A stretch of DNA of 64,000 nt from NCBI GenBank assembly GCA_002319075.1, contig NVQB01000001.1, positions 3,224,001-3,288,000 of the forward strand. Direction: 5' to 3'. The translations under genes were made by a program, and so were the position numbers. Positions 1 through 64,000 of the stretch are shown here, one piece after another (position 1 is the stretch's first letter; every line of letters starts with the position of its first letter). The DNA is from Sphingobacteriaceae bacterium. Its GTDB lineage: Bacteria; Bacteroidota; Bacteroidia; B-17B0; Aurantibacillaceae. A model generated the notes under the pieces. It had not been told where the DNA came from, ran no database searches, and saw only the letters and a list, made by a program, of their open reading frames with translations.

Positions 1-367
1 CATAATAAGCGCCCAGTAAATTTGTTTTGATCATACTTTCCCACTCATCTATGGTAAGGTCCATAAACCCTCCGAATTTTCCAATACCGGCGTTGTTAAT
101 GAGGATATCAATTTGTCCTAGTTCATATTTTAGAGCGTCAACGGCGGAAATAACAGAATTGTTATCGCTGACATCCGAAGTGATATAAGAAATTTTTATT
201 TCCGAATTTATTTTTTTTGCTTCAGCAACCACCAGGGCTAAGTCTTTAGCGGTGCGGGCTGTGAGCGCAAGATTAATTCCCTCTTTGGCAAAAGCTAAAG
301 CAATAGCTTTTCCGATTCCTTTACCAGCGCCGGTTATGAGGGCTGTTTTTCCTTTTAGATTTTCCAT
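1..367 (-). CDS. SDR-family NAD(P)-dependent oxidoreductase, C-terminus cut off by window edge
   Basis: Read on the minus strand from the ATG at 367, the product starts MENLKGKTALITGAGKGIGK. That is a Rossmann-fold start with the TGxxxGIG cofactor loop at about residues 13-20. Further on it has a D-V-S stretch typical of adenine-ring binding and the NNAGIG motif of classical short-chain dehydrogenases. About 122 residues are visible; the YxxxK catalytic motif would lie beyond base 1. It is probably a soluble NAD(P)H-dependent dehydrogenase/reductase of unknown substrate. It is divergent from the ArsR-type gene to its right. The family call is firm; the substrate cannot be stated. Confidence 0.9.
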   Translation of the reverse strand, partial: MENLKGKTALITGAGKGIGKAIALAFAKEGINLALTARTAKDLALVVAEAKKINSEIKISYITSDVSDNNSVISAVDALKYELGQIDILINNAGIGKFGGFMDLTIDEWESMIKTNLLGAYY

Positions 368-515
368 AATTTATTTTGTGCGGTAAATTTACTCAGATAA
401 AGAATACACAAGTGTGAAGAAAGGTTATTAGGATAAAAATGCTTTTTTAATTAAGCTAATGCTCTAAGATTTATTTACTGATAGTGAATTAATTACACCC
501 TGACACTAAATTAAA

Positions 516-562
516 TTTGCGCAATCATCTGCTTGCTTGTATATTTGCAAGCAGATGATTGC
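516..562 (+). promoter_or_regulatory. Bacteroidota-type promoter overlapped by a perfect 16-bp inverted repeat (putative ArsR operator)
   Basis: TTTG at 516-519 and TATATTTG at 540-547 match the Bacteroidota -33/-7 consensus (TTTG, about 20 bases, TAnnTTTG). A perfect inverted repeat, GCAATCATCTGCTTGC (521-536) and its complement at 547-562, with a 10-base centre, covers the spacer and the end of the -7 box. The predicted transcript start is about 554, just ahead of the ATG at 571. A dimeric repressor bound here would block RNA polymerase, so the first gene of this operon probably represses itself. Confidence 0.75.
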
Positions 563-570
563 ATATTAAT

Positions 571-936
571 ATGGAAATTAGAAGAGATGTTTTTCAGGCG
601 ATCGCGGACCCCACGAGAAGGGAGATTATAACTATCGTTGCCCGGCGGCCTCAGAATTTGAATGCCATAGCTGATCAGTTTGATGTTACGCGTCAGGCAG
701 TATCCTTGCACATAAAGATTCTGAATGAATGTGGTCTGATAATGATTACAAAAAAAGGAAGAGAACGCTACTGTGAAGCAAGACTGGAGCAACTCAGTGA
801 AGTGCAGGAATGGGTCGCGCATTCTAAAAAACTGTGGGCAGGAAGGTTTAATGCCCTGGAAAAATTACTCGATGAACTTCAAACCAAATCGCCCAAAAAG
901 GTGAGTAAAACAAGAAAAAATGGAGCGAGAAAATAA
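571..936 (+). CDS. ArsR/SmtB-fold transcriptional regulator
   Basis: A 121-residue winged-helix protein starting MEIRRDVFQAIADPTRREII, the classical N-terminus of ArsR-like repressors paired with SRPBCC proteins. The recognition helix region is DVTRQAVSLHIKIL, followed by the wing with KKGRERYC. The tail is Lys/Arg-rich. No CxC metal motif is visible, so it is probably not a metal sensor. I prefer ATG 571 to the in-frame TTG at 559, because 559 lies inside the operator repeat and is very close to the predicted transcript start. The gene overlaps the next one by 17 bases, so the two are co-transcribed. Confidence 0.88.
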   Translation: MEIRRDVFQAIADPTRREIITIVARRPQNLNAIADQFDVTRQAVSLHIKILNECGLIMITKKGRERYCEARLEQLSEVQEWVAHSKKLWAGRFNALEKLLDELQTKSPKKVSKTRKNGARK

Positions 937-1423
937 TCCGTCAAGTAACAATGCAAACGAGGTGTTTATTGAGCATGCCTTCAATGCGCCGGTAGAACTG
1001 GTATTTAGAGCTTTTACTGATCCGGCATATCTGGAGCGTTGGTATGCTCCTAACGGATGTAACATTAGTTATAAGTTTATCGATGTAACTGTAGGCGGTA
1101 GATTTCACTCTTGTATTAGTGACCCGAAATTTGGAGACTGTTGGTGCGTTGGTGTATACAAAGAGATTGTAAAAAATAAAAAAATAAGCTATGATATAAG
1201 TATTGCAGATGAGTTGGGTAATCTCACTGATCCGGCAACGGCGGGAATGGATCCTGATTGGCCTATGACAACTCGTGTGGATATTTTATTTAGAGAAGAA
1301 AACGGCAAGACTCACGTAACGCTTCATCAAAGTGTGTTAGAGAAGATCGCTAAACGAACAGGCGCGCATCCTAGCTGGATTCAGATGCTCCGGAGACTCG
1401 AAAATATCCTGGTCATAAAATAA
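920..1423 (+). CDS. SRPBCC/AHSA1-domain protein
   Basis: A 167-residue protein with the START-like (Bet v1 helix-grip) signature: FIEHAFNAPVELVFRAFTDP near residue 15, then LERWYAP and a GGRF turn. In this family the fold makes a hydrophobic pocket, and members are often encoded directly behind an ArsR-type regulator, as here with a 17-base overlap. The ligand is unknown. The last third (TRVDILF, THVTLHQS) matches the usual beta-strand end of AHSA1 domains. It is probably cytoplasmic, as there is no signal peptide. The overlapping start suggests translational coupling to the regulator. Confidence 0.88.
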   Translation: MERENNPSSNNANEVFIEHAFNAPVELVFRAFTDPAYLERWYAPNGCNISYKFIDVTVGGRFHSCISDPKFGDCWCVGVYKEIVKNKKISYDISIADELGNLTDPATAGMDPDWPMTTRVDILFREENGKTHVTLHQSVLEKIAKRTGAHPSWIQMLRRLENILVIK

Positions 1424-1437
1424 TCAAGAAATTATAT

Positions 1438-2337
1438 ATGAAATCATTGAAAACACTTTTACTCGTAGCAGTCGTTTTTTTAAGCTGCAGGGAAGAAAAC
1501 GAAAAGCTATCATCAGCAAAAATTACCAGTATGGATACACTACCAAAGATATCAGCTTCTGACGTTAAAATCGGTTACGCCCCCGTAAATGGAATTCAAA
1601 TGTATTACGAAATTCATGGTAGCGGGAAGCCTCTTGTTTTAATTCATGGAGGAGGTTCAACCATCGAAACCAGTTTTAGCAAACTCATTCCTTTTTTTGC
1701 GAAAACGCGTAAAGTTATAGCTGTAGAGTTGCAGGCGCATGGACACACCGGAGATCGCGACGCGCCTGAAAGTTTTGAGCAGGATGCCGATGATGTGGCG
1801 GCACTTCTTGACTATTTAAAGATCAGGCAGGCAGATGTTTTAGGATTCAGCAATGGCGGAAGTACAACCCTGCAGATGGCCATGCGGCATCCGGAACTTG
1901 TAACTAAAATAATTCCCATTTCTGCTATTTATAAAAGAGAAGGCATGCAAGCTTTTTTCTGGGGCTTTATGGAGAAGGGCACTTTTAAGGATCTGCCGCA
2001 AGTTTACAAAGATGCTTATTCAAAAATAAATCCTGATCCGGAGAAATTGATGAATATGTACACCAAAGACCGTAACAGGATGTTGGCATTTAAAGATTGG
2101 AATGAGGAAGATGTGAAGACTATTAAAGCACCGGTGTTGCTGATCGTTGGCGACAAAGATGTGGTGAGACCAGAACATGCTTTTGAAATTGCTAAACTTT
2201 TGCCACAGGCCAGGGTAGCTATCGTGCCTGGTGCCCATGGAGATTTTATTGGCGAGGCAATGTCGACGGATGCTGAAAGTAAAATTCCGGAGGCGACTTT
2301 TTTAATGATCGAAACGTTTTTAAATGCAGGTAACTAG
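1438..2337 (+). CDS. alpha/beta hydrolase, predicted lipoprotein
   Basis: A 299-residue protein with a lipoprotein signal ending FLSC (Cys17), so it is probably anchored in the envelope. The hydrolase fold is clear: oxyanion-loop motif HGGGS at about 70-74, nucleophile elbow GFSNGG with Ser138, acid in GDKDVV (Asp241) and His267 in PGAHGDF. The catalytic triad is therefore complete. It starts 14 bases after the SRPBCC gene and is probably the third gene of that operon. The substrate is unknown; esterase, lactonase or haloperoxidase-like relatives all share this layout. Confidence 0.88.
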   Translation: MKSLKTLLLVAVVFLSCREENEKLSSAKITSMDTLPKISASDVKIGYAPVNGIQMYYEIHGSGKPLVLIHGGGSTIETSFSKLIPFFAKTRKVIAVELQAHGHTGDRDAPESFEQDADDVAALLDYLKIRQADVLGFSNGGSTTLQMAMRHPELVTKIIPISAIYKREGMQAFFWGFMEKGTFKDLPQVYKDAYSKINPDPEKLMNMYTKDRNRMLAFKDWNEEDVKTIKAPVLLIVGDKDVVRPEHAFEIAKLLPQARVAIVPGAHGDFIGEAMSTDAESKIPEATFLMIETFLNAGN

Positions 2338-2357
2338 CGATTGATTTTTAGCAATGA

Positions 2358-2379
2358 ATCCAAAAGCTTCATTTTGGAT
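2358..2379 (+). terminator. hairpin after the hydrolase gene, weak terminator candidate
   Basis: ATCCAAAA (2358-2365) pairs perfectly with TTTTGGAT (2372-2379) around a 6-base loop. It lies 21 bases after the hydrolase stop codon. There is no U-tract right behind it; a second small AACC/GGTT hairpin followed by T6 ends near 2403. Together they could end the operon. Confidence 0.35.
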
Positions 2380-2456
2380 ACAACAACCAGAGCTTCGGTT
2401 ATTTTTTGTGTTTTCTTTCTTCTGAAATTTGTACCGTTAAAATAAAATTAAGAAAG

Positions 2457-3464
2457 ATGAAGAAAGTAAAATTAGGAAGTCAGGGACTTGAAGTAGTTCC
2501 AATTGGATTAGGGTGTATGGGAATGACTAAAATTGCCGGAGGGGATATTTACGGAAAGGCAGATGAGAAAGAAGCAATCGCAACCATTCAACGTTCTTTG
2601 GAACTGGGCGGAAATTTTTTGGATACGGCAGATCTGTATGGTCCATTACACAATGAACGTCTGATAGCAAAGGCCATGAAAGACAACAGACAGAAATACG
2701 TGATTGCTACGAAATTCGGTTATGAAATTAACGACGAAGGAAATTTAACCTGGAAAATAAATGGCGAAAAAAACTATGTGAGAAAAGCAGTAGAGCGTTC
2801 TTTAAAGAATTTAGAAACAGATTTTATCGACCTTTATTATTTACACCGACTGGATCCCAATACAGCCATTGAAGAAACCGTAGAAGCTATGGGGCAATTG
2901 GTGAAAGAAGGAAAAGTAGGTTACATCGGACTCTCAGAAGTCTCTTCAGAAACCATCAGGCGGGCACATAAAATTCACCCGCTAACAGCCATTCAAACAG
3001 AGTATTCTTTGTTCGAACGTGGGGTAGAAGAAGCGGGAATTCTAACTACGCTGGAAGAATTAGGAATTGGCTTCGTAGCTTATTCTCCCCTGGGACGCGG
3101 ATTTATTTCAAGCGACCTGAAAATTAAAAGTCCTGAAGATTTTCCGGAAAACGATTTTAGAAGAAGTATTCCCCGTTTCCAGGGGGAACAGTTTTACAAA
3201 AACCTTGAATTGTCTGAGGCAATAAATAAAATGGCAGAAGACAAAGGCATTACTTCTTCTCAGTTAGCTATTGCCTGGGTGCTTGCAAAAGGGTATTTAC
3301 CAATTCCGGGAACTAAACGTGTAAAATACATTGAACAAAATATAGCGGCAACCTCTATAGTATTGAGTAAAGAAGAGCTAGCTCGCCTGGAAGAAATTGT
3401 TCCCCTGGGAACTGATACTGGCGCGCGGTACGATGCATCAACTATGGCCACGTTAGACAACTAG
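2457..3464 (+). CDS. aldo/keto reductase
   Basis: A 335-residue NADPH-dependent aldo/keto reductase. Starting at MKKVKLGSQG, the catalytic tetrad is in place: Asp56 (LDTADLYG), Tyr61, Lys86 (ATKFGYE) and His130 (YYLHRLD). The NADP-binding end has IPGTKR near residue 280. Length and motifs fit the AKR13-like group of general aldehyde reductases. The reading frame is open upstream to 2406, but ATG 2457 gives the normal family start and follows an A-rich leader. It is followed by a terminator and then an AraC-type regulator gene that may control it. The in vivo substrate is not deducible. Confidence 0.93.
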   Translation: MKKVKLGSQGLEVVPIGLGCMGMTKIAGGDIYGKADEKEAIATIQRSLELGGNFLDTADLYGPLHNERLIAKAMKDNRQKYVIATKFGYEINDEGNLTWKINGEKNYVRKAVERSLKNLETDFIDLYYLHRLDPNTAIEETVEAMGQLVKEGKVGYIGLSEVSSETIRRAHKIHPLTAIQTEYSLFERGVEEAGILTTLEELGIGFVAYSPLGRGFISSDLKIKSPEDFPENDFRRSIPRFQGEQFYKNLELSEAINKMAEDKGITSSQLAIAWVLAKGYLPIPGTKRVKYIEQNIAATSIVLSKEELARLEEIVPLGTDTGARYDASTMATLDN

Positions 3465-3474
3465 AATGACAAAC

Positions 3475-3507
3475 AGAAAAGCTACCTTTATAAGTAGCTT
3501 TTCTTTT
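3475..3507 (+). terminator. intrinsic terminator between aldo/keto reductase and AraC gene
   Basis: AGAAAAGCTAC (3475-3485) pairs perfectly with GTAGCTTTTCT (3494-3504) around an 8-base loop and is followed by a short T run. The next gene starts 10 bases later, so some read-through into the regulator is possible. Confidence 0.8.
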
Positions 3508-3517
3508 AAGAAAGAAG

Positions 3518-4438
3518 ATGAAAAAACAAACTCTAAAACCTTATCTCGTTGATTCCATCTCTGAATGGCACCGGCTTTTAAAATTACCGGCCCCTGAACA
3601 TCCGCTCATAAGCGTTGTAAATTTTGATGAAACAGAGTGTTACCAGGGAGAAGAACTACTGACTTTTTTATATAATTTTTACGTGCTGGGAATTAAAAAG
3701 AACTGCAAAGGTAAAATCAGGTATGGCCAAAAGCCTTATGATTTCGATTCTGGTGTTATGAATTTTTTTTCACCCGGGCAACTAATTACTTCTGAGCAAA
3801 GCTCGAGCGAAAGGCTTTCAGGCATCTGGTTGTTGATTCACCCGGATTTTCTACGCCGTTATTCTTTAAGTAAAATGATTAAAGGTTATGGCTTTTTTTC
3901 ATACGCATTAAATGAAGCCTTACATCTTTCGGATAAAGAAGAAAAAACGGTTACTTCTATTCTACTAAATATAGAGCAGGAGTACCGCTCCGTTATTGAT
4001 ACCTACAGTCAGGATGTGATTATTTCGCATATAGAATTACTCTTGAATTATTCTAACCGTTTTTATAACCGCCAGTTTATTACACGAAAACATGCCAGCA
4101 ACGATCTTCTCGATAATCTTGAAAAACTTTTAGCAGATTACTTTGAGAGCGATAAAGTCAGGAGCATGGGATTGCCTACGGTTCAATTTCTTTCAGATCA
4201 ATTACACGTTTCCACACATTATTTAAGTGATATGCTCAGGTCGCTTACCGGACAAAGCACCCAGCATCATATTCACAATAAACTTATTGAGAAGGCCAAA
4301 GAAACGCTGACTACTACAAATTTATCTGTTTCTGAAATTGCTTATCAGCTGGGATTTGAATATCCACAATCTTTCAGCAAATTGTTTAAGGGTAAAACAA
4401 ATCTTTCTCCAATGGACTTCAGGAACTCGTTTAATTAG
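3518..4438 (+). CDS. AraC-family transcriptional regulator
   Basis: A 306-residue protein with an N-terminal ligand/dimerisation region (about 1-190) and a C-terminal pair of helix-turn-helix motifs (about 200-305). The second motif is typical: LSVSEIAYQLGFEYPQSFSK followed by the FKGKTNLSPMDFR end. It has the AraC/XylS length and no membrane segment. It stands directly behind the aldo/keto reductase on the same strand, a common arrangement in which the regulator controls the neighbouring reductase; that link is inference. The start ATG at 3518 is preceded by AAAGAAG, a usable ribosome site. Confidence 0.92.
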   Translation: MKKQTLKPYLVDSISEWHRLLKLPAPEHPLISVVNFDETECYQGEELLTFLYNFYVLGIKKNCKGKIRYGQKPYDFDSGVMNFFSPGQLITSEQSSSERLSGIWLLIHPDFLRRYSLSKMIKGYGFFSYALNEALHLSDKEEKTVTSILLNIEQEYRSVIDTYSQDVIISHIELLLNYSNRFYNRQFITRKHASNDLLDNLEKLLADYFESDKVRSMGLPTVQFLSDQLHVSTHYLSDMLRSLTGQSTQHHIHNKLIEKAKETLTTTNLSVSEIAYQLGFEYPQSFSKLFKGKTNLSPMDFRNSFN

Positions 4439-4572
4439 TGCTTTATGGTTTATCTGTGAGTAGATTTTAATACGCATTCTCCTCGCTTGATCCTCGTTAT
4501 ATAGTAAAATCTATCTAAATAAAAGTCACTTTATTCGTTTTTGAGATACTTGTGTTTTTTACTTAAATAAAA

Positions 4573-4599
4573 AAACCTGATTCACTGGGAATCAGGTTT
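4573..4599 (-). terminator. terminator between convergent AraC and DinB-like genes
   Basis: AAACCTGATTC (4573-4583) pairs perfectly with GAATCAGGTTT (4589-4599) around a 5-base loop. Read on the minus strand the hairpin is followed by a T-rich run (complement of 4563-4572), so it terminates the DinB-like gene best; it may also stop plus-strand transcription. Confidence 0.75.
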
Positions 4600-4650
4600 G
4601 ATTGTTTTAGCAAAAACCATAGACACATCTGCTAAGTAAATGTCAAATTG

Positions 4651-5154
4651 CTAAACCAATTCTGTAACAGTCATTAAATTTAACTGGCCTAAATGATAGC
4701 TCTGGTGATTTGTTCTTCCTAAAAGCACATTTAATTTATTGCGGTGTGGCTCTTTAGCAAAGTCTTCTGCAGAAACAGCAGTATGTTTTCCCATCCAATC
4801 CTCTGCAGACATTTTCGCAAAATGTGTTGTAAGTGTAGCAGTTAAAGAAACCCATTTTGTTTTTAATTCCTGCACGGAACTAGTCATTTCAAAAGATCTG
4901 TCGGGATTTCCGCTAAACACTTCCAGCTCAGGAAAAAGTCTTTCTCCCAATCCAAATAAAGGTAACATGCCATCATTGGTTGCAATTAAATGTCCTAACA
5001 AATAAATTGCCCTGTTGCGTCCCGGCGCCACTTCACTTAAATAGTCTTCATCGCTGTATTTATTAAAAAAATCGCTGAAGGCTTTATTTCTTCCTGTCCA
5101 GGTTTCTACAATTTGTTTTATAAGTTGATCTGTGTAATTTTTTTGCTCGCTCAT
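4651..5154 (-). CDS. DinB-like (YfiT/DinB superfamily) putative metalloenzyme
   Basis: A 167-residue four-helix-bundle protein. The DinB superfamily metal-binding histidines are visible: His55 in LLGHLIATND, and His150 and His154 in TNHQSYHLGQL near the C-terminus. Length and the closing LGQLN motif fit. Members include thiol transferases and hydrolases acting on small thiols, but most are uncharacterised. It has its own hairpin terminator downstream. It is transcribed away from the 59-residue ORF region. Confidence 0.85.
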   Translation of the reverse strand: MSEQKNYTDQLIKQIVETWTGRNKAFSDFFNKYSDEDYLSEVAPGRNRAIYLLGHLIATNDGMLPLFGLGERLFPELEVFSGNPDRSFEMTSSVQELKTKWVSLTATLTTHFAKMSAEDWMGKHTAVSAEDFAKEPHRNKLNVLLGRTNHQSYHLGQLNLMTVTELV

Positions 5155-5229
5155 GATCCCGATTTTAATAAGTTTAAGCTTCTGTGGTTTTGATTAAAAC
5201 AATCTGTGAAATTTATAATCTGTGGCAGA

Positions 5230-5409
5230 TTAAATCCAAAACACATCGCCAAACACCGACCAGGGTTTCTGTTTGGAATTAACTTCCGTAGGAACACGGC
5301 GTGGCGCCGGAATAGCTATTTCAGGCTTTACTGCCAGTTTAGGAGCTTGCATGCCTGCACTGCAAAAGTGGGGTAAACCTGGGCAAAGTTGATCTTTTAC
5401 ATTTTCCAT
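5230..5409 (-). CDS. 59-residue ORF with two cysteines, unknown function
   Basis: Reading from ATG 5409 gives 59 codons starting MENVKDQLCPGLPHFCSAGM and ending WSVFGDVFWI. It has two cysteines (Cys9, Cys16), a Pro/Lys/Ala-rich middle and an aromatic end, with no signal peptide or membrane segment. I do not recognise the family. Its upstream region shares a 12-base sequence (5451-5462) with the upstream region of the neighbouring ArsR-type gene. This suggests it is a real gene controlled by that regulator, perhaps related to metal or thiol stress. It is the only substantial content between the DinB-like gene and the ArsR terminator. Confidence 0.5.
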   Translation of the reverse strand: MENVKDQLCPGLPHFCSAGMQAPKLAVKPEIAIPAPRRVPTEVNSKQKPWSVFGDVFWI

Positions 5410-5450
5410 CTTTCTTTAATTTAAAGGGTTAAACTTTAATCTATTTATCT

Positions 5451-5462
5451 AAATATATCGAT
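5451..5462 (-). promoter_or_regulatory. putative ArsR-type operator/-7 element upstream of the 59-residue ORF
   Basis: The minus strand reads ATCGATATATTT here, identical to 12 bases at 5863-5874 in front of the ArsR-type gene. TATATTTA inside it resembles a TAnnTTTG -7 box. It lies about 42 bases before the ATG at 5409. Confidence 0.5.
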
Positions 5463-5480
5463 GTATTTTCTGATTAAAAA

Positions 5481-5501
5481 AGGCAGTCGATATATCTGCC
5501 T
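5481..5501 (-). terminator. terminator downstream of the ArsR-type gene
   Basis: AGGCAG (5481-5486) pairs with CTGCCT (5496-5501) around a 9-base loop. On the minus strand it is followed by a T-rich run (complement of 5472-5480). It ends the regulator transcript, so the 59-residue ORF has its own promoter. Confidence 0.6.
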
Positions 5502-5524
5502 GTTTTCTTTTACAAATGTAAGTG

Positions 5525-5556
5525 ATAAATCGATACATTCAAGTTTATCGATTTAT
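5525..5556. repeat. 11-bp perfect inverted repeat built on ATCGATA half-sites
   Basis: ATAAATCGATA (5525-5535) and TATCGATTTAT (5546-5556) are exact complements around a 10-base centre. The half-sites resemble the ATCGATA blocks in both nearby promoters, so this may be an additional regulator site; being AT-rich, it is a poor terminator. Confidence 0.5.
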
Positions 5557-5568
5557 TATTTGGTTTTT

Positions 5569-5856
5569 TTAACTTTCGTACTGGTTCAGGAATTTGATAT
5601 AGGCACCAAGAACTTCTTTATTAATCTGGTAACTGGCGTTACGGCCGTCTTTTTCGGCAATTAAAAGGTCTGCATCCACCAATTGTTTAATGTGGTGTGA
5701 GATGGTGGATTGCGCAAGTTCGAGCGATTCAACTATCGCAGTGCATTGGCAGGGATTTTTTTGTCTTTTAATCATGTCCATCATTTTCAAACGGAACGGA
5801 TCACCTAAAGCTTTTGAAATTTTCTCGATTTTCTTTAAATCTAACTTGATATTCAT
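5569..5856 (-). CDS. ArsR-family metalloregulator-like repressor
   Basis: A 95-residue winged-helix repressor starting MNIKLDLKKIEKISKALGDP (ATG at 5856). SKALGDPFRLKMMDMI is the ArsR signature; the recognition helix is AQSTISHHIKQLVDADLL and the wing has KDGRNASYQI. Cys36 and Cys38 (NPCQC) sit where ArsR/SmtB repressors carry the CxC thiol ligands for As(III) or similar soft metals, so a metal- or thiol-sensing role is likely. The frame is open upstream to 5970, but that extension has no family similarity. Predicted operators lie in front of this gene and of the neighbouring small ORF. Confidence 0.88.
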   Translation of the reverse strand: MNIKLDLKKIEKISKALGDPFRLKMMDMIKRQKNPCQCTAIVESLELAQSTISHHIKQLVDADLLIAEKDGRNASYQINKEVLGAYIKFLNQYES

Positions 5857-5862
5857 GCCTGC

Positions 5863-5886
5863 AAATATATCGATTAATTTCGATAG
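5863..5886 (-). promoter_or_regulatory. putative ArsR-type operator and promoter of the regulator gene
   Basis: The minus strand carries TATCGAAATTAATCGATATATTTGC here, two ATCGA half-sites followed by TATATTTG, an exact TAnnTTTG -7 box (5862-5869). The ATG at 5856 follows within 6 bases of the box, so the transcript would be nearly leaderless. Self-repression is the likely use. Confidence 0.55.
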
Positions 5887-5917
5887 ATGGATGTTATAAA
5901 TTTCCAAAAAGGGAGGC

Positions 5918-6301
5918 CTATTTAATGAGGGCTGCAATATTTTCAAAAGCGTCGTCGTCTTTGACCACATACATGCTTCCTGAATCCTTTACTGCCAGGG
6001 CAATTTTGATATCCTGTTGTGCGCTCAGCAGGATTACTTTTGCTTTAGGATCTTTGGTTTTTATGTCGATAAGGATAGAAAATCCGTCTTCAGCGTCGTC
6101 GTACTGACCATTCAGAAAATAATCTACCACAATATAATCTGGTTTCATGTGAAGGTTGTCAAGGGCCAATTCCCCCACAGGAAATAACTTTACTTCTATA
6201 TTTTCAAACTTTGTTTTCAGAAAAACTTCCAGAGATTTTGCATACAAGGTATTATCTTCTACTACAAAAATGAGTTTTGACTTGTTTTTGTGTCCAAACA
6301 T
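5918..6301 (-). CDS. stand-alone response-regulator receiver
   Basis: A 127-residue protein made of one receiver domain. The acidic pair is in VVEDN (Glu15, Asp16), the phospho-acceptor is Asp60 in YIVVDYF, Ser93 stands in the Thr/Ser position and Lys114 in MYVVKDDD. No output domain is attached. It probably acts as a phosphate relay or a protein-protein switch. It lies downstream of the GAF-PAS hybrid kinase with a 61-base gap and the same direction, so the HPt domain of that kinase is the obvious phospho-donor (inference). Confidence 0.9.
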   Translation of the reverse strand: MFGHKNKSKLIFVVEDNTLYAKSLEVFLKTKFENIEVKLFPVGELALDNLHMKPDYIVVDYFLNGQYDDAEDGFSILIDIKTKDPKAKVILLSAQQDIKIALAVKDSGSMYVVKDDDAFENIAALIK

Positions 6302-6362
6302 TTCTTCAGAGCTTAGTGGTTTATCAGAAGTAAATATATTACTAAATCAGTAATTTTGAAAC

Positions 6363-9300
6363 CTACGTTCTGCTATGTTTGATCTCTTCTATTACCTGAA
6401 GACAATCTTTTTTCACTAGTTTAAAAGATGTTTTAATTTGCACCATACCGGTGCTCGTTTCCGCCAGTTCCTCCATTTTGGATAAAATAGGTGAGAGTTT
6501 TTCATCCAGTCCTGCCATTGGAATCGACGACTTGAGTTTATGCGAAAGACTTCGAATGGTTTTAAAATCTTTTTTTTCTATGGCTTTTTCAATAAGCGCA
6601 AGTTCTTCCGGAATCTGTGTAAGAAATAAATCCAGGATTTCGGTTATAAAATCTTTGTTACCCTTAGAAATTTCTTTTAAATAAGTAAGGTCTAACAGTG
6701 TGCTTTCGTTTTTTTTAGAAACCGGCCTGACAGCTGGCTTTGATTTTGTTTCTTCGGTGTTATCTACAAGTTCAGCTATTTTTTCATAAAGCTCAAGGGG
6801 CTTAAAGGGTTTCGATATGTATTCATTCATGCCTAAACCAAGGCACTTCTCCCTTTCACTCTGCATGGCATGAGCGGTAAGGGCAATAATGGGAATGTTG
6901 TTCTTTAGTTTTGTGCGGATATACTGAGTGGCATCGTAACCATCCATTTCAGGCATGTGCATATCCATCAGGATAATATCGTACTGTTTTTTCTTTAAAG
7001 CGGCAATGGCGAGTTTTCCATTATCTACTATATCAATTTTAAAACCAAACCCCTCCAATACTTTTTCTGCCAGTTTTTGATTTAAAAAATTGTCTTCGGC
7101 CAGTAGAATTGAAATACTGGAAGGCTTTTTTTTCAGCGAAATTTTTGGTTTCTGAGTAAAGACTTCCATTTGCTGTGCATCAGGAACTTTGTAAGTAATT
7201 CTGACTTCAAACGTGGAGCCTTTTTTGGCTTTGCTTTTTATGGAAATATCACCGCCCTGCAACTCAGCTAGTTTTTTTACGATGCTTAAGCCTAATCCTG
7301 TGCCACCGTATTTTCTTGTAGTGTCGTTGCTTCCCTGGTTAAAGCGTTCAAAAACGGCATTTATTTTCTCGTCAGGAATGCCGATTCCGGTGTCCTGCAC
7401 GCTAAATAAAACGGTAACTTCCTTTGACTTTTGTTCAAGTAATTTAGCCACAACTTTTATGCTGCCCTTCTCTGTAAATTTAATGGCATTGCTCACAAGA
7501 TTTGTGATGATCTGCGTTAAGCGCATTGGATCACCGGTAACAACCTCTGGAATGGTTTTGTCGGACTCAAAAGTCAGTTCTAATTTTTTTTGTTTAGCAC
7601 GTTCGTTAAATAGAACAAAAAGCGATTCAAACACTGCCCGTATACTTAAAGGCAACGCGTCTATCGCCATCATACCGGCTTCTATTTTCGAATAGTCTAA
7701 AATATCATTAATAAGGCCCATCAGGTTTTTGCCTGAAGTTTCAATAGCTTTTGTAAACCCTAATTGTTCGCCGCTTAATTTTGTTTTTAAAAGAAGATCT
7801 GTAAAGCCGAGTACGCCGTTCATAGGTGTTCTGATCTCGTGACTCATATTTGCAAGGAACTGCTCTTTTGCAATAACCGATTGTTCAGCTTCTTCTTTGG
7901 CTTTGCGAAGTTCTTCTTCAATTTGTTTACGTTCCGTTATATCCTGCATGGTTCCCCTGAACAAGGTAATTTCACCCTTCTCGTCAAGGATAGGTACAAC
8001 GCGTGTTTCAATCCATTTTGTAGTTCCTTTTGCCGTGATAAAGCGGTTGATACTTTCAGTAGGTTTTTTGCTTTGGTAGGTTTTTGCTATGTCCTCCAAA
8101 ACAAAAGAGCGGTCATCTGGATGAATCGCACTTATGTATTGCTCATAGCTTAAAGGCTCTACTGAATGATCCATTTCCATGAAATCAAAAATTTCTTTTG
8201 ACCAGGTTATCTTTTGTTCTTTGATCTTGTTTTCGAAGCTCCCCATCCGTCCTATATTCATTGCTTCAACGAGAAGAGCACGTGCTTCACTTAATTCCCG
8301 CTCGCTTTTTTTACGCTCCGTAATATCATAGAACATGCTCAGTGCATGGGGTTTTCCATCTATTTCAATAATTTCGGCAGATACCAAGGCATGCTTTTTT
8401 TGTCCCGATCTGTCCGAAAAATTTATTTCATAATTCCTGAGGGATCCTGTTTTTTGAAAATGTGTTACCATGCCTAACCGTTCTTCCTCGGTTAACATGC
8501 CAAGTTCTGCGCTGTTTTTTCCAACAGCAGTTTCTTCATCGTAGCCGGTTAGCTGTTTAAAGCTTTCGTTGATTTCTATAATTTGATTGGGATTAAAAGT
8601 GGCTAAGTAAAGGGCTGCAGGACTAGAACGAAATATTTTGGTAAATCTTTCGTCTCTTTCTCTTAAAAGCTCTTCCACTTTTTTTCGCGCTGTTATTTCG
8701 GTATAAACACCACAAACGCCGTTTATGCTGCCATTTGCATCGTATAGAGGGAATTTTGTTACAAGAAAGTGTCTTGTCACGCTGTCTATGCTGAAAGAGT
8801 ATTCGTAATCAATGGATTGTTCTTTTTCAAAAACTTCTTTGTCGGTTTCCTGAAGTCTTTCTGCAAGCTCTGCAGGACGAAAATCAAAATCGGTTTTAAA
8901 ATAAATGTCCTCCTGGCTAATATGAAATATTCTTTCGTATTGTTTGTTAACCATCAGGTATCTTGACTGAGTGTCTTTTATAAAAATAATAGACGAGGTA
9001 TTATCAAGAATAGATTGAAGCGTATGCTTAGCTTCTTCAATGGCGCTATTTGCGCGTGCCAGTTCTTGTTCAACTTTTTTACGGGAGTCGATATCTCTTA
9101 CAATTCCCTGAAAACCTGCAATGCGTCCTTCGTTATAAAGGATAACCACATTTTGCTCAATCCATTTTGAAGTTCCGGCAGCTGTTAAAATTTCGAACTC
9201 GAAATTGGTTTGGTAAGTTTTGCTTTTAAGTTGATTCGCATAGAAGAGCTTGGTTTTTGTAATCCATTGAGGACTCAAAAGGCTCGTGAAGTGTTTACCC

Positions 9301-9935
9301 AGGAACTGCGAAGCAGGAAAGCCGGTGATTTCAACAAAGGCTTTACTGATATAATCGAAATTTCCTTCGCTATTGGTTGTGTAGATGATATCTCCTGCGT
9401 TTTCGACAAGGCCCAGGTACTGGTTTTTTAAAAGTTCATTTTCATTTTTTTTTCTCCTGAGTTCAAATTGGTTCATCACCAGGCGCGAAAGAGAAGTTAG
9501 GGCTTCTTTTTGTTGGCCGGTTAGTTTTTTTGGAACCTGGTCAATCACACATAAGGAGCCAAGAGCAAAGCCTTCCGGACTTAACAAAGGCGCACCGGCA
9601 TAAAATCGGATGTTTGGGTGGCCTGTTACAAAAGGGTTATCTAAAAATAAAGAGTTTTCTTGTGCATCAGACACTTCGTAAATTTCTTTACCCAAAATAG
9701 TATATTGACAAAAGGAAGCATTTCGTGAGGTTTCGGCGCCATCCATGCCCAGCTGTGATTTGAACCATTGACGGTCTTTGTCGATCAAGGTAATGAGTGC
9801 AATTGGGCTATGGCAAATTTCTGAGGCTAGCAGCGTTATGGCATCGAGATCTTCTTCAGGCAGAGTGTCAAGAATGTTGTAGGCTTCTAATGCTTCTTGT
9901 CGTTCTATTTCGTTAGTGGGAACCGGATGTTTCAT
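6363..9935 (-). CDS. hybrid sensor histidine kinase, GAF-PAS4-HisKA-HATPase-REC-HPt
   Basis: A 1190-residue cytosolic kinase with no membrane segment. Order: GAF about 20-160; four PAS domains about 170-290, 305-420, 428-545 and 550-670; a short coiled coil; HisKA with phospho-His699 in SHEIRTP; HATPase with the N-box NLVSNAIKF (about 812), DTGIGIP and GGTGLGL; receiver with Asp991 (ILMDMHMPEMDG); C-terminal HPt with His1132 in SHKLKSS. It can thus run a complete His-Asp-His relay and pass phosphate to a separate receiver, probably the gene just downstream. The N-terminal GAF has the layout seen in kinases that sense small molecules or light, but its ligand cannot be told. Confidence 0.95.
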   Translation of the reverse strand: MKHPVPTNEIERQEALEAYNILDTLPEEDLDAITLLASEICHSPIALITLIDKDRQWFKSQLGMDGAETSRNASFCQYTILGKEIYEVSDAQENSLFLDNPFVTGHPNIRFYAGAPLLSPEGFALGSLCVIDQVPKKLTGQQKEALTSLSRLVMNQFELRRKKNENELLKNQYLGLVENAGDIIYTTNSEGNFDYISKAFVEITGFPASQFLGKHFTSLLSPQWITKTKLFYANQLKSKTYQTNFEFEILTAAGTSKWIEQNVVILYNEGRIAGFQGIVRDIDSRKKVEQELARANSAIEEAKHTLQSILDNTSSIIFIKDTQSRYLMVNKQYERIFHISQEDIYFKTDFDFRPAELAERLQETDKEVFEKEQSIDYEYSFSIDSVTRHFLVTKFPLYDANGSINGVCGVYTEITARKKVEELLRERDERFTKIFRSSPAALYLATFNPNQIIEINESFKQLTGYDEETAVGKNSAELGMLTEEERLGMVTHFQKTGSLRNYEINFSDRSGQKKHALVSAEIIEIDGKPHALSMFYDITERKKSERELSEARALLVEAMNIGRMGSFENKIKEQKITWSKEIFDFMEMDHSVEPLSYEQYISAIHPDDRSFVLEDIAKTYQSKKPTESINRFITAKGTTKWIETRVVPILDEKGEITLFRGTMQDITERKQIEEELRKAKEEAEQSVIAKEQFLANMSHEIRTPMNGVLGFTDLLLKTKLSGEQLGFTKAIETSGKNLMGLINDILDYSKIEAGMMAIDALPLSIRAVFESLFVLFNERAKQKKLELTFESDKTIPEVVTGDPMRLTQIITNLVSNAIKFTEKGSIKVVAKLLEQKSKEVTVLFSVQDTGIGIPDEKINAVFERFNQGSNDTTRKYGGTGLGLSIVKKLAELQGGDISIKSKAKKGSTFEVRITYKVPDAQQMEVFTQKPKISLKKKPSSISILLAEDNFLNQKLAEKVLEGFGFKIDIVDNGKLAIAALKKKQYDIILMDMHMPEMDGYDATQYIRTKLKNNIPIIALTAHAMQSEREKCLGLGMNEYISKPFKPLELYEKIAELVDNTEETKSKPAVRPVSKKNESTLLDLTYLKEISKGNKDFITEILDLFLTQIPEELALIEKAIEKKDFKTIRSLSHKLKSSIPMAGLDEKLSPILSKMEELAETSTGMVQIKTSFKLVKKDCLQVIEEIKHSRT

Positions 9936-10159
9936 GATTTAGGGCTTAAACAAAAATAAGTTTAAAACCCGTAAAAAACCTTATTTTTTATCAGTTCTGT
10001 GCCGAAAATGGACGGAAAGGGTGCGGTCCTGAAAATGGGGCTATTCAGTATGTTTTGGGCTATGCACGAAGGCGCGGTTTAGCAGATATTTCTTATTCCT
10101 TAAATTCGACGGGTTTCTGAAAAAGTTTAGGGAGACATTGAGTAAATTCGCACCACTAT

Positions 10160-11461
10160 ATGCAAACACTCAACCAACTCGTTTCAGGTGAATTAAAGGG
10201 AATTAAAGAATTAAAATTGTCCTGTAATCTGATTGAGTTTCCAAAAGAGATTTTTTCTTTAAGCGATACGCTTGAGGTGCTTGATCTTTCTCAGAATAAG
10301 CTTTCAGAGCTTCCTTCAGACTTCGGTCGCTTACAAAAATTAAAAATTGTTTTTTTCTCTGATAATTTATTTACTCAATTGCCAGAAGTTTTGTTTGATT
10401 GCAGGGAGTTAAGCATGATTGGTTTTAAATCGAACCTGATAGAAGATGTTCCCGAAAATGCTTTGCCGCCTTCTACACGTTGGTTAATCCTGACGAATAA
10501 TAAAATTAAAAAACTACCCGCGTCCATTGGAAAATGTTTACCCCTGCAAAAAGTAGCTTTAGCTGGAAATCAACTGAAGAGTCTGCCTGATGAAATGGCG
10601 AACTGTAAAAATTTAGAATTGCTCCGGATTTCAGCGAATCAGTTTACAGAGTTGCCAGGGTTTTTACTTCAGCTCCCAAGGCTGTCATGGTTAGCCTTTT
10701 CGGGAAACCCTTTCAGTCATACGCCTGAAGGAATTCAAAAATTAAATGCGATCGACTGGAATGAATTTGAAGTAGTAGATAAACTGGGAGAAGGCGCATC
10801 GGGCGATATCTATAAAGCAGTATGGAAGACTCAAGCATCTAATAAAGAAGTTGCCATAAAAGTATTTAAAGGAGAAGTTACCAGCGATGGTTTTCCGGAA
10901 GATGAACTGGAGGCTACGGTAGCTGCGGGAATTCATCCGAATCTTGTGACTTTGTTAGGAGAATTAAAAAGTCACCCGGATAAAAAACAAGGATTGGTGA
11001 TGGATTTAATCCCTCCTTCGTTTTACAATCTTGGTCTTCCTCCGAGTCGCGATACCTGCAGCCGCGATACGTTTAAACCAGGAACAGTTTTTTCAGTGGA
11101 AACAATTTTAAAGATCGTCACCGCCATAGCCTCTACAACAAGCCATTTACATGCACGGGGAATTCTGCACGGGGATTTGTATGCGCACAATACGCTTATT
11201 GATAAGGATGTAAACACTTTAATGGGCGATTTTGGTGCCGCGTCTTTTTTTCAAAAGGAAGATAAGAATGCCGATGCTTTAAGGATGATAGAAAGCAGGG
11301 CACTGGGTTGCCTGCTGGATGACCTGCTACACCATTGTACCGATAAGGACTCTTTTATCCTTGAAACATTAAAAGTTTTAAGAAGTGATTTGATGAATGA
11401 GGATTTACATCTGCGCATTTCCGTCGCACAAGCAGTGGAGCGGTTAAGTACTGTTATGTAA
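10160..11461 (+). CDS. leucine-rich-repeat protein fused to a eukaryotic-like protein kinase
   Basis: A 433-residue protein. Residues about 15-195 carry seven to eight LRRs of the LxxLxLxxNxLxxLP type. Residues about 203-433 form a protein-kinase domain: glycine loop LGEGASGDIYKAV (209-221), VAIK with Lys234, catalytic loop HGDLYAHN (Asp339, Asn344; HGD instead of HRD) and DFG (Asp357). The activation segment and C-lobe are short. The HGD form lacks the Arg of RD kinases, so activation-loop control is probably absent. No signal peptide or membrane segment, so it should act in the cytoplasm. A -7-like TAAATTCG lies just upstream. No phosphatase partner lies nearby. Confidence 0.92.
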   Translation: MQTLNQLVSGELKGIKELKLSCNLIEFPKEIFSLSDTLEVLDLSQNKLSELPSDFGRLQKLKIVFFSDNLFTQLPEVLFDCRELSMIGFKSNLIEDVPENALPPSTRWLILTNNKIKKLPASIGKCLPLQKVALAGNQLKSLPDEMANCKNLELLRISANQFTELPGFLLQLPRLSWLAFSGNPFSHTPEGIQKLNAIDWNEFEVVDKLGEGASGDIYKAVWKTQASNKEVAIKVFKGEVTSDGFPEDELEATVAAGIHPNLVTLLGELKSHPDKKQGLVMDLIPPSFYNLGLPPSRDTCSRDTFKPGTVFSVETILKIVTAIASTTSHLHARGILHGDLYAHNTLIDKDVNTLMGDFGAASFFQKEDKNADALRMIESRALGCLLDDLLHHCTDKDSFILETLKVLRSDLMNEDLHLRISVAQAVERLSTVM

Positions 11462-11489
11462 ACCCTTTTGGGAGCGGGAAAACCAGACT

Positions 11490-11867
11490 TTAAACGGCCT
11501 GCGCAAATTTTTTGCGCGATTTTGTAATGCCTGTCATGTTTTTATTAGCCCATCCGGCAAGTGCATGCATGTGTGGAAGTAAACTTTCACCTCTTGGAGT
11601 TAGCTCATATTCTACGCGTGGTGGAATTTCAGGATATACTGTGCGCTTCACAAGTCCGTCCGCTTCTAAAGTTCTTAAGGTTACCGTCAGCATTTTTTGA
11701 GAAATGTCTCCCAATGCTTTGTGTACTTCGTTAAAGCGCATGGTGTCTTCCTCTCCTAAAGTCAATAGCACCAGCATCGACCATTTGTCGCCAATGCGAT
11801 CAAGAATGGTGCGCACCGGACAATCATCGCTGACATAAAACGTTTTTATTTTTTCTTTTAACTGCAT
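11490..11867 (-). CDS. HxlR-family winged-helix regulator (QorR/YtfH-like)
   Basis: A 125-residue HxlR-type regulator. Cys16 in DDCPVR is in the conserved N-terminal position used for redox or electrophile sensing in QorR/YodB-type members. Then come GDKWSMLVLLTL, the helix-turn-helix around RFNEVHKALGDISQKMLT, and the wing ending RVEYELTPRGESL. It is divergent from a QorB-like quinone reductase at 12404; the same pairing (ytfH/ytfG) occurs in enterobacteria. It probably represses the reductase gene until quinones or oxidants modify the cysteine (family knowledge plus inference). Confidence 0.9.
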   Translation of the reverse strand: MQLKEKIKTFYVSDDCPVRTILDRIGDKWSMLVLLTLGEEDTMRFNEVHKALGDISQKMLTVTLRTLEADGLVKRTVYPEIPPRVEYELTPRGESLLPHMHALAGWANKNMTGITKSRKKFAQAV

Positions 11868-12403
11868 CTTTATTTTTTTATTACATTTTGTATGGTTGCC
11901 AATAAGTGTTTTTTTGACATTACTTTATGCTTCACTAGCTCTGGTTGTAAATGCTTGCTCGTTGAGCTTTGCCCGACTTCCCGGTTTCATTAGGCATGCT
12001 TCTCTCGCACAGACGACAACCTCTATTTTCTTTTGCCTTGATGCAAAAGAAACAAAAGATCAAAACGATTTGCCAACCTGGATTTTTCGGATTAACGCTC
12101 AAATATTACCCCTCCTAAATGAAGAATCCGGGTTCGCACCAAATCGTTCTCCACCACCGAACTCTCCGAGACGAATCAAGGCGCATATGCATTTTATCCT
12201 GTTTTCAACAAACCTGTTACATCTATTAAAAAAATATCCATTTAATTAATATTTTATTTTATTGATAATCAGTATTACTAACTTTTAGGTAAGCGTGGCA
12301 CTTTTTTGTGCCTTCTTGTTTCTGCCAGATCAAGCGTTTACCTTTGACTTACCAAAAGTAAGTAATAAACTTTAAGTAAGCAAGAAACTAAAAAAATCAA
12401 ATT
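11868..12403. other. 536-base intergenic region with a probable dispersed repeat and the qorB control region
   Basis: No convincing gene. An open frame at 11896-12249 has low-complexity, non-protein-like content. Its middle (about 12020-12060), with CTTTTGC and GCAAAAG arms around CTTGAT followed by AAACAAAAGATCAA, resembles from memory an interspersed intergenic sequence common in Bacteroidota genomes. I cannot confirm copies elsewhere. The right end holds the HxlR-type operator at 12347-12363, with TTTAAGTAAG half-sites near 12371-12380. Confidence 0.4.
12347..12363 (+). promoter_or_regulatory. putative HxlR operator in front of the QorB-like gene
   Basis: ACTTAC and GTAAGT form a perfect 6-bp inverted repeat around CAAAA, and a further AAGTAAG copy lies about 10 bases on. 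Known HxlR/QorR-type sites are built from GTAAGT-like arms, and the regulator gene is the divergent neighbour. Confidence 0.55.
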
Positions 12404-13285
12404 ATGAGTAAAATTTTTATCACCGGGGTAACCGGTCATTTCGGAAAAGCCACACTGAATTTTTTATTAAATAAAGGCATTTCGGCAAGTGATATCACTG
12501 TGCTTGTGAGAGAAGAAGCCAAAGCCGAAGAATTTTTAAAACAGGGTCTGGCCGTAAAGCAAGCTGATTACAGCAATTACGAGGCGCTTGTAAAAGCTTT
12601 TAAAGGAAGCGATACACTTTTATTGGTATCAGGAACTGATATTCCGAACCGCAGTCAACAGCAGGAAAATGTGGTGAAGGCTGCGAAAGAAGCGGGGGTA
12701 AAAAGAATTGTTTACACAAGTTTTGACCGTAAAAATGAAACAAGCACTTCGCCCATAGCTATGATTGCTGAATCGCATTTGCATACCGAAAAGGCAATTA
12801 AAGCTTCGGGTTTGCAGTACACCATTCTTAGGAACAATCTATACATGGATATGTTGCCTATGTTTATTGGAGACAAAGCAGTAGAAACAGGAGTGATCTA
12901 TCAACCTTCAGGAGATGGTAAAGCTGCCTATCTTCTGCGCGAAGACATGGCCGAAATTGCAGCCAACGTTTTAATAAACACGGGACATGAAAACAAAGAG
13001 TATGTGGTTGGTGGTGCTACAGCTTATTCATACGCTGAGATAGCTGAATTAATTTCAGAGCTTACCGGAAAAACAATGCAACATGTATCTCCTTCAAAAG
13101 AAGAATATATTAAAACGTTAACGGAGGCCAATGTTCCAACGGAGTTTGTGCATGTATTTGCAGGATTTGCAGATGCAAAAAAGCAAGGGGAGCTAGATAC
13201 AGTGGGAACAGAGACCGAAACACTTTTAGGTAGAAAAGCCACTTCCATGAAAGCTTTTTTGACGGGAGTGTATTCAGCTAACTAG
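12404..13285 (+). CDS. qorB: NmrA-type NAD(P)H:quinone oxidoreductase (QorB-like)
   Basis: A 293-residue atypical SDR. It opens with IFITGVTGHFGKATLNFL (NAD(P)-binding GxTGxxG), then TVLVREEAKA, KQADYSN, TLLLVSGTD, VKRIVYTSF and YTILRNNLYMD, which match the layout of QorB/YtfG quinone reductases almost motif by motif. No catalytic Tyr-xxx-Lys, as usual for this branch. It probably reduces quinones with NADPH and limits redox cycling. It is divergent from the HxlR regulator and has an operator-like repeat in its leader. The symbol is by motif similarity and gene context, not alignment. Confidence 0.85.
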   Translation: MSKIFITGVTGHFGKATLNFLLNKGISASDITVLVREEAKAEEFLKQGLAVKQADYSNYEALVKAFKGSDTLLLVSGTDIPNRSQQQENVVKAAKEAGVKRIVYTSFDRKNETSTSPIAMIAESHLHTEKAIKASGLQYTILRNNLYMDMLPMFIGDKAVETGVIYQPSGDGKAAYLLREDMAEIAANVLINTGHENKEYVVGGATAYSYAEIAELISELTGKTMQHVSPSKEEYIKTLTEANVPTEFVHVFAGFADAKKQGELDTVGTETETLLGRKATSMKAFLTGVYSAN

Positions 13286-13291
13286 GTATAT

Positions 13292-13323
13292 AACAAGATC
13301 GTCCCTAATGGGATGATCTTGTT
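13292..13323. terminator. bidirectional terminator between convergent qorB and cheB-like genes
   Basis: AACAAGATCGTCCC (13292-13305) pairs with GGGATGATCTTGTT (13310-13323) with one G-U pair and a 4-base TAAT loop. It abuts the stop codons of both convergent genes. Confidence 0.75.
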
Positions 13324-13901
13324 TAAATCCCATTTATAAACGCCACCATCTCCTGCGGTTTTAACACCAGGTCCACGTTTCCTTTATTAATTGCATGCTG
13401 CGGCATGAAAGGTGCTTCAGCAGTTTCGGGATCCTGCACTACTATTTGTCCACCGTTTTTTTTGGTAACGCGTAAGCCCTCTACGCCATCGGAGTTCGCT
13501 CCTGACAAAAGCAGGCAGCGTAAATTTTTTCCATAGATATCTGAAGCGGATTCAAAAGACACGTCAATGCTCGGACGACTGTAACTTACTTTTTCAGAAA
13601 AGTCGAGAGAGAAGGAATTATTTTTTTCAAAGAGTAAATGGTAATCAGCCGGCGCTAAATAAATTGTTCCGGCGCTAATAGTTTCTTTGTCGTCTACTTC
13701 TTTTACAGGAAGTTCGGTGCGGGTAGAAAAAAGATCAGAGAGTGAAGAGTCTGCCGAACTTTTACGGTGCAATACAATAACAATTGGAAAATCAAGAGTT
13801 TTTTTAAGTCCTGGAAGTACCTGGAGGATCACTTCAATGCTCCCTGCGGAGCCGCCAATAACGAGCATTTTAGAAGGAGGCGTTATTTTACTTTTCTCCA
13901 T
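13323..13901 (-). CDS. CheB-type protein-glutamate methylesterase domain without receiver
   Basis: A 192-residue protein consisting only of the CheB catalytic domain. The triad is visible: Ser18 in IGGSAGS, His45 in IVLHRKS and Asp138 in SGANSDG. Classical CheB has an N-terminal receiver; here it is absent, so control must come from a partner. It overlaps the CheR-type gene by 19 bases and is the last gene of a signalling operon with receivers and hybrid kinases. No chemoreceptor or flagellar gene is present, so the methylation target may be a kinase or receptor elsewhere. Confidence 0.92.
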   Translation of the reverse strand: MEKSKITPPSKMLVIGGSAGSIEVILQVLPGLKKTLDFPIVIVLHRKSSADSSLSDLFSTRTELPVKEVDDKETISAGTIYLAPADYHLLFEKNNSFSLDFSEKVSYSRPSIDVSFESASDIYGKNLRCLLLSGANSDGVEGLRVTKKNGGQIVVQDPETAEAPFMPQHAINKGNVDLVLKPQEMVAFINGI

Positions 13902-14695
13902 ATTTTTTCTCTTCCCACCTGGTTATACTTGGTTTGTATATCCGAAAATTTAAGTGTTTCTTTTGAACCAAGAGCCAGGTAAGAAAGTTTACCCAAACTC
14001 TCATCAAATAATTTGAAAACACGTTCCTGCAATTCTTTATCAAAATAGATCAATACGTTACGGCAAACGATCAGGTGAAACTCATTGAAGGATCTGTCTG
14101 ACACAAGATTGTGTGTAGAGAAGATCATTTTACTTCTGAGTTCGGGGCTGAATTTACCACCTTCGTAGTTGGCAGTATAATAAGAAGAAAAATCCTGTTT
14201 TCCCCCCGAAGCAATATAGTTTTCAGAATACGACTTCATATGTCCCAAAGGAAAAATACCTGATTTCGCTTTTTCTAAAACAGCCGGATTTATGTCGGTA
14301 GCATAGAGCAGAGATTTTTGAAGTAGTCCCGCTTCCTGCAGTAAAATTGCCATAGAATAAACCTCCTCTCCTGTAGAACATCCTGCGTGCCAGATCCGGA
14401 TAAAAGGATTGGTGCCAAGAGCAGGTAAAATAGAGGTTCGCAGCTCTTTATAAAAACCACTGTCACGAAACATCTCGGTAACGTTTACGGTGATTTCTTC
14501 TATAAAGCGTTTGATGTAATTGGTGTCGGAGATAATTTTACTTCTGAACTCGTTAAAATCCTTGAATTTATCGAGCGCAAAAAGCCTGTTCACACGTCTT
14601 TTAAGGGAGGCTTTCGAATAATAATTAAAGTCGTAGCCATACACTTCGAGCAAGTCGTTTAACAAGAGGTTTATTTCTTCATCAACTATTATCAT
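13883..14695 (-). CDS. CheR-type SAM-dependent protein-glutamate methyltransferase
   Basis: A 270-residue methyltransferase. The N-terminal helical subdomain (about 1-70) with LKRRVNRLF precedes the SAM-binding fold; motif I is WHAGCSTGEEVYS (about 102-114), then YATDINP and the VCRNVLIYFD motif (about 210-220). It would add methyl groups to glutamates that the neighbouring CheB removes. It starts 13 bases before the upstream receiver gene's end region and overlaps cheB, so the set is tightly co-transcribed. Complete length for CheR. Confidence 0.93.
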   Translation of the reverse strand: MIIVDEEINLLLNDLLEVYGYDFNYYSKASLKRRVNRLFALDKFKDFNEFRSKIISDTNYIKRFIEEITVNVTEMFRDSGFYKELRTSILPALGTNPFIRIWHAGCSTGEEVYSMAILLQEAGLLQKSLLYATDINPAVLEKAKSGIFPLGHMKSYSENYIASGGKQDFSSYYTANYEGGKFSPELRSKMIFSTHNLVSDRSFNEFHLIVCRNVLIYFDKELQERVFKLFDESLGKLSYLALGSKETLKFSDIQTKYNQVGREKIWRKVK

Positions 14696-14708
14696 CTCCA
14701 GTTCTTTG

Positions 14709-15074
14709 CTAATAGCTTGCCAACAGCGTTAGTAATTTGTCCACGTCAATAGGTTTCGAAATATAGTTGTCGGCGCCTGCAGCAAGACATTTTTCTTTAT
14801 CTCCCGTCATAGCCTGGGCGGTAACCGACACTACCGGAACATCACTCCGTTTTGTTATTTTTTTTATTTCAGGTAGTGCTTCGTAGCCATCCATGTCGGG
14901 CATCATCATGTCGAGCAGTACTATATCAATGGGCTCGTCACCCTGTAAAAATTCAATGGCTTCCCTCGCGTTTGTGCGCGAAATACATTCAAAGCCTTTA
15001 GAACGCAGGGTTGCAGTGAGTGCAAAAATGTTCCTGTTATCGTCGTCAATTATTAAAATTCTTTTTTTAGACAT
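14709..15074 (-). CDS. stand-alone response-regulator receiver
   Basis: A 121-residue single receiver: IIDDDNRN acidic pocket, phospho-acceptor Asp55 in VLLDMMMPDMDG, Thr in VSVTAQAM and Lys in YISKPID. It strongly resembles the last receiver of the hybrid kinase encoded 8 bases upstream, suggesting that it arose by duplication of that domain. No output domain; probably a phosphate sink or a shuttle to CheB/CheR, which follow in the operon. Confidence 0.92.
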   Translation of the reverse strand: MSKKRILIIDDDNRNIFALTATLRSKGFECISRTNAREAIEFLQGDEPIDIVLLDMMMPDMDGYEALPEIKKITKRSDVPVVSVTAQAMTGDKEKCLAAGADNYISKPIDVDKLLTLLASY

Positions 15075-15082
15075 AGATACTT

Positions 15083-18000
15083 TTATGCATAATTATCGTA
15101 AAGCCAAACTCTCAACAAGGATAACAACTGATCAATGTCCACCGGCTTGGTAATATAATCTGATGCGCCTGCGCTGATGCATTTATCGCGGTCGCCCGTC
15201 ATGGCTTTTGCCGTTACTGCAATTACCGGGAGGTTGCGCCATTTCATATTTTCACGAATAATTTTAGCCGTTTCATAACCATCCATTTCGGGCATCATCA
15301 TATCGAGTAACACTACATCCACTTCTGAATGATCGTTGAGTTTTTCCAGCGCTTCTTTGCCATTCATGGCAGTTATCACATTCATCTTTAATTTCTCGAG
15401 CGATTTAGAAAGTGAGAAAATATTTCTAACGTCATCGTCTACAATTAAAACTGTTTTTCCATGTAAGATTTCAGTGAGCACGCCTAATTTTTTGTAATCG
15501 TTTTTCCTTGGTTCCTGCTTTTTCTTTCCATCTACCACATGCAGGAATAAAGAAACTTCATCGAGCATACGTTGGTACGAGTGAGCCGTTTTTACAACAA
15601 TAGAATCTGCATATTGTTTAATTCTCTGCTCTTCGCTCATCGACAAACTTTTCCCGGTAAAAATAATGATAGGCAGATTTTCCAATCCTGGATTTTTCTT
15701 GGCTTCCTCCAGCATTTGGTAAGAGCTGGCATCAGGAATTCCCATGTCGAGAATGACACAATCTATCTCATCCTCTTTAAGAGCATTTACGCTTTCAGGA
15801 ACACTGTTTTTTACTTCAGAACTAATGTTGTAAGTCTCGAGGTAATAAGCAAGTGCCTTTGCATGTTTTGGATTGTCTTCTATGATAAGAACTTTTTTAG
15901 AGTTGCGGTTTAAAACATATTCAATCTTTTTAAAGATGCCGGGAATTTGTTCAAAGACCATTGGCTTGTTTATAAAGTCAACCGCACCTTTTAGTAAACT
16001 TTCATTCTTCACTTTGTATGAGGACATCATGTGTACCGGAATATGACGTGTTTGCAGGTCGTTCTTCAATTCATCAATCACTTCCCAGCCACTCTTCATT
16101 GGCAATTGTATGTCGAGCAAAATGCCAACCGGTTTGTATTTTTTTGCAAGGGGGTAACCTTCGTCGCCGCGCACTGTTACAACACCTTTGTATCCTTTTT
16201 TGCGGGAGACTTCTAAAAGCGATTTTGCGAATGGGGTATCATCTTCCACAATCAAAATCACCTTATCTTTTTCAGTAATGTTTTCGCGGTCATCCGGAAC
16301 GCTTTCAGGAATGTTGGCAGCGATATAATTATCGAACTGCGCTTTACCTGTGGTGGCAGATGTTGGCATTGGAAGAAGGGATGGAACTTCGCTCAGATCT
16401 TCTTCAAAATAAGAATAGTCGTCAGGTTTTATAACAGGAACTCGCAAGGTAAACTCGCTGCCTCTATTTACTTCACTGGTAACATGAATGTCGCCGCCCA
16501 ATAATTTTGTCAACTCACGACTGATCGATAAGCCTAAACCTGTTCCGCCGTATTTTCTGCGTGTAGATCCATCGGCTTGCTGAAAGGCTTCAAAGATAAA
16601 TTGTTGTTTGTCTGCTGCAATACCAATGCCGGTATCTTTTACTACAAAACAAATCAAGGCGTTATTTACAACGCATTTCTTTATTTCAAGACTTACAGAA
16701 CCTTGTGTGGTAAATTTAAGTGCATTGGATAATAGATTTTTAAGAATTTGTTCAACACGGCTCTTATCGGTTTGAATGCTGTATGGTAATTCCGGACTCA
16801 CATGAACTTTGAAATCTAATTTCTTTTCTTTGGCAACTTCTTTAAAGAGGCCTTTCATATCTTCAGCTATGTCGTTGATGGGAACGTCGATGTATTCTAA
16901 TTCCATTTTGCCGGCTTCAATTTTTGAAAGATCAAGAATCTCATCAATCAGTCCTAATAAGCCATTACCAGAACTTTGAATAACATTAGCGTATTCGATC
17001 TGATCCATGCTGAGATTTTTTTCATTGTTTTCTGAAAGTAAACGGCTCAGTAATAAAATAGAGTTGAGTGGTGTACGCAACTCGTGCGACATGTTGGCAA
17101 GAAATTCTGATTTATAACGTGTGGTTGTTTCAAGTTCCCTTGCCTTGCGCTGAATTTCCTGGTTACGCTCTTCTAACAATACCGACCTTTCTTCCAGCTC
17201 CTCGTTTGTTTGTTGCAGCTCTTCTTGTTGAACGCGCAGCTCCTCTTCTGAAGCCTGGAGTTTTTGTGACTGGGCTTCTAATTCGGCATTCAGATTTTCG
17301 AGTTCATTATGTTGTGCTTGTAATTCTTCTGTTTGTGCCTGTGTTTCTTCGAGTAAGTTTTGAAGTTTCGCATAACTGATGGCTGCATTGATACCAATAG
17401 CGATGGCTTCGGAGTTTTCATTCAAAAATTCAATTTCAAGAGAATCGGGTTTTCTTAACAAGCCGATCTCAACAATTGCGATGGTTTCATTATCATGAAC
17501 TAATGGTACAATAACCAAAGAAACAGGAAGTGATTTTCCGAGAGTAGATTTAATAATAAAATCGGCGGGAAGATCTTCAACGATTTTTATTTCTTTGTTT
17601 TTTGCAGCCTGCCCAACAAGACCTTCACCAATTTCAAAATGCTGTGGGGCTTCGGTGATAGAGTAGCTGGAGGCCAGTGTAAAAGTGCCTGTGTCATTTA
17701 TGTACAAGGTAGCGATTGGTGCATCGATGTATTCTGTGATGCACGTAATGAGTTTGGAAGCTAAGCGCTTAACATCCCGTTCACCACGAATGGCGTCACC
17801 AATTTTAACCGTGCCGTCCTGCAACCAACTTTTATTTTTTAATGTGTTGAAATTTGTTTCCAGAGAAACGGCCATACTATTAAGAGCAGTAGAAACTCTT
17901 CCCAGTTCGTCGTCTTTGGCATCTTTGCTTCTTATAGTGTAATCACCATCCGAAAGTTTTTGCGTAACACTTTCCATTACAGTGATACGGTTGGAAGTTT

Positions 18001-18694
18001 CCTGATATTTTTCTTCGTCTTCTTTTTCTTTTTTTACCCGCTCGTCGAGATCGCGTTTAATTTTTACATACGAGAACAGGGTAATAAGTATAGAAATAAG
18101 TGCTGCAAGAATAACAAGGGCGGGAGTAAAACTGGTGTAGGTTTCAAGTTGCCCGGTACGAATAATCAGCAAATTACTTTCTTCTTTTTTAATGCGGTTG
18201 GCAAAATTACGAAGGTCATCCATCATCACTTTTCCTTTCACCATTTCATTGTACATTAACGACGAATCGTTGGCAAAGCGGAGATTCTGTTTTTTAGAGA
18301 CATCGATAACACGTTGCATCTGATCGAATTTATCGTCGATCAAAAATTTCATTTCAGCAATATTTTTTTGTTGCAGGGCATTGTCTGTTGTCAGGTCCTT
18401 TAAATTGCTGGCGCTTTCTAAAGCTTTTGACCTCGCATCATTGTAGGGTTCAAGAAAAGCCGGATTATTTGTGAGTAAATACCCCCTTTGCCCTGTTTCC
18501 GCATCCTTTAAAGAGGAGATGAGATTTTCAGCTTCTATAAGCACTGCATTGGTATGGTTAACCCATTGCGAACTATCCACTAATTTTTTAATACTATATA
18601 TAGCCGAACCGATACTGACTACTAAGAGTACTGTTGAAATTAAGAAGACGATTTGAAGATTCCGGATAACTGAGTTGGATGAGTTTTCTGGCAT
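15083..18694 (-). CDS. membrane hybrid histidine kinase, CHASE3-HAMP-GAF-HisKA-HATPase-REC3
   Basis: A 1203-residue kinase. TM1 about 14-34, an extracytoplasmic CHASE3 domain about 38-185 (with DAETGQRGYLLTNN), TM2 about 190-210, HAMP about 212-285, GAF about 300-440, a Gln/Glu-rich coiled coil about 445-525, HisKA with His537 (SHELRTP), HATPase (NLLSNALKF, DTGIGI, GGTGLGL), then three receivers in the last 350 residues, each with an acidic pocket and phospho-Asp. The third (LLDMMMPEMDG) looks most canonical; the second has a Lys-Thr ending. It is the centre of the cheR/cheB operon. The C-terminal half is laid out like the poly-HAMP kinase at 52648-59127. Confidence 0.95.
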   Translation of the reverse strand: MPENSSNSVIRNLQIVFLISTVLLVVSIGSAIYSIKKLVDSSQWVNHTNAVLIEAENLISSLKDAETGQRGYLLTNNPAFLEPYNDARSKALESASNLKDLTTDNALQQKNIAEMKFLIDDKFDQMQRVIDVSKKQNLRFANDSSLMYNEMVKGKVMMDDLRNFANRIKKEESNLLIIRTGQLETYTSFTPALVILAALISILITLFSYVKIKRDLDERVKKEKEDEEKYQETSNRITVMESVTQKLSDGDYTIRSKDAKDDELGRVSTALNSMAVSLETNFNTLKNKSWLQDGTVKIGDAIRGERDVKRLASKLITCITEYIDAPIATLYINDTGTFTLASSYSITEAPQHFEIGEGLVGQAAKNKEIKIVEDLPADFIIKSTLGKSLPVSLVIVPLVHDNETIAIVEIGLLRKPDSLEIEFLNENSEAIAIGINAAISYAKLQNLLEETQAQTEELQAQHNELENLNAELEAQSQKLQASEEELRVQQEELQQTNEELEERSVLLEERNQEIQRKARELETTTRYKSEFLANMSHELRTPLNSILLLSRLLSENNEKNLSMDQIEYANVIQSSGNGLLGLIDEILDLSKIEAGKMELEYIDVPINDIAEDMKGLFKEVAKEKKLDFKVHVSPELPYSIQTDKSRVEQILKNLLSNALKFTTQGSVSLEIKKCVVNNALICFVVKDTGIGIAADKQQFIFEAFQQADGSTRRKYGGTGLGLSISRELTKLLGGDIHVTSEVNRGSEFTLRVPVIKPDDYSYFEEDLSEVPSLLPMPTSATTGKAQFDNYIAANIPESVPDDRENITEKDKVILIVEDDTPFAKSLLEVSRKKGYKGVVTVRGDEGYPLAKKYKPVGILLDIQLPMKSGWEVIDELKNDLQTRHIPVHMMSSYKVKNESLLKGAVDFINKPMVFEQIPGIFKKIEYVLNRNSKKVLIIEDNPKHAKALAYYLETYNISSEVKNSVPESVNALKEDEIDCVILDMGIPDASSYQMLEEAKKNPGLENLPIIIFTGKSLSMSEEQRIKQYADSIVVKTAHSYQRMLDEVSLFLHVVDGKKKQEPRKNDYKKLGVLTEILHGKTVLIVDDDVRNIFSLSKSLEKLKMNVITAMNGKEALEKLNDHSEVDVVLLDMMMPEMDGYETAKIIRENMKWRNLPVIAVTAKAMTGDRDKCISAGASDYITKPVDIDQLLSLLRVWLYDNYA

Positions 18695-18702
18695 AGTAGG
18701 AT

Positions 18703-20289
18703 TTAGTTATTGATAGAATTATTTTTTACGGGCAAAATTAAAGTGAATACAGAGCCCTGTTTAACTTTACTTTTTACCTGGATAATACCATTGTGTTTTT
18801 CAATTATTTTTTTTGTGATAGCAAGTCCAATTCCTGTGCCTTCATATGTGTCGCGTGTGTGGAGGCGCTGAAAGATAACGAAAATCTTTTCAATAAATTC
18901 TTCTTCAAAACCAATTCCGTTATCCTTTACATGTATTCTGCAAAATTTTCCTTCAGACAGTGCAGGAGCTCCAGCATCTTTTTCATCGGAAAAGTCGGCC
19001 GTGATACTAATAACAGGCGGCACACCTTTCCTGGAGAACTTCAAACCGTTACTGATAAGATTTTGAAATACCTGCCTGATCTGGCTTGGAATCGCATCTA
19101 TGACCGGAAGATGACCCAAAGTAATGCTTGCGCCTTTTTCAGAAATGCTTATTTCAAGATCAGATATGATTTCTTCTAAAATTTCGTCCAGCTTGGTGGG
19201 TTGAAATAAGGAAGAGGCAGAAAGGCGCGAATAGTTTAAGAGATTATCAATGAGGTCTGACATCCGTTCCGACGAGCGGATAACCTTGTCGAGAAGCGCA
19301 TTCGCTTCTTCGTTGTTTTTTAGAAAACGGTCTTTGATCAGGTAATTAAAAGTCTGTATTTTTCTGAGAGGTTCTTTTAAGTCATGTGATGCCACCCAGG
19401 CAAATTGCTGCAGTTCGTGATTACTGGTTTCAAGTTCTTCGTTTTTTTCAGTCAGATCCATCGTCCGCTCTTTTACTTTTTGCTCGAGTAAATCGTTCGC
19501 CGTTTTTTGCTGGTGAATATCCATGAAGGTTCCCACCCATTTTAAAATTTCTTCTTCTTGTTTTATAGGTTTAACTTTAAGAAGATAGTACCTGTAAGAG
19601 TTAGTCTTTATTTTTTTCAGTCGAACTTCGCTGGTATATTCCTGACCCAAAGCAAAAGCTTTTTCCCAGTTCTCACAAACACTTTCGTCTTCGGGATGCA
19701 CTTCCGGAAACTTATCAGAGACTTCTGAATACTCGTACCACTGATCGTTAACGTAATCTATTTGCCCGTTTTTTTTAACGGTGAAAGCTATAAGGGGCAG
19801 CGATTCCATAACAGAGCGCAACTCGTTGATGTTTACAGCCAGCTTATCCTGGGCTTCTTTGCGCGACTCAATTTCTTTTTTTAAAGAAAGTTGAATACGG
19901 TTAAGATCTTTGGTTTGTTCTGAAAGTTTATAGAAGGTTTTTACTTTTAAAAGGAGAACATCTGGATCAATTGGCTTCGTTACATAATCTGTCCCGCCAG
20001 AGGTGTAACCTTTAGTGATGTACTTTTTGTCTTTGTTAATTGCCGAGAGAAAAATAATCGGAGTATCTTTTGCCTTATTAAATCCTGAAATAGCTTCGGC
20101 TACTTCAAAGCCGTCCATATCGGGCATCTGCACATCGAGAAGAATGAGGGAATATGTGTTTTTCAGGACTTTTCTTAATGCTTCTTCACCTGAGCTCGCA
20201 GAATCTACAGTAAAATTGTGCAGATTTAAAAGGCTTTTAAGCGAGAAAATGTTGTCAGGTTTGTCGTCAACAATAAGAATCATTTCCAA
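18703..20289 (-). CDS. response regulator-histidine kinase (REC-PAS-HisKA-HATPase)
   Basis: A 528-residue cytosolic protein. N-terminal receiver with Asp52 (LILLDVQMPDMDG) and Lys in YVTKPID, then a linker helix, PAS about 155-265, a coiled coil, HisKA with His302 in the SHDLKEPL form, and HATPase (NLISNGLKF, DNGIGFE, GTGIGLAI). The receiver-first order means the kinase may be controlled by phosphorylation from another kinase. It is the first gene of the operon, 8 bases ahead of the CHASE3 hybrid kinase. A paralogue without PAS is at 51398-52642, next to the other large hybrid kinase. Confidence 0.94.
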   Translation of the reverse strand: MEMILIVDDKPDNIFSLKSLLNLHNFTVDSASSGEEALRKVLKNTYSLILLDVQMPDMDGFEVAEAISGFNKAKDTPIIFLSAINKDKKYITKGYTSGGTDYVTKPIDPDVLLLKVKTFYKLSEQTKDLNRIQLSLKKEIESRKEAQDKLAVNINELRSVMESLPLIAFTVKKNGQIDYVNDQWYEYSEVSDKFPEVHPEDESVCENWEKAFALGQEYTSEVRLKKIKTNSYRYYLLKVKPIKQEEEILKWVGTFMDIHQQKTANDLLEQKVKERTMDLTEKNEELETSNHELQQFAWVASHDLKEPLRKIQTFNYLIKDRFLKNNEEANALLDKVIRSSERMSDLIDNLLNYSRLSASSLFQPTKLDEILEEIISDLEISISEKGASITLGHLPVIDAIPSQIRQVFQNLISNGLKFSRKGVPPVISITADFSDEKDAGAPALSEGKFCRIHVKDNGIGFEEEFIEKIFVIFQRLHTRDTYEGTGIGLAITKKIIEKHNGIIQVKSKVKQGSVFTLILPVKNNSINN

Positions 20290-20454
20290 AAATAGAAAAA
20301 TAAAAATAATAAGATGTGATATTTTTTTCTTTTAAAAGAATGGGTCGCAGAAGGTGTAAAATATAATTGTGCCAAACTTATGCGGTGATGAAAAAAAAGT
20401 ATAAACCGTTAAGTATAGGGAGGTTAAAATTGATCCTGATTTTTATTGCTACGC

Positions 20455-20844
20455 TTAGTTTCCAGCCAGGCCGGGGAAAAATTTCCCTAGCCGGTCAAAA
20501 AGGGTCCTGCTTTTATTTTTTGTTTCCTTAGCCATGTACCAAACGGCGAATTTAAAATTTTCAAAATGTTCAATTTCTTTACGATGAATTATTTCGACGC
20601 GGAATGGGGGTTGCTGAATATCAGTGTCCAGCACAAATGAAATGTCATCGGTAGTTTTCGCAGATAACCGAACGCACCGGTTATTGATGTCTGAAATAGT
20701 CACTATAAAATCTCCGGCGTTTGTTGATTGTTCGGTTTCTTGCAGACCAATGAAAAGTTGAATACTCCTTTCTTTTGGAGCGAAAAACAGCAACGTGCGA
20801 AAACGAATTCTTGTTGTAGGACACGGTAATGTCTTTTCGGACAA
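20455..20844 (-). CDS. hypothetical protein, possibly the frameshifted 3' part of a longer gene
   Basis: The frame gives 129 residues with protein-like content such as KERSIQLFIGLQETEQ, FIVTISDIN and VWYMAKETKNKS, but I recognise no family. Its only upstream start is TTG at 20844. In another frame an ATG at 20890 (or 20866), just 6 bases after mlaD, opens a plausible N-terminus (MATLTKTLVRKDITVSYNKN) that soon becomes odd. A single indel near 20780-20820 would join the two into a gene of about 140 residues co-transcribed with mlaD. Either a real frameshift or a sequencing error could explain this. No domain or signal is visible. Confidence 0.4.
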   Translation of the reverse strand: MSEKTLPCPTTRIRFRTLLFFAPKERSIQLFIGLQETEQSTNAGDFIVTISDINNRCVRLSAKTTDDISFVLDTDIQQPPFRVEIIHRKEIEHFENFKFAVWYMAKETKNKSRTLFDRLGKFFPGLAGN

Positions 20845-20896
20845 GGGTTTTAGTAAGCGTTGCCATGAGTGTTGCAGAAGAAGAGATCATAGGAGA

Positions 20897-21859
20897 TTAT
20901 TTTTTCTCTTGTTTTGCCTTTTTCTTAAAGTATTTTTTCAGTAAAAAACTATGCTGCGCCGCTTCCAGGTCTTCGTCTAATTTTTTGGAACCGCTATCGA
21001 GGTTTTTTAACGTGGATTTTAAATGTGCGCCTGCCTCCTCGTCATGTAAAATAACACCGGCGGGAGTTTTCGGATTTCGTGTTGCACTGTTAAGACTAGA
21101 CACCATTGCTGCCGCTGTATCAGTGATCACATTTAATTTGGCCACCGATCTTTTTAAAGAACTGTAAACTAAAGTATCTGTTACTAATTGATTGGCAAGT
21201 GTTCCTTTTTTATTTAATCCGGATGTAAATCCGGATAGGGAAGTCATTACCTGGTTTGCTTTGTCAGATGCGTTTTTCAGGGAATTGCCGGTTGCTGTAA
21301 GATTGTTATAAAGCGTTTCGTCTTTAATAAGTTTTCCAATGCTTCCTTTTCCATCACTTAAATCCTGGCTTATCGTTTTTAAATTGCCGGTTATAGAAAC
21401 AAGATTTTTATTGTTTTCCTGGAGCGTATTCATCATATCTTCTGTAGAAAAAGTCTTTTCAACACTTAAAGTGTCGTTCTCCTGAACAGCCATAGCTGTT
21501 GAACTTCCACCATAGATAACAAGAATTTTATTTCCGATCAGTCCATCCGAACTTACTTTTACTTTGGCATCTTTACGAATGTATTGCTGGGCTTTTTCGT
21601 CTATGCTCATGATCACACGAACTTTGGCGTCGCCGTAAAATTCTACTTTTTTAATGGTTCCAATCTTCACACCAGAGAACCAGATGTTGTTGCCTTTTTG
21701 CAAACCGCCCACATCATCGAATAAAGTGGTGACATGTAACTTTGTCGAAAAAGTGGAGTGCAGGTTTCCTATGGTCAAAATTCCTGCTATTAAAAACAGA
21801 ATTCCTACGAGTACAAAAACGCCTACAATGATTGCGCGTTTATTTGGTGATTCATTCAT
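20897..21859 (-). CDS. mlaD: MlaD/MCE-family lipid-transport substrate-binding protein
   Basis: A 320-residue protein with an N-terminal membrane anchor (about 8-30) and an MCE domain about 38-118 (VTTLFDDVGGLQKGNNIWFS, VKIGTIKKVEF, SSDGLIGNKILVI). The rest is helical and Gly/Ser/Asn-rich, with a Lys-rich end. In the Mla system the MCE ring passes phospholipids between membranes. It follows the ATPase gene by 3 bases and completes a permease-ATPase-MCE operon. No MlaB or MlaC partner is seen, as is common outside proteobacteria. Confidence 0.92.
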   Translation of the reverse strand: MNESPNKRAIIVGVFVLVGILFLIAGILTIGNLHSTFSTKLHVTTLFDDVGGLQKGNNIWFSGVKIGTIKKVEFYGDAKVRVIMSIDEKAQQYIRKDAKVKVSSDGLIGNKILVIYGGSSTAMAVQENDTLSVEKTFSTEDMMNTLQENNKNLVSITGNLKTISQDLSDGKGSIGKLIKDETLYNNLTATGNSLKNASDKANQVMTSLSGFTSGLNKKGTLANQLVTDTLVYSSLKRSVAKLNVITDTAAAMVSSLNSATRNPKTPAGVILHDEEAGAHLKSTLKNLDSGSKKLDEDLEAAQHSFLLKKYFKKKAKQEKK

Positions 21860-21862
21860 GAT

Positions 21863-22642
21863 TTACTGTATAAAATTGTAATTATAAAAACTTTGTATGC
21901 GTGCTTCGGGATGATCAAATACTTCGCCGAACGTTCCTACTTTTAAAAAAATTCCGTCAAGCAACATAGCAACACGATTGCCTGTTGCTTTGGCACAAGT
22001 GAGATCGTGAGTGATAATGATGGAACTGGTTTTATATTTTGTTTGAACTTCATTAATCAATTCATTTATTTCGATGCTGGTTATAGGATCCAGCCCCGAT
22101 GTGGGTTCATCGTACAGCATGATCTCGGGTTTTAAAATCAGAGTTCTTGCAATACCGATCCTTTTTTTCTGTCCACCGGAAAGATCGCCGGGCATTTGAT
22201 TTATTTTGTCACTCAACCCTACAGCGTCCAGAACTTCTTCAACGGAAGTGTCGATTTCTTTTTTGCTGAGGTGTTTAAAATTCATGCGCAGGGGAAATTC
22301 TAAATTTCTACGTACATCCATGCTATCATATAAAGCACTGTTTTGAAAAGAAAAGCCGATTTTTAAACGTAAAGCATCGAGTTCTTTGGGACTTAAATTA
22401 GCAACATCCTGTCCCAGGACTTTTACGTCTCCGGCATCTGGTTTTAATAGTCCGACTAAAATTTTGATGAGTACAGATTTTCCGGTACCTGAACGGCCCA
22501 GCACAGCAACGTTTTCGCCGCGGTAGACATCAAGGTCAACTCCTTTTAGAACTTCTAAAGGGCCAAAAGCCTTGTATAATCCACGAATGGCTATAACTTT
22601 TTCGTCCTTATTAATGATGTCTTTATCGTGATGTGTTTCCAT
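21863..22642 (-). CDS. mlaF: Mla-type ABC transporter ATPase
   Basis: A 259-residue ABC ATPase: Walker A GRSGTGKS (about 49-56), Q-loop FSFQNSALYDSMDVRRN, signature LSGGQKKRIGIART, Walker B EIMLYDEPTSGLD and switch His in IIITHDL. The sequence after the Q-loop and the signature with QKKR are typical of MlaF-type lipid ATPases. It powers lipid movement with the adjacent permease, with 2-3 base gaps on both sides. Confidence 0.94.
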   Translation of the reverse strand: METHHDKDIINKDEKVIAIRGLYKAFGPLEVLKGVDLDVYRGENVAVLGRSGTGKSVLIKILVGLLKPDAGDVKVLGQDVANLSPKELDALRLKIGFSFQNSALYDSMDVRRNLEFPLRMNFKHLSKKEIDTSVEEVLDAVGLSDKINQMPGDLSGGQKKRIGIARTLILKPEIMLYDEPTSGLDPITSIEINELINEVQTKYKTSSIIITHDLTCAKATGNRVAMLLDGIFLKVGTFGEVFDHPEARIQSFYNYNFIQ

Positions 22643-22644
22643 AA

Positions 22645-23514
22645 CTAATAAAGTCTGATCCAGTTACTAACTTGTACAATCACTACTTCTTCAATAAAAA
22701 CCAGGAACATAGATAAGACCACGGCCTGGTTTGCCGCTTTACCAACACCTACAGTTCCGCTGCTTGCATTGTAACCTTTATAACAACCTGTCATGCCTAT
22801 AGTAAAACCAAAAAAGATAGATTTTACTACTGAAGTAAAAATGTCGAGAAAAGTAATGGTTTCAAATCCGTTTTCGAAAAAACTAAAAATACTGGTCGAT
22901 TCGTGTCCGTTAATATTTACAAATGATCCCAGCAAACCCACGAAGCCGCAGTAGAGTGCAAGGACGGGAATTGTGATAGTACTGGCAAGTACACGGGTTA
23001 CAACTAAGTATTTAAAAGGATTGATGGAGGAAACTTCCATAGCATCGATTTGTTCGGTAACACGCATAGATCCTAGTTCGGCGCCTATACCTGAGCCTAC
23101 CTTGCCAGCACAAATCAGCGCAGTAACTAATGAAGCAAGGGCGCGTAAAATGGCGATGGAAATAAGCGATGGCAACCAGGAAGTTGCCCCGAAAGTTTCC
23201 AGAGAAGGACGAGATTGTTTGGTAAATACTATCCCGGTAATAAATCCTGTTAATGTAATAAGTGGAAGAGAGCGTAATCCAATTTCAAAACACTGATTTA
23301 TAACTTCCCTGAAATGAAAAGGTGGTTTAACCACTTCTCTAAAGAAGCGGCCAATAAACTTATAAGTTTTTTGAACGCCTAAAAAATAGTCGTCCAGTCC
23401 TTTTGATAAAACGTACTGTCTTGTTTTGGAATTACTCATACAAGGAGTGAAATGAAATTTATATGCCAGTTGTTTATCAGTTTGCTCCGTTTTATTTTGC
23501 ACCTCCCGTTCCAC
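22645..23514 (-). CDS. mlaE: MlaE-type ABC transporter permease
   Basis: A 289-residue MlaE-fold permease with five to six hydrophobic segments. It includes ICAGKVGSGIGAELGSMRVTEQ, the conserved MlaE interface helix with GxELGxMRVTEQIDA, which couples to the ATPase. The likely start is the internal Met26 (ATG 23439), giving 264 residues, the usual length; the 25 extra residues are hydrophilic and unlike the family. A GG-N10-GC site at 23499-23513 and the palindrome TTCCCAGATGGGAA at 23519-23532 lie before the shorter start. First gene of the Mla operon. Confidence 0.93.
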   Translation of the reverse strand: MEREVQNKTEQTDKQLAYKFHFTPCMSNSKTRQYVLSKGLDDYFLGVQKTYKFIGRFFREVVKPPFHFREVINQCFEIGLRSLPLITLTGFITGIVFTKQSRPSLETFGATSWLPSLISIAILRALASLVTALICAGKVGSGIGAELGSMRVTEQIDAMEVSSINPFKYLVVTRVLASTITIPVLALYCGFVGLLGSFVNINGHESTSIFSFFENGFETITFLDIFTSVVKSIFFGFTIGMTGCYKGYNASSGTVGVGKAANQAVVLSMFLVFIEEVVIVQVSNWIRLY

Positions 23515-23569
23515 ACTTTTCCCAGATGGGAAATTTTGGGGAACTTGTTGCGCTAAACATTTAAATAAT

Positions 23570-23866
23570 TCAAATAAATTTTTCTATTTCAGCCAGTAAA
23601 TGATTTCCGGGCATAGCTCCCGATTGCTGCCAGAGTATTTTACCTTTCTTAAAAAGGATAAGCGTAGGTACTGAGCGCACATTGTAGGCATTTGCCGCGC
23701 TGGAATTTTTATCAATATCAACTTTAATGATTTTGGCTTTACCATTGAGTTTAGAAGCTACTTCATGAAGCACGGGTGCCATTGTTTTACAGGGTCCGCA
23801 CCATTCTGCGAAAAAGTCAACCAGCACAGGTTGTTCTCCGTTAATAAGATCGTTGAATTGAGACAT
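23570..23866 (-). CDS. trxA: thioredoxin
   Basis: A 98-residue thioredoxin starting MSQFNDLINGEQPVLVDFFA. The active site is WCGPC (Cys23, Cys26), cis-Pro67 sits in SVPTL, and the length is right for a single cytoplasmic domain. The frame is open upstream to 23941, but the ATG at 23866 gives the family start and lies 12 bases after the transcript start predicted from a sigma-54-like site. It is divergent from a small exported protein with a mirrored promoter. Confidence 0.93.
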   Translation of the reverse strand: MSQFNDLINGEQPVLVDFFAEWCGPCKTMAPVLHEVASKLNGKAKIIKVDIDKNSSAANAYNVRSVPTLILFKKGKILWQQSGAMPGNHLLAEIEKFI

Positions 23867-23889
23867 GTTGTTAAGTTTAAAATACCTTA

Positions 23890-23904
23890 GTAAAAAGCGT
23901 GCCA
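23890..23904 (-). promoter_or_regulatory. sigma-54-like promoter of the thioredoxin gene
   Basis: The minus strand reads TGGCACGctttTTAC: a perfect -24 block and a weak -12 (TTAC for TTGC). Predicted transcript start about 23878; the ATG follows at 23866, 38 bases from the start of the -24 block. Confidence 0.45.
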
Positions 23905-23924
23905 AAGCCTTGACAATTAAGTGA

Positions 23925-23939
23925 TGGCACGGTTTTTTC
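23925..23939 (+). promoter_or_regulatory. sigma-54-like promoter of the 23967 gene
   Basis: The plus strand reads TGGCACGgtttTTTC, with a perfect -24 block and TTTC in the -12 position. Predicted transcript start about 23951, which favours ATG 23967 over 23946. It is arranged back to back with the thioredoxin promoter, 20 bases away. Confidence 0.5.
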
Positions 23940-23966
23940 AATTAGATGGATACAAGAAAAAATACT

Positions 23967-24287
23967 ATGAGCAAATTAATCGTAACAGCCTGTTTTATGT
24001 TTGGAACAATTTGTCTGAACGCACAGGATGAAAAGAACATGATAGAAAGCAAACAAGACTCGGTTTATTGTTTGGTGATGAAAGACGGACTTGCTGTATT
24101 AACAAGCAGTTCGGGCAGGGTAATTACCAATGAGATTAGCATGTCTAACGGCGCAAAATTAACTCCCAAAGGTGTGCTGACGAAAAAAGACGGTAAGCAA
24201 ATTATCATGAAAGATGGTGACTGCACCAATACGCTGGGTGAGCCTATGCAAGGCAATGCCACACGAGAAAAAATAAAAAGGAATTAA
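23967..24287 (+). CDS. small exported protein, DUF6799-like
   Basis: From ATG 23967 the product has 106 residues with a clean signal peptide (MSKLIVTACFMFGTICLNAQ). The mature part, CLVMKDGLAVLTSSSG, SMSNGAKLTPKGVL and MKDGDC, shows two KDG-type repeats as in the short periplasmic DUF6799 domain; that assignment is from memory. An in-frame ATG at 23946 would add seven residues but lies before the predicted transcript start. It ends in a TAATG overlap with the PEBP gene, so the two are co-translated. Function unknown. Confidence 0.8.
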   Translation: MSKLIVTACFMFGTICLNAQDEKNMIESKQDSVYCLVMKDGLAVLTSSSGRVITNEISMSNGAKLTPKGVLTKKDGKQIIMKDGDCTNTLGEPMQGNATREKIKRN

Positions 24288-24781
24288 TGATACGTTTGTG
24301 TACATTTTTTATAGCCTTATATTTTGGCTATAAGCAGGTTAATCCTGGTCTTCTGGTGCAAAGCACTTCTTTTGCAAACACGCACTATATTCCGTACCGT
24401 TACACCTGTGATGGAGAGAATGTGAGTCCTGAATTACGTGTTACACAGATTCCAAAAAACACAAAGACACTGGCTTTAATTTTAATAGATAGTAGCGCAG
24501 CCTTTGGTGAGTTTGACCATTGGGTAGTATGGAATCTTCCGCCAACCGCTAAGATTGCCGAGAAGAGCACTGCAGGTGTTACAGGCCGCAATAGTCGCAG
24601 AGAGAATAAATACATGGGACCCTGTCCTCCCAACGGAATCCATGAGTACCGCTTTCGCCTGTATGCTTTAGATACAGAATTAGAATTGCCCGATAGTACC
24701 GGAAAAGAAAATTTAGTGAAAGCCATGCAAGGGCATGTTTTGGCAAGTGGAGAATTGGTGGGAAAATTTCAAAGGCAGTGA
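24287..24781 (+). CDS. PEBP/YbhB-YbcL family protein
   Basis: A 164-residue phosphatidylethanolamine-binding-fold protein. Motifs: YTCDGENVSPEL, LALILIDSS, DHWVVWNLPP and GPCPPNGIHEYRFRLYALD, the ligand-pocket sequence of bacterial YbhB/YbcL proteins. A hydrophobic N-terminus (about 3-15) may be a signal or anchor. The start ATG overlaps the preceding stop (TAATG). Ligand and role are not known for most bacterial members. Confidence 0.92.
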   Translation: MIRLCTFFIALYFGYKQVNPGLLVQSTSFANTHYIPYRYTCDGENVSPELRVTQIPKNTKTLALILIDSSAAFGEFDHWVVWNLPPTAKIAEKSTAGVTGRNSRRENKYMGPCPPNGIHEYRFRLYALDTELELPDSTGKENLVKAMQGHVLASGELVGKFQRQ

Positions 24782-24794
24782 TCTCAAAATTTAT

Positions 24795-24809
24795 TGGCAT
24801 CGTGTTTGC
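24795..24809 (+). promoter_or_regulatory. sigma-54 promoter of the 24837 lipoprotein gene
   Basis: TGGCATCgtgtTTGC fits GG-N10-GC exactly, with a full TTGC -12 box. Predicted transcript start about 24821; the ATG at 24837 lies 42 bases from the start of the -24 block. A TGGAGAAT motif lies 40 bases upstream, inside the PEBP gene. Confidence 0.65.
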
Positions 24810-24836
24810 CCTCTCTGAGGTAAGAGACAATAAATT

Positions 24837-25034
24837 ATGAAGAAGATCAGTTTAATCATTACAGCAATTGCACTAACACTCTGTGTAGCCTGCAATGTGA
24901 AGGGCGCCAGGGCAGAGGAAGATGCATACAATCCTTACGATACAAGCGAGCTTGAAAACGTTAACTCGGTATCGGATACTTTATATTCGATAGATACCGT
25001 CATTAAAAATTTCAAGTTGCAGGAGCTAAAATAA
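24837..25034 (+). CDS. small lipoprotein, unknown function
   Basis: A 65-residue protein with a type II signal peptide (MKKISLIITAIALTLCVAC, lipidated Cys19). It is followed by a short acidic, Tyr/Asp/Ser-rich part, with RAEEDAYNPYDTSELENV then DTLYSIDTVI. No known domain. It has its own sigma-54-like promoter and a strong terminator, so it is a single-gene unit. Small lipoproteins of this type often report on or respond to envelope stress, but nothing in the sequence shows a function. Confidence 0.75.
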   Translation: MKKISLIITAIALTLCVACNVKGARAEEDAYNPYDTSELENVNSVSDTLYSIDTVIKNFKLQELK

Positions 25035-25057
25035 TAGCAATAAAAAATCCTTTCATT

Positions 25058-25089
25058 AAAAAGCCTGACAAACACTTGTCAGGCTTTTT
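25058..25089. terminator. terminator between the small lipoprotein and the disordered-protein gene
   Basis: AAAAAGCCTGACA (25058-25070) pairs perfectly with TGTCAGGCTTTTT (25077-25089) around a 6-base loop. A- and T-runs on both sides allow it to work in both directions; the flanking genes converge. Confidence 0.88.
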
Positions 25090-25098
25090 TGATGTATG

Positions 25099-25974
25099 TT
25101 ATTCGTAATAAGCCCGATTTCTTCCAGTGTAGGAAGAGCGATCGTCGTTACTTTGGTTTTCACTGTAACGTCCATGCGCCGTTGCATCGTAACCATGCCA
25201 TTCGCCTGAACGATTTCTGCCGTTATATTCTCCATAAGACTGTTGGTCTCTGTTATTATTTTGAGAACGGCCGTGGTAGCTTTCATTGTCTGAACGCGAA
25301 GCAGAAGAGTGTTTTCCATCATAGCTGTTTCGCGAGCGTTCGTTGTTCCAGTTTCTGCCAGCATCCTGAGAGCGGGAATCAGAGTGTTGAGATTGATATC
25401 CGCGGGTATTTTCACGTGGAGAATTCCATGTGTTTCTGCCGGATGTTCGTTGCGAAGCGTCTTCGTACGATGATCTTCCGCCTCTTTGTTCTGGTGCAGA
25501 ACTTCTTCCCTGGTATTGGGAAGTGCTCGTGTCTCTGTAACGGCGGCCATCATTGTCGTTTATAGTACGCGATTCGTAATGACTGTCGTAATCACTGTTC
25601 CAATTGTAATTTGAAGGTCGTGGATCGCTGTACTCATCATTGTAACGGCCGCGATCGCTAAATTCGCTAGTGTAATCCGGATTGTAGGACCGGTTGTAGT
25701 CGTGACTGTTATAACCGCTGCGGTAATTTCCCTGGTCGTATTGATTTCTGTAGTTTCCGTTGTCATATTCATTCGTGAATTCATATCCCCGATTTTGATT
25801 TTGAGCATAATCAGATTCAGAAGTGTAACGATCAGTAGTAGTGCTATAACTATTCGGATTGCGATCGGGGTTACTGTCGTGATCGCGCGAATAATTCGAT
25901 TGGCCTTGGTAGCCGCTGTTGGAATTCCCATTATGAGATGGAGAATGGTGCCTTGATTGATTTCTGTTTTTCAT
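25099..25974 (-). CDS. intrinsically disordered Tyr/Arg/Asn/Ser/Gly-rich protein
   Basis: A 291-residue protein of very low complexity, starting MKNRNQSRHHSPSHNGNSNS. Almost every stretch is built from S, N, R, Y, D, G and Q, with spaced aromatic (Y) and Arg residues and almost no Leu, Ile or Val. There is no signal peptide, membrane segment or known domain. The minus frame stays open throughout, while the other frames give only Thr/Ile-rich shadow products. The composition is like eukaryotic prion-like or condensate-forming proteins. It converges on the small lipoprotein gene and is divergent from a membrane protein at 26141. Confidence 0.75.
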   Translation of the reverse strand: MKNRNQSRHHSPSHNGNSNSGYQGQSNYSRDHDSNPDRNPNSYSTTTDRYTSESDYAQNQNRGYEFTNEYDNGNYRNQYDQGNYRSGYNSHDYNRSYNPDYTSEFSDRGRYNDEYSDPRPSNYNWNSDYDSHYESRTINDNDGRRYRDTSTSQYQGRSSAPEQRGGRSSYEDASQRTSGRNTWNSPRENTRGYQSQHSDSRSQDAGRNWNNERSRNSYDGKHSSASRSDNESYHGRSQNNNRDQQSYGEYNGRNRSGEWHGYDATAHGRYSENQSNDDRSSYTGRNRAYYE

Positions 25975-26113
25975 AAGTTATGAGTTTTATCGATTTCCTT
26001 ACAGTGTCCGGCTTTCCTTGTCCAGACTGCAATTGCGAAATTAATTTGCAAACCCTGTTCCCTATAGGAACGGGCGCAAAAAGACTGTTTTCTGGCGAGA
26101 TTGTTGGACGTAC

Positions 26114-26128
26114 TGGCATTTTATTTGC
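26114..26128 (+). promoter_or_regulatory. sigma-54 promoter-like site at the 26141 gene
   Basis: TGGCATTttatTTGC matches the GG-N10-GC rule with a complete -12 box. Predicted transcript start about 26140, one base before the ATG, so the transcript would be nearly leaderless. A GTTCC/GGAAC inverted repeat (26057-26071) lies 43 bases upstream. Confidence 0.6.
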
Positions 26129-26140
26129 ACACTCTCTAGC

Positions 26141-26527
26141 ATGATGCAGCTAATTGATCAACTGATATGGTTATTTTTGATTGCGCTACCTGTGGCAGTA
26201 ATTGCCTGGACCGTTACGCATGAAGAAATATTTCGCGAGCCCCACGAATGGTGCGTGGAAAAAAGCAAAAAAAGCAAGTATATGGTTCAGCGCAAATTTT
26301 TTTATGTGTGGACCTGTGAATACTGTTTCAGTTTTTACGTAACGGCTCTGATACTGTTTATTACCCGTTTTAAACTTTTATTCGACGACTGGCGGGGGTA
26401 CTTAATTTCTGGTTTCGCTTTAATTTGGCTGGCCAATGTTTACATGAGTCTTTTCTTTTTACTTCGAACAGGAATAAAAAAAGAGGGCGTCGAAATTAAA
26501 ATAGAAGAAAAAGAATTGGAAAAGTGA
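26141..26527 (+). CDS. small membrane protein with a CxxC pair, unknown function
   Basis: A 128-residue protein with three predicted membrane segments (about 5-24, 60-78 and 85-108). The loop between the first two carries Cys38 and TCEYCF (CxxC, about 59-62). The C-terminus is Lys/Glu-rich and should be cytoplasmic. It recalls DUF1360-type membrane proteins, but I am not sure of the family. The start is one of two adjacent ATGs. It is a single-gene unit between the disordered protein and a receiver-kinase set. Confidence 0.75.
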   Translation: MMQLIDQLIWLFLIALPVAVIAWTVTHEEIFREPHEWCVEKSKKSKYMVQRKFFYVWTCEYCFSFYVTALILFITRFKLLFDDWRGYLISGFALIWLANVYMSLFFLLRTGIKKEGVEIKIEEKELEK

Positions 26528-26652
26528 TCAGACCCTTGCTCTTTATTGGCGATATCTGCAGCCGATGAGCAAATTATTCCCCAGAAAAAAATTCTCCAAA
26601 TAGCGTGCCAGTATTAATTTAGTTTTCTATACTTTTTATTCGCCATATCTTA

Positions 26653-26660
26653 TATCTTTG
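26653..26660 (+). promoter_or_regulatory. TAnnTTTG -7 box of the receiver-kinase operon
   Basis: TATCTTTG matches the Bacteroidota -7 consensus exactly, 19 bases before the ATG at 26680. The -33 region is only a T-run, so this would be a housekeeping promoter of moderate strength. Confidence 0.5.
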
Positions 26661-26679
26661 AAATAATTAATATTTTCTT

Positions 26680-27069
26680 ATGCTGGTTTTTTTGGTGGAT
26701 GACGATTATGAGGATCATGAAATTTTTGAAATGGCTTTTAGTAAGGCTGTCACCTCACATCAACTTGTTACTGCAGAAAACGGGATAGAGGCGATAGAAA
26801 AGTTTAAGCAGGACAAAAGTTTTAAGCCCGATATTATTTTTTTAGATGTGAACATGCCTCGCATGACCGGTAAAGAATGTGTTCATGAATTGAGAAAATT
26901 ACCTGAACTGAAGAACATACCAATGATTTTATATTCTACCCACGATAGTCAGAAAGAAGTTATTGAAGCGCAACGCGCAGGAGCTACAGATTTTATGACT
27001 AAACCAGCAAGCATATCCGAGTATACACAAGCCCTCCAGGAGATTGTAAAGAAGCATGTGAAGTCATAG
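26680..27069 (+). CDS. stand-alone response-regulator receiver
   Basis: A 129-residue single receiver of the Rcp1-like type: acidic cluster VDDDYEDHE, phospho-acceptor Asp56 in IIFLDVNMPRMTG, Ser in LYSTHDS and Lys in FMTKPAS. It starts a three-gene set with a PAS kinase and a second receiver, all on the plus strand with gaps of 4-15 bases. Such kinase-flanking single receivers normally accept phosphate from the adjacent kinase, which here is broken by a stop codon. Confidence 0.92.
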   Translation: MLVFLVDDDYEDHEIFEMAFSKAVTSHQLVTAENGIEAIEKFKQDKSFKPDIIFLDVNMPRMTGKECVHELRKLPELKNIPMILYSTHDSQKEVIEAQRAGATDFMTKPASISEYTQALQEIVKKHVKS

Positions 27070-27073
27070 TTAC

Positions 27074-29062
27074 ATGATGGACACAAAAAATAGTTTCATA
27101 GGTAATGAACAGAGAGGCGAAGAAAAATACAATTATCTTTTCGCAAATCTCCCTGTGGCCATGTGTACATGCGATACAGAAGGGTATATTACCGGCTACA
27201 ACGTAGCTGCTGCAACACTTTGGGGAGCTGTGCCCGCCGTGGGACAAGACAAATGGTGTGGATCTGCGAAGATGCTGATGTCGGATGGTTACACGGAAAT
27301 ACCCCGTGAAAAATCTCCCATGGCCCGGTTTTTAAACAAAGAAAAACAAACCGACAAAGAAATAATTATTGAAAAACCAGGAGGCGAAAGATCTTATGTG
27401 CAAACGCATTTAGTGCCAACCTATGATTTACAAGGTAAATTATCAGGAGCCATAAATATGCTGACTAATGTAACGGAACAACGCTTAGCTCAAAAAGCCA
27501 TTGATGAAAATCAGTTGTTATTCAGAACTATTTCAAACTCGGCACCTGTTGGATTATGGATGACAAATGCCCAGGCAAAATGTTCGTACGTAAATCAAAC
27601 CTGGGTAAATTGGACAGGGATAAGTCTTGAACAGGCTTTGTCTGAAGGATGGTTTAAAAGAGTGTTAGACGACGATAAGTCTGATATGCTAAACCAATTT
27701 CACACTGCTTTTGAAAAGAGAGAATATTTTAGCGGTGAGTTTCGTTTGAATCGCGCAGATGGCGAGTTGCGGTGGTGTCTTACCGAAGGCTATCCTTTTA
27801 AAAACATAGAAGGCGAGTTTAAGGGTTACACCGGGTCGGTTACTGATATTACCGACAGAAAAATTGCACAGAATGAATTAGAAAAAATTATTGCAGAGCG
27901 CACCAAAAGCTTGATTGATAAAAATGAAGAATTAAAAAAAAGTGAAGAGAAATACCACCGTATGACGGAGGAAGTTCAGGACTATGCTATTATTTTATTA
28001 GATAAAGAGGGTACGATATTGAATTGGAATAATGGAGCGAGAAAAATTAAGGGCTACCATGAAAGTGAGATTGTAGGGAAAAATTTCAGGATTTTTTATT
28101 TACAGGAAGATTTGGATAGTTGCCTTCCTGAGAAGCTTATTTCGTCGGCTGTAGAATCGGGCCGTGCTGTGCATGAAGGTTGGCGTAAACGTAACGACGG
28201 CACTAAGTTCTGGGGAAGCATTGTTATTACAGCGCTTCATGATGAAAAAGAAAATATTATTGGATTTTCAAAAGTAACGCGTGATCTTACAGAACGTAAA
28301 AAATCTGAAGATACAATGCGTCAGTATATGACTGAGCTTGAAAAGCAAAACATAGAACTTGAACAATTTGCTTATGTTTCTTCTCACGATTTACAGGAGC
28401 CGCTAAGGAAGATCAGAACTTTTTCAAACCTTTTGGAGGGTGAAGTAGAAAATGTAAATCACAGAAACTATCTTCAGAAAATAAATTCCTCTGCCGCGCG
28501 TATGTCGGAGTTGATAAAAGATCTACTAAGTTATTCGCAACTTAACAAGGAAGAGAAAAAATTTGTTCCCGTTAATATGAACCAGATTCTTGAAAATGTG
28601 AAAACGGATCTGGAGTTAGTTATTGCTCAAAAAAATGCAATTATTGTAAATGATGAATTTCCAATGGTTGAAGGCCTGAAATTGTAATTCAACCAGCTTT
28701 TTCTTAACCTGCTCAGCAATTCTTTAAAATTTAATACCGGACAGCCCAGAATTAGCATTACTGTTCAAGCGGCAACTTTGCACGAAATTACCGCTTCAGA
28801 CCTGGATTCAAATTTGTCGTATGTAAAAATCAGGTTCTCCGATAATGGTATTGGTTTTGAACCTGAATTTTCAGAACAGATCTTTACCATTTTTCAACGT
28901 CTGAATACCAGGCAAAAATTCAGCGGAACAGGTATTGGTCTGGCTATGTGTAAGAAGATTGTTGACAACCATCATGGCTCGATTAAAGCAGAGGTAAATA
29001 GTGAACAGGGCGCCACATTTGTTGTTTATTTACCTTTAAAACAAGAAATATCCCAAAAATAA
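27074..29062 (+). pseudogene. PAS3 histidine kinase interrupted by one in-frame stop codon
   Basis: Three PAS domains (about 20-135, 148-262, 293-408), then HisKA with His438 in SSHDLQEPLRK. At codon 538 (28685-28687) there is a TAA in ...EGLKL-stop-FNQLFLNLLSNSLKF. The same frame then runs on without interruption through the N-box, DNGIGFE and GTGIGLAM to 29062. Related kinases have Gln or a similar residue at this point, so CAA to TAA (one C-to-T change) explains the break. As written, the first product (537 residues) has the phospho-His domain but no ATP-binding domain, and the rest has no proper start. It may be a recent pseudogene, a sequencing error or, less likely, a read-through site. 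Confidence 0.85.
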
Positions 29063-29077
29063 AATTAATTTCATCGC

Positions 29078-29503
29078 GTGGAAGAGCTAAAAAATAATTC
29101 TCATATTATCATTGCAGACGATGATCTGGATGATCAGTACATCATTAAAGAAGTTATTGAAAAAATGAATGTAAAGCATGAATTTATCTCGGTTTACAAC
29201 GGGCTTGAACTCATTCATCTTTTAAAAGGCACAGGAAAAACCGGCGAAAAAATTATTCCCGGCTTAATTATCATGGATTTGAATATGCCTTTGTTGGATG
29301 GCCTGGGCGCGTTAACTCAGATTAAAGCTAACGAAGACCTTAATCATATTCCTATTTATATTCTTTCTACCAGTCGTTTTGACTACGACAGACAAAGAGC
29401 TCTCGAATTGGGAGCAAATGATTTTTTTAGTAAGCCCTATAAATTCGAAGAACTAAAAGAAATCATTAAAGAAATCTATACAAAAACTTTTACGGAATCT
29501 TAA
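29078..29503 (+). CDS. stand-alone response-regulator receiver with GTG start
   Basis: A 141-residue Rcp1-like receiver: IIIADDDLDDQY acidic pocket, Asp67 in LIIMDLNMPLLDG, Ser in LSTSRFD and Lys in FFSKPYK. The start is GTG at 29078; the next ATG would delete the first strand and the acidic residues. It lies 15 bases behind the interrupted kinase and is probably co-transcribed with it. It converges on a small exported protein, with only 6 bases between the stop codons. Confidence 0.9.
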   Translation: MEELKNNSHIIIADDDLDDQYIIKEVIEKMNVKHEFISVYNGLELIHLLKGTGKTGEKIIPGLIIMDLNMPLLDGLGALTQIKANEDLNHIPIYILSTSRFDYDRQRALELGANDFFSKPYKFEELKEIIKEIYTKTFTES

Positions 29504-29509
29504 TCCGCA

Positions 29510-29839
29510 CTAATTTTTCTTTTTCCTATTTTCAGTTGAACTGCTCTGTGTAGAAGGAGTAATTACAGGCTGCGGTTGACTTGGATAAGTTGTGTACGAA
29601 CCATTTGTTCCGGGATTTTGTAAAGCAGGTTTTCCGGGTTCTACAGAGTATGAGCCACTGGCGCCCGGAACTGTGGAGTTGGAAGGATTAGCCATATTGT
29701 CAGCAGGAGTAGAAAAAGTTTGTGGTGCCGGCGGCGTTGTGTTTGCTCCGGTGTTTGGAACATTTGAAGATGCGGGAGTTGTTTGTGCCGTTAGGGCGGT
29801 TGTTGCTGCGAACGCACACAAGAAAAAAAGTTTTTTCAT
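29510..29839 (-). CDS. exported Pro/Ser/Thr/Asn-rich protein
   Basis: A 109-residue protein with a signal peptide (MKKLFFLCAFAATTALTAQ). The rest is a disordered Thr/Pro/Ser/Asn-rich sequence (TTPASSNVPNTGANTTPP, TYPSQPQPVITPSTQ) ending in a basic ENRKKKN. No domain. It could be a periplasmic linker-type or surface protein; the low-complexity content prevents a family call. About 247 bases upstream of it, towards 30087, are non-coding apart from the promoter of the next gene. Confidence 0.7.
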   Translation of the reverse strand: MKKLFFLCAFAATTALTAQTTPASSNVPNTGANTTPPAPQTFSTPADNMANPSNSTVPGASGSYSVEPGKPALQNPGTNGSYTTYPSQPQPVITPSTQSSSTENRKKKN

Positions 29840-30063
29840 AAGAGAGAGAATTAATATCTATAAACGAAAAAGAAGCGCAAAATTCCGGGTTGAAAAAAGT
29901 ATTACTATTTATGTAATCCCGGTCAATAACGCTTCAATTCCGTCGCTTTACTCTATCAAATTACATACCTGTAAGATAAGGCAATGCTTATTCAGGCAGG
30001 AATAAATATCCTTGATTCTCCGCGCTATGTAGAATAAAATCCTTTTCAACCCCTTGTTATAGT

Positions 30064-30078
30064 TGGCATTAGTATTTC
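30064..30078 (+). promoter_or_regulatory. sigma-54-like promoter of the 30087/30111 gene
   Basis: TGGCATTagtaTTTC has a perfect -24 block and TTTC in the -12 position. The predicted transcript start, about 30090, lies after the first ATG (30087) and favours the ATG at 30111. Confidence 0.45.
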
Positions 30079-30086
30079 AATAGCAA

Positions 30087-30347
30087 ATGAAAAAAGAAAT
30101 GGTTTTCAGTATGACCCAATATAATTCTCTTCAGCTTTACCAGAAAGCTGTGGTGCTTGGTGATGAAGCCGTTTTTTTAATGACCTTAGAGAAAAATGAC
30201 ATTATTTATGCCTTGTATTCTTTTTGTGGATTTTATATTGAGGTGCTCTTAGACCAGGAAGATAAAAGGTTGATCGATATCATTGCCTTTAGACAATTAA
30301 AAACAATGGATAAATACCTGGACAATATCACCCTTGTAGGTTTTTAA
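30087..30347 (+). CDS. small conserved-looking hypothetical protein
   Basis: 86 residues from ATG 30087, or 78 from ATG 30111 (MTQYNSLQLYQKAVVLGDEA). It is a mixed alpha/beta protein without signal peptide: VFLMTLEKNDIIYALYSFCG, EVLLDQEDKRL, AFRQLKTMDKYLDNITL. I recognise no domain beyond its Bacteroidota style. The predicted sigma-54-like promoter suggests the shorter form. It converges on the PPC-domain gene, with 4 bases between the stop codons. Confidence 0.7.
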   Translation: MKKEMVFSMTQYNSLQLYQKAVVLGDEAVFLMTLEKNDIIYALYSFCGFYIEVLLDQEDKRLIDIIAFRQLKTMDKYLDNITLVGF

Positions 30348-30351
30348 CTGC

Positions 30352-30849
30352 TTATTCCAGATCAAGAACGTCTGCTCCAAGAACTTCGTCTTTCCTTCGC
30401 TCTAAACGTTTTTGGTAAACGCAGATCATTATCTCTAAGGAACCCGTACTCACTTCTGCAGACATTAAATGTCCTGCACGTGCCCTGAAATTTTTGTCTC
30501 CTCCTACACCGTGAGCGTGAATGGAAGGTTGACCGTTTTGCCAGGCAATACTTCCATCCAGGGAAGCGAGTTCCATATTTTTAAACATCTGTTTTTTATA
30601 TGCCTTTTTCTTGGCATTAAAAAAACCAAACTCAATATTGGCAAAGCCCAGACCTGTAAAACTTGCTGAGGGAATATTTTCCTGCGTTGCGAGAGTTTTT
30701 AATTCTTTAAAGAGGGAATCGCCTTGTTTTAAAACCATGAGGTAACCACCCGTTACTCTAATGTACTTTGGTGCGGAGGGTGTTTGCGCAGAGAAATTTG
30801 GGCTTGAAAATATAAGCACAATATAGAAAATGTGAAAGATTAGGCGCAT
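30352..30849 (-). CDS. exported PPC/DUF296-domain protein
   Basis: A 165-residue protein with a signal peptide (about 1-21, ending SPNFSAQ). A PPC (PCC/DUF296) domain follows: VLKQGDSLFKELKTLA, ASFTGLGFANIEFGFF and the metal-site histidines His111, His113 and His127 in HAHGVGG and AGHLMSAEV. PPC domains occur in AT-hook plant proteins and in bacterial cytoplasmic trimers that bind zinc; an exported form is unusual. A 34-residue hydrophobic ORF ends 4 bases upstream and may share its transcript. Confidence 0.85.
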   Translation of the reverse strand: MRLIFHIFYIVLIFSSPNFSAQTPSAPKYIRVTGGYLMVLKQGDSLFKELKTLATQENIPSASFTGLGFANIEFGFFNAKKKAYKKQMFKNMELASLDGSIAWQNGQPSIHAHGVGGDKNFRARAGHLMSAEVSTGSLEIMICVYQKRLERRKDEVLGADVLDLE

Positions 30850-30853
30850 GAGT

Positions 30854-30958
30854 TTAGTCGTTTGAATCCGTAAATTTTTCGTGAATGCTGTTTCCCAGTA
30901 GCCTGAAGCAAACCAGGATAAGAATGGAAGTAGCGGTTAAAATTTTTAAGAATTTCAC
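30854..30958 (-). CDS. possible 34-residue membrane peptide (GTG start)
   Basis: From GTG 30958 the frame encodes 34 residues with one hydrophobic helix (FLKILTATSILILVCFRLLG) and a short polar end. It stops 4 bases before the start of the PPC-domain gene, a spacing typical of an operon. No family and no ATG start, so it remains a candidate. Confidence 0.3.
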   Translation of the reverse strand: MKFLKILTATSILILVCFRLLGNSIHEKFTDSND

Positions 30959-31025
30959 TTTAGTGGTTTAACTTGTGTTTACGTTATTACTTGAACTTTA
31001 ATAGAACCCCTATCAACTAAACAAC

Positions 31026-31044
31026 AAAAACCACCCTAAGGTGG
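31026..31044 (-). terminator. terminator of the coiled-coil lipoprotein gene
   Basis: CCACC (31031-31035) pairs with GGTGG (31040-31044) around 4 bases. On the minus strand it is followed by five T (complement of 31026-31030). It lies 31 bases after the stop codon. Confidence 0.65.
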
Positions 31045-31074
31045 CTTTTATTGTTTATGGTTGTTAGCTTATGT

Positions 31075-31929
31075 TTAGTTAGCAATAACCAGGTATTTTG
31101 AAGCGCTCCAGAATTTATCAGGATTAGTGATAGTAATAGAGTTGTACATTTTATCTGTTTTGTCAACAGTGTAAGAATCGCTTGGGTGAGTAGTTACCAT
31201 TTTCATACTCTTGCTGTTAACAGGAATAGACATAGTTTGAGTGTAGTCAATTTTAGTAAACATACTGTTATCTAAGTTGTCACTTAATTTTGCTGTTTTA
31301 CCAATTCCTAACAGACCACCTTTTTTGTCAATCAGATTTGCTTTTTCAAGATCTTTTGAATGACCTACGATGTAATAAGCAGTATGTAATTCATTTGTTC
31401 TATCGCTGATTGTTTGTTGGTTAGCTGCATTCTGCATGTTTAAAGTATCCACTGTAGTTTGCAATTGTGCAACTTGAGCGTTTAAAGCATTTAAACGATC
31501 GTTTAATTCTGCTAATTCAATATATTTTTGATTTAATTGATTCGTTAAGGTTTCAACGGTTTTTTGAAGTTGTGAATTTTTCTTATCAGAACGGCTTAAA
31601 CGACGATTTAAGTCTTTTAGTTTTTTATTGTTGGCATCCATCAATTCATTGATCGCTTTGATCTCTTCATTGATACGTGCTTTTTGATCTGCTTTTAAAT
31701 CCGATTTGTTGGAGTTCATCGTAATGATGTTTTGTCTGCGGCTTACAGAATCAAGATTACGCTCAACTTCATTGAAAGAAGACATGAAATCATTTACTGA
31801 AGTTTCGCGTTCATCAATAACTGCCATTAATGAATCTCTTTGGCGAATAACTCCTTCATCTTGTTTTGGGTCTTTACACGCTGTCATCATCATCAGGGTA
31901 GACGCGGCAATAAAAATGTAATTTTTCAT
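31075..31929 (-). CDS. coiled-coil lipoprotein, Cbp1-type adhesin-like family
   Basis: A 284-residue lipoprotein (signal ending MMMTAC, Cys18). A long coiled coil spans about 25-175, rich in Asn, Leu, Lys and Gln, with LNRRLSRSDKKNSQLQKTVE. A globular C-terminal part follows: HTAYYIVGHSKDLEKANLI, GGLLGIGKTAKL and KFWSASKYLVI. From memory this layout and ending match Bacteroidota lipoproteins annotated as Cbp1-type collagen-binding adhesins; adhesion itself is unproven here and a general envelope role is equally possible. A TGGCATG block lies 85 bases upstream at 32014. Confidence 0.8.
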   Translation of the reverse strand: MKNYIFIAASTLMMMTACKDPKQDEGVIRQRDSLMAVIDERETSVNDFMSSFNEVERNLDSVSRRQNIITMNSNKSDLKADQKARINEEIKAINELMDANNKKLKDLNRRLSRSDKKNSQLQKTVETLTNQLNQKYIELAELNDRLNALNAQVAQLQTTVDTLNMQNAANQQTISDRTNELHTAYYIVGHSKDLEKANLIDKKGGLLGIGKTAKLSDNLDNSMFTKIDYTQTMSIPVNSKSMKMVTTHPSDSYTVDKTDKMYNSITITNPDKFWSASKYLVIAN

Positions 31930-32166
31930 AGTTGGATTGTTTTGATTTTTTTTGATTTATTTTTTTCCTGATTTCGATTTTTAGGAATACTCTCTTTATA
32001 AAAATCTCATGCCAAAATTTAACATATTGGGAACTACTTGATTTTATTGGGTAAACGGGTATCTTAAAAATTTATTGGGAAAGGGATTCCACACTATGAA
32101 ACGGGGAATTGTTGCGAATCCCCAACCCCATTTTTCTATATCTAATAAAATCAGCGAGATAAAATG

Positions 32167-32181
32167 TGGCACGAATTTTTC
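32167..32181 (+). promoter_or_regulatory. sigma-54-like promoter of the cyanophycin synthetase gene
   Basis: TGGCACGaattTTTC; the -24 block is perfect and the -12 is TTTC. Predicted transcript start about 32193, 16 bases before the ATG. CGGGGAAT (32102-32109) and ATCCCCA (32118-32124) form an inverted pair 43-65 bases upstream and could bind an activator. Confidence 0.5.
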
Positions 32182-32208
32182 TCTCTATACGCGCACTAAA
32201 GCAATCTT

Positions 32209-34854
32209 ATGAAGATCCTGGAAACTAAAATTTTAAAAGGGCCCAATTTCTGGTCTAACTACCGCCACAATCTTATTGTACTAAAACTCGATATCGGCGA
32301 GTACGAAGAACTTCCAAGTAATAAAATAGAGGGATTCTCTGAACGCATGGAGGCTATGATACCCTCGTTATTTAGTCACCGTTGTTCTCAGAGCTACGAA
32401 GGTGGCTTTTTTGAGCGTGTGAAGGAGGGTACCTGGATGGGACATATTATTGAACATATAGCTTTGGAAATTCAATGCTTAGCCGGCATGGAAGCTGGTT
32501 TTGGCCGAACACGTTCGGCTGATGAACACGGAGTTTACCACGTAATTTTTTCGTATGAAATTGAATCGGCTGGCCTTTACGCAGGAGAAGCAGCTCTTAG
32601 AATAGTAGAGCATTTAATTTCAGGCGAAGCTTACGACATAGCAAATGATATTGATGTTTTAAAACGCATCAAACTGAGAAAAGGATTTGGTCCAAGCACA
32701 CAATCGTTAATAAACGAAGCCAGGCGTAAAAATATTCCGGTAAGAGGAATGGAGAACGGATCTCTTATTTTATTGGGACAAGGAGCGAACCAAAAGATGA
32801 TTCGCGCCTCAATGACCTCTGATACCAGCAGCTGGGGAGTTGAGATGGCTTGTGATAAAGAGGAAACAAAAAAAATACTGGATAAGGCATACATTCCTGT
32901 TCCTAAGGGAGAGGTTTGTCGCAGTGAAGAAGGATTAAAAGAGATCATTGCGGAAATTGGTTTCCCGGTTGTGTTAAAACCTATTGATGGAAATCATGGG
33001 CGCGGCATTACTACAAACATCACAAATCCTGATCAGGCTATCGCAGCTTTTGAAATTGCCAAAACTGTTTCTGATGAAGTAATTGTAGAAAGATATATTG
33101 TTGGTGACGACTACCGCTTTCTGCTTGTAAATTATAAGTTAGTTGCTGTTGCCAAGCGCACCCCGGCAATGGTTATGGGCGATGGACATTCAAGCATTCA
33201 ATCTTTAATTGATCAAACGAATGCCGATCCAAACCGTGGCGAGGGTCACGAAAAAGTAATGACCACTATTAAAGTAGATAAGGTAACTGAGACTATTTTA
33301 AAAGAAAAAAATCTGAGCCTTGATCACATCCTGCCGCTTGGAGAAATTTTGTTTTTAAAAGACACAGCCAATATCAGCACAGGTGGCACTTCTACAGATA
33401 TGACTGATAACGTTCATCCTGCAAATGTTTTTATGGCTGAACGCATTGCAAAATTGATGAAGCTGGATATATGTGGAATTGATATTGTGGCAAAAGATGT
33501 TGCGCTTCCTTTCAATCAGGACAATAACGGAGCTGTCATTGAAGTAAACGCTTGTCCGGGTTTTCGCATGCACTTAAATCCTTCTAAAGGACTTGCGCGT
33601 AACGTTGCAGAACCTGTAATTGATATGCTTTTTCCAGAAGGCGGAAAATCTTCGAGAATACCCATTGTTGCTATTACGGGAACAAACGGAAAAACTACCA
33701 CCACGCGTTTAATCTCTCATATTGCTAAAGTGGCGGGACATAAAGTAGGGTATACTACCACTGATGGAATTTATTTGCAAGATCATTTAATTCATTACGG
33801 TGATTGTACAGGAAGCCAAAGTGCCGCCACGATTTTAACCGATCCAACGGTAGATTTCGCAGTGCTGGAGTGCGCACGTGGAGGACTTCTTCGTTCAGGT
33901 TTAGGATTTGACCATTGTGATATTTCTATAGTTACCAATATTTCAGAAGATCATTTAGGTTTGAAAGGAATAAAAACGCTGGAGGAAATGGCCAAAGTAA
34001 AATCGGTTGTTCCAAAAAGTACTTTTGATCATGGTTATGCCATCTTGAATGCAGACGATGATCTTGTTTATGGAATGAAAGACGAACTGGATTGTAATAT
34101 TGCCTATTTTAGTATTGATGCAACTAACGAGCGTATTAAAAAACATTGCGCTAATGGCGGACTCGCGGCAGTAGTGGAAAAAGGATTTTTAACTGTGTGC
34201 AGAGGAGAGTGGAAGATTCGGGTACATAAAATTGAAAGTATTCCGCTAACGGTTGGTGGAAGAGCAGAATGCATGATCAAAAATATTTTACCGGCTACAC
34301 TTGCAGCTATCATTCAGAATTTTAAAATAGAAGATATTCGCCAGGCTTTATTAAGTTTTATTCCTTCGCCCGAATTAACTCCAGGACGTATGAATCTTTT
34401 CAATTTCAAAAATTTTGATTTGATGATTGATTACGCACATAACACCGCAGGCTTTATGGAATTGAAAACCTTTATGGATAGAACAAGAGCTACTAAAAAA
34501 ACCGGCATCTTCACGGGTGTTGGTGACAGAAGAGATGAGGATATCCGTAACCTGGGTATTATAGCGGGCCGTATGTTCGACGAAGTTATTATACGCCATG
34601 ATAAGGACATGCGTGGAAGGCCACAGCAAGAAGTGACAAACCTGGTAATTGAAGGATTAAAACAAACAAATCCGGATATTTCTATTCTGGTAATTTCCGA
34701 TGAACATGAGGCGGTAGAACACGCTATCAATCATGCTCAGCCCGGAGAATTTATTGTGGTTTGCACCGATACTATCAACGAAAGCACAGCGTATGTAAAA
34801 TCCCGTCTACAGGAAGAGACAAATAAAAGCAATCTGGTGCATGCTATTAATTAA
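32209..34854 (+). CDS. cphA: cyanophycin synthetase
   Basis: An 881-residue enzyme in three parts: an N-terminal domain (about 1-160, with HIIEHIALEIQ), an ATP-grasp domain (about 215-470: PVVLKPIDGNHGRGI, VERYIVGDDYR, IEVNACPGFRMH) and a Mur-ligase-like domain (about 485-875: P-loop GTNGKTT at 491-497, ARGGLLRSGLG, NISEDHLG, DYAHN). This is the standard CphA arrangement and length. It makes multi-L-arginyl-poly-L-aspartate from Asp and Arg with ATP, without ribosome or template, as a nitrogen store. No cyanophycinase or isoaspartyl dipeptidase gene is in the window. It is a single-gene unit with its own promoter and terminator. Confidence 0.95.
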   Translation: MKILETKILKGPNFWSNYRHNLIVLKLDIGEYEELPSNKIEGFSERMEAMIPSLFSHRCSQSYEGGFFERVKEGTWMGHIIEHIALEIQCLAGMEAGFGRTRSADEHGVYHVIFSYEIESAGLYAGEAALRIVEHLISGEAYDIANDIDVLKRIKLRKGFGPSTQSLINEARRKNIPVRGMENGSLILLGQGANQKMIRASMTSDTSSWGVEMACDKEETKKILDKAYIPVPKGEVCRSEEGLKEIIAEIGFPVVLKPIDGNHGRGITTNITNPDQAIAAFEIAKTVSDEVIVERYIVGDDYRFLLVNYKLVAVAKRTPAMVMGDGHSSIQSLIDQTNADPNRGEGHEKVMTTIKVDKVTETILKEKNLSLDHILPLGEILFLKDTANISTGGTSTDMTDNVHPANVFMAERIAKLMKLDICGIDIVAKDVALPFNQDNNGAVIEVNACPGFRMHLNPSKGLARNVAEPVIDMLFPEGGKSSRIPIVAITGTNGKTTTTRLISHIAKVAGHKVGYTTTDGIYLQDHLIHYGDCTGSQSAATILTDPTVDFAVLECARGGLLRSGLGFDHCDISIVTNISEDHLGLKGIKTLEEMAKVKSVVPKSTFDHGYAILNADDDLVYGMKDELDCNIAYFSIDATNERIKKHCANGGLAAVVEKGFLTVCRGEWKIRVHKIESIPLTVGGRAECMIKNILPATLAAIIQNFKIEDIRQALLSFIPSPELTPGRMNLFNFKNFDLMIDYAHNTAGFMELKTFMDRTRATKKTGIFTGVGDRRDEDIRNLGIIAGRMFDEVIIRHDKDMRGRPQQEVTNLVIEGLKQTNPDISILVISDEHEAVEHAINHAQPGEFIVVCTDTINESTAYVKSRLQEETNKSNLVHAIN

Positions 34855-34872
34855 GCAAAAAGAAACGGTAAC

Positions 34873-34906
34873 AAAAAAGACTGCTAAATTCTTAGCAGTC
34901 TTTTTT
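34873..34906 (+). terminator. strong terminator of cphA
   Basis: AAAAAAGACTGCTAA (34873-34887) pairs perfectly with TTAGCAGTCTTTTTT (34892-34906) around a 4-base loop, and ends in a T-run. Confidence 0.9.
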
Positions 34907-34949
34907 ATTTGCAGTAGTGTATGCTCAGTGCTGAACGTTCACTACCAGA

Positions 34950-35456
34950 TTACAAACGAATTTTTCCTTCAACTCCGCCATCCATTCTCAATCCTGAAAC
35001 AGCCGAGATAGCGATCTTAATTAATGTGATCATTTTTCCGTTTTTAGTATCCCAGTAATAAGCTTCACTCGGACGCACGCGTACTACAGTTAAATTCGGA
35101 TCGTCCTTTCCGCCTTTGAACCAGGCTTCGGCTAATTTATTCCACAACTCATCAATTTTTGCCTTATCTCTCGATACTTCGGCCTTACCCAAAACGGATA
35201 GGAATTTCGCATCTGAGTTTTTAGAATAAAGCAGTTGCACATCTGAGTCGTGACGAATCTCGTCGTTTTTGTCGCTGCTGGCAGCGCTTAAAAACCATAG
35301 GTCGCCGTTTTCATCCACTTTCTGGGTTCCCATGGGACGTGTTTGAAAAGGTACATTGCCCAGATCAGTACAAAACATACATACGCCGATATCTTCAGCC
35401 AATTCTTTTAATTTTGCGATCGCATCGTTTTGCGATAAATTTTTTACATCTCCCAT
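34950..35456 (-). CDS. pyridoxamine-5'-phosphate-oxidase-fold general stress protein
   Basis: A 168-residue split-barrel flavin-binding-fold protein like Bacillus GSP26: CMFCTDLGNVPFQTRPMGTQ, GDLWFLSAASSDKNDEI, VQLLYSKNSDAKFLSVLGKA and the end LTVVRVRPSEAYYWDTKNGK. These proteins bind FMN or FAD and are induced by stress; the reaction is unknown. A sigma-54-like site lies 54 bases ahead of the start. No signal peptide. Confidence 0.9.
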   Translation of the reverse strand: MGDVKNLSQNDAIAKLKELAEDIGVCMFCTDLGNVPFQTRPMGTQKVDENGDLWFLSAASSDKNDEIRHDSDVQLLYSKNSDAKFLSVLGKAEVSRDKAKIDELWNKLAEAWFKGGKDDPNLTVVRVRPSEAYYWDTKNGKMITLIKIAISAVSGLRMDGGVEGKIRL

Positions 35457-35495
35457 ACTATTTTTTTTAAATGGTTATTCTAAGGTTAGATACTC

Positions 35496-35510
35496 GCCAA
35501 TTGCATGCCA
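35496..35510 (-). promoter_or_regulatory. sigma-54-like promoter of the PPOX-fold stress gene
   Basis: The minus strand reads TGGCATGcaatTGGC, which keeps GG-N10-GC with one mismatch in the -12 box. Predicted transcript start about 35484, 27 bases before the ATG. GGGGA lies about 45 bases upstream. Confidence 0.5.
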
Positions 35511-35584
35511 TTGTGTTTTTAGGTGGGAAAGCCGGTAGTTGGTAGTTTACAATGGGGATTAGTCGAACTACCTAACCGGGCGTA

Positions 35585-37453
35585 CTAATAATAACTGACA
35601 AATTCGGGACGTGAAAATTCAAAAAGACGTACGCGTAAAGTAAAGCTGGTTACGGGATTGTAGACGAAAACAGTGTTGCGGCCATTCGGTGTAAAGGGAT
35701 AGAGTCCAAAAGAGATCTGGAATGTACTGCTTAAAAGATTTTCATTTCGCACCATTATTCCCAATGAATAAGATTGGTAAAGACGGCTTTGCAGCACAGG
35801 ATTCACAGGATCTCCTAACATAGCGACGCCCATCATCAGGATAGGGGCAAGGTGAAAGCCAATGATGTTGTATGGAAGGTAAGCAACGGTTTCGGAAGTT
35901 AAAGTCATCTTTGTATTACCGGAAAGGCTGGTGCCATTAAACCCATAAAGTTCATCCGGAACAATAGTCAGTCTTTCGCCAGACAATTTATTCTGGCCAT
36001 GCACCAGGTTGAAATTTAAAAACTGCCTGTAGAACCAGCGTCCATTCCTCAAAAGATCGCTAAAGTAATTGAGTTTAAAATTGGTTGTAATATCGTTGTT
36101 AACCCTGCGGTTAAAAAATACACCCTGTGAAAATGTTGCAGATACGTAACCCACATCATAGTGTTTGGCTTTGGCAATTTCAAAGCCGGTGTAGTAACGA
36201 ATTTTTTCGTGTTCTTTTTTCAGACCGCCGTAAATAAACTGAAGGATGAGTCCCTCGGGCACATCTTCATTGGCTCCGAATCTGTAGATGAATTTTTCCT
36301 TATAGTATTGCTGCACAGCGAAACCAATATTTCCTACAAAAGCGGCAGCGTTTTGAAAGCTATAAGTGCTGTCAATGCGGCGCGGGGGTCGTTGGGTAAA
36401 AAAGGTTTTATAATAACGTAAGCCGCCTAAAATGTTTGTGCTTTGATTAAATAAACTTTTTTCCTTGCTTAATTTAAAGCTTCTGCCAATCCATAAATCA
36501 TAAGTATAAGTGTCAAGGTTAAGGCGTTTCACTACCGTGTCTTCTGCAGGCACATAGTCAAAATATCTTCGGCTGTAATTTTGATTTACGCCACCGGCCC
36601 ATTTAGAGAGCGGTGAGAAAAATCCTCTGTTAAAGCCAAGATTGACAGATGTTCCGGTAATATTCGAATTGTAATCTGCATTTGCAGAGATATAGGTATT
36701 GTCAAGATTTGCAATGCCGTAGGAGCCACTGTATTCAAATACGTCGGGCTTCTTAAATCCTACACGTTGCTGGAACTGTTGCCCCCAACCAAAAAGATTT
36801 TGATTTTGAAAACGCACAAAACCTGAAATATCTGAAACTCCAAACGGAATGGTGATAGGAAATTTATCAAGCACAATCACATTAACGTCTACACTATCTT
36901 TATTTTTAAGGGGAATGATTACAATGCGCGCATCATTAATAAAAGGCGCTTGCCTGAGGATCCTCTCCGTCTCACTAATTGCCAATGCGTCTACCGTATC
37001 ATTTTTGTGAAATAAGAGGCGATTGATAATGACGAACTTTCTTGTTTTAGTATGAACTTTATTTCCAAAACGTTCTATTCCGTTTGTACTGTGCGAGAGC
37101 GTATCGGAGATAGAGTAGCCAAATGGATCGAAAACCGTGACATTGATTTGGCGGATCATTTTGTTTTTGTACTTCAAATAGGGATTTACATTTTTTTCTT
37201 CGTGCGATGCTGGCAGAGCAGGGTATTCTTTTGCTTCAGGATCTTTGAAGGTTGCGTCGTAAGCCATCCGCGTAATTTTGTGCTTGTATGCCCAACGCTT
37301 TAAAGATTTATATACTCTTAAAGAATCTTTTTCAGAACTGGTTTTTTTTTGCTTGGAGTTTTTTTGTGCGAACGCCGAACTGGCAAGCAATAAAAAAAGG
37401 ACGCATAGGATAACGCCTGGCTTACAAAAAATATCCGGGTTCATCCTGAGCAT
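35585..37453 (-). CDS. outer-membrane POTRA/beta-barrel protein (Omp85-like)
   Basis: A 622-residue protein with a signal peptide (hydrophobic part VILCVLFLLLASSAFAQ). The soluble part (about 30-190) contains IRQINVTVFDPFGYS and VDALAISETERILRQAPFIN, a POTRA-like pattern as in BamA/TamA. The rest (about 195-622) is a beta-barrel with alternating aromatic strands, ending SFTLRVRLFEF. Only one or two POTRA units fit, fewer than in BamA, so a specialised Omp85-type insertase or transporter is likely. No partner genes are adjacent. The start could also be the second Met (37444). Confidence 0.8.
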   Translation of the reverse strand: MLRMNPDIFCKPGVILCVLFLLLASSAFAQKNSKQKKTSSEKDSLRVYKSLKRWAYKHKITRMAYDATFKDPEAKEYPALPASHEEKNVNPYLKYKNKMIRQINVTVFDPFGYSISDTLSHSTNGIERFGNKVHTKTRKFVIINRLLFHKNDTVDALAISETERILRQAPFINDARIVIIPLKNKDSVDVNVIVLDKFPITIPFGVSDISGFVRFQNQNLFGWGQQFQQRVGFKKPDVFEYSGSYGIANLDNTYISANADYNSNITGTSVNLGFNRGFFSPLSKWAGGVNQNYSRRYFDYVPAEDTVVKRLNLDTYTYDLWIGRSFKLSKEKSLFNQSTNILGGLRYYKTFFTQRPPRRIDSTYSFQNAAAFVGNIGFAVQQYYKEKFIYRFGANEDVPEGLILQFIYGGLKKEHEKIRYYTGFEIAKAKHYDVGYVSATFSQGVFFNRRVNNDITTNFKLNYFSDLLRNGRWFYRQFLNFNLVHGQNKLSGERLTIVPDELYGFNGTSLSGNTKMTLTSETVAYLPYNIIGFHLAPILMMGVAMLGDPVNPVLQSRLYQSYSLGIMVRNENLLSSTFQISFGLYPFTPNGRNTVFVYNPVTSFTLRVRLFEFSRPEFVSYY

Positions 37454-37500
37454 CTGGGTTAAAAGAATTACGGGAAACTAATGATTATGTTTTTTACTTA

Positions 37501-37869
37501 TTAAGCCGATTCTTCTGCTGCCCACGCAATTGCTTTGTCCATATCGTCAATAGAAAAAATTGTTACTTCTGTTGCGAATAAATAACTGAGTAGAGTTACA
37601 AATAGTTTGGCACTTTTTGATTCAGACACAATGGCCACTCTTCTCCAATGTGATTTCCATTGCATCAAGTGTTTTAAACCGCTTAGCAAACTAAGGCGGA
37701 AGTGTTGCACAGAAGAGTTTAAAAGAATAAGGCAATTTAATTTACCGGTTTTTCCAACATGATTTTCAACGGAAGGTAGCATCACTTCTTCGAAATCTTT
37801 TTCGGTAAGATCCCACAAGGCCTTAAATCCTATAACATTGGAAGGCAGATCAATTAAACGGTAAATCAT
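37501..37869 (-). CDS. STAS/SEC14 (SpoIIAA-like) domain protein
   Basis: A 122-residue cytoplasmic protein with the SpoIIAA-like layout: IGFKALWDLTEKDFEEVMLP near 12-32, LNCLILLNSS, HWRRVAIVSES and ATEVTIFSIDDMDKAIAWA at the end. Proteins of this family (formerly DUF3478) are small lipid- or nucleotide-pocket proteins of unclear role. A full sigma-54 consensus stands 40 bases before the start codon, the best match on the minus strand in this window. Confidence 0.85.
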   Translation of the reverse strand: MIYRLIDLPSNVIGFKALWDLTEKDFEEVMLPSVENHVGKTGKLNCLILLNSSVQHFRLSLLSGLKHLMQWKSHWRRVAIVSESKSAKLFVTLLSYLFATEVTIFSIDDMDKAIAWAAEESA

Positions 37870-37894
37870 AACGTGCAGTAATTAACTATTTTTT

Positions 37895-37909
37895 GCAAAT
37901 CACATGCCA
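37895..37909 (-). promoter_or_regulatory. sigma-54 promoter of the STAS/SEC14 gene
   Basis: The minus strand reads TGGCATGtgatTTGC followed by A-rich sequence: full -24 and -12 boxes with GG-N10-GC. Predicted transcript start about 37883, 13 bases before the ATG. ATTCCCCA (37988-37995) lies 79 bases upstream, inside the small lipoprotein gene. Confidence 0.7.
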
Positions 37910-37923
37910 AACGACTTAGCGTT

Positions 37924-38088
37924 CTACTTTTTACCCGCGCGACTAATTAGGTAAATGATCAAAGCAATAATTCCAACTACAAGGAAAATTCCCCAATACA
38001 TTCCGGCCTTAAAAATTCCTCCAGCCACTGCACATCCACTTAAGGAGATCATTAGTAAGGCTGCTACTGCATAAGTGATAGTTTTCAT
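37924..38088 (-). CDS. 54-residue lipoprotein with membrane helix
   Basis: From ATG 38088 the product is MKTITYAVAALLMISLSGC (lipidated Cys19), then GGIFKAGMYWG, a hydrophobic helix (IFLVVGIIALIIYLI) and a basic RAGKK end. Very similar short proteins are widespread in Bacteroidota and often carry misleading names such as phosphatidate cytidylyltransferase; the real function is unknown. It follows the barrel protein gene by 25 bases, so the two share a transcript. The stop codon lies 15 bases from the next sigma-54 site. Confidence 0.8.
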   Translation of the reverse strand: MKTITYAVAALLMISLSGCAVAGGIFKAGMYWGIFLVVGIIALIIYLISRAGKK

Positions 38089-38113
38089 ATGTTCAGATTT
38101 TATATATTAAAAA

Positions 38114-38656
38114 TTAGAAGTGAAAGCCTAATCCAAAAGTGGATAGACCAGTAGAGAGATCCAGGTAAATCCCCACGCGTTCTGTTAAATGGCATTCGCT
38201 GCCTATGTGCATGCTGCCGTACAATGGACTTTCGTACCTTCTTTCAACGCGCCTGTTTCCGTCATAGCCCGATTCCCAGGTAGTAGCTCTGTACGCAACT
38301 CCTATGGATGTTCCTACATAAAAATCCCAGCGCTCACCTGCTTTTAGCCATTCGTCAAAATAGTAGCTTGCTTTAACGCCAACCGGCACACTAGTTTCGC
38401 GGTAGTAATAATTTTTATAGGGGTGGTTCGGGCTTCCCCAATAATTATAATCTCGGTAAGTCATGGCCGAAATAAAAGGCGCGAGGGTGAAGTTTCTAAA
38501 AACGTCAAATTCATAGTTTACATTCACTGCGGGTCCAAACCCTGCATATGCTGCGCCTATCCCAACGTTTAGACTGTTTCCAAATTTTTCGTTCTGTGAT
38601 TTTAACGACGATGTCAGAGCTGTTAAAAGCACTAATATTGCTATGGCGTTTTTCAT
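38114..38656 (-). CDS. small outer-membrane beta-barrel protein
   Basis: A 180-residue protein with a signal peptide (MKNAIAILVLLTALTSSLKSQ). The mature part alternates polar and hydrophobic residues, as in an eight-stranded barrel: LNVGIGAAYAGFGPAVNVNY, FTLAPFISAMTYRDYNYWG, GVKASYYFDEWL and an end in TGLSTFGLGFHF with a terminal Phe. No further domain. It forms an operon with the 54-residue lipoprotein. Confidence 0.82.
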   Translation of the reverse strand: MKNAIAILVLLTALTSSLKSQNEKFGNSLNVGIGAAYAGFGPAVNVNYEFDVFRNFTLAPFISAMTYRDYNYWGSPNHPYKNYYYRETSVPVGVKASYYFDEWLKAGERWDFYVGTSIGVAYRATTWESGYDGNRRVERRYESPLYGSMHIGSECHLTERVGIYLDLSTGLSTFGLGFHF

Positions 38657-38684
38657 AATCTGAAAATTTTGTTATTGTGGGGTT

Positions 38685-38699
38685 TAAAAGTACGTGCCA
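38685..38699 (-). promoter_or_regulatory. sigma-54-like promoter of the barrel/lipoprotein operon
   Basis: The minus strand reads TGGCACGtactTTTA: perfect -24, weak -12. The ATG at 38656 is 43 bases from the -24 block, the same spacing as the better sites. TGGGGAAT lies 34 bases upstream (38733-38740). Confidence 0.4.
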
Positions 38700-38861
38700 C
38701 AACCAAAAGGCTATAAACCTTATAGTAGCAACTGGGGAATGGTGCTAAAAGTGCGGAAAGGATGAGGCGTGAATTCCTCATTCTCCAATAAAATTTAAGC
38801 CTATGAGAGGGTATTAAAATTGTTATCCTAAAGTATATTTACTAAATCTATATACCGGAAG

Positions 38862-39602
38862 ATGTTTCCTTTTTCTACTAAAAAAATCATTTTTATTTTT
38901 TTTAGCATGCTTATGTTTTATTCAGGAGCCGATGCGCAGGTAAAATTAAGTAAGAAAGACAAGGCCAAATTTGTGGAGGATTCTATGCGCATTATGCGTC
39001 CCCGTTTGGTAAGACCGCAATTTAGATTAGACAACCGTAACTTGTTTTACCAGGGACAAGTTTTAAACGTGAGTGGAGTAGATGCCGGTGTTCTTCTCAA
39101 AAACAAGCTTCGTCTTTGTATTGGTTACTACTCTCTATCTAATAATTTAAACTCATATGAAAAAACGATCGACAATGTAAAATACGAACGTTCGATTAAA
39201 CTTCAGTATGGGAGCATTAATACAGAAGTTATCTACAAAAATACACGTTATCTGTCTTTGGGTATGCCCCTGGAATTTGCATTCGGAAACAATACACTCG
39301 AATATAAAAACTCAGAAACGGGAGAACTTAGTACAAAAAAAGCGGGTTTCGTGGTGAGTAGTGATTTCGGACTATCTGCCACCTTTAAACCTATTCGCTG
39401 GATTGGTTTAAAGGGAATTGTAGGTTATAGAAAAACACTGTTTAATGCCGTTAAAGATTTTCGTTTCGACGGTTTGTTCACCTCTATTGGACTCAACGTA
39501 GACGTAAGAGAAATCATTAAAGACATTCAAATGTTTAGTCTGAAGCGAAAATACAAACGTGGTAATACTGTAGAAAATGCGGTAGATCTGATAACTGACT
39601 AG
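38862..39602 (+). CDS. exported protein with beta-barrel-like C-terminal part
   Basis: A 246-residue protein with a signal peptide (MFPFSTKKIIFIFFSMLMFYSGADAQ is about 26 residues; the hydrophobic core is 9-20). A charged segment (KLSKKDKAKFVEDSMRIMRP) is followed by alternating strands: NLFYQGQVLNVSGVDAG, LRLCIGYYSLSNNLN, YLSLGMPLEFAFGNN, FGLSATFKPIRWIGLKGIVG. It ends in a basic, non-aromatic tail, so the barrel may be followed by a periplasmic stretch. No family recognised. Flanking 39603-39755 holds nothing identifiable. Confidence 0.72.
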   Translation: MFPFSTKKIIFIFFSMLMFYSGADAQVKLSKKDKAKFVEDSMRIMRPRLVRPQFRLDNRNLFYQGQVLNVSGVDAGVLLKNKLRLCIGYYSLSNNLNSYEKTIDNVKYERSIKLQYGSINTEVIYKNTRYLSLGMPLEFAFGNNTLEYKNSETGELSTKKAGFVVSSDFGLSATFKPIRWIGLKGIVGYRKTLFNAVKDFRFDGLFTSIGLNVDVREIIKDIQMFSLKRKYKRGNTVENAVDLITD

Positions 39603-39755
39603 CAACACCGGTCACTTTACTTTTTTACCTATTGTAAGGATCTGCAGCGCTAAAGGACAATTCGCAGTATTGCCAACACTTATTTCAGATGGTTTTATTT
39701 ATTGCCGGGAAATAGGTTGAAGCAATCCGCAATCTCTGGGCAGAAACAGTCAGTG

Positions 39756-41012
39756 TCAGACCCGTTTTTGAGAATCGCTTTTCAAAATTAATCTCAGCGA
39801 AGAATCTTTCGTGAAAAAATTCCAGCTCCAGTTCATAAAAGTCAGGAATTTATTTCTGGTGCTTAACATTAACATCAAATGTAGAAACATCCAGGCAAAC
39901 CAGGCCAATGCCCCCTGAAATTTTAACCAGGGCAGATCTACCACGGCTTTGTATTCTCCTACAGTAGCCATAGATCCGAGGTCTTTGTATTCGTATTGTG
40001 TTAAAGCCTTTCCTTTTTCTAATGCTATAAGATTTGAACCGAGATTTTTACCCTGGTTAATAGCTACATTCCCAAGCTGAGGGTGACCATTCGGATATTT
40101 GGGAGTAACCATGTAAGCAATGTCGCCAATGGCAAAAATGTTGGGATGATTTTTTACTGCATTGTAACGGTCAACAACATAACGATTTCTTAAAATTGAA
40201 TCCGGATTCACACCCTCAATCACATTGCCAGTGACGCCTGCAGCCCAAATAAGGTTTTTACTTTTAATCTTTTCGCCATCTTTTAAAGTAACCGTAATGC
40301 CATCGTAATCAGTTACAATTACTTCGGTTTTTATCTTTACGCCTAATTTTTCCAGATATTCTCTTGATTTTTTCTGAGAAGGAACGCTCATACTATTAAG
40401 TGTATTCTTGCTTCCTTCTAAAATTGTAATAGTAAGACCCGAAAAATCTATATGAGGATAATCTCTTGGAAGGATATTCTTTTTCATTTCCGCAAAAGCA
40501 CCTGCAAGTTCTACGCCTGTGGGGCCTGCGCCAACGATAACAATATTTAATAATGCCTCTTTTTCTTCCTGGCTGGAAGAAATGTATTTTTCAAAACTAA
40601 GTAAAACTTCATTCCTGATACTAATAGCTTCCTGCGTACTCTTCATAGAATAGGCATGTTTCATAATTTGCTCATTGCCAAAAAAGTTAGTTTTGCAACC
40701 GGTGGCAATTACGAGATAATCATAGTCATAAACTTCTTCTGAAGTCTGAATCTGGTTACCCGAAGGAAGAATTTTTGTGACTTCAGCCATACGGATTTGT
40801 ATGTTCTTAGACTTCTGAAAAATCTTCCTGAAAGGAAACGAAATATTTGCGGGCTCTAAACGTGCCGTGGCAACCTGGTAAAATAGAGGCTGGAACTGAT
40901 GGTGATTTTGTTTGTCAATTAAAATAACATCAAAAAGACTGTTATTTAATTTTCTTGCAAGTTGTAGTCCTGCGAATCCGCCACCAAGAATGATGATCTT
41001 CTTTTTTGTCAT
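39756..41012 (-). CDS. ndh: type II NADH dehydrogenase (NDH-2-like)
   Basis: A 418-residue FAD/NAD(P) oxidoreductase. The FAD site GGGFAGLQLARKL is near residue 9; the quinone-side motif HHQFQPLFYQVATARLEP, the second Rossmann site VIVGAGPTGVELAGAFAE (about 155) and the GDIAY motif (about 295) follow. An amphipathic C-terminal end (ALAWFAWMFLHLMLML) anchors it to the membrane. It oxidises NADH and reduces menaquinone without pumping protons. ATG 41012 is preferred over the longer frame to 41051, because TAACTTTG (41030-41037) is a -7 box and would place the transcript start near 41023. Confidence 0.92.
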   Translation of the reverse strand: MTKKKIIILGGGFAGLQLARKLNNSLFDVILIDKQNHHQFQPLFYQVATARLEPANISFPFRKIFQKSKNIQIRMAEVTKILPSGNQIQTSEEVYDYDYLVIATGCKTNFFGNEQIMKHAYSMKSTQEAISIRNEVLLSFEKYISSSQEEKEALLNIVIVGAGPTGVELAGAFAEMKKNILPRDYPHIDFSGLTITILEGSKNTLNSMSVPSQKKSREYLEKLGVKIKTEVIVTDYDGITVTLKDGEKIKSKNLIWAAGVTGNVIEGVNPDSILRNRYVVDRYNAVKNHPNIFAIGDIAYMVTPKYPNGHPQLGNVAINQGKNLGSNLIALEKGKALTQYEYKDLGSMATVGEYKAVVDLPWLKFQGALAWFAWMFLHLMLMLSTRNKFLTFMNWSWNFFTKDSSLRLILKSDSQKRV

Positions 41013-41077
41013 AACCTGAAATTGATGGTCAAAGTTAACACTTATAAGCAAGAAGAATCATAAGCCAGATTAAGAAA

Positions 41078-41593
41078 TTAACCCATTATAAAATGGCGCA
41101 GGGCAAACACAATTATGCCCATAATAATGAACGTCGACAAAAAGATGATGGAAAATTTTGTAACGCCATATTCAGCGATCAAATATTTAATAGGTTGACC
41201 GATTCGTCTTTCGATGGTGGTTTGAACTCGTTGCCATGCACCCATGCGATTGGGAATATAGTCTTTTACGCCACCTTTCATCGCTTCTACAGCAAGCCCA
41301 ACGTTTTCGTCAGATGTTAATATAACTACTTCAGTTGAGGGACTTTTGTCTTTTATTTTTTTGAGAACATCGATACCAGGAGTGCCTTTAGAACCCTTTT
41401 CGTACAGGTAATCGTCTACCACAACCATATCCACTTTATGACCATACATCATGTTTAAACAAGTACGGCTGTTGAGGAAGAGAGAGATAGTTAACAGATC
41501 TCCAAATCTTTTTTTAAGATAGCGTCTTAATTTGCCTGCAACTTCTAAGTTATCATTCAGAATAAAGACGTTCATTTTTTGAGTAGTTTCCAT
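41078..41593 (-). CDS. receiver-like domain with C-terminal membrane anchor, next to rpoN
   Basis: A 171-residue protein. Residues about 7-130 form a receiver fold: acidic NDN (Asp14), phospho-acceptor-like Asp60 in MVVVDDYL, Thr93 in ILTSDEN. The conserved Lys is missing: DYIPN has Asn115 where DYIxKP is expected. Residues 147-167 form one membrane helix and the end is HFIMG. It follows rpoN by 24 bases on the same strand, so it is probably co-transcribed. A membrane-tethered, degenerate receiver beside sigma-54 suggests a sequestering or anchoring role (inference). Confidence 0.85.
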   Translation of the reverse strand: METTQKMNVFILNDNLEVAGKLRRYLKKRFGDLLTISLFLNSRTCLNMMYGHKVDMVVVDDYLYEKGSKGTPGIDVLKKIKDKSPSTEVVILTSDENVGLAVEAMKGGVKDYIPNRMGAWQRVQTTIERRIGQPIKYLIAEYGVTKFSIIFLSTFIIMGIIVFALRHFIMG

Positions 41594-41617
41594 GATGTAG
41601 GGTTATTAAATTAATAA

Positions 41618-43093
41618 TTATGCTGCGGCAGATCTTCTGAAGTTTTTACTCGGAATGTTTAATTCTTCTCTGTATTTAGCAACAGTACGGCGGGCAATAG
41701 AGTAGGTTCTTTGCATTAACATATATGCAATTTGTTCATCGCTTAACGGATTTGATTTATCTTCCGTATTCACACATTCCATCAATACTTTTTTAACTTC
41801 TTTAGTACTTACAATTTCTCCGTTAGTAGTACTTAAACCTTCGGTGAATAATGATTTCATTAGTAAAGTACCGTAGGTAGTCTGAATATATTTACTGATA
41901 ACAATTCTTGATACGGTTGAGATATCAGAATCAATTTCTTCAGCGATTGTTTTTAAGATTAAAGGTTTAAGATCAGCTTCATCTCCTGTTAAGAAGAATT
42001 TTTTCTGGTGTCTTACAATTGCTTTCGCAACGGTGATCATTAGTTTTTCGCGTTGTTGTAATGCTTCAATAAACCATTTAGCACTTTCTACTTTTGTTTT
42101 GATAAAGCTGGAAGCTTCACGCATGCTTTTATCTTTTGCTTTCGAATAAGTGTTTAACATATCCGTATAATCGTCGCTTATTTTTAATGGCGGGTGTTTA
42201 GCCGAGTTTAAAAATAATTCTACTTTATCGTTTTCTACTGTTACTGAAAAGTCTGGAACAATAGTCACCGCTCTGCCAGCACTTTCTACAGAGCTTCCTG
42301 CCGGAGTTGGATTTAATTTTTTAATTTCGGATAAAGCGTCTTGTAATTCTTCGTTATCGATTTTTAGTGTTTTTTTAATGTTCTCAAAATTTCTCACAGA
42401 CAGTTCAGTCATATGGTTTTGTAAAATAGTGATAGCATTATAAGTATCTTTTGTTTTTTCTCTTTTTGCGTTTAGTTGCAGAAGAAGGCATTCTTTTAAA
42501 TCTCTGGCGCCTATGCCAATAGGATCAAGGCTTTTGATCTTATTCAAAACGCTGATCAGTTCTTCTTCACTCACAAAATCGTTTACGAAAGAGTATTCGT
42601 CGGCAATGTCGGCTATTTCACGTCTTAGGTAACCATCGTTATCCAAAGTATTAATAAGATATAAACCAATTTGTTTTTCTTTTTCAGTAATAGGTAAAAG
42701 GTTTAACTGGTTAATCAAACCAACAGTAAAATCATGACTTTCTAAAAATACCTGTTCGCGTTTTTCGTCATCTTTTGTATGGTTGTTTGCTTCGTATTTA
42801 TAATCGTCTAACGAATCACGGTCCATGTAATCTTTGTAATCATAGTCTTCTCCCAATTTAGGTTCTGCAATATAATCGTCACCGTGTTCTACTTCAGGCT
42901 CTTTATCCTGTTCATTCTCGGCTTCCGAATCGTTTTCTACGTTATCGAATTCCAACGCTGGATTAATTGCCATTTCTGCAGCTATATGCTGTTCGAGTGC
43001 GATGGTGGGTAAGCCTAATATATTTATTAGCTGAATTTGCTGGTGAGTAAGCTTTTGGGTAAGTTTTTGAGTTTGTGATTGTATAATAGCCAT
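41618..43093 (-). CDS. rpoN: RNA polymerase sigma-54 factor
   Basis: A 491-residue sigma-54. The Gln/Leu-rich region I (SQTQKLTQKLTHQQIQLINI) binds activators, an acidic Asp/Glu-rich region II spans about 52-115, core binding lies about 120-300, the helix-turn-helix about 370-395, and the C-terminal RpoN box ARRTVAKYREELNIPSKNFR contacts the -24 promoter element. All landmarks are intact. It needs an AAA+ enhancer-binding activator; none is in this window. Several GG-N10-GC promoter-like sites in the window are plausible targets. The next gene on the strand is the membrane-anchored receiver. Confidence 0.97.
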   Translation of the reverse strand: MAIIQSQTQKLTQKLTHQQIQLINILGLPTIALEQHIAAEMAINPALEFDNVENDSEAENEQDKEPEVEHGDDYIAEPKLGEDYDYKDYMDRDSLDDYKYEANNHTKDDEKREQVFLESHDFTVGLINQLNLLPITEKEKQIGLYLINTLDNDGYLRREIADIADEYSFVNDFVSEEELISVLNKIKSLDPIGIGARDLKECLLLQLNAKREKTKDTYNAITILQNHMTELSVRNFENIKKTLKIDNEELQDALSEIKKLNPTPAGSSVESAGRAVTIVPDFSVTVENDKVELFLNSAKHPPLKISDDYTDMLNTYSKAKDKSMREASSFIKTKVESAKWFIEALQQREKLMITVAKAIVRHQKKFFLTGDEADLKPLILKTIAEEIDSDISTVSRIVISKYIQTTYGTLLMKSLFTEGLSTTNGEIVSTKEVKKVLMECVNTEDKSNPLSDEQIAYMLMQRTYSIARRTVAKYREELNIPSKNFRRSAAA

Positions 43094-43129
43094 GATAAGT
43101 TATTTTTAAGAGGGGGTTAATAAATTATA

Positions 43130-43318
43130 CTATCTGTTTTTATTTTGATTTAACTTGTTTAAAGAAATTTCGCGCGCAATGAGTGTTATTACGAAAAGCG
43201 CTGTGAATAGAAAATACAAAGCAATAAATAGTTTTTCTGAGCCAGATACGATTTCTGTAAGCCCAAAAAGGCCTGTAAAAAAAGAGATGATTAAAAAAGT
43301 GAGTGACCAGCGTAACAT
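43130..43318 (-). CDS. DUF1328 (YtjA-like) small membrane protein
   Basis: A 62-residue protein starting MLRWSLTFLIISFFTGLFGL, which is the DUF1328 start (MLRWxLxFLxxxxxxxxxG). A second hydrophobic helix (IALYFLFTALFVITLIA) and a basic tail follow. Two membrane segments. Members are common in stress or cell-envelope regulons, but their function is unknown. The gene precedes rpoN on the same strand with a gap of 36 bases, so it may be co-transcribed with rpoN. Confidence 0.88.
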   Translation of the reverse strand: MLRWSLTFLIISFFTGLFGLTEIVSGSEKLFIALYFLFTALFVITLIAREISLNKLNQNKNR

Positions 43319-43350
43319 AAATAATTTGTTTAGTTTCTATCAGGGTATTT

Positions 43351-43476
43351 GAAATAATAGTGCCGAATTTTTTGGGTTTTTAACAGAATGAAAATCAGTT
43401 ACTTAAAAAAAGAATTTAGTTCATATTGTGGGGAAAATCGGGAACTCATTCCCCAAACACTAAAAGAGTGGGGAAT
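43351..43476 (-). promoter_or_regulatory. sigma-54-like promoter with a cluster of TGGGGAA motifs
   Basis: The minus strand at 43365-43351 reads CGGCACTattaTTTC, placing a transcript start near 43339, about 20 bases before the DUF1328 start. Upstream lie TGGGGAA (43429-43435), ATTCCCCA (43448-43455) and TGGGGAAT (43469-43476), 64-111 bases from the -24 block, the usual distance for an activator array. If active, it would drive DUF1328 and possibly rpoN. Confidence 0.45.
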
Positions 43477-43536
43477 TAATAGCGTTTTACTGTTAAATTT
43501 TGCACAAAAATTAACGCTTGTAATGCCACGCAATCC

Positions 43537-43959
43537 TCATTTATAAAATTTGAAATTCTCAACCGCCATTATTTTTCGTGGCTGGTAGTTTATAAGGATG
43601 TCTAATAATTTTTGTCGCACAGGTAACGATTTAATTTCATTGTATGTAAACCATTTTACCTCGAGTGAGTGTTTGTCAGGTTTAACTTTTATTTTTCCAT
43701 CCAACATTTTCGCACAGTAAAAAATAGAAATTTGTTTATTAAAAAGTCTTTCGTGATACCTTATGTAAAAGATCCCTTTAATTTTAATATCGCAGCCAGC
43801 CTCTTCTTTTACTTCACGTATGGCAGCCGCCATCGGAGTTTCACCCACTTTTGTATTGCCCCCTGGTAAAAACCATTTACCGTTCCACTTTTTGGCCGCC
43901 TCGCGAATAAGCAAGAAATACCCATCTTCTTCTAATAATACAAAACTTTTTATGATCAT
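43537..43959 (-). CDS. Nudix hydrolase
   Basis: A 140-residue Nudix protein with a complete box, GGNTKVGETPMAAAIREVKE continuing EAG, i.e. Gx5Ex7REVxEExG at about residues 33-56. The glutamates of REVKEE bind Mg2+. These enzymes cleave nucleoside diphosphates linked to another group; the substrate is not readable from sequence. A TGGCACA-type site (43972-43986) overlaps the region just before the start codon. No signal peptide. Confidence 0.9.
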   Translation of the reverse strand: MIIKSFVLLEEDGYFLLIREAAKKWNGKWFLPGGNTKVGETPMAAAIREVKEEAGCDIKIKGIFYIRYHERLFNKQISIFYCAKMLDGKIKVKPDKHSLEVKWFTYNEIKSLPVRQKLLDILINYQPRKIMAVENFKFYK

Positions 43960-44102
43960 GAGTCAGTTGCTGGAATTCCTGTGCCAGATGGGCGTAGTAG
44001 AAATTATAAGAAAACACCATGGTCAGTGTTTTTTTTCACGAGCTCGATATATTGCTCGTAGTCGGTGGGAATTGCATTTGCATAGGAATAAGAAAATCAA
44101 TT

Positions 44103-45698
44103 ATGGAAAACCAAACACATGCACATGCTTCCGGCGAAAAAATAACTGCTGGGGCTCACGATACATTCTGGGTTAATTCTTCTGAACCTTTAGTGTTCAG
44201 AAAATTGGAGGAAAACCTGGAAACAGATGTAGTGATCGTAGGTGGTGGAATAGCCGGGATGAGCGTGGCCTATAATCTTGTTAAGTCTGGCAAAAAGGTA
44301 GTTTTAGTAGAAGATGGTTTTATTGGCAGCGGTGAAACAGGAAGAACTACTGCTCATTTGGTCACCGCTTTAGATGACCGGTATTACGAACTCGAACGCA
44401 TGTTTGGAAAAAAGAAGACGGCATTAATTGCAGAAAGTCATAGCAAGGCAATAAATTTTGTAGAAGAGACCGTAAAAAGCGAACACATCTCCTGTGACTT
44501 TGAGAGAGTGGATGGATTTCTGTTTTTACACCCAAGTGACAGTGAAGACTCTCTGTATAAAGAGCTGGAGGCTGCTCGCAATGCAGGAGTGGGAGTGAGT
44601 ATTGTAGATGAAGTACCCGGAATTGAAAAATACAAAGGCCAGGCACTACGATTTGAAAGTCAGGCACAGTTTCATCCGTTAAAGTATTTAAAGGGTTTGA
44701 GTAAGGTTATTGAAAGTAAAGGAGGAAGGATCTATACCAATACCCACGCAAAGGAAGTTGATCATACGGGCATCGTTACCGATGAGGGTTTCCGTGTAAA
44801 TGCAAAGCATGTTGTGGTTGCTACTAATTCTCCTGTAAATAACAGCTTCACCATGCATTTAAAGCAGTATGCTTACCGTACTTATGTTATCGCCACTAAA
44901 ATTAAAAAAGGCAGTCTACCAAAAGCTTTATGGTGGGATAGTGGAGATTTTGATGTAAACGAAAACATACCTCCTTATCATTATATACGAACTCAAGGTT
45001 TTGATGATACACATGATCTTTTAATTATTGGTGGTGAAGACCATGCTGTGGGCCTTGCAGACGTGGAGGGCAAAACAGAAGAGCAACGCTATAAACTTTT
45101 AGAAGACTGGGCAAAACAATTTTTCGAAATAAACGAAATTGTTTACCAATGGTCGGGCCAGGTGCTGGAGCCCATGGATGGTGTAGCATATATCGGAAAA
45201 AATCCTTTTGATAAGCAAACTATTTACATTGTGACGGGTGATTCGGGTAATGGGATGACACATGCAACTATTGCAGGCACTTTGATTACAGATCTTATAA
45301 ATGGTGTTGAAAATAAATTCGAAGCGCTTTACAATCCTTCGCGCATAAAACCTTTTACCGCAGGTTCGGTATTTTTTAAAGAATTTATCGGTGGCTTAAA
45401 AACGTATAATGCGGCGAAAAAACGGGATATTGAGAAGAGTGAACTCTCTTTTCTAGAGAAAAATCAGGGGAAAATAATGGACCTCGATGGGAAAAAATTT
45501 GGTGTTTTTCGTGATGAATCGAACAATGTACATTTTGTAGGAGCAGAATGCACTCACTTACAATGTATGGTAAGGTGGAACAACGATGAGAAAAGTTGGG
45601 ATTGTCCCTGCCATGGTAGCCGCTTCTCACACGAGGGAAAGGTTTTAAATGGGCCTGCAAATAGCGATTTACCCTACCACAAAGAAACTAACGAATAA
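44103..45698 (+). CDS. FAD-dependent oxidoreductase with C-terminal Rieske [2Fe-2S] domain
   Basis: A 531-residue fusion. The N-terminal Rossmann motif VVIVGGGIAGMSVAYNL (about 43-60) and GETGRTTAHL start a DAO-type (glycine/D-amino-acid oxidase) fold; GDSGNGMTHATIAG (about 380) closes the FAD site. The last 60 residues hold a Rieske cluster: Cys483 and His485 in CTHLQC, Cys501 and His504 in CPCHGS. Flavin and iron-sulphur centre in one chain suggest electron transfer between them. ATG 44103 is preferred over the open frame from 44019, because MENQTHAHASG gives the normal length and an A-rich leader precedes it. Substrate unknown. Confidence 0.92.
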   Translation: MENQTHAHASGEKITAGAHDTFWVNSSEPLVFRKLEENLETDVVIVGGGIAGMSVAYNLVKSGKKVVLVEDGFIGSGETGRTTAHLVTALDDRYYELERMFGKKKTALIAESHSKAINFVEETVKSEHISCDFERVDGFLFLHPSDSEDSLYKELEAARNAGVGVSIVDEVPGIEKYKGQALRFESQAQFHPLKYLKGLSKVIESKGGRIYTNTHAKEVDHTGIVTDEGFRVNAKHVVVATNSPVNNSFTMHLKQYAYRTYVIATKIKKGSLPKALWWDSGDFDVNENIPPYHYIRTQGFDDTHDLLIIGGEDHAVGLADVEGKTEEQRYKLLEDWAKQFFEINEIVYQWSGQVLEPMDGVAYIGKNPFDKQTIYIVTGDSGNGMTHATIAGTLITDLINGVENKFEALYNPSRIKPFTAGSVFFKEFIGGLKTYNAAKKRDIEKSELSFLEKNQGKIMDLDGKKFGVFRDESNNVHFVGAECTHLQCMVRWNNDEKSWDCPCHGSRFSHEGKVLNGPANSDLPYHKETNE

Positions 45699-45703
45699 GG
45701 CGG

Positions 45704-45718
45704 TGGCATGACATTTGG
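45704..45718 (+). promoter_or_regulatory. sigma-54-like promoter of the DUF3606 gene
   Basis: TGGCATGacatTTGG: perfect -24, -12 with G for C. Predicted transcript start about 45730, 22 bases before the ATG at 45753. Confidence 0.45.
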
Positions 45719-45752
45719 AGATAATAAGGCATAACACTAAAAGCTTAAACCC

Positions 45753-45983
45753 ATGAACTACTTTACTCCAAAACGTTTAACAATTCATCCGGAAGATCAA
45801 AACGATTTAGCCTATTGGACCCGTAAATGGGGAGTAAATGTCCGTCAGATAAATGATGCCATCCTTGAAACCGGTAGCTTGCGTTTAGACGATATAAGAA
45901 ACGTTCTTATTAAAAAAGGGTCTTTAGGAAGCGTTTCTCTTTGGCTTCATAAGTTTTTTGGTGATTCACTAACACTACATTAA
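45753..45983 (+). CDS. DUF3606 protein
   Basis: A 76-residue basic protein with the DUF3606 pattern: HPEDQNDLAYWTRKWGVNVR, then INDAILETGS and an extra C-terminal IRNVLIKKGSLG. The short helix-turn-helix-like fold suggests nucleic-acid or protein binding, and members are often in stress regulons; nothing more specific can be said. A single gene with a sigma-54-like promoter and a terminator at 46115-46144. Confidence 0.82.
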   Translation: MNYFTPKRLTIHPEDQNDLAYWTRKWGVNVRQINDAILETGSLRLDDIRNVLIKKGSLGSVSLWLHKFFGDSLTLH

Positions 45984-46114
45984 AATACAACCTCTGTAAA
46001 TGAGGGCTATAAATAAATTCGGGTAATTTGTTACTGCCTTATACAACCAAAAATATATATACGTAAATCCGTATTCTAACCAACCTACCGTAAACAAACC
46101 AATTACCCCAGTAT

Positions 46115-46144
46115 AAAAAAATCCTTCAGTCGAAGGATTTTTTT
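46115..46144 (+). terminator. terminator downstream of the DUF3606 gene
   Basis: AAAAAAATCCTTC (46115-46127) pairs perfectly with GAAGGATTTTTTT (46132-46144) around a 4-base loop. The sequence between the gene and this hairpin (45984-46114) shows nothing else. Confidence 0.85.
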
Positions 46145-46313
46145 ATTTGAAGGAATCCGGATAAGTGAAGAGTAATCGCAACAATGAGAAACTGTTTAGA
46201 AAAGACAAAGCCTGAAATTAACGCTAGTAGAAATCGCTTTTAAGTTTATATTTTCGCAAAGCGCCCGGCTGATAAGGCTTTTGAACTTATGGAAAATAAG
46301 AAATTGGACGAAA

Positions 46314-46499
46314 TTATTTGGAGAATAGTAACTGGCAGTTCATGCAAAAAAATGAAACCTGGAACTTTTTACTCATGTGCTTCAAAGTAATTTTAGAATG
46401 ACAACAGGGACAGCTTGCTTTTTTATTAAATAGAATTGTTTTTCTAATGATAGAAATTTTATTTTCTTGTTTTTTGATAAGTTGTACTAAAGCAGCCAT
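46314..46499 (-). CDS. small protein with a CxxC/CxxC zinc-ribbon pattern
   Basis: A 61-residue basic ORF. The first half is a helix (QLIKKQENKISIIRKTILF), the second holds CPCC (Cys30, Cys33) and FCMNC (Cys52, Cys55), the spacing of a zinc ribbon. Probably a small nucleic-acid-binding protein, if expressed. No promoter recognised; 46500-46780 has no other gene candidate that I believe. I do not know the family. Confidence 0.5.
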   Translation of the reverse strand: MAALVQLIKKQENKISIIRKTILFNKKASCPCCHSKITLKHMSKKFQVSFFCMNCQLLFSK

Positions 46500-46780
46500 G
46501 AGAGTGTGTTATAGGTTATATCTCTTTAATCAAACGCTATGCCATTAAAAGAAGGCGATGGATCTACTCTAAAGCATTGCTTAACCCTCGCAAATCTTCT
46601 TTGTAAATTCCACCGCCTTCCATTTATATATGTTGAGTTGAAGAATACACAGATATCTATAACTCTGTGCCAGATGTTTTTCGCCTTTTTAAATAAGAAA
46701 TGTGAATTATATTTCCCCCTTTAGTGGTATACTATGCACATATACATAAAATAGGCTATCTAATGGTTTTACCTTATAGA

Positions 46781-46795
46781 TGGCAGTCACTTTGC
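46781..46795 (+). promoter_or_regulatory. sigma-54 promoter of the PorE-like gene
   Basis: TGGCAGTcactTTGC with a following A: full GG-N10-GC and TTGC. Predicted transcript start about 46807, 13 bases before the ATG at 46821. TTTCCCC lies about 65 bases upstream (46711-46717). Confidence 0.7.
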
Positions 46796-46820
46796 ATCTA
46801 TACTATAAATTAAAAACAGA

Positions 46821-48938
46821 ATGAAAAAATTACTTTTTATACCACTTGCTATTTCAGCACTTTGCATAGTGTCGTGTTCAGAAGAAAAAAAACTGATTCG
46901 CAAAGCAAGCAATGCGGTGGATTTATATGATTATGATAAAGCGTTGACGTACTATGACCAGGTACTTGCAAAGGATAGCAATTCTTATTACGCAAATGCC
47001 GGAAAAGGCATCGTACTCTCAGAATACATGGGCCGATACGATCAGGCAATTCCTTATCTTGAAAAAGCTGCAAAGAAAAATCCGGATAAAACTGAGATGA
47101 AAATTAATAACGACCTGGGGAAAAGTTATCACTATATCGGCAATTATCCACGCGCCCTGTATTTTTACGATAAAACATCCGTAAAAAACACAGAGAAAAA
47201 TCCGGATTATGACATCTATTTGTATAAACGCATAGAAGATTGTAAGTATGCGCTAGAGCACCCGTCAATTGCGCCTCCTGAGCAGCAGTCGGTGAAAAAT
47301 GTGGGCTCTGTTATTAATACAGATAAGCCAGAATACGGCCCTGTGTATACTAATGGTGAACTTATTTTTACTTCAAAAAGACAAGATACTCCTAAGGAAA
47401 AGAAAAATGGTGTAGACAGAAGGTATTGGGAAAGCATGTATGTTTCAAAACTTGACAATGGAAAATTTGGTCCGGTAAGAAGATTTAAACGTCCGGATTA
47501 TGGCGAAGATTCTAATTTTAAAAACAAAGGTGGCGAGTCCGTTGTTAGTGCTAGTCCTGATGGAAAAACACTTTACATTTTTAAGAACAGTCAGCTGTAT
47601 GAAGCAAAATTAAACGATTCTACAAAGAACGAACAGCTAATGCCGGCTAACATTAATATTTCCTATTTGCAAACACATGCATTTGTGTCTCCCGATAATA
47701 AAGTTTTATTCTTTACAAGTACTTCTGAAAAGGGTTTTGGAGGAATGGACATCTACAGGTCACTCAGGGGTGAAGATGGTAGATGGCAAGATCCTGTTGG
47801 TTTGCCAGGAACAGTTAACACGGGCTATAATGAGGACGCTCCGTTTATGACGGAAGACGGAACTTTGTTTTTTGCTTCTAATGGCTTACCAGGCTATGGC
47901 GGATACGATGTTTACAAAACACGTTTGGTAGATGGCCAATGGACAACTCCTGAAAATTTGGGACAACCCATCAATACGCCGGGCGATGACATGTATTTTG
48001 CACTTAACCCGAACAGTTCGAAAGGATATTATTCTTCTAACAGACCCGGAGGAAAAGGGGATTTGGATATTTATGCGGTTCACTACATTTCAAACGACAT
48101 TCCTGAGTGTAAGTCTTTAGATACGTTATTTGTGATCAATGCAATTCCAAACGGCACTAATTCTATGATGTATAATTTCTCTTTACAAATTCCCGAGCAG
48201 TATAAAAATAATGTAAGATCTGTTAGCTTAACTGTTAATGATCAAAATTTCAATATGGCTTCAGGAAGTGCAGACTATACTTTTAGCTCGGCTAACGTTT
48301 ATAAAGTTTCTGCAAAGGCGGTTGTTTATTGTGATACCTGCCCTTCTCTTAGTGCTTTATGTGCTGAAAAAGAAATAACTGTCGGACAAACTTTATTTGT
48401 GCAGACGGATACTTCATCAGTAAAAACAAATTCACTGGCTATTGCCGATGCAAATAAAACGGCTGTAAAAGATAAAAAATCGGCAGAAAAGAATAAGATA
48501 GGTAATTATGCTTCACAAAGCAAAGTGCCCGTTGGTCCTGATCAACTAAAAGTGTTGGGCTGGAATTCAACTCCAGGATATTTTGAGTATAACAAATCAG
48601 GTTTGACAAGCGACACAAAAAAAATGTTGGATGAAAATATAAGAGTCATGAAAAGTAATACAGACCTCGTGGTAATTGTTAACGGTTATGCCGATTCAAG
48701 AGGTACAGAGATCTATAACAAAAATCTTTCTGCTCAACGCGCCAACTCTGTTAAAGCCTATTTAATTGAAAATGGTATACCCAAATATAGAATCACAACC
48801 GTGAATGCTTACGGAGAAACTAAAATTGAAAATGGTTGTACAGACGGTGTAAGCTGTTCTGAAGAGCAACATAGCGAGAACAGGAAAGTGACATTTGATG
48901 TGTTAAGCAACGCGAAAATGATCACGTTTAAAGATTAA
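46821..48938 (+). CDS. lipoprotein with TPR, beta-propeller and OmpA domains (PorE-like)
   Basis: A 705-residue lipoprotein (signal ending CIVSC, about Cys19). TPR repeats span about 30-145 (YDKALTYYDQVLAKDSNSYY, YDQAIPYLEKAAKKNPDK). WD40/PD40-like propeller blades follow at about 170-430 (SPDGKTLYIF, SPDNKVLFFTS, GYNEDAPFMTEDGTLFFAS, INTPGDDMYFALN), then a Cys-containing linker and an OmpA peptidoglycan-binding domain (about 585-700: IVNGYADSRG, NLSAQRANSVKAYLI). This domain order matches PorE of the type IX secretion system, which links the machine to peptidoglycan; no other T9SS gene is nearby, so the role is inferred from layout. Confidence 0.88.
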   Translation: MKKLLFIPLAISALCIVSCSEEKKLIRKASNAVDLYDYDKALTYYDQVLAKDSNSYYANAGKGIVLSEYMGRYDQAIPYLEKAAKKNPDKTEMKINNDLGKSYHYIGNYPRALYFYDKTSVKNTEKNPDYDIYLYKRIEDCKYALEHPSIAPPEQQSVKNVGSVINTDKPEYGPVYTNGELIFTSKRQDTPKEKKNGVDRRYWESMYVSKLDNGKFGPVRRFKRPDYGEDSNFKNKGGESVVSASPDGKTLYIFKNSQLYEAKLNDSTKNEQLMPANINISYLQTHAFVSPDNKVLFFTSTSEKGFGGMDIYRSLRGEDGRWQDPVGLPGTVNTGYNEDAPFMTEDGTLFFASNGLPGYGGYDVYKTRLVDGQWTTPENLGQPINTPGDDMYFALNPNSSKGYYSSNRPGGKGDLDIYAVHYISNDIPECKSLDTLFVINAIPNGTNSMMYNFSLQIPEQYKNNVRSVSLTVNDQNFNMASGSADYTFSSANVYKVSAKAVVYCDTCPSLSALCAEKEITVGQTLFVQTDTSSVKTNSLAIADANKTAVKDKKSAEKNKIGNYASQSKVPVGPDQLKVLGWNSTPGYFEYNKSGLTSDTKKMLDENIRVMKSNTDLVVIVNGYADSRGTEIYNKNLSAQRANSVKAYLIENGIPKYRITTVNAYGETKIENGCTDGVSCSEEQHSENRKVTFDVLSNAKMITFKD

Positions 48939-49008
48939 GACCTGGTTTAAGATAAACTAAAAAAGCGCGCTAAAAAAATAGGGAATAGCCCCTTTAACTC
49001 ACCAGGGT

Positions 49009-49040
49009 AAAAAGAAGAAATCTACAGATTTCTTCTTTTT
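49009..49040 (+). terminator. terminator of the PorE-like gene
   Basis: AAAAAGAAGAAATC (49009-49022) pairs with GATTTCTTCTTTTT (49027-49040) around a 4-base loop and ends in T-rich sequence. Confidence 0.85.
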
Positions 49041-49109
49041 TATTTAAACCCTATTTATATTGATAATAAATTATTACGATATTATACTTAGTAATTATTT
49101 GTTAAGTAT

Positions 49110-50093
49110 ATGACGGATTTTAAAGAAAATAAACCATCAAGGGATTCAGATTTTCATATTGCCTTATTAAAAGAAAGGGGATTAATCATCACTTTAGAAG
49201 ATGAGATAGAAATAAAAGTTTATTTAAATAAAATTGGTTACTATAGATTATCAGGATATTTTGGTCCTTTACAAAATCCTAAAGATAGTTTTAAGCCTGG
49301 TAAGACATTTAAAGATATAATTCGCTTGTATGAATTTGATAAGCAACTTCGAGTTATTACGTCTTATGCTGTGAAATCAATTGAAATTAAACTTAAATCT
49401 TATATTACGGATTTAATGTCGTTAAAATATGAAAGCACCTGGTATTCGGACTCAGCATTATTTTATAAAAGGACAAAAAAAGATATTATTAAAATGCCTT
49501 ATATAGATGGTGATGAAATAAAATATCAACAACAAGAAAAAGAATTTGATTTATATAAACTTTTAATTGAAAAAATAAACGATTCAATTTCAAAAAATTC
49601 CGAAAAGGCATATATTCGAAAATTTAAAGATAATTATGGTAGCACAGCAATAGTTCCGTCTTGGATGATGATGGAATGCATTTCTTTTGGAGCATTAAGT
49701 AAATTATACAGTCTTATGGTACTTGATGGAACTACCAGAAAAATAGCTAAGGATTTTGGTTGTCCAGTTTCTGAAACATTTAATTCATGGCTTCATGGTT
49801 TTGTAGTATTAAGAAATCATTGCGCCCATCATGCAAGATTATGGAATATTAGGCCAGCAAAAGATTTGCAATTTCCAAAACGAGATGTTCACAGGTTTCA
49901 TACAGCAAACGATTCTAACACGCATTTATTTTATGGAATTGGATGTTGTTTACTTCAGGTGTTAAAGACTATCGACGAAGAGTTATACATTCACTATAAA
50001 ACACATGTAAAACAATTAATGTTGGATTATGGAATTGATAAAAAAGCAATGGGATTTCCGATGGATTTAGATCCCTGGGACGTCTGGAATTAG
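49110..50093 (+). CDS. Abi_2 (AbiD/AbiF-type) abortive-infection protein
   Basis: A 327-residue protein with the Abi_2 layout: LNKIGYYRLSGYFGPLQN at about 40-57, FDKQLRVITSYAVKSIEI, then a C-terminal HEPN-like motif RNHCAHHARLWN (Arg235, His240: Rx4H), which is the ribonuclease signature. Such proteins stop phage growth by degrading RNA and killing the infected cell (family knowledge). It stands alone, its sequence looks more AT-rich than its neighbours, and its flanks are non-coding. All this suggests it was gained by horizontal transfer. Confidence 0.9.
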   Translation: MTDFKENKPSRDSDFHIALLKERGLIITLEDEIEIKVYLNKIGYYRLSGYFGPLQNPKDSFKPGKTFKDIIRLYEFDKQLRVITSYAVKSIEIKLKSYITDLMSLKYESTWYSDSALFYKRTKKDIIKMPYIDGDEIKYQQQEKEFDLYKLLIEKINDSISKNSEKAYIRKFKDNYGSTAIVPSWMMMECISFGALSKLYSLMVLDGTTRKIAKDFGCPVSETFNSWLHGFVVLRNHCAHHARLWNIRPAKDLQFPKRDVHRFHTANDSNTHLFYGIGCCLLQVLKTIDEELYIHYKTHVKQLMLDYGIDKKAMGFPMDLDPWDVWN

Positions 50094-50112
50094 AAACGTC
50101 TATAAACAAGTA

Positions 50113-50163
50113 GCCCCACATCTTTGAGCGCATACACCGAAATGTATCTAGGCTTAGTGGGGC
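50113..50163. repeat. structured inverted repeat after the Abi gene
   Basis: GCCCCAC (50113-50119) and GTGGGGC (50157-50163) are exact complements, enclosing a second stem, ATACA (50132-50136) with TGTAT (50143-50147). This GC-rich two-stem structure lies 19 bases after the Abi stop codon. It could be its terminator or the scar of a mobile element. Confidence 0.5.
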
Positions 50164-50300
50164 ATTATTGTTATAAAGATAGTTATATATTTTATATTAA
50201 TAAATTATTTAGAAAAATAAAACAAGCAACTGTTTGATAATCAATTATATATTTTTTGGCGAGTTAAAGGGATAATTCTCAAAAAATGAGTGCGCTTTTT

Positions 50301-51347
50301 TTATGCAGGATATTTTTTAAAATACGTTTCTATTCTGAGTTTTACATTTTCGCGAATGTTCATATAAAAAAAAGCATAGTCGTTTTTGTGGTAATAAAAA
50401 GTATTCATGCCGGGATAATGATTCAGAGGTTTTTTTAGAGCAGGCGCATGAACCCATAAAAAGCCGGATGGCGCCACTTTGGCATCGGTAAGGGCGGTAT
50501 CAATTTTATTCGCCGTAAAAGGCAAACCACCTAAATTTTTTTGGTGAGGAACGTGCACGGTATCTGTTTTCCAGCTCAAAGGGTTCACGCCAAGAATTTT
50601 TCCAACAGGATCTCCATAAAAAGTATTCGTGCGGTAAGCAACGGTATTCCATGTTACATAGCCTCCGGTTTCAGAAGGGGAGCTCATTAGTTTTAGTTGC
50701 TTAAAAGTGGTGTCATAAATTGGTCGCCCAATTAAGTAGGCAGCAATTAGTTTTTTATTAAGGGTGGTATCTTTATCAAAAAAGTCTTTCACAAGACTCA
50801 CTGCATAGTCTGTTCCCTGGCTGTGTGAGGCAATAATTATTGGCCTGCCTTTATTGTAGTGTTTGAGATAGTATAAAAATGCTCTCCGCACATCATCGTA
50901 AGCGAGGGCAAAAGCTTGCCGGCCATTTTTTTTTCTGATTGCAAAATAAGAATAGAGAATGGCTGTTCTATAATGAGGAACGTAGATTTTACAACTTTCA
51001 TTAAAAACACTTGCTTGTAATTTACAGCCAATCTTTTGTGTCAGTTCTCTGGCAATAGAATCATTAACGCTTGCATTCCACTTATATCCATTCAGATAAT
51101 TTGTAGGCGGAATAAAAAACACATCTGCCCTTGCTTTTTTTTGTCCGTCAACAACGCCGTATCCCGTAAGTTCAAAATCACAACTGTCCAGTTTATCAGG
51201 TAAAGCAGCCCAATACAAACGATTAGCATAATCAGGCGGAGAAGGCTGTTTTGTGTTTTTAAAAGAGCGAAGAGGAACGAGGCAAGAGGTTATAAGAAAA
51301 CCGGATAAGGCAACGAATTTAAGGCCAGTAGTAATTTTCATAATCAA
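50301..51347 (-). CDS. DUF3089 lipoprotein, alpha/beta-hydrolase-like
   Basis: A 348-residue protein with a lipoprotein signal (FLITSC, Cys22). It contains RADVFFIPPT, KIYVPHYRTA, LAYDDVRRAFLYYL and the nucleophile elbow IIIASHSQGTDYA. Further conserved positions are AYLIGRP and the end ALKKPLNHYPGMNTFYYH. This matches DUF3089, a family of hydrolases of unknown substrate. The nucleophile Ser and a candidate His in the C-terminal part are present. It is transcribed in the same direction as the REC-kinase upstream, with a gap of 50 bases. Confidence 0.85.
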   Translation of the reverse strand: MIMKITTGLKFVALSGFLITSCLVPLRSFKNTKQPSPPDYANRLYWAALPDKLDSCDFELTGYGVVDGQKKARADVFFIPPTNYLNGYKWNASVNDSIARELTQKIGCKLQASVFNESCKIYVPHYRTAILYSYFAIRKKNGRQAFALAYDDVRRAFLYYLKHYNKGRPIIIASHSQGTDYAVSLVKDFFDKDTTLNKKLIAAYLIGRPIYDTTFKQLKLMSSPSETGGYVTWNTVAYRTNTFYGDPVGKILGVNPLSWKTDTVHVPHQKNLGGLPFTANKIDTALTDAKVAPSGFLWVHAPALKKPLNHYPGMNTFYYHKNDYAFFYMNIRENVKLRIETYFKKYPA

Positions 51348-51397
51348 ATTATGCGCAACGATGAAATTTTAAGCAATCGGAAATATGACTGGAGTTT

Positions 51398-52642
51398 TCA
51401 GTTTAAGGGCGTAACAACCGGTAAAGAAACAATAAATGTGGAACCTTCGTTTATTTTACTGCGCGCTGAAATAAACCCATTGTGCTGATCGGTGATTTTT
51501 TTACAGATAGCAAGGCCAATACCTGTTCCTTCAAATTCGCTGTTAAAATGCAAGCGTTTAAAGATGCTGAAAATTTGTTCGGAATCTTTCTGGTCAAATC
51601 CTATACCGTTATCCGTGATATGAATTCTGCAGTACTTTGCCTTTTCATTGGTTTCTATATTCGTTCGTTCAAAACTAATTTCAGAACTAATGCGAATAAT
51701 CGGTTTTATATTTTTGCGCGAATATTTTAGAGAGTTACTGATCAAATTCTGAAAAAGAGAACGTATGAGGGAAGGATTTACGTATAACGGTGGTAATTTT
51801 TCAACCAGGATCTTCGCTTCTTTTTCTTTAATGCCCAGTTCCATTTCTCCGAGCACCTCATTAACCAGCGCGTTCAGGTTGGTTTCAATAAACGAGTTTT
51901 TATCTGCTACAATCTTCGACAAAGCAAGAATGTCTTTGATCAAAATACGCATTCGCTCTGCAGCTGTTTGAATGCGATTGATATACATGTCAGCCTCGTC
52001 GTCAATTTTGTTAGAATATTTAGAGGAAAGGCGGTCACTGAAGGTTATAATCTTTCGTAAAGGTTCCTGTAAATCGTGTGAGGCCATAAAGGCAAAACGA
52101 TCCAACTCTTTGTTAGCAGATTCGAGACGCTCAATATTCTGGAGCAATTTGTGATTGAGCTCCTGAATTTTTTCTTCGGATGCTTTGCGCTCATTTATTT
52201 CTCCTTCAAGACTTTTATTAATGCTTTTTAAGGTTTGCTCCTGCATTAATAGCATATGGTTCTTGCGATAGAGGTCTACAAAGACATTCACCTTGGCCCT
52301 GAGAAGATCAGAGTTTATGGGCTTGTAAATATAATCCACCGCGCCGCTTTTATATCCCTGGAAAATACTTTCTTCTCCAAAATTATTTGCCGTTATAAAA
52401 ATAATAGGAATATGTTTGAGCTTTTCTCTTTCATAAATTAAAGAGGCTGTCTCAAAACCATTCATATTAGGCATCTGAACGTCCATTAATATCAAGGCAA
52501 AGTCATGTTCATGCAACAGGATTTTTAAAGTCTGTTTTCCCGAATTTGCTTTTACAAACTGATAACGTTCGGTGCCCAGAATAGCTTCAATAGACATCAG
52601 ATTGTCTTCCCGGTCATCAACTAAGAGTATTTTCGGTGGCAT
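51398..52642 (-). CDS. response regulator-histidine kinase (REC-HisKA-HATPase)
   Basis: A 414-residue cytosolic protein: receiver with Asp54 (LILMDVQMPNMNG) and Lys in YIYKPIN, a coiled coil (about 125-180), HisKA with His189 in ASHDLQEPLRK, and HATPase (NLISNSLKY, DNGIGFD, GTGIGLAI). It follows the giant poly-HAMP kinase by 5 bases, so the two are co-transcribed and probably co-operate. The paralogue at 18703-20289 has an added PAS domain and stands beside the CHASE3 hybrid kinase, so the same two-gene pattern occurs twice. Confidence 0.94.
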   Translation of the reverse strand: MPPKILLVDDREDNLMSIEAILGTERYQFVKANSGKQTLKILLHEHDFALILMDVQMPNMNGFETASLIYEREKLKHIPIIFITANNFGEESIFQGYKSGAVDYIYKPINSDLLRAKVNVFVDLYRKNHMLLMQEQTLKSINKSLEGEINERKASEEKIQELNHKLLQNIERLESANKELDRFAFMASHDLQEPLRKIITFSDRLSSKYSNKIDDEADMYINRIQTAAERMRILIKDILALSKIVADKNSFIETNLNALVNEVLGEMELGIKEKEAKILVEKLPPLYVNPSLIRSLFQNLISNSLKYSRKNIKPIIRISSEISFERTNIETNEKAKYCRIHITDNGIGFDQKDSEQIFSIFKRLHFNSEFEGTGIGLAICKKITDQHNGFISARSKINEGSTFIVSLPVVTPLN

Positions 52643-52647
52643 AATTT

Positions 52648-55600
52648 CTATTTATAAAACCAGATTCGCATTAACGATAAAAGCTGATCAATTTTTAAAG
52701 GTTTTGTAATATAATCGGAAGCCCCAGCTTCTATACATTTTTGTCTGTCGCCCTTCATCGCCTTTGCAGTAACCGCAATGATAGGAAGTGTACTATTCTT
52801 ATGTTCCCGTCTTATTTTTTGTGTGGTTTCGTAACCATCCATTTCCGGCATCATAATGTCCATTAACACCATGTCAATTTTCGGATTTTCATTCAGAATA
52901 TGGATAGCTTCTTTTCCACTTTCAGCTGTGATGGAATTTATATTAAGACGCTCAAAAACAGTAGTCAGGGCAAAAAGATTACGCACGTCGTCATCCACCA
53001 CCAGAATATTTTTTCCGGTAAGAATGTCTTCTTTCATACGAATGTTTTCAATGATCTTGTTTTTTTCAGGAGCAAGGTCTTTGTGATTTATATGAAGATG
53101 TAAAACAGTTTCCTCAAGCAGGTAGTCAATAGAATTTACGCCTTTGGCAACAACGGTATTCGAATTTTTATTGATCTGCTGTAATTCCTGCTGCGTAAAG
53201 TCTTTCGCTGAATAAATGATCACCGGTGTCATTTTTTTCTTCACCTTCGAAACTTTTTGAATAAGATCTTGTCCTGATATATCGGGTAGGGTATAGTCAA
53301 GAATTATACAATCGAATTCCGATTCGGCGATTAATTTCAGCGCTTTTTTCGCAGTATTGGCAACGATCACTTCAATTTTGTCGCCTTGCAGTATTTTAGC
53401 AATTTGAGAAGAATCAATTTCATTGTCTTCCACCACTAAAACATGTTTCACTCCTTTTTCACTAAAATAAATGATGTCTTTAAACAAATCGTTAAGGGCT
53501 TCATTCTCTAAAGGTTTTAATAAGAAACTTCTGGCGCCACGTCTCAGCGCAAGGTCTCTGTTTTCTTCACCCGATATTAAATGAATAGGAATATGCCGGT
53601 AACTTAAATCATTTCTTAATAAGTCAAGTACTTTCCAGCCACTGGTATCAGGTAGTTTCACGTCGAGGGTGATGGCCACAGGCATAAAACGGTTTATGAA
53701 ATCGAAAACTTCAATGTAGCTTATAGCAACAATGGCTTTCATGTTATTGTTGTGTGCGCGTTCAATCAGAATTTTTCCGAAACGTAAGTCATCCTCAACA
53801 ATTAATAAAACTTTATCGGTTGCCTGAATGTTATTGCGATCATCACCACTTTCGTTGATCATCTCGTTTACATTCGTTTTTTTATCTTCCGTGGCAATGC
53901 TTAATGAACTTAGAAGCTTGTCGAGGTTTTGATTTTGATTTTCATCGGCAAGTTGCAATTGTTTGTAGGCAGGATTGCTAGAAGTTTCAACCGAAAGAAG
54001 GCCCTGGATATTTTCAACAGGAAGAAATAGAGTAAATGTACTTCCTCTGCCGGGTTGACTTTCCAATTCAATTGTTCCACCCAGCAGTTCGGCTAAACCA
54101 CGGCTGATAGATAAGCCTAAACCGGTTCCGCCATATTTACGGCTCGTTGATCCTTCTGCTTGTTGGAACGCTTCAAAAATAATATTTTGTTTTTCCTGCG
54201 GAATTCCAATACCTGTGTCAATGATCGAAAACGCTACCACACGTTTTGCATTGTCCAGACTTAGCATCATTCCTTGCTTCCAGTTTTTACCTTCACTAAT
54301 GCGGAGTTTCACTTCACCTTTTTCAGTAAACTTAAAAGAGTTGGAAAGAAGATTTTTTAAGATCTGGTTTAAACGTTGTAAATCGGTCTCCATCATATCC
54401 GGCAGTGTTGTTTCGGTTTCGATAGAGAATTTTAATTGTTTAGCCTCAGAAATGGGTTTAAAAGTAGTTTCAACAAATGCAGCAATCTCCGTGAAACGAA
54501 CAGCAGAGAAGTTCGCCGAAATAAAACCGGATTCAATTTTCGATAAATCGAGAATGTCGTTAATCAGTTGAATTAAGTCGTCACCGCAAGAGTGAATAGT
54601 TTTCGCATACCGCACTTGTTTATCGTTAAGATTTCCTTCGGCATTTTCGTACAACTGCTGGGCAAGAATTAACAAAGAGTTAAGGGGTGTTCTTAACTCA
54701 TGCGACATGTTGGCTAAGAATTCTGATTTGTATTTAGAAGTAAGTGTTAACTGTTCTGCTTTTTCTTCGAGTGAGCGACGGGCTTCTTCTACTTCTTTAT
54801 TTTTAGCTTCTACCTCGTCTTTTTGTTTTACGAGTAAGAGCGCTTTATCTTGTAACTCGTCGTTTGTTCTGCGCAACTCTTCTTGTTGTATTTTTAATTC
54901 ACCTGCAAGAGATTGCGATTGCGCTAATAGTTCCTCAGTTCTTGAGTTGGTTTCTATTGTGTTTAATACAATACCGATACTTTCTGTCAACTGACTCAAA
55001 AAGTCTAAGTGAGTAATACTGAAAGTATCTAAGGAGGCTAGTTCAATTACAGCTTTTACATCGTTCTCAAATAACACCGGAAGAATGATGAGGTTAAGAG
55101 GACGCGTTTTTCCAAGCGAAGAATTAATTTTGATATAATCGCCGGGAACGTTATTTAATAAAATTCTCTCTTTTTCAAAAGCACACTGGCCTACCAAACC
55201 TTCGCCAATAGCAAACTCTGTTGGAATACCTTTAGTTGCTTTGTATGCGTATGAAGAGAAAAGTTTTAATTTTGCACTCTGTGATTCTTCATCCTGTTTT
55301 AAAATGTAGAACGCCCCGTATTGCGCTGTAACAACTTGTGCTAACTCCGAAAGGATACGTTGCGTTACGGTATTCAGGTCTTTTTGACCCTGTAACATTT
55401 GCGTGAATTTGGCAAGATTAGATTTTAGCCAATCTTGTTCCTGGTTACGCAATGTTGTTTCGCGTAAGTTGGCGATCATTTGATTGATCGTGTCTTTTAA
55501 AGCTTCTACTTCTCCTTTTGCATCTACACGAATATTCCGCGTTAAGTCGCCTTTTGTTACGGCTGAAGCCACTTCAGAGATAGAGCGTACTTGCGTTGTT

Positions 55601-58600
55601 AAGTTTTCTGCTAACTGATTTACGTTTTCTGTTAAATTCTTCCAGATGCCGGATGCTCCTGGCACCGAAGCCTGGCCTCCCAGGCGCCCCTCTACACCTA
55701 CCTCACGGGCAACATTGGTAACCTGATCTGCAAACAGAGCGAGTGTGTCAATCATTTCATTGATCGTTTCTGTAAGTTGCGCTACCTCGCCTTTTGCATC
55801 AATGGATAATTTTTGTCTTAGGTTTCCGGTTGCTACGGATGTTACAACTTTTGCAATTCCACGTACCTGAGACGTTAAGTTAGATCCCATCATATTCACA
55901 GAATCCGTTAAATCTTTCCATGTTCCCGCAACACCTTTTACTTCGGCCTGACCTCCTAATTTTCCTTCAGTTCCTACTTCCCTTGCTACACGTGTTACCT
56001 CGAAAGCGAAAGAATTTAATTGTTCCACCATCGTATTGATAGTGTTTTTTAAATCAAGAATTTCTCCTTTAACATCAATGGCAACAGTTTTTGACAAATT
56101 ACCGGAAGCAACTGCTTTTGTTACTTCGGCAATATTTCTTACCTGTGCAGTTAAATTAGAAGTCATTTGATTTACCGAATCGGTTAAATCTTTCCATGTT
56201 CCTGCAACGCCCGGTACAAAAGCCTGACCGCCGAGTTTACCATCCGTTCCTACCTCACGGGCCACACGCGTTACCTCAGAAGCAAAGGCGCGGAGCTGAT
56301 CCACCATGGTATTTAATGTTTCTTTTAATTGTAAGATTTCCCCGCGAACGTCAACGGTAATTTTTTTCGACATATCACCATTTGCCACAGCGATAGCAAC
56401 TTCGGCAATGTTACGTACCTGGGATGTTAAGTTACCCGCCATTTGATTTACCGAATCGGTTAAATCTTTCCAGGTTCCTGCAACTCCTGGCACGCTTGCT
56501 TGCCCTCCAAGTTTCCCTTCCGTTCCTACTTCTCTGGCCACACGTGTCACCTCCGAAGCAAAGCCACGAAGTTGATCCACCATGGTATTGATGGTGTTTT
56601 TTAATTCTAAAATTTCTCCTTTTACGTCTACACCAATTTTTCTGGATAAGTCGCCGTTAGCAACCGCTGTTGTTACTTCGGCAATGTTACGTACCTGGGA
56701 TGTTAGGTTAGAAGCCATCTTATTTACAGAGTCTGTTAAGTCTTTCCAGGTTCCGCCTACACCGGGTACGTCAGCCTGACCACCGAGTTTCCCTTCAGAT
56801 CCTACTTCTCTGGCCACACGTGTTACTTCTGAACCAAAAGAGTTCAGCTGATCCACCATGGTATTAATTGTATTTTTTAATTCAAGAATTTCGCCCTTAA
56901 CGTCTACTGTAATTTTTCTTGATAAATCTCCTTTCGCCACGGCAGTTGTTACTTCAGCAATATTACGTACCTGCGCCGTTAAATTTGAACCCATTTGATT
57001 TACAGAGTCTGTCAAATCTTTCCAAACCCCTCCAACACCTTCTACAGTGGCCTGGCCACCGAGTTTCCCTTCAGATCCTACTTCTCTGGCCACACGTGTT
57101 ACTTCTGAACCAAAAGAGTTCAGCTGATCCACCATGGTATTAATTGTATTTTTTAACTCAAGAATTTCTCCTTTAACGTCAACAGTAATTTTACGGGATA
57201 AGTCACCATTCGCTACAGCTGTTGTAACTTCGGCAATGTTGCGCACCTGTGAGGTTAAGTTAGAACCCATTTGATTTACAGAGTCTGTCAAATCTTTCCA
57301 TGTTCCACCCACACCGGTAACTTTCGCCTGGCCGCCTAATTTTCCCTCTGTTCCTACTTCCAAAGCTACACGTGTTACTTCCGAAGCAAAAGAGTTTAAT
57401 TGATCCACCATCGTATTGATGGTTTTTTTCAGTTCTAGAATTTCTCCTTTTACATCCACAGTAATTTTACGTGATAAATCACCACGGGCCACGGCCGTTG
57501 TTACTTCAGCAATGTTACGTACCTGTGCCGTTAAATTTGATCCCATTTGATTTACCGAGTCTGTAAGATCTTTCCATACACCTCCAACACCTTTAACAGT
57601 GGCCTGTCCGCCAAGTTTTCCTTCTGATCCTACTTCTCTCGCAACACGTGTTACTTCAGAAGCGAAAGAGTTCAGTTGATCCACCATGGTATTGATTGTA
57701 TTTTTCAATTCCAGAATTTCTCCTTTCACGTCAACGGTAATTTTTCTCGATAAGTCACCTTTTGCCACGGCAGTTGTTACTTCAGCAATATTACGCACCT
57801 GCCCGGTTAAGTTAGATCCCATTTGATTTACAGAATCCGTTAAATCTTTCCAAACTCCGCCCACACCTTCTACAGTGGCCTGACCACCAAGTTTTCCTTC
57901 ACTACCAACTTCACGGGCAACACGCGTAACCTCTGAACCAAAAGAGTTCAGCTGATCTACCATGGTATTAATTGTATTTTTTAATTCCAGGATCTCTCCT
58001 TTTACGTCAACAGTAATTTTACGTGACAAGTCTCCTTTTGCCACAGCAGTTGTTACTTCGGCAATATTACGTACCTGTGCAGTAAGATTAGAACCCATCT
58101 GATTTACCGAATCGGTTAAATCTTTCCACGTTCCTGCTACTCCTTTTACCTGCGCTTGTCCACCGAGTTTTCCTTCTGTTCCCACTTCCAATGCTACACG
58201 GGTTACCTCTGAAGAAAAAGAGTTTAGCTGATCCACCATAGTATTGATGGTATTTTTTAACTCCAGGATCTCTCCTTTTACGTCAACCGTAATTTTTTTT
58301 GATAGATCACCTTTTGCCACAGCTGTTGTCACTTCAGCAATGTTACGTACCTGAGCTGTTAAGTTAGATCCCATCTGATTTACAGAGTCGGTCAAATCTT
58401 TCCATACACCGGCAACACCTTTTACTTTAGCCTGGCCTCCTAATTTTCCTTCGGAACCTACCTCACGCGCCACGCGGGTAACTTCCATTGAAAAGAGGTT
58501 GAGCTGCTTCACCATGTCGTTCACTTCTTTAGCGATCCGCGCAAACTCTCCCTGTAAAGCATGATCTCCAATTTTCTCAGACATCTGTTGCGAGAGATTT

Positions 58601-59127
58601 CCTTTCGCAACCGAACTAATTACGTGCGCAATCTCAATGGTTGGATGCACCAAATCAGAAATCAAAGTATTGAGTGAATCAATCCCTGTGTGCCAGGACC
58701 CGCTTGTGCCGGGCACTTCAATCCGTTGTGTAAGTTTTCCTTGCTTACCAATGGTATTGCCCGCGCGGGTAAATTCCTGCATCATCTTCTCGTTCAACAC
58801 AATAATGTCGTTGAGTGTGTCGCATATCTTCCCGCTCAAACCCACATTGTCAATGGGCATGCGCGCGCTGAAGTTTCCGTTTTTAACTTCAGTAAGTACT
58901 TTTAGTAAATATTTTTTATCAAGCGTTCCAAAGAGCTGATCCATTGGATCTATCTGTACGTCCTGTAGTTTTAATTTGGCTTTTCCATTTTTAGGTTTTT
59001 CCATCACGAGCAGTTCTTTTTTATGATGTCCATTACCGTTCGAAGACCCATTTGATTTTACAGAGCCGTTAGCACTAGTTGCTTTTCCTTTGGAAGATTT
59101 AAGCACTTTTACTTTTTTAATACTCAT
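52648..59127 (-). CDS. giant soluble poly-HAMP hybrid histidine kinase with three receivers
   Basis: A 2159-residue protein. Order: a Ser/Asn/Lys-rich start (1-60); HAMP-like region 65-210; eleven tandem 92-residue HAMP units (about 215-1226), each with EVTRVAxEVG, GKLGGQAx[20 protein letters not shown] and GDLSxKI; GAF about 1250-1385; coiled coil; HisKA with His1476; HATPase ([16 protein letters not shown]); then three receivers, the last with [11 protein letters not shown]. There is no membrane segment, so the HAMP array is cytosolic, as in fungal group III kinases (Nik1 type). Probably senses osmotic or mechanical change through the array (inference). Co-transcribed with the REC-kinase at 51398. 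Confidence 0.93.
55450..58485 (-). repeat. eleven tandem 276-bp coding repeats (HAMP array)
   Basis: The unit length is exactly 276 bases (92 codons), visible from the near-identical GATCCACCATGGTATT blocks spaced 276 bases apart (for example near 56849, 57125 and 57401). Ten units share EVTRVA; the eleventh at the C-terminal end is divergent ([15 protein letters not shown]). Near-identical neighbours such as units 3 and 6 point to recent duplication or gene conversion inside the gene. Confidence 0.9.
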
Positions 59128-59429
59128 AGCATTTGATTAAAAAATATTGCAGACCTCGTAGAAAAAAATCACGCGATTTTTTAGTTCAGGTCGTCTTTCA
59201 AAGCAAGAAAAAAATATGCTATTCCCCAAATAAAAAGGCCTAATATTAGGCGCTGGGGCCAAAATTGTGGAATAAATTGCTCACAAAAAGTGGCTTAATT
59301 TTTGTGTAAACTTGATTTATGTCAAAGAAAATATATCCACACAACTCATCACAATTTTATTATGGGGAACGCTTTCCCGAATAATTTTATAAGTGACTGT
59401 GAAAGGGGCGTATTTTTAAAGTTTTGACA
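59128..59429. other. intergenic control region between the poly-HAMP kinase and the 59470 gene
   Basis: No gene. Elements seen: a hairpin AAAAAATC/GATTTTTT at 59163-59182, in the leader of the poly-HAMP kinase with a T-run on its strand (possible attenuator); ATTCCCCA at 59221-59228; the perfect 14-base palindrome GCCTAATATTAGGC at 59238-59251; and the inverted pair GGGAA/TTCCC at 59365-59378, about 52 bases ahead of the sigma-54-like site at 59430. Confidence 0.5.
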
Positions 59430-59444
59430 TGGCACGATTCTTTT
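59430..59444 (+). promoter_or_regulatory. sigma-54-like promoter of the 59470 gene
   Basis: TGGCACGattcTTTT: perfect -24, T-rich -12. Distance from the -24 block to the ATG is 40 bases, as for the best sites. Confidence 0.45.
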
Positions 59445-59469
59445 ATTTACTTCTTTAAAACACAGCATT

Positions 59470-59808
59470 ATGGAAAATTTTAGAAAAGAAAACATGACTA
59501 CCATGACTGGCATCATGAATAAATTACAGTCGGACGGTTATACTGAAAATTTTGTGGCAAGCGAAAAAGGTTTGGAAGCACCATCCAAAGAAAAGTTTTA
59601 CATTCCTTCCGAAGTAACTATTAACAACTTCTACAGATTTGAAGGAGAGAGCGATCCGGGCGATAACGCAATAGTATATGCCGTTGAAGCAAATGATGGA
59701 ACTAAAGGGATGGTGGTTGATTCGTACGGAAGTGAAGCGAGCCATCTTGTTTCTAAGTTCATAACAGAGGTTGAATCCATTACCAAAAAAGAACCACATT
59801 CATCTTAG
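59470..59808 (+). CDS. small conserved Bacteroidota protein, often named phosphoribosylpyrophosphate synthetase
   Basis: 112 residues: LQSDGYTENFVASEKGLEAP, NNFYRFEGESDPGDNAIVYA, KGMVVDSYGSEASHLVSKFI. The FYRFEGxSxPxDxxIVYA and GxVxDxYG patterns are typical of a short family common in Bacteroidota that is often mislabelled as PRPP synthetase; the actual enzyme motifs are absent. No signal peptide, function unknown. It has a sigma-54-like promoter and a perfect terminator. Confidence 0.82.
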   Translation: MENFRKENMTTMTGIMNKLQSDGYTENFVASEKGLEAPSKEKFYIPSEVTINNFYRFEGESDPGDNAIVYAVEANDGTKGMVVDSYGSEASHLVSKFITEVESITKKEPHSS

Positions 59809-59825
59809 TTCAGTAACCCACAATT

Positions 59826-59858
59826 AAAAAAAGCGAAATTTATAATTTCGCTTTTTTT
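59826..59858. terminator. perfect terminator between convergent genes
   Basis: A7-GCGAAATT (59826-59840) pairs with AATTTCGC-T7 (59844-59858) around a 3-base loop, and works in both directions. Confidence 0.9.
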
Positions 59859-59879
59859 GTTTTGTTGTTTTAAATTTTT

Positions 59880-60029
59880 TTAGCCGTTCCCCCTGATAAC
59901 ACGGAGTAAAATAGCGACGATTGCGATTACTAATAAAATGTGAATGATGCCTCCGGCGCTGTATGCGAAGAATCCTATTGCCCATGCAATAACAAGAATT
60001 ACTGCTATAATGTAAAGTAAGTTGCTCAT
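59880..60029 (-). CDS. lmo0937-family small membrane protein
   Basis: From ATG 60029 the product has 49 residues: MSNLLYIIAVILVIAWAIGF, then YSAGGIIHILLVIAIVAILL and a short basic end. Two membrane helices with the GGIIHILLVIA core of the lmo0937 family. Function unknown; members are frequently in stress regulons. It follows a related gene by 4 bases, so the pair is a tandem duplication in one operon. Confidence 0.85.
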   Translation of the reverse strand: MSNLLYIIAVILVIAWAIGFFAYSAGGIIHILLVIAIVAILLRVIRGNG

Positions 60030-60033
60030 AGTT

Positions 60034-60216
60034 TTAATTTATTAAATGGTTGTTTTTTCTTTTTGGGTTTATATCGTTGTGTAAAATATTTATCAAAATA
60101 AGAGCAAAAGCTGCAAGAAGTAATATATGAACAACTGGGCCAACCATGCTAGTGAAAAATCCGACAGCCCAAAAAATGGTAAATAGAACTGCTACTATGT
60201 AATTTATTGCGATCAT
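60034..60216 (-). CDS. second lmo0937-like small membrane protein
   Basis: From ATG 60216 the product has 60 residues: MIAINYIVAVLFTIFWAVGF, VGPVVHILLLAAFALILINI and a hydrophilic tail (HNDINPKRKNNHLIN). It has the same two-helix core as its downstream neighbour (I/VxAVLxxIxWAxGF, VHILLxxA), so the two are tandem paralogues. The frame is open to 60255, but a site like the other sigma-54 promoters (AGGCACG, 60237-60243) overlaps that stretch and favours the shorter form. Confidence 0.78.
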   Translation of the reverse strand: MIAINYIVAVLFTIFWAVGFFTSMVGPVVHILLLAAFALILINILHNDINPKRKNNHLIN

Positions 60217-60340
60217 GCTTTGTAATCTTATAATTTCGTGCCTGTTAAAAAACATTGTATTTAATGCTCTTCAGCGCTCAAAATGAAAATTTTGGGGAAA
60301 AACATTGCCAGTCTGAGGAAATTTTTTTTTCCGGGTACTG

Positions 60341-61594
60341 TTATTTCCTTTTCTTTTTATTCTTCTTTTTTTCCTTTTGTTTTTTGTCCTTTTTCGAATC
60401 TTTTGAACTATCCCCCTTTTTGTTCTTGTCACCAAAAACTTTTTCAAGCAGCGTTTTATCCTTCGTTTCTTTGAGTTTTGTAATATTTATAGTATTGTCA
60501 ATACTGGGTCTTAAGGCGCGAACGAAGGCATTTCTGAGAACAAAACTTATAGCACGCCAGATATTGATGTTTGGATCTTCGAACTTGCCATTAATATCAA
60601 CTTTGGTAGCTAATTGCTCTTTATCCTGATTTTGCAGTACTTCTGCAGCGCTACCAATAAGCGTTTCCCACAAAATCTGTTTAAAGTCTCCTTCTTCTTT
60701 GTTCCATTGTACTATGTCCAGGTCTTTAATCACGGGTTTTATATATCCTCCAAAGCCCCCGTCTTTTCCGGCGAATTCGGTATAGACACCAAAATTTCCT
60801 TTTTTTGTATCAAAGTTCCCGTAGGCTTTCAGGAAGTCGTTTAACAACGCCAGGTTTACATTTTTAATTTCGGCACTCATATCAAACGTTGGCATTTTCT
60901 GCAAGGCATCAAAATCTACGCGGAGTTTAAAATCTCCTTCGTATACGGATGCACTCGCTACAGCGTTGGCAGGAAGTACTTTATTGCTATCGTTCACATT
61001 CGAGAGATTTGTAGCCACAATTTCGAGTTCTTTCATGGCCACGTCAACACGTGGTGAAGAGAAAGGATCAATATAATGTATTTGTCCGTTCGAAATTTCA
61101 AAGTGATTCACCGTTAGGGGCATTAAATCTTTGATCAACTGGCGAAAGTCTGCTGTGTCTGCCTTGGCATCTTCATCCTTGTGTTTTCCTTTTACAAAAT
61201 TAACCACAGGATCTTCTACATAAATTTCTCCAACAATGCGGCCCTTGAAGATTGCTTTCCATTGCACTGAAAGATCAATGGCTGTTGATTTGAAAAATGG
61301 TATGGTATCCTTTTGTCCCTGCTCGTTACCAAGCTTAACCAATTTAATATCTTTTATAACATAAGCACCGCGAATGAGGGCAATGTCAATGTCTTCCACA
61401 TGACCGTAATACTCTTCCAGATTTGCCAGTTTGTTGTTTACATATTTTAAAACAATGTAGGGAAGTAAAAGTCTGAAAATAATCAACAGAACAAGTAAGG
61501 AAAGGAGAATGATTTTTATTTTTTTTCTTTTGCTGTGTTTCGTGCTTTTGGAATGTATGTTTTCGTTGGAGGATGTTTGTTGAGTTGTTTCCAT
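60341..61594 (-). CDS. DUF748/AsmA-like envelope protein with Lys-rich tail
   Basis: A 417-residue protein from ATG 61594 (METTQQTSSN). A basic N-terminus precedes one membrane helix (IILLSLLVLLIIFRLLLPYI, about 27-46). A large periplasmic part follows with AsmA-type repeats (VNNKLANLEEYYGHVEDIDI, VGEIYVEDPVVNFVKG, LTVNHFEISNGQIHYID). It ends in a 35-residue Lys/Asp/Glu tail (KKDKKQKEKKKNKKKRK). DUF748 proteins are thought to be bridge-like lipid-transfer or envelope-assembly proteins. A TGGCATG block (61640) lies 46 bases ahead, so the longer frame to 61636 is unlikely. Confidence 0.85.
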   Translation of the reverse strand: METTQQTSSNENIHSKSTKHSKRKKIKIILLSLLVLLIIFRLLLPYIVLKYVNNKLANLEEYYGHVEDIDIALIRGAYVIKDIKLVKLGNEQGQKDTIPFFKSTAIDLSVQWKAIFKGRIVGEIYVEDPVVNFVKGKHKDEDAKADTADFRQLIKDLMPLTVNHFEISNGQIHYIDPFSSPRVDVAMKELEIVATNLSNVNDSNKVLPANAVASASVYEGDFKLRVDFDALQKMPTFDMSAEIKNVNLALLNDFLKAYGNFDTKKGNFGVYTEFAGKDGGFGGYIKPVIKDLDIVQWNKEEGDFKQILWETLIGSAAEVLQNQDKEQLATKVDINGKFEDPNINIWRAISFVLRNAFVRALRPSIDNTINITKLKETKDKTLLEKVFGDKNKKGDSSKDSKKDKKQKEKKKNKKKRK

Positions 61595-61667
61595 AGATGT
61601 ATGCAAAATAAGTAACGTAAATCGCGTTAATTTCATGCCAGTGGAACACTATTTGTTTTTAAAGGGT

Positions 61668-62642
61668 ATGAAAATTAATAAAGCCGCGTTTAAAAGCGGA
61701 TGGTCAATAACCAAAGATTCTTTCAGTGAATTCAGCGACGATAAGGTGCTTAAACTAAGCGCTGCACTGGCATACTACACTATCTTTTCACTGCCGTCTA
61801 TGCTCATTGTGATCATTGGTCTTTGCAGTATATTCTATGGTAAGGATGCTATTCAGGGTGAGATTTTTACAGAGATCAGCGGCTTTATTGGTAAGGATGC
61901 TGCTCTGCAGGTTCAGGATGTTTTAAAAAACACAACTTTGCACCACGATAATGTGCTTACAACCATTGTGGGGTTTTTAACGCTCCTGGTAGCAGCTACA
62001 GGAATGTTCGGCGAGATTCAGGATTCGATTAATTCGATATGGGGTTTACAAACCAAACCAAAAAAAGGATTTATAAAATTATTGCTTAACCGCCTGATGT
62101 CTTTTTCAATGGTGGTTGTTCTGGGATTTATTCTCCTGGTTTCGCTGGTGTTAAATGCTTTGTTAGAAGGATTACTGCACCGGCTCGAGCGCTATTTTTC
62201 AGAAAGTGTTATCAATTACTTTTTTGTGCTTGATTACGGGTTGATAATTATAGCAACAACGGTTTTATTTGCTTCCATTTTAAAAGTTTTACCCGATGCC
62301 AAAATTCATTGGCGCGATGTATGGACAGGAGCTTTTACAACTTGTTTGCTTTTTTTGTTAGGCAAATTTTTGATCGGTTATTATTTAAAACACAATTCGA
62401 GTATTACTGCGTATGGTGCAGCCGGTTCGCTTATTCTTATCTTACTTTGGGTATATTATTCCGCCATCATCCTGTACTTTGGGGCTGAATTTACTCAGGT
62501 ATATGTACGTCATAAAAACAGGAAAATAGAGCCGAACAAGTATGCAGTTTGGGTTGAAAAAAATACGGTAGAGAAAAAGCTCAACACGCAAATTAACGAG
62601 CATACAACTACTATTGATAATAAGGTGGAAAAACCCTCTTAA
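61668..62642 (+). CDS. YihY/BrkB-family inner-membrane protein
   Basis: A 324-residue protein from ATG 61668 with six predicted membrane segments. Motifs of the family: LSAALAYYTIFSLPSMLIVI near the start, GPLQ-like turn NSIWGLQTKPKKG, and the end TAYGAAGSLILILLWVYYSA followed by ILYFGAEFTQVY. Often called ribonuclease BN by old mistake; it is a membrane protein of unknown transport or scaffold role. Divergent from the DUF748 gene. The frame is open to 61635, but the shorter start fits the family. Confidence 0.9.
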   Translation: MKINKAAFKSGWSITKDSFSEFSDDKVLKLSAALAYYTIFSLPSMLIVIIGLCSIFYGKDAIQGEIFTEISGFIGKDAALQVQDVLKNTTLHHDNVLTTIVGFLTLLVAATGMFGEIQDSINSIWGLQTKPKKGFIKLLLNRLMSFSMVVVLGFILLVSLVLNALLEGLLHRLERYFSESVINYFFVLDYGLIIIATTVLFASILKVLPDAKIHWRDVWTGAFTTCLLFLLGKFLIGYYLKHNSSITAYGAAGSLILILLWVYYSAIILYFGAEFTQVYVRHKNRKIEPNKYAVWVEKNTVEKKLNTQINEHTTTIDNKVEKPS

Positions 62643-62668
62643 AAAATAAATTCTCCCGACGTTTACTT

Positions 62669-64000
62669 TTAATTTTTTAAAGGAAGTGTGATCAAAAAGG
62701 ATGTGCCCTTATCAATTTCACTGCTTACTTTTATATTTCCATCGTGTTTTGATATAATGGTATGCGTTGCAGTGAGTCCTAACCCGGTTCCTCCATGTTT
62801 AGAAGTAAAAAATGGCTCGAATAATTTATTAAGGTCTTGTTGCGGAATTCCCTTGCCGTTGTCGGAGATGACAATGGTAACAAGATCTCCGATTACGGAA
62901 GCTTTAATACTCAGTTCGCCATTCTCGCTCGTAATCGCTTCCACAGCGTTTACCAGAATATTGAGAAGTGCAATGCTGAGTTTTTCTTTATCGCCTTTTA
63001 TCAGAATTCCTTCCTGGATATTTTTCGAGATTTTAATTTCCTTCAATTTTGCCCGGTCTTCAACATTTTGCAATGTGTCGCCAATAAGATCGTGAATATA
63101 GAGTTCTGCAATATTAATGGTGTCAAAACGTGTTGCATTTAACAGGTCTTCAATCAAAAGATTTATACGCTTACTGTTACGGTCAATAATATCAAGAAAT
63201 TCGTCAGGACTCTCATCCGAATTTTCGTCGCTTAAAATCATTCGGAGCTCGGCAAGAGATAAATGAATATTGGTAAGCGGGTTTTTTATTTCGTGGGCAA
63301 TTACCCTGGCTACTTTACCGGTAAGTGTTTGCTTCTCGAGTAATTTCTCTTTTTGTTCGTTTAATCTTCTTTCAGTAATATCATGCAGAACCAACTGGTA
63401 AATTTTCTTCTCAGCGTCAACCACAGAAAGGTTTAAAATGCAAAAGCACTTCTTATTTTGCTCCGGTAGCGTTAACTCTATTTCCATCGAAGGATTTGAA
63501 TAACGTTCTGATTCAAAAATTCTTGGATAAAAATAATCGGAGATGTTTTCACCAATCAGCGCTTCCTTATTTTCGTATTCAAATAATTTTAAAGCAGCTT
63601 TGTTAGCATCAATAACATTGAGTTCGAGATCAACAATAAATACATACTCAACAGAGTTCTCAAAAAGATTTTTGAATTTATTTTCACTTTCTTTAAGCGA
63701 CTTTAAGACGTTTGATTTTTCTATCGCATAGCGAATACTCCTGTCAATGTCTTCTGAAGTATATTGCCCTTTTACTAAATAGTCTGAAACCCCTAGTTTT
63801 AAAGCTTGTTCATCAATAGCCTGGGCCTGGAGGCCGGTCATTAAGATCGTGGGGGTAAATGGATATTTTTCGTTAATATAGGATACAAGCTCTATCCCCG
63901 TGTGAACTCCAAGGCGGTAATCTACAATAACAAGATCAATGGCTTGTTGTTTTAAAATTTCTTTCGCTTTAGAAAAAGATTCTGCCCAGGTAATGTTTTT
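62669..64000 (-). CDS. REC-PAS-histidine kinase, N-terminus cut by window edge
   Basis: The frame is open from base 64000 without a start, so the gene begins outside. Visible order: the C-terminal half of a receiver (phospho-Asp in DLVIVDYRLG, Thr in ILMTG, Lys in DYLVKG), PAS (about 60 residues later: FKNLFENSVEYVFIVDLELN), HisKA with His in VIAHEIKNPLTN (the NtrB/HisKA type), and HATPase (LLNILVNAVEAI, DNGKGIP, GGTGLGL). The HEIKNP form differs from the SHELRTP and SHDL forms of the other kinases here. It converges on the YihY gene. The partner is unknown. Confidence 0.92.
   Translation of the reverse strand, partial: KNITWAESFSKAKEILKQQAIDLVIVDYRLGVHTGIELVSYINEKYPFTPTILMTGLQAQAIDEQALKLGVSDYLVKGQYTSEDIDRSIRYAIEKSNVLKSLKESENKFKNLFENSVEYVFIVDLELNVIDANKAALKLFEYENKEALIGENISDYFYPRIFESERYSNPSMEIELTLPEQNKKCFCILNLSVVDAEKKIYQLVLHDITERRLNEQKEKLLEKQTLTGKVARVIAHEIKNPLTNIHLSLAELRMILSDENSDESPDEFLDIIDRNSKRINLLIEDLLNATRFDTINIAELYIHDLIGDTLQNVEDRAKLKEIKISKNIQEGILIKGDKEKLSIALLNILVNAVEAITSENGELSIKASVIGDLVTIVISDNGKGIPQQDLNKLFEPFFTSKHGGTGLGLTATHTIISKHDGNIKVSSEIDKGTSFLITLPLKN

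Follow-up and report, generated by a model that had tools for sequence, protein, structure and literature searches.

The 64,000-nucleotide stretch of Bacteroidia DNA analyzed here (the window) carries a gene for a 291-residue protein, rich in tyrosine and arginine, that is predicted to be disordered over its whole length. Four findings are new: the protein has counterparts with which it forms a set, homology search fails to see this set, the Tyr/Arg class within it stays electrically neutral without conserving its sequence, and two members of that class lie directly upstream of a stress-type gene. We infer condensation, binding of RNA or client proteins, stress induction, and protection, and the protein probably acts as a stress-time protectant or droplet-former.

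The reading frame and its surroundings

The first-pass annotation had placed a 291-residue protein at 25099-25974; the coordinates and length hold, and the strand is the minus strand, as the plus-strand reading contains stops (Table 1). Thymine occupies the second position in 1% of its codons, the first in 24%, and the third in 35%, and in the window's 25 reference genes the second position is T in 30%; since the gap is confined to that one position, it points to selection acting on the protein, which chance DNA does not give. The codon-usage log-ratio was +0.050 in this frame and between -0.03 and -0.23 in the remaining five, synonymous codons are mixed, and no tandem array underlies the gene (one 12-mer, 2.1 copies). 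A strong hairpin lies 9 nt past the stop codon (-20.1 kcal/mol, z -6.5 on the minus strand; -21.5 kcal/mol, z -7.7 on the plus strand); it was not listed by a consensus terminator scan. On codon position 2, frame usage, and the terminator after the stop, 25099-25974 reads as a real protein gene, with one point that counts against the best explanation given below: the codon score of 0.050 lies slightly under the minimum of the 25 reference genes (0.054). An open frame that arose by chance in DNA of low complexity or in decay would be consistent with the neighboring frames at the locus, which are likewise long and open, and with the lack of a sequence homologue; the depletion of T at position 2 alone, the in-frame usage and mixed synonymous codons, the missing array, the terminator directly after the stop, and the similar proteins in relatives make it very improbable.

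Table 1. Features at the locus (window positions) and composition-matched genes at other loci (positions within each locus)
Feature	Position	Strand	Basis or remark
Gene for the 291-aa disordered Tyr/Arg-rich protein	25099..25974	minus	ORF, in-frame codon usage, AF2, no domain
Strong hairpin flanked by A/T tails; terminator common to the gene above and the convergent lipoprotein-like gene	25058..25090	both	Folding
65-aa small lipoprotein-like protein, convergent neighbor	24837..25034	+	ORF; lipobox borderline by eye
128-aa membrane protein, divergent neighbor	26141..26527	+	ORF
PEBP (YbhB-like), upstream of the lipoprotein-like gene	24287..24781	+	Pfam PF01161, E=1.6e-35
Weak candidate sigma-54-like match, GG-N10-GC	26047..26062	minus	8/10 positions; 88 nt ahead of the start of the 291-aa gene
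Tyr/Arg-type protein L065_285	L065:6563-7420		285 aa, own genome
N/Q/G/Y protein	L063:5406-7187	+	593 aa, genus tag g1
N/Q/G/Y protein	L096:5103-6503	+	Genus tag g1
N/Q/G/Y protein	L099:8748-10355	-	Genus tag g1
N/Q/G/Y protein	L095:5697-7256	-	Genus tag g1
N/Q/G/Y protein L116a	L116:3325-4764	-	Genus tag g6
N/Q/G/Y protein	L118:3434-4903	-	Genus tag g6

The gene had been described as lying between a small lipoprotein and a membrane protein, among genes with sigma-54-like sites. Its position stands, with the lipobox of the small neighbor merely borderline by eye. The lipoprotein-like gene had no match among 59 other genomes; the membrane protein is well matched (E≤6.1e-51) in three of the 99 other genomes searched, and no disordered gene lies beside those homologues in the three relatives (L004-L006, L010-L012; 11.7-20 kb fetched around them). 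A DUF6799 gene (Pfam) and, by inspection only, thioredoxin and Mla-type transporter genes are also nearby; Rfam gave no match in 24600-26700.

Exact TGGC-N7-TTGC sites precede the lipoprotein-like gene (24795-24809, plus strand) and the membrane-protein gene (26114-26128, plus strand), and the window holds five such sites compared with 2.2 expected by shuffling, a count of five being reached in 7 of 100 shuffles. Sites at 24795, 26114, and 46781 on the plus strand and at 37895 on the minus strand were observed 27-42 nt ahead of start codons. Together with a sigma-54 factor (rpoN-like) gene at 41618-43093, assigned by inspection only, the exact sites make an active sigma-54 regulon that includes envelope proteins seem likely. 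The description of nearby sigma-54-like sites is thus right for the plus-strand neighbors and not for the gene itself, whose best match agrees at 8 of 10 positions; scores of at least 8 occur in 6 of 146 control upstream regions in the sense direction and in 2 of 146 in the antisense direction, and sigma-54 control of this gene is not supported beyond that one weak site.

Composition and predicted disorder

Seven residues (S 16.8, N 14.1, R 12.4, Y 11.0, D 8.9, G 7.9, and Q 6.2%) make up 77% of the protein, which contains 32 Tyr, 36 Arg, 2 Lys, no Cys, and only 4 F/L/I/M/V among its 291 residues. Its longest run free of F/L/I/M/V/C is 153 residues, and the runner-up among the window's ORFs of at least 100 aa reaches 30. 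Because the GRAVY is -2.22 and even the most hydrophobic 19-mer averages only -1.67, the protein is without a signal peptide or transmembrane segment. Searches of Pfam, NCBIfam, PHROGs, and PDB sequences gave no matches at E≤10 and hence no conserved folded domain, so the first-pass picture of a chain built almost wholly of these seven residues, with no hydrophobic core, signal peptide, or domain holds throughout. AF2 run on the single sequence gave a mean pLDDT of 41 and no residue at or above 70, which is weak evidence of disorder, as many proteins score low confidence when run without an alignment; low sequence entropy, the lack of a hydrophobic window, and the GRAVY agree with it, and disorder over the whole length is predicted.

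The regular spacing of Tyr and Arg claimed for the chain survives shuffling. In evenness the Tyr gaps surpass 96% of shuffled sequences (gap variance, P=0.037) and the Arg gaps 99.7% (P=0.003), and the evenness of aromatics as a group gave P=0.0005 with 2,000 shuffles and 0.0006 with 5,000. The Tyr interval is mostly 4-5 residues in the first half of the protein and mostly 8-16 in the second.

Composition-matched proteins in relatives

A search of 119 related genomes with the protein returned nothing at E≤0.1, and one of 99 genomes at E≤10 returned two weak matches without a composition match; GTDB contigs, viral contigs, plasmids, and phages yielded nothing convincing. Weak matches at loci L002, L015, and L016 (E 0.2-0.48) were rejected as relatives, as no composition-matched ORF is found there. 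Searching phages with the relative at L119 gave nothing convincing, and searching PDB sequences with the 593-aa relative (L063) gave nothing. Codon patterns (60 codons without T at position 2, and a variant adding two TAY codons) uncovered two further such proteins in the gene's own genome, of 593 aa (L063) and 285 aa (L065), neither of which was reported by a protein search of that genome at E≤10. As homology search misses these, absence by homology means little for such proteins, and we rejected "orphan" as a conclusion. Among the matches listed, the first part of 1013 overlapping pattern positions, the genome has at least three such genes, and it may have more. The TAY pattern was run on 60 genomes, on a further group of 15 (12 of them repeats), and on 21 genomes of the family's other genera; many of its matches are out of frame, in ordinary genes, and 14 regions (9 + 5) were picked by eye among the matches listed. 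Composition-matched proteins, which the first-pass annotation had proposed seeking in relatives, are therefore present both in the same genome and in related species.

We assigned these proteins by inspection to an "N/Q/G/Y type" and a "Tyr/Arg type". The pattern selects Tyr content and low hydrophobicity and the label selects Arg content; neither selects net charge. Composition statistics exclude L098 (truncated), and L104 and L105 duplicate the contigs of L099 and L096. The N/Q/G/Y class comprises six full-length proteins from two genera (466-593 aa), and alignment above composition-preserving shuffles in all 15 of their pairs (Z 8 to 54) marks them as a true family; neither L063 nor L118, the two that were scanned, had a Pfam match. 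A C-terminal ERG[RN]NEF-like motif was seen by eye in several of them. Compared with L063, L095, L096, and L099, the 291-aa protein gave Z of 3.2, 0.3, 1.3, and 1.2, which does not place it in this family.

It belongs instead by composition to the Tyr/Arg class, which has eight members in three genera: itself, L065_285, L100, L101, and L102 (g1), L116b and L117 (g6), and L119 (g4). These are 228-350 aa long, with 10-13% Tyr, 12-17% Arg, less than 3% Lys, and no Cys. Clear alignment was obtained for the L100-L119 pair only (Z 8.6), and none of the seven others aligned with the 291-aa protein above shuffles (Z -0.3 to 1.9). Net charge per residue lies between -0.022 and +0.004 in all eight, nearer zero than independent charges give (sum of z squared 1.54, n=8, P=0.008); the same test on the six N/Q/G/Y proteins was not significant (P=0.26). 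The Tyr/Arg class thus maintains charge neutrality while sequence is not maintained. Aromatics are evenly spread (P<0.05) in 5 of the 8 Tyr/Arg proteins and in all 6 N/Q/G/Y proteins.

Other recurrent motifs were noted by eye. RDS.GRF[TS] occurs near the N-terminus of three Tyr/Arg-type proteins (L102:1991-2680, L116:6387-7511, and L119:4609-5610) and is lacking in the 291-aa protein. A Tyr/Glu/Asp-rich stretch with a terminal W[SK][DNH]RE-like motif recurs in many species (G032:C115, G033:C8, G012:C13, G008:C74, G010:C326, G029:C115, G021:C195, and G037:C58); as the G012 copy (L120) lies inside a 1585-aa reading frame, this stretch may belong to a large protein.

Where the context is recognizable, the disordered set sits among genes of general-stress type. 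In 2 of the 8 Tyr/Arg-type genes, from two genera, a DUF892 gene follows on the same strand, 35 nt downstream at L101 (g1; L101:515-2009) and 88 nt downstream at L119 (g4; L119:4609-6444), with PF05974 matches at E=6.6e-52 and 9.1e-52. YciF and YciE are DUF892 proteins, and these two relatives, with a DUF892 gene directly downstream, resemble the enteric yciGFE locus, where the disordered YciG is encoded together with YciF and YciE. The N/Q/G/Y genes L063, L096, and L099 adjoin DUF4142 genes (PF13628 E=2.6e-33 for the neighbor of L063, to which the other two are 65-66% identical), in a common order of HPPD-like gene, DusB-like gene, disordered gene, and DUF4142 gene. UBA2475 (L106:7477-9573) keeps the order DusB-DUF4142-PurL and is missing the disordered gene, a natural empty site which indicates that disordered genes come and go. 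At L116 a cupin gene is flanked by genes of the two classes, which are no more than 2 kb apart; near the outer-membrane-like gene that adjoins L100, relative G011 (L101) has a Tyr/Arg gene and G003, G030, and G031 do not. The gene in the window has neither a DUF892 nor a DUF4142 neighbor, which counts against a stress reading.

GGCA[TC] occurs no more than 110 nt upstream of 9 of 10 disordered genes compared with 36 of 146 controls (Fisher P 6e-5), in a count that includes the truncated L098 and leaves out the later finds L116, L117, L118, and L119. Because the motif was picked after viewing these genes, 3 of the 10 are orthologues, and the gene in the window is the sole one without it, the link is suggestive only, and that exception counts against the best explanation. 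Before control genes TGGCA[TC] appears 28 times in sense and 6 times in antisense orientation (146 regions; window plus 20 fetched loci), a strand bias that marks it as promoter-like in general; it is perhaps a degenerate -24/-12 promoter or the site of another regulator. It was often seen without a TTGC element.

Candidate functions and known systems

We give an even chance to the explanation that this is a cytoplasmic disordered protein, conserved by composition, that serves as a protectant under stress or as a scaffold of condensates, by way of Tyr-Arg and Tyr-Tyr contacts. Its Tyr (11%) and Arg (12%) would be evenly spread stickers and its polar S/N/D/G/Q residues spacers, in a chain with hardly any Lys or aliphatics, no Cys, and a net charge near zero. 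Most likely, abundant chains would attract one another through these contacts, and probably also RNA or client proteins; a reversible condensed or shielding matrix would then form and preserve cell components in stress, e.g., during water loss. The first-pass reading of the protein as condensate-like is borne out in its disorder and its sticker-like Tyr/Arg composition; a sigma-54 link of the gene is not supported beyond the one weak site. According to the available portion of PMC10406433, the Y/R/G-rich Lge1(1-80) of yeast condenses at 1 uM, Y>A substitution abolishes this, and R>K raises the required concentration ~10-fold; the available text of PMC10375482 gives the saturation concentration of FUS-family proteins as inversely proportional to the product of Tyr and Arg.

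In a coarse single-chain Monte Carlo model with CALVADOS 2-style parameters, run briefly in two code versions with different charge cut-offs and converging only to the extent that half-averages inside one run differ by up to ~1 nm, the protein had an Rg of 3.5-3.9 nm and free-fit exponents of 0.39, 0.44, and 0.39 (three runs). Two runs per variant gave exponents of 0.54 and 0.50 with Y changed to S and of 0.55 and 0.52 with R changed to K; a single run of a Gly-Ser chain gave 0.51, and four Tyr/Arg relatives gave 0.23-0.43. This rough model indicates a self-attracting chain that would expand when Tyr or Arg is replaced, which supports self-attraction through these residues and does not prove condensation.

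A hydrophilin- or LEA-like soluble protectant, an extended and dispersed chain that holds water and shields enzymes without condensing and in which Tyr and Arg are incidental, is possible, though it leans toward the unlikely. The protein shares with hydrophilins, YciG included, a Gly content above 6% (7.9%), a very low GRAVY (-2.22; the rule is < -1), and disorder, so that two of the three composition rules in the accessible part of PMC4190154 agree; its relatives have stress-type neighbors, and YciG of the yciGFE locus is termed a hydrophilin in the part of PMC5437024 available. The third rule, a mean hydrophilicity above 1, is missed on the Hopp-Woods scale (0.53), chiefly owing to Tyr, and the outcome hangs on the rule's scale (inverted Kyte-Doolittle gives 2.22). 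Moreover, 11% Tyr and Arg in place of Lys are unnecessary for such a task, the aromatics are evenly spread, and the rough model is compact, not extended. YciG itself, of 60 aa in the available text of PMC5437024, differs in that the protein studied here lacks the KGG repeat (no Pfam match at E≤10), is about five times longer, is Tyr-rich, and has a Hopp-Woods mean below 1. The protein is not filed as a hydrophilin.

We consider unlikely, and offer tentatively, the broader idea of a bacterial counterpart of stress granules, in which several stand-alone Tyr/Arg and N/Q/G/Y chains per genome, almost free in sequence and constrained in sticker spacing and electroneutrality, would be induced together with DUF892/DUF4142-type stress genes and would condense together, keeping RNA and proteins in store while the cell dries out or starves. 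Quite unlikely, in our estimate, is a disordered RNA chaperone or granule component whose Arg and Tyr touch RNA and whose main task is not self-condensation. RS, GR, and RN are the commonest residue pairs of the 291-aa protein, and hnRNPA2 has a Tyr/Gly region of low complexity to which RNA binding is ascribed in PMC9067507. The net charge of the 291-aa protein lies slightly below zero and not above it, no RNA-metabolism neighbor was recognized, and Pfam, NCBIfam, and PHROGs reveal no accompanying RNA-binding domain, which counts against our preferred explanation as well. A secreted or surface matrix protein (biofilm, adhesin, or amyloid) is highly improbable: Tyr- and Asn-rich chains are found in extracellular matrices, but this protein has no signal peptide or hydrophobic segment, and none was seen by eye in the other Tyr/Arg-type sequences.

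FET-type low-complexity domains have evenly spread aromatics, and they and Lge1(1-80) resemble the protein in Tyr, Arg, and small polar residues and in disorder. The protein differs in being bacterial and a whole protein, with no RRM, zinc finger, or folded partner; of the FET-type traits it has the Tyr/Arg-rich disordered chain with even aromatics and lacks the linked folded RNA-binding domain. SWFGD-domain proteins (NCBIfam NF033157) are Arg/Asp/Tyr-rich disordered proteins of Bacteroidota; membership was rejected on zero NCBIfam matches at E≤10, and NF033157 lay above the family cut-off in 0 of 60 genomes, the gene's own included. Rho combines a folded structure with a disordered part, whereas the Tyr/Arg and N/Q/G/Y proteins have no folded part. 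The Tyr/Arg class also differs from the Bacteroidetes prion-like proteins of proteome surveys in not being dominated by N/Q. Rho of Bacteroides thetaiotaomicron condenses, according to the accessible part of PMC13269538, and Lge1(1-80), in the available portion of PMC10406433, carries +0.075 charge per residue and non-uniform tyrosines where the 291-aa protein is near-neutral. We file the protein between hydrophilins and condensate-forming low-complexity domains, as a stand-alone bacterial Tyr/Arg disordered protein. Searches of open-licence literature, with few subscription papers, for bacterial, Bacteroidetes, or Bacteroidota Tyr-rich low-complexity proteins (PMC6400439 included) turned up no description of such proteins.

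These genes mark a blind spot, in that ordinary homology searches call them orphans despite like genes in the same genome; a codon pattern that lacks T at position 2 and includes TAY detects genes that homology search misses. Most work on Tyr/Arg sticker proteins concerns the tails that RNA-binding proteins of eukaryotes carry. Bacterial proteins composed in this way from end to end, with nothing folded attached, would be a clean natural test of function by composition alone, and they would be a simple source of condensing or desiccation-protecting polymers.
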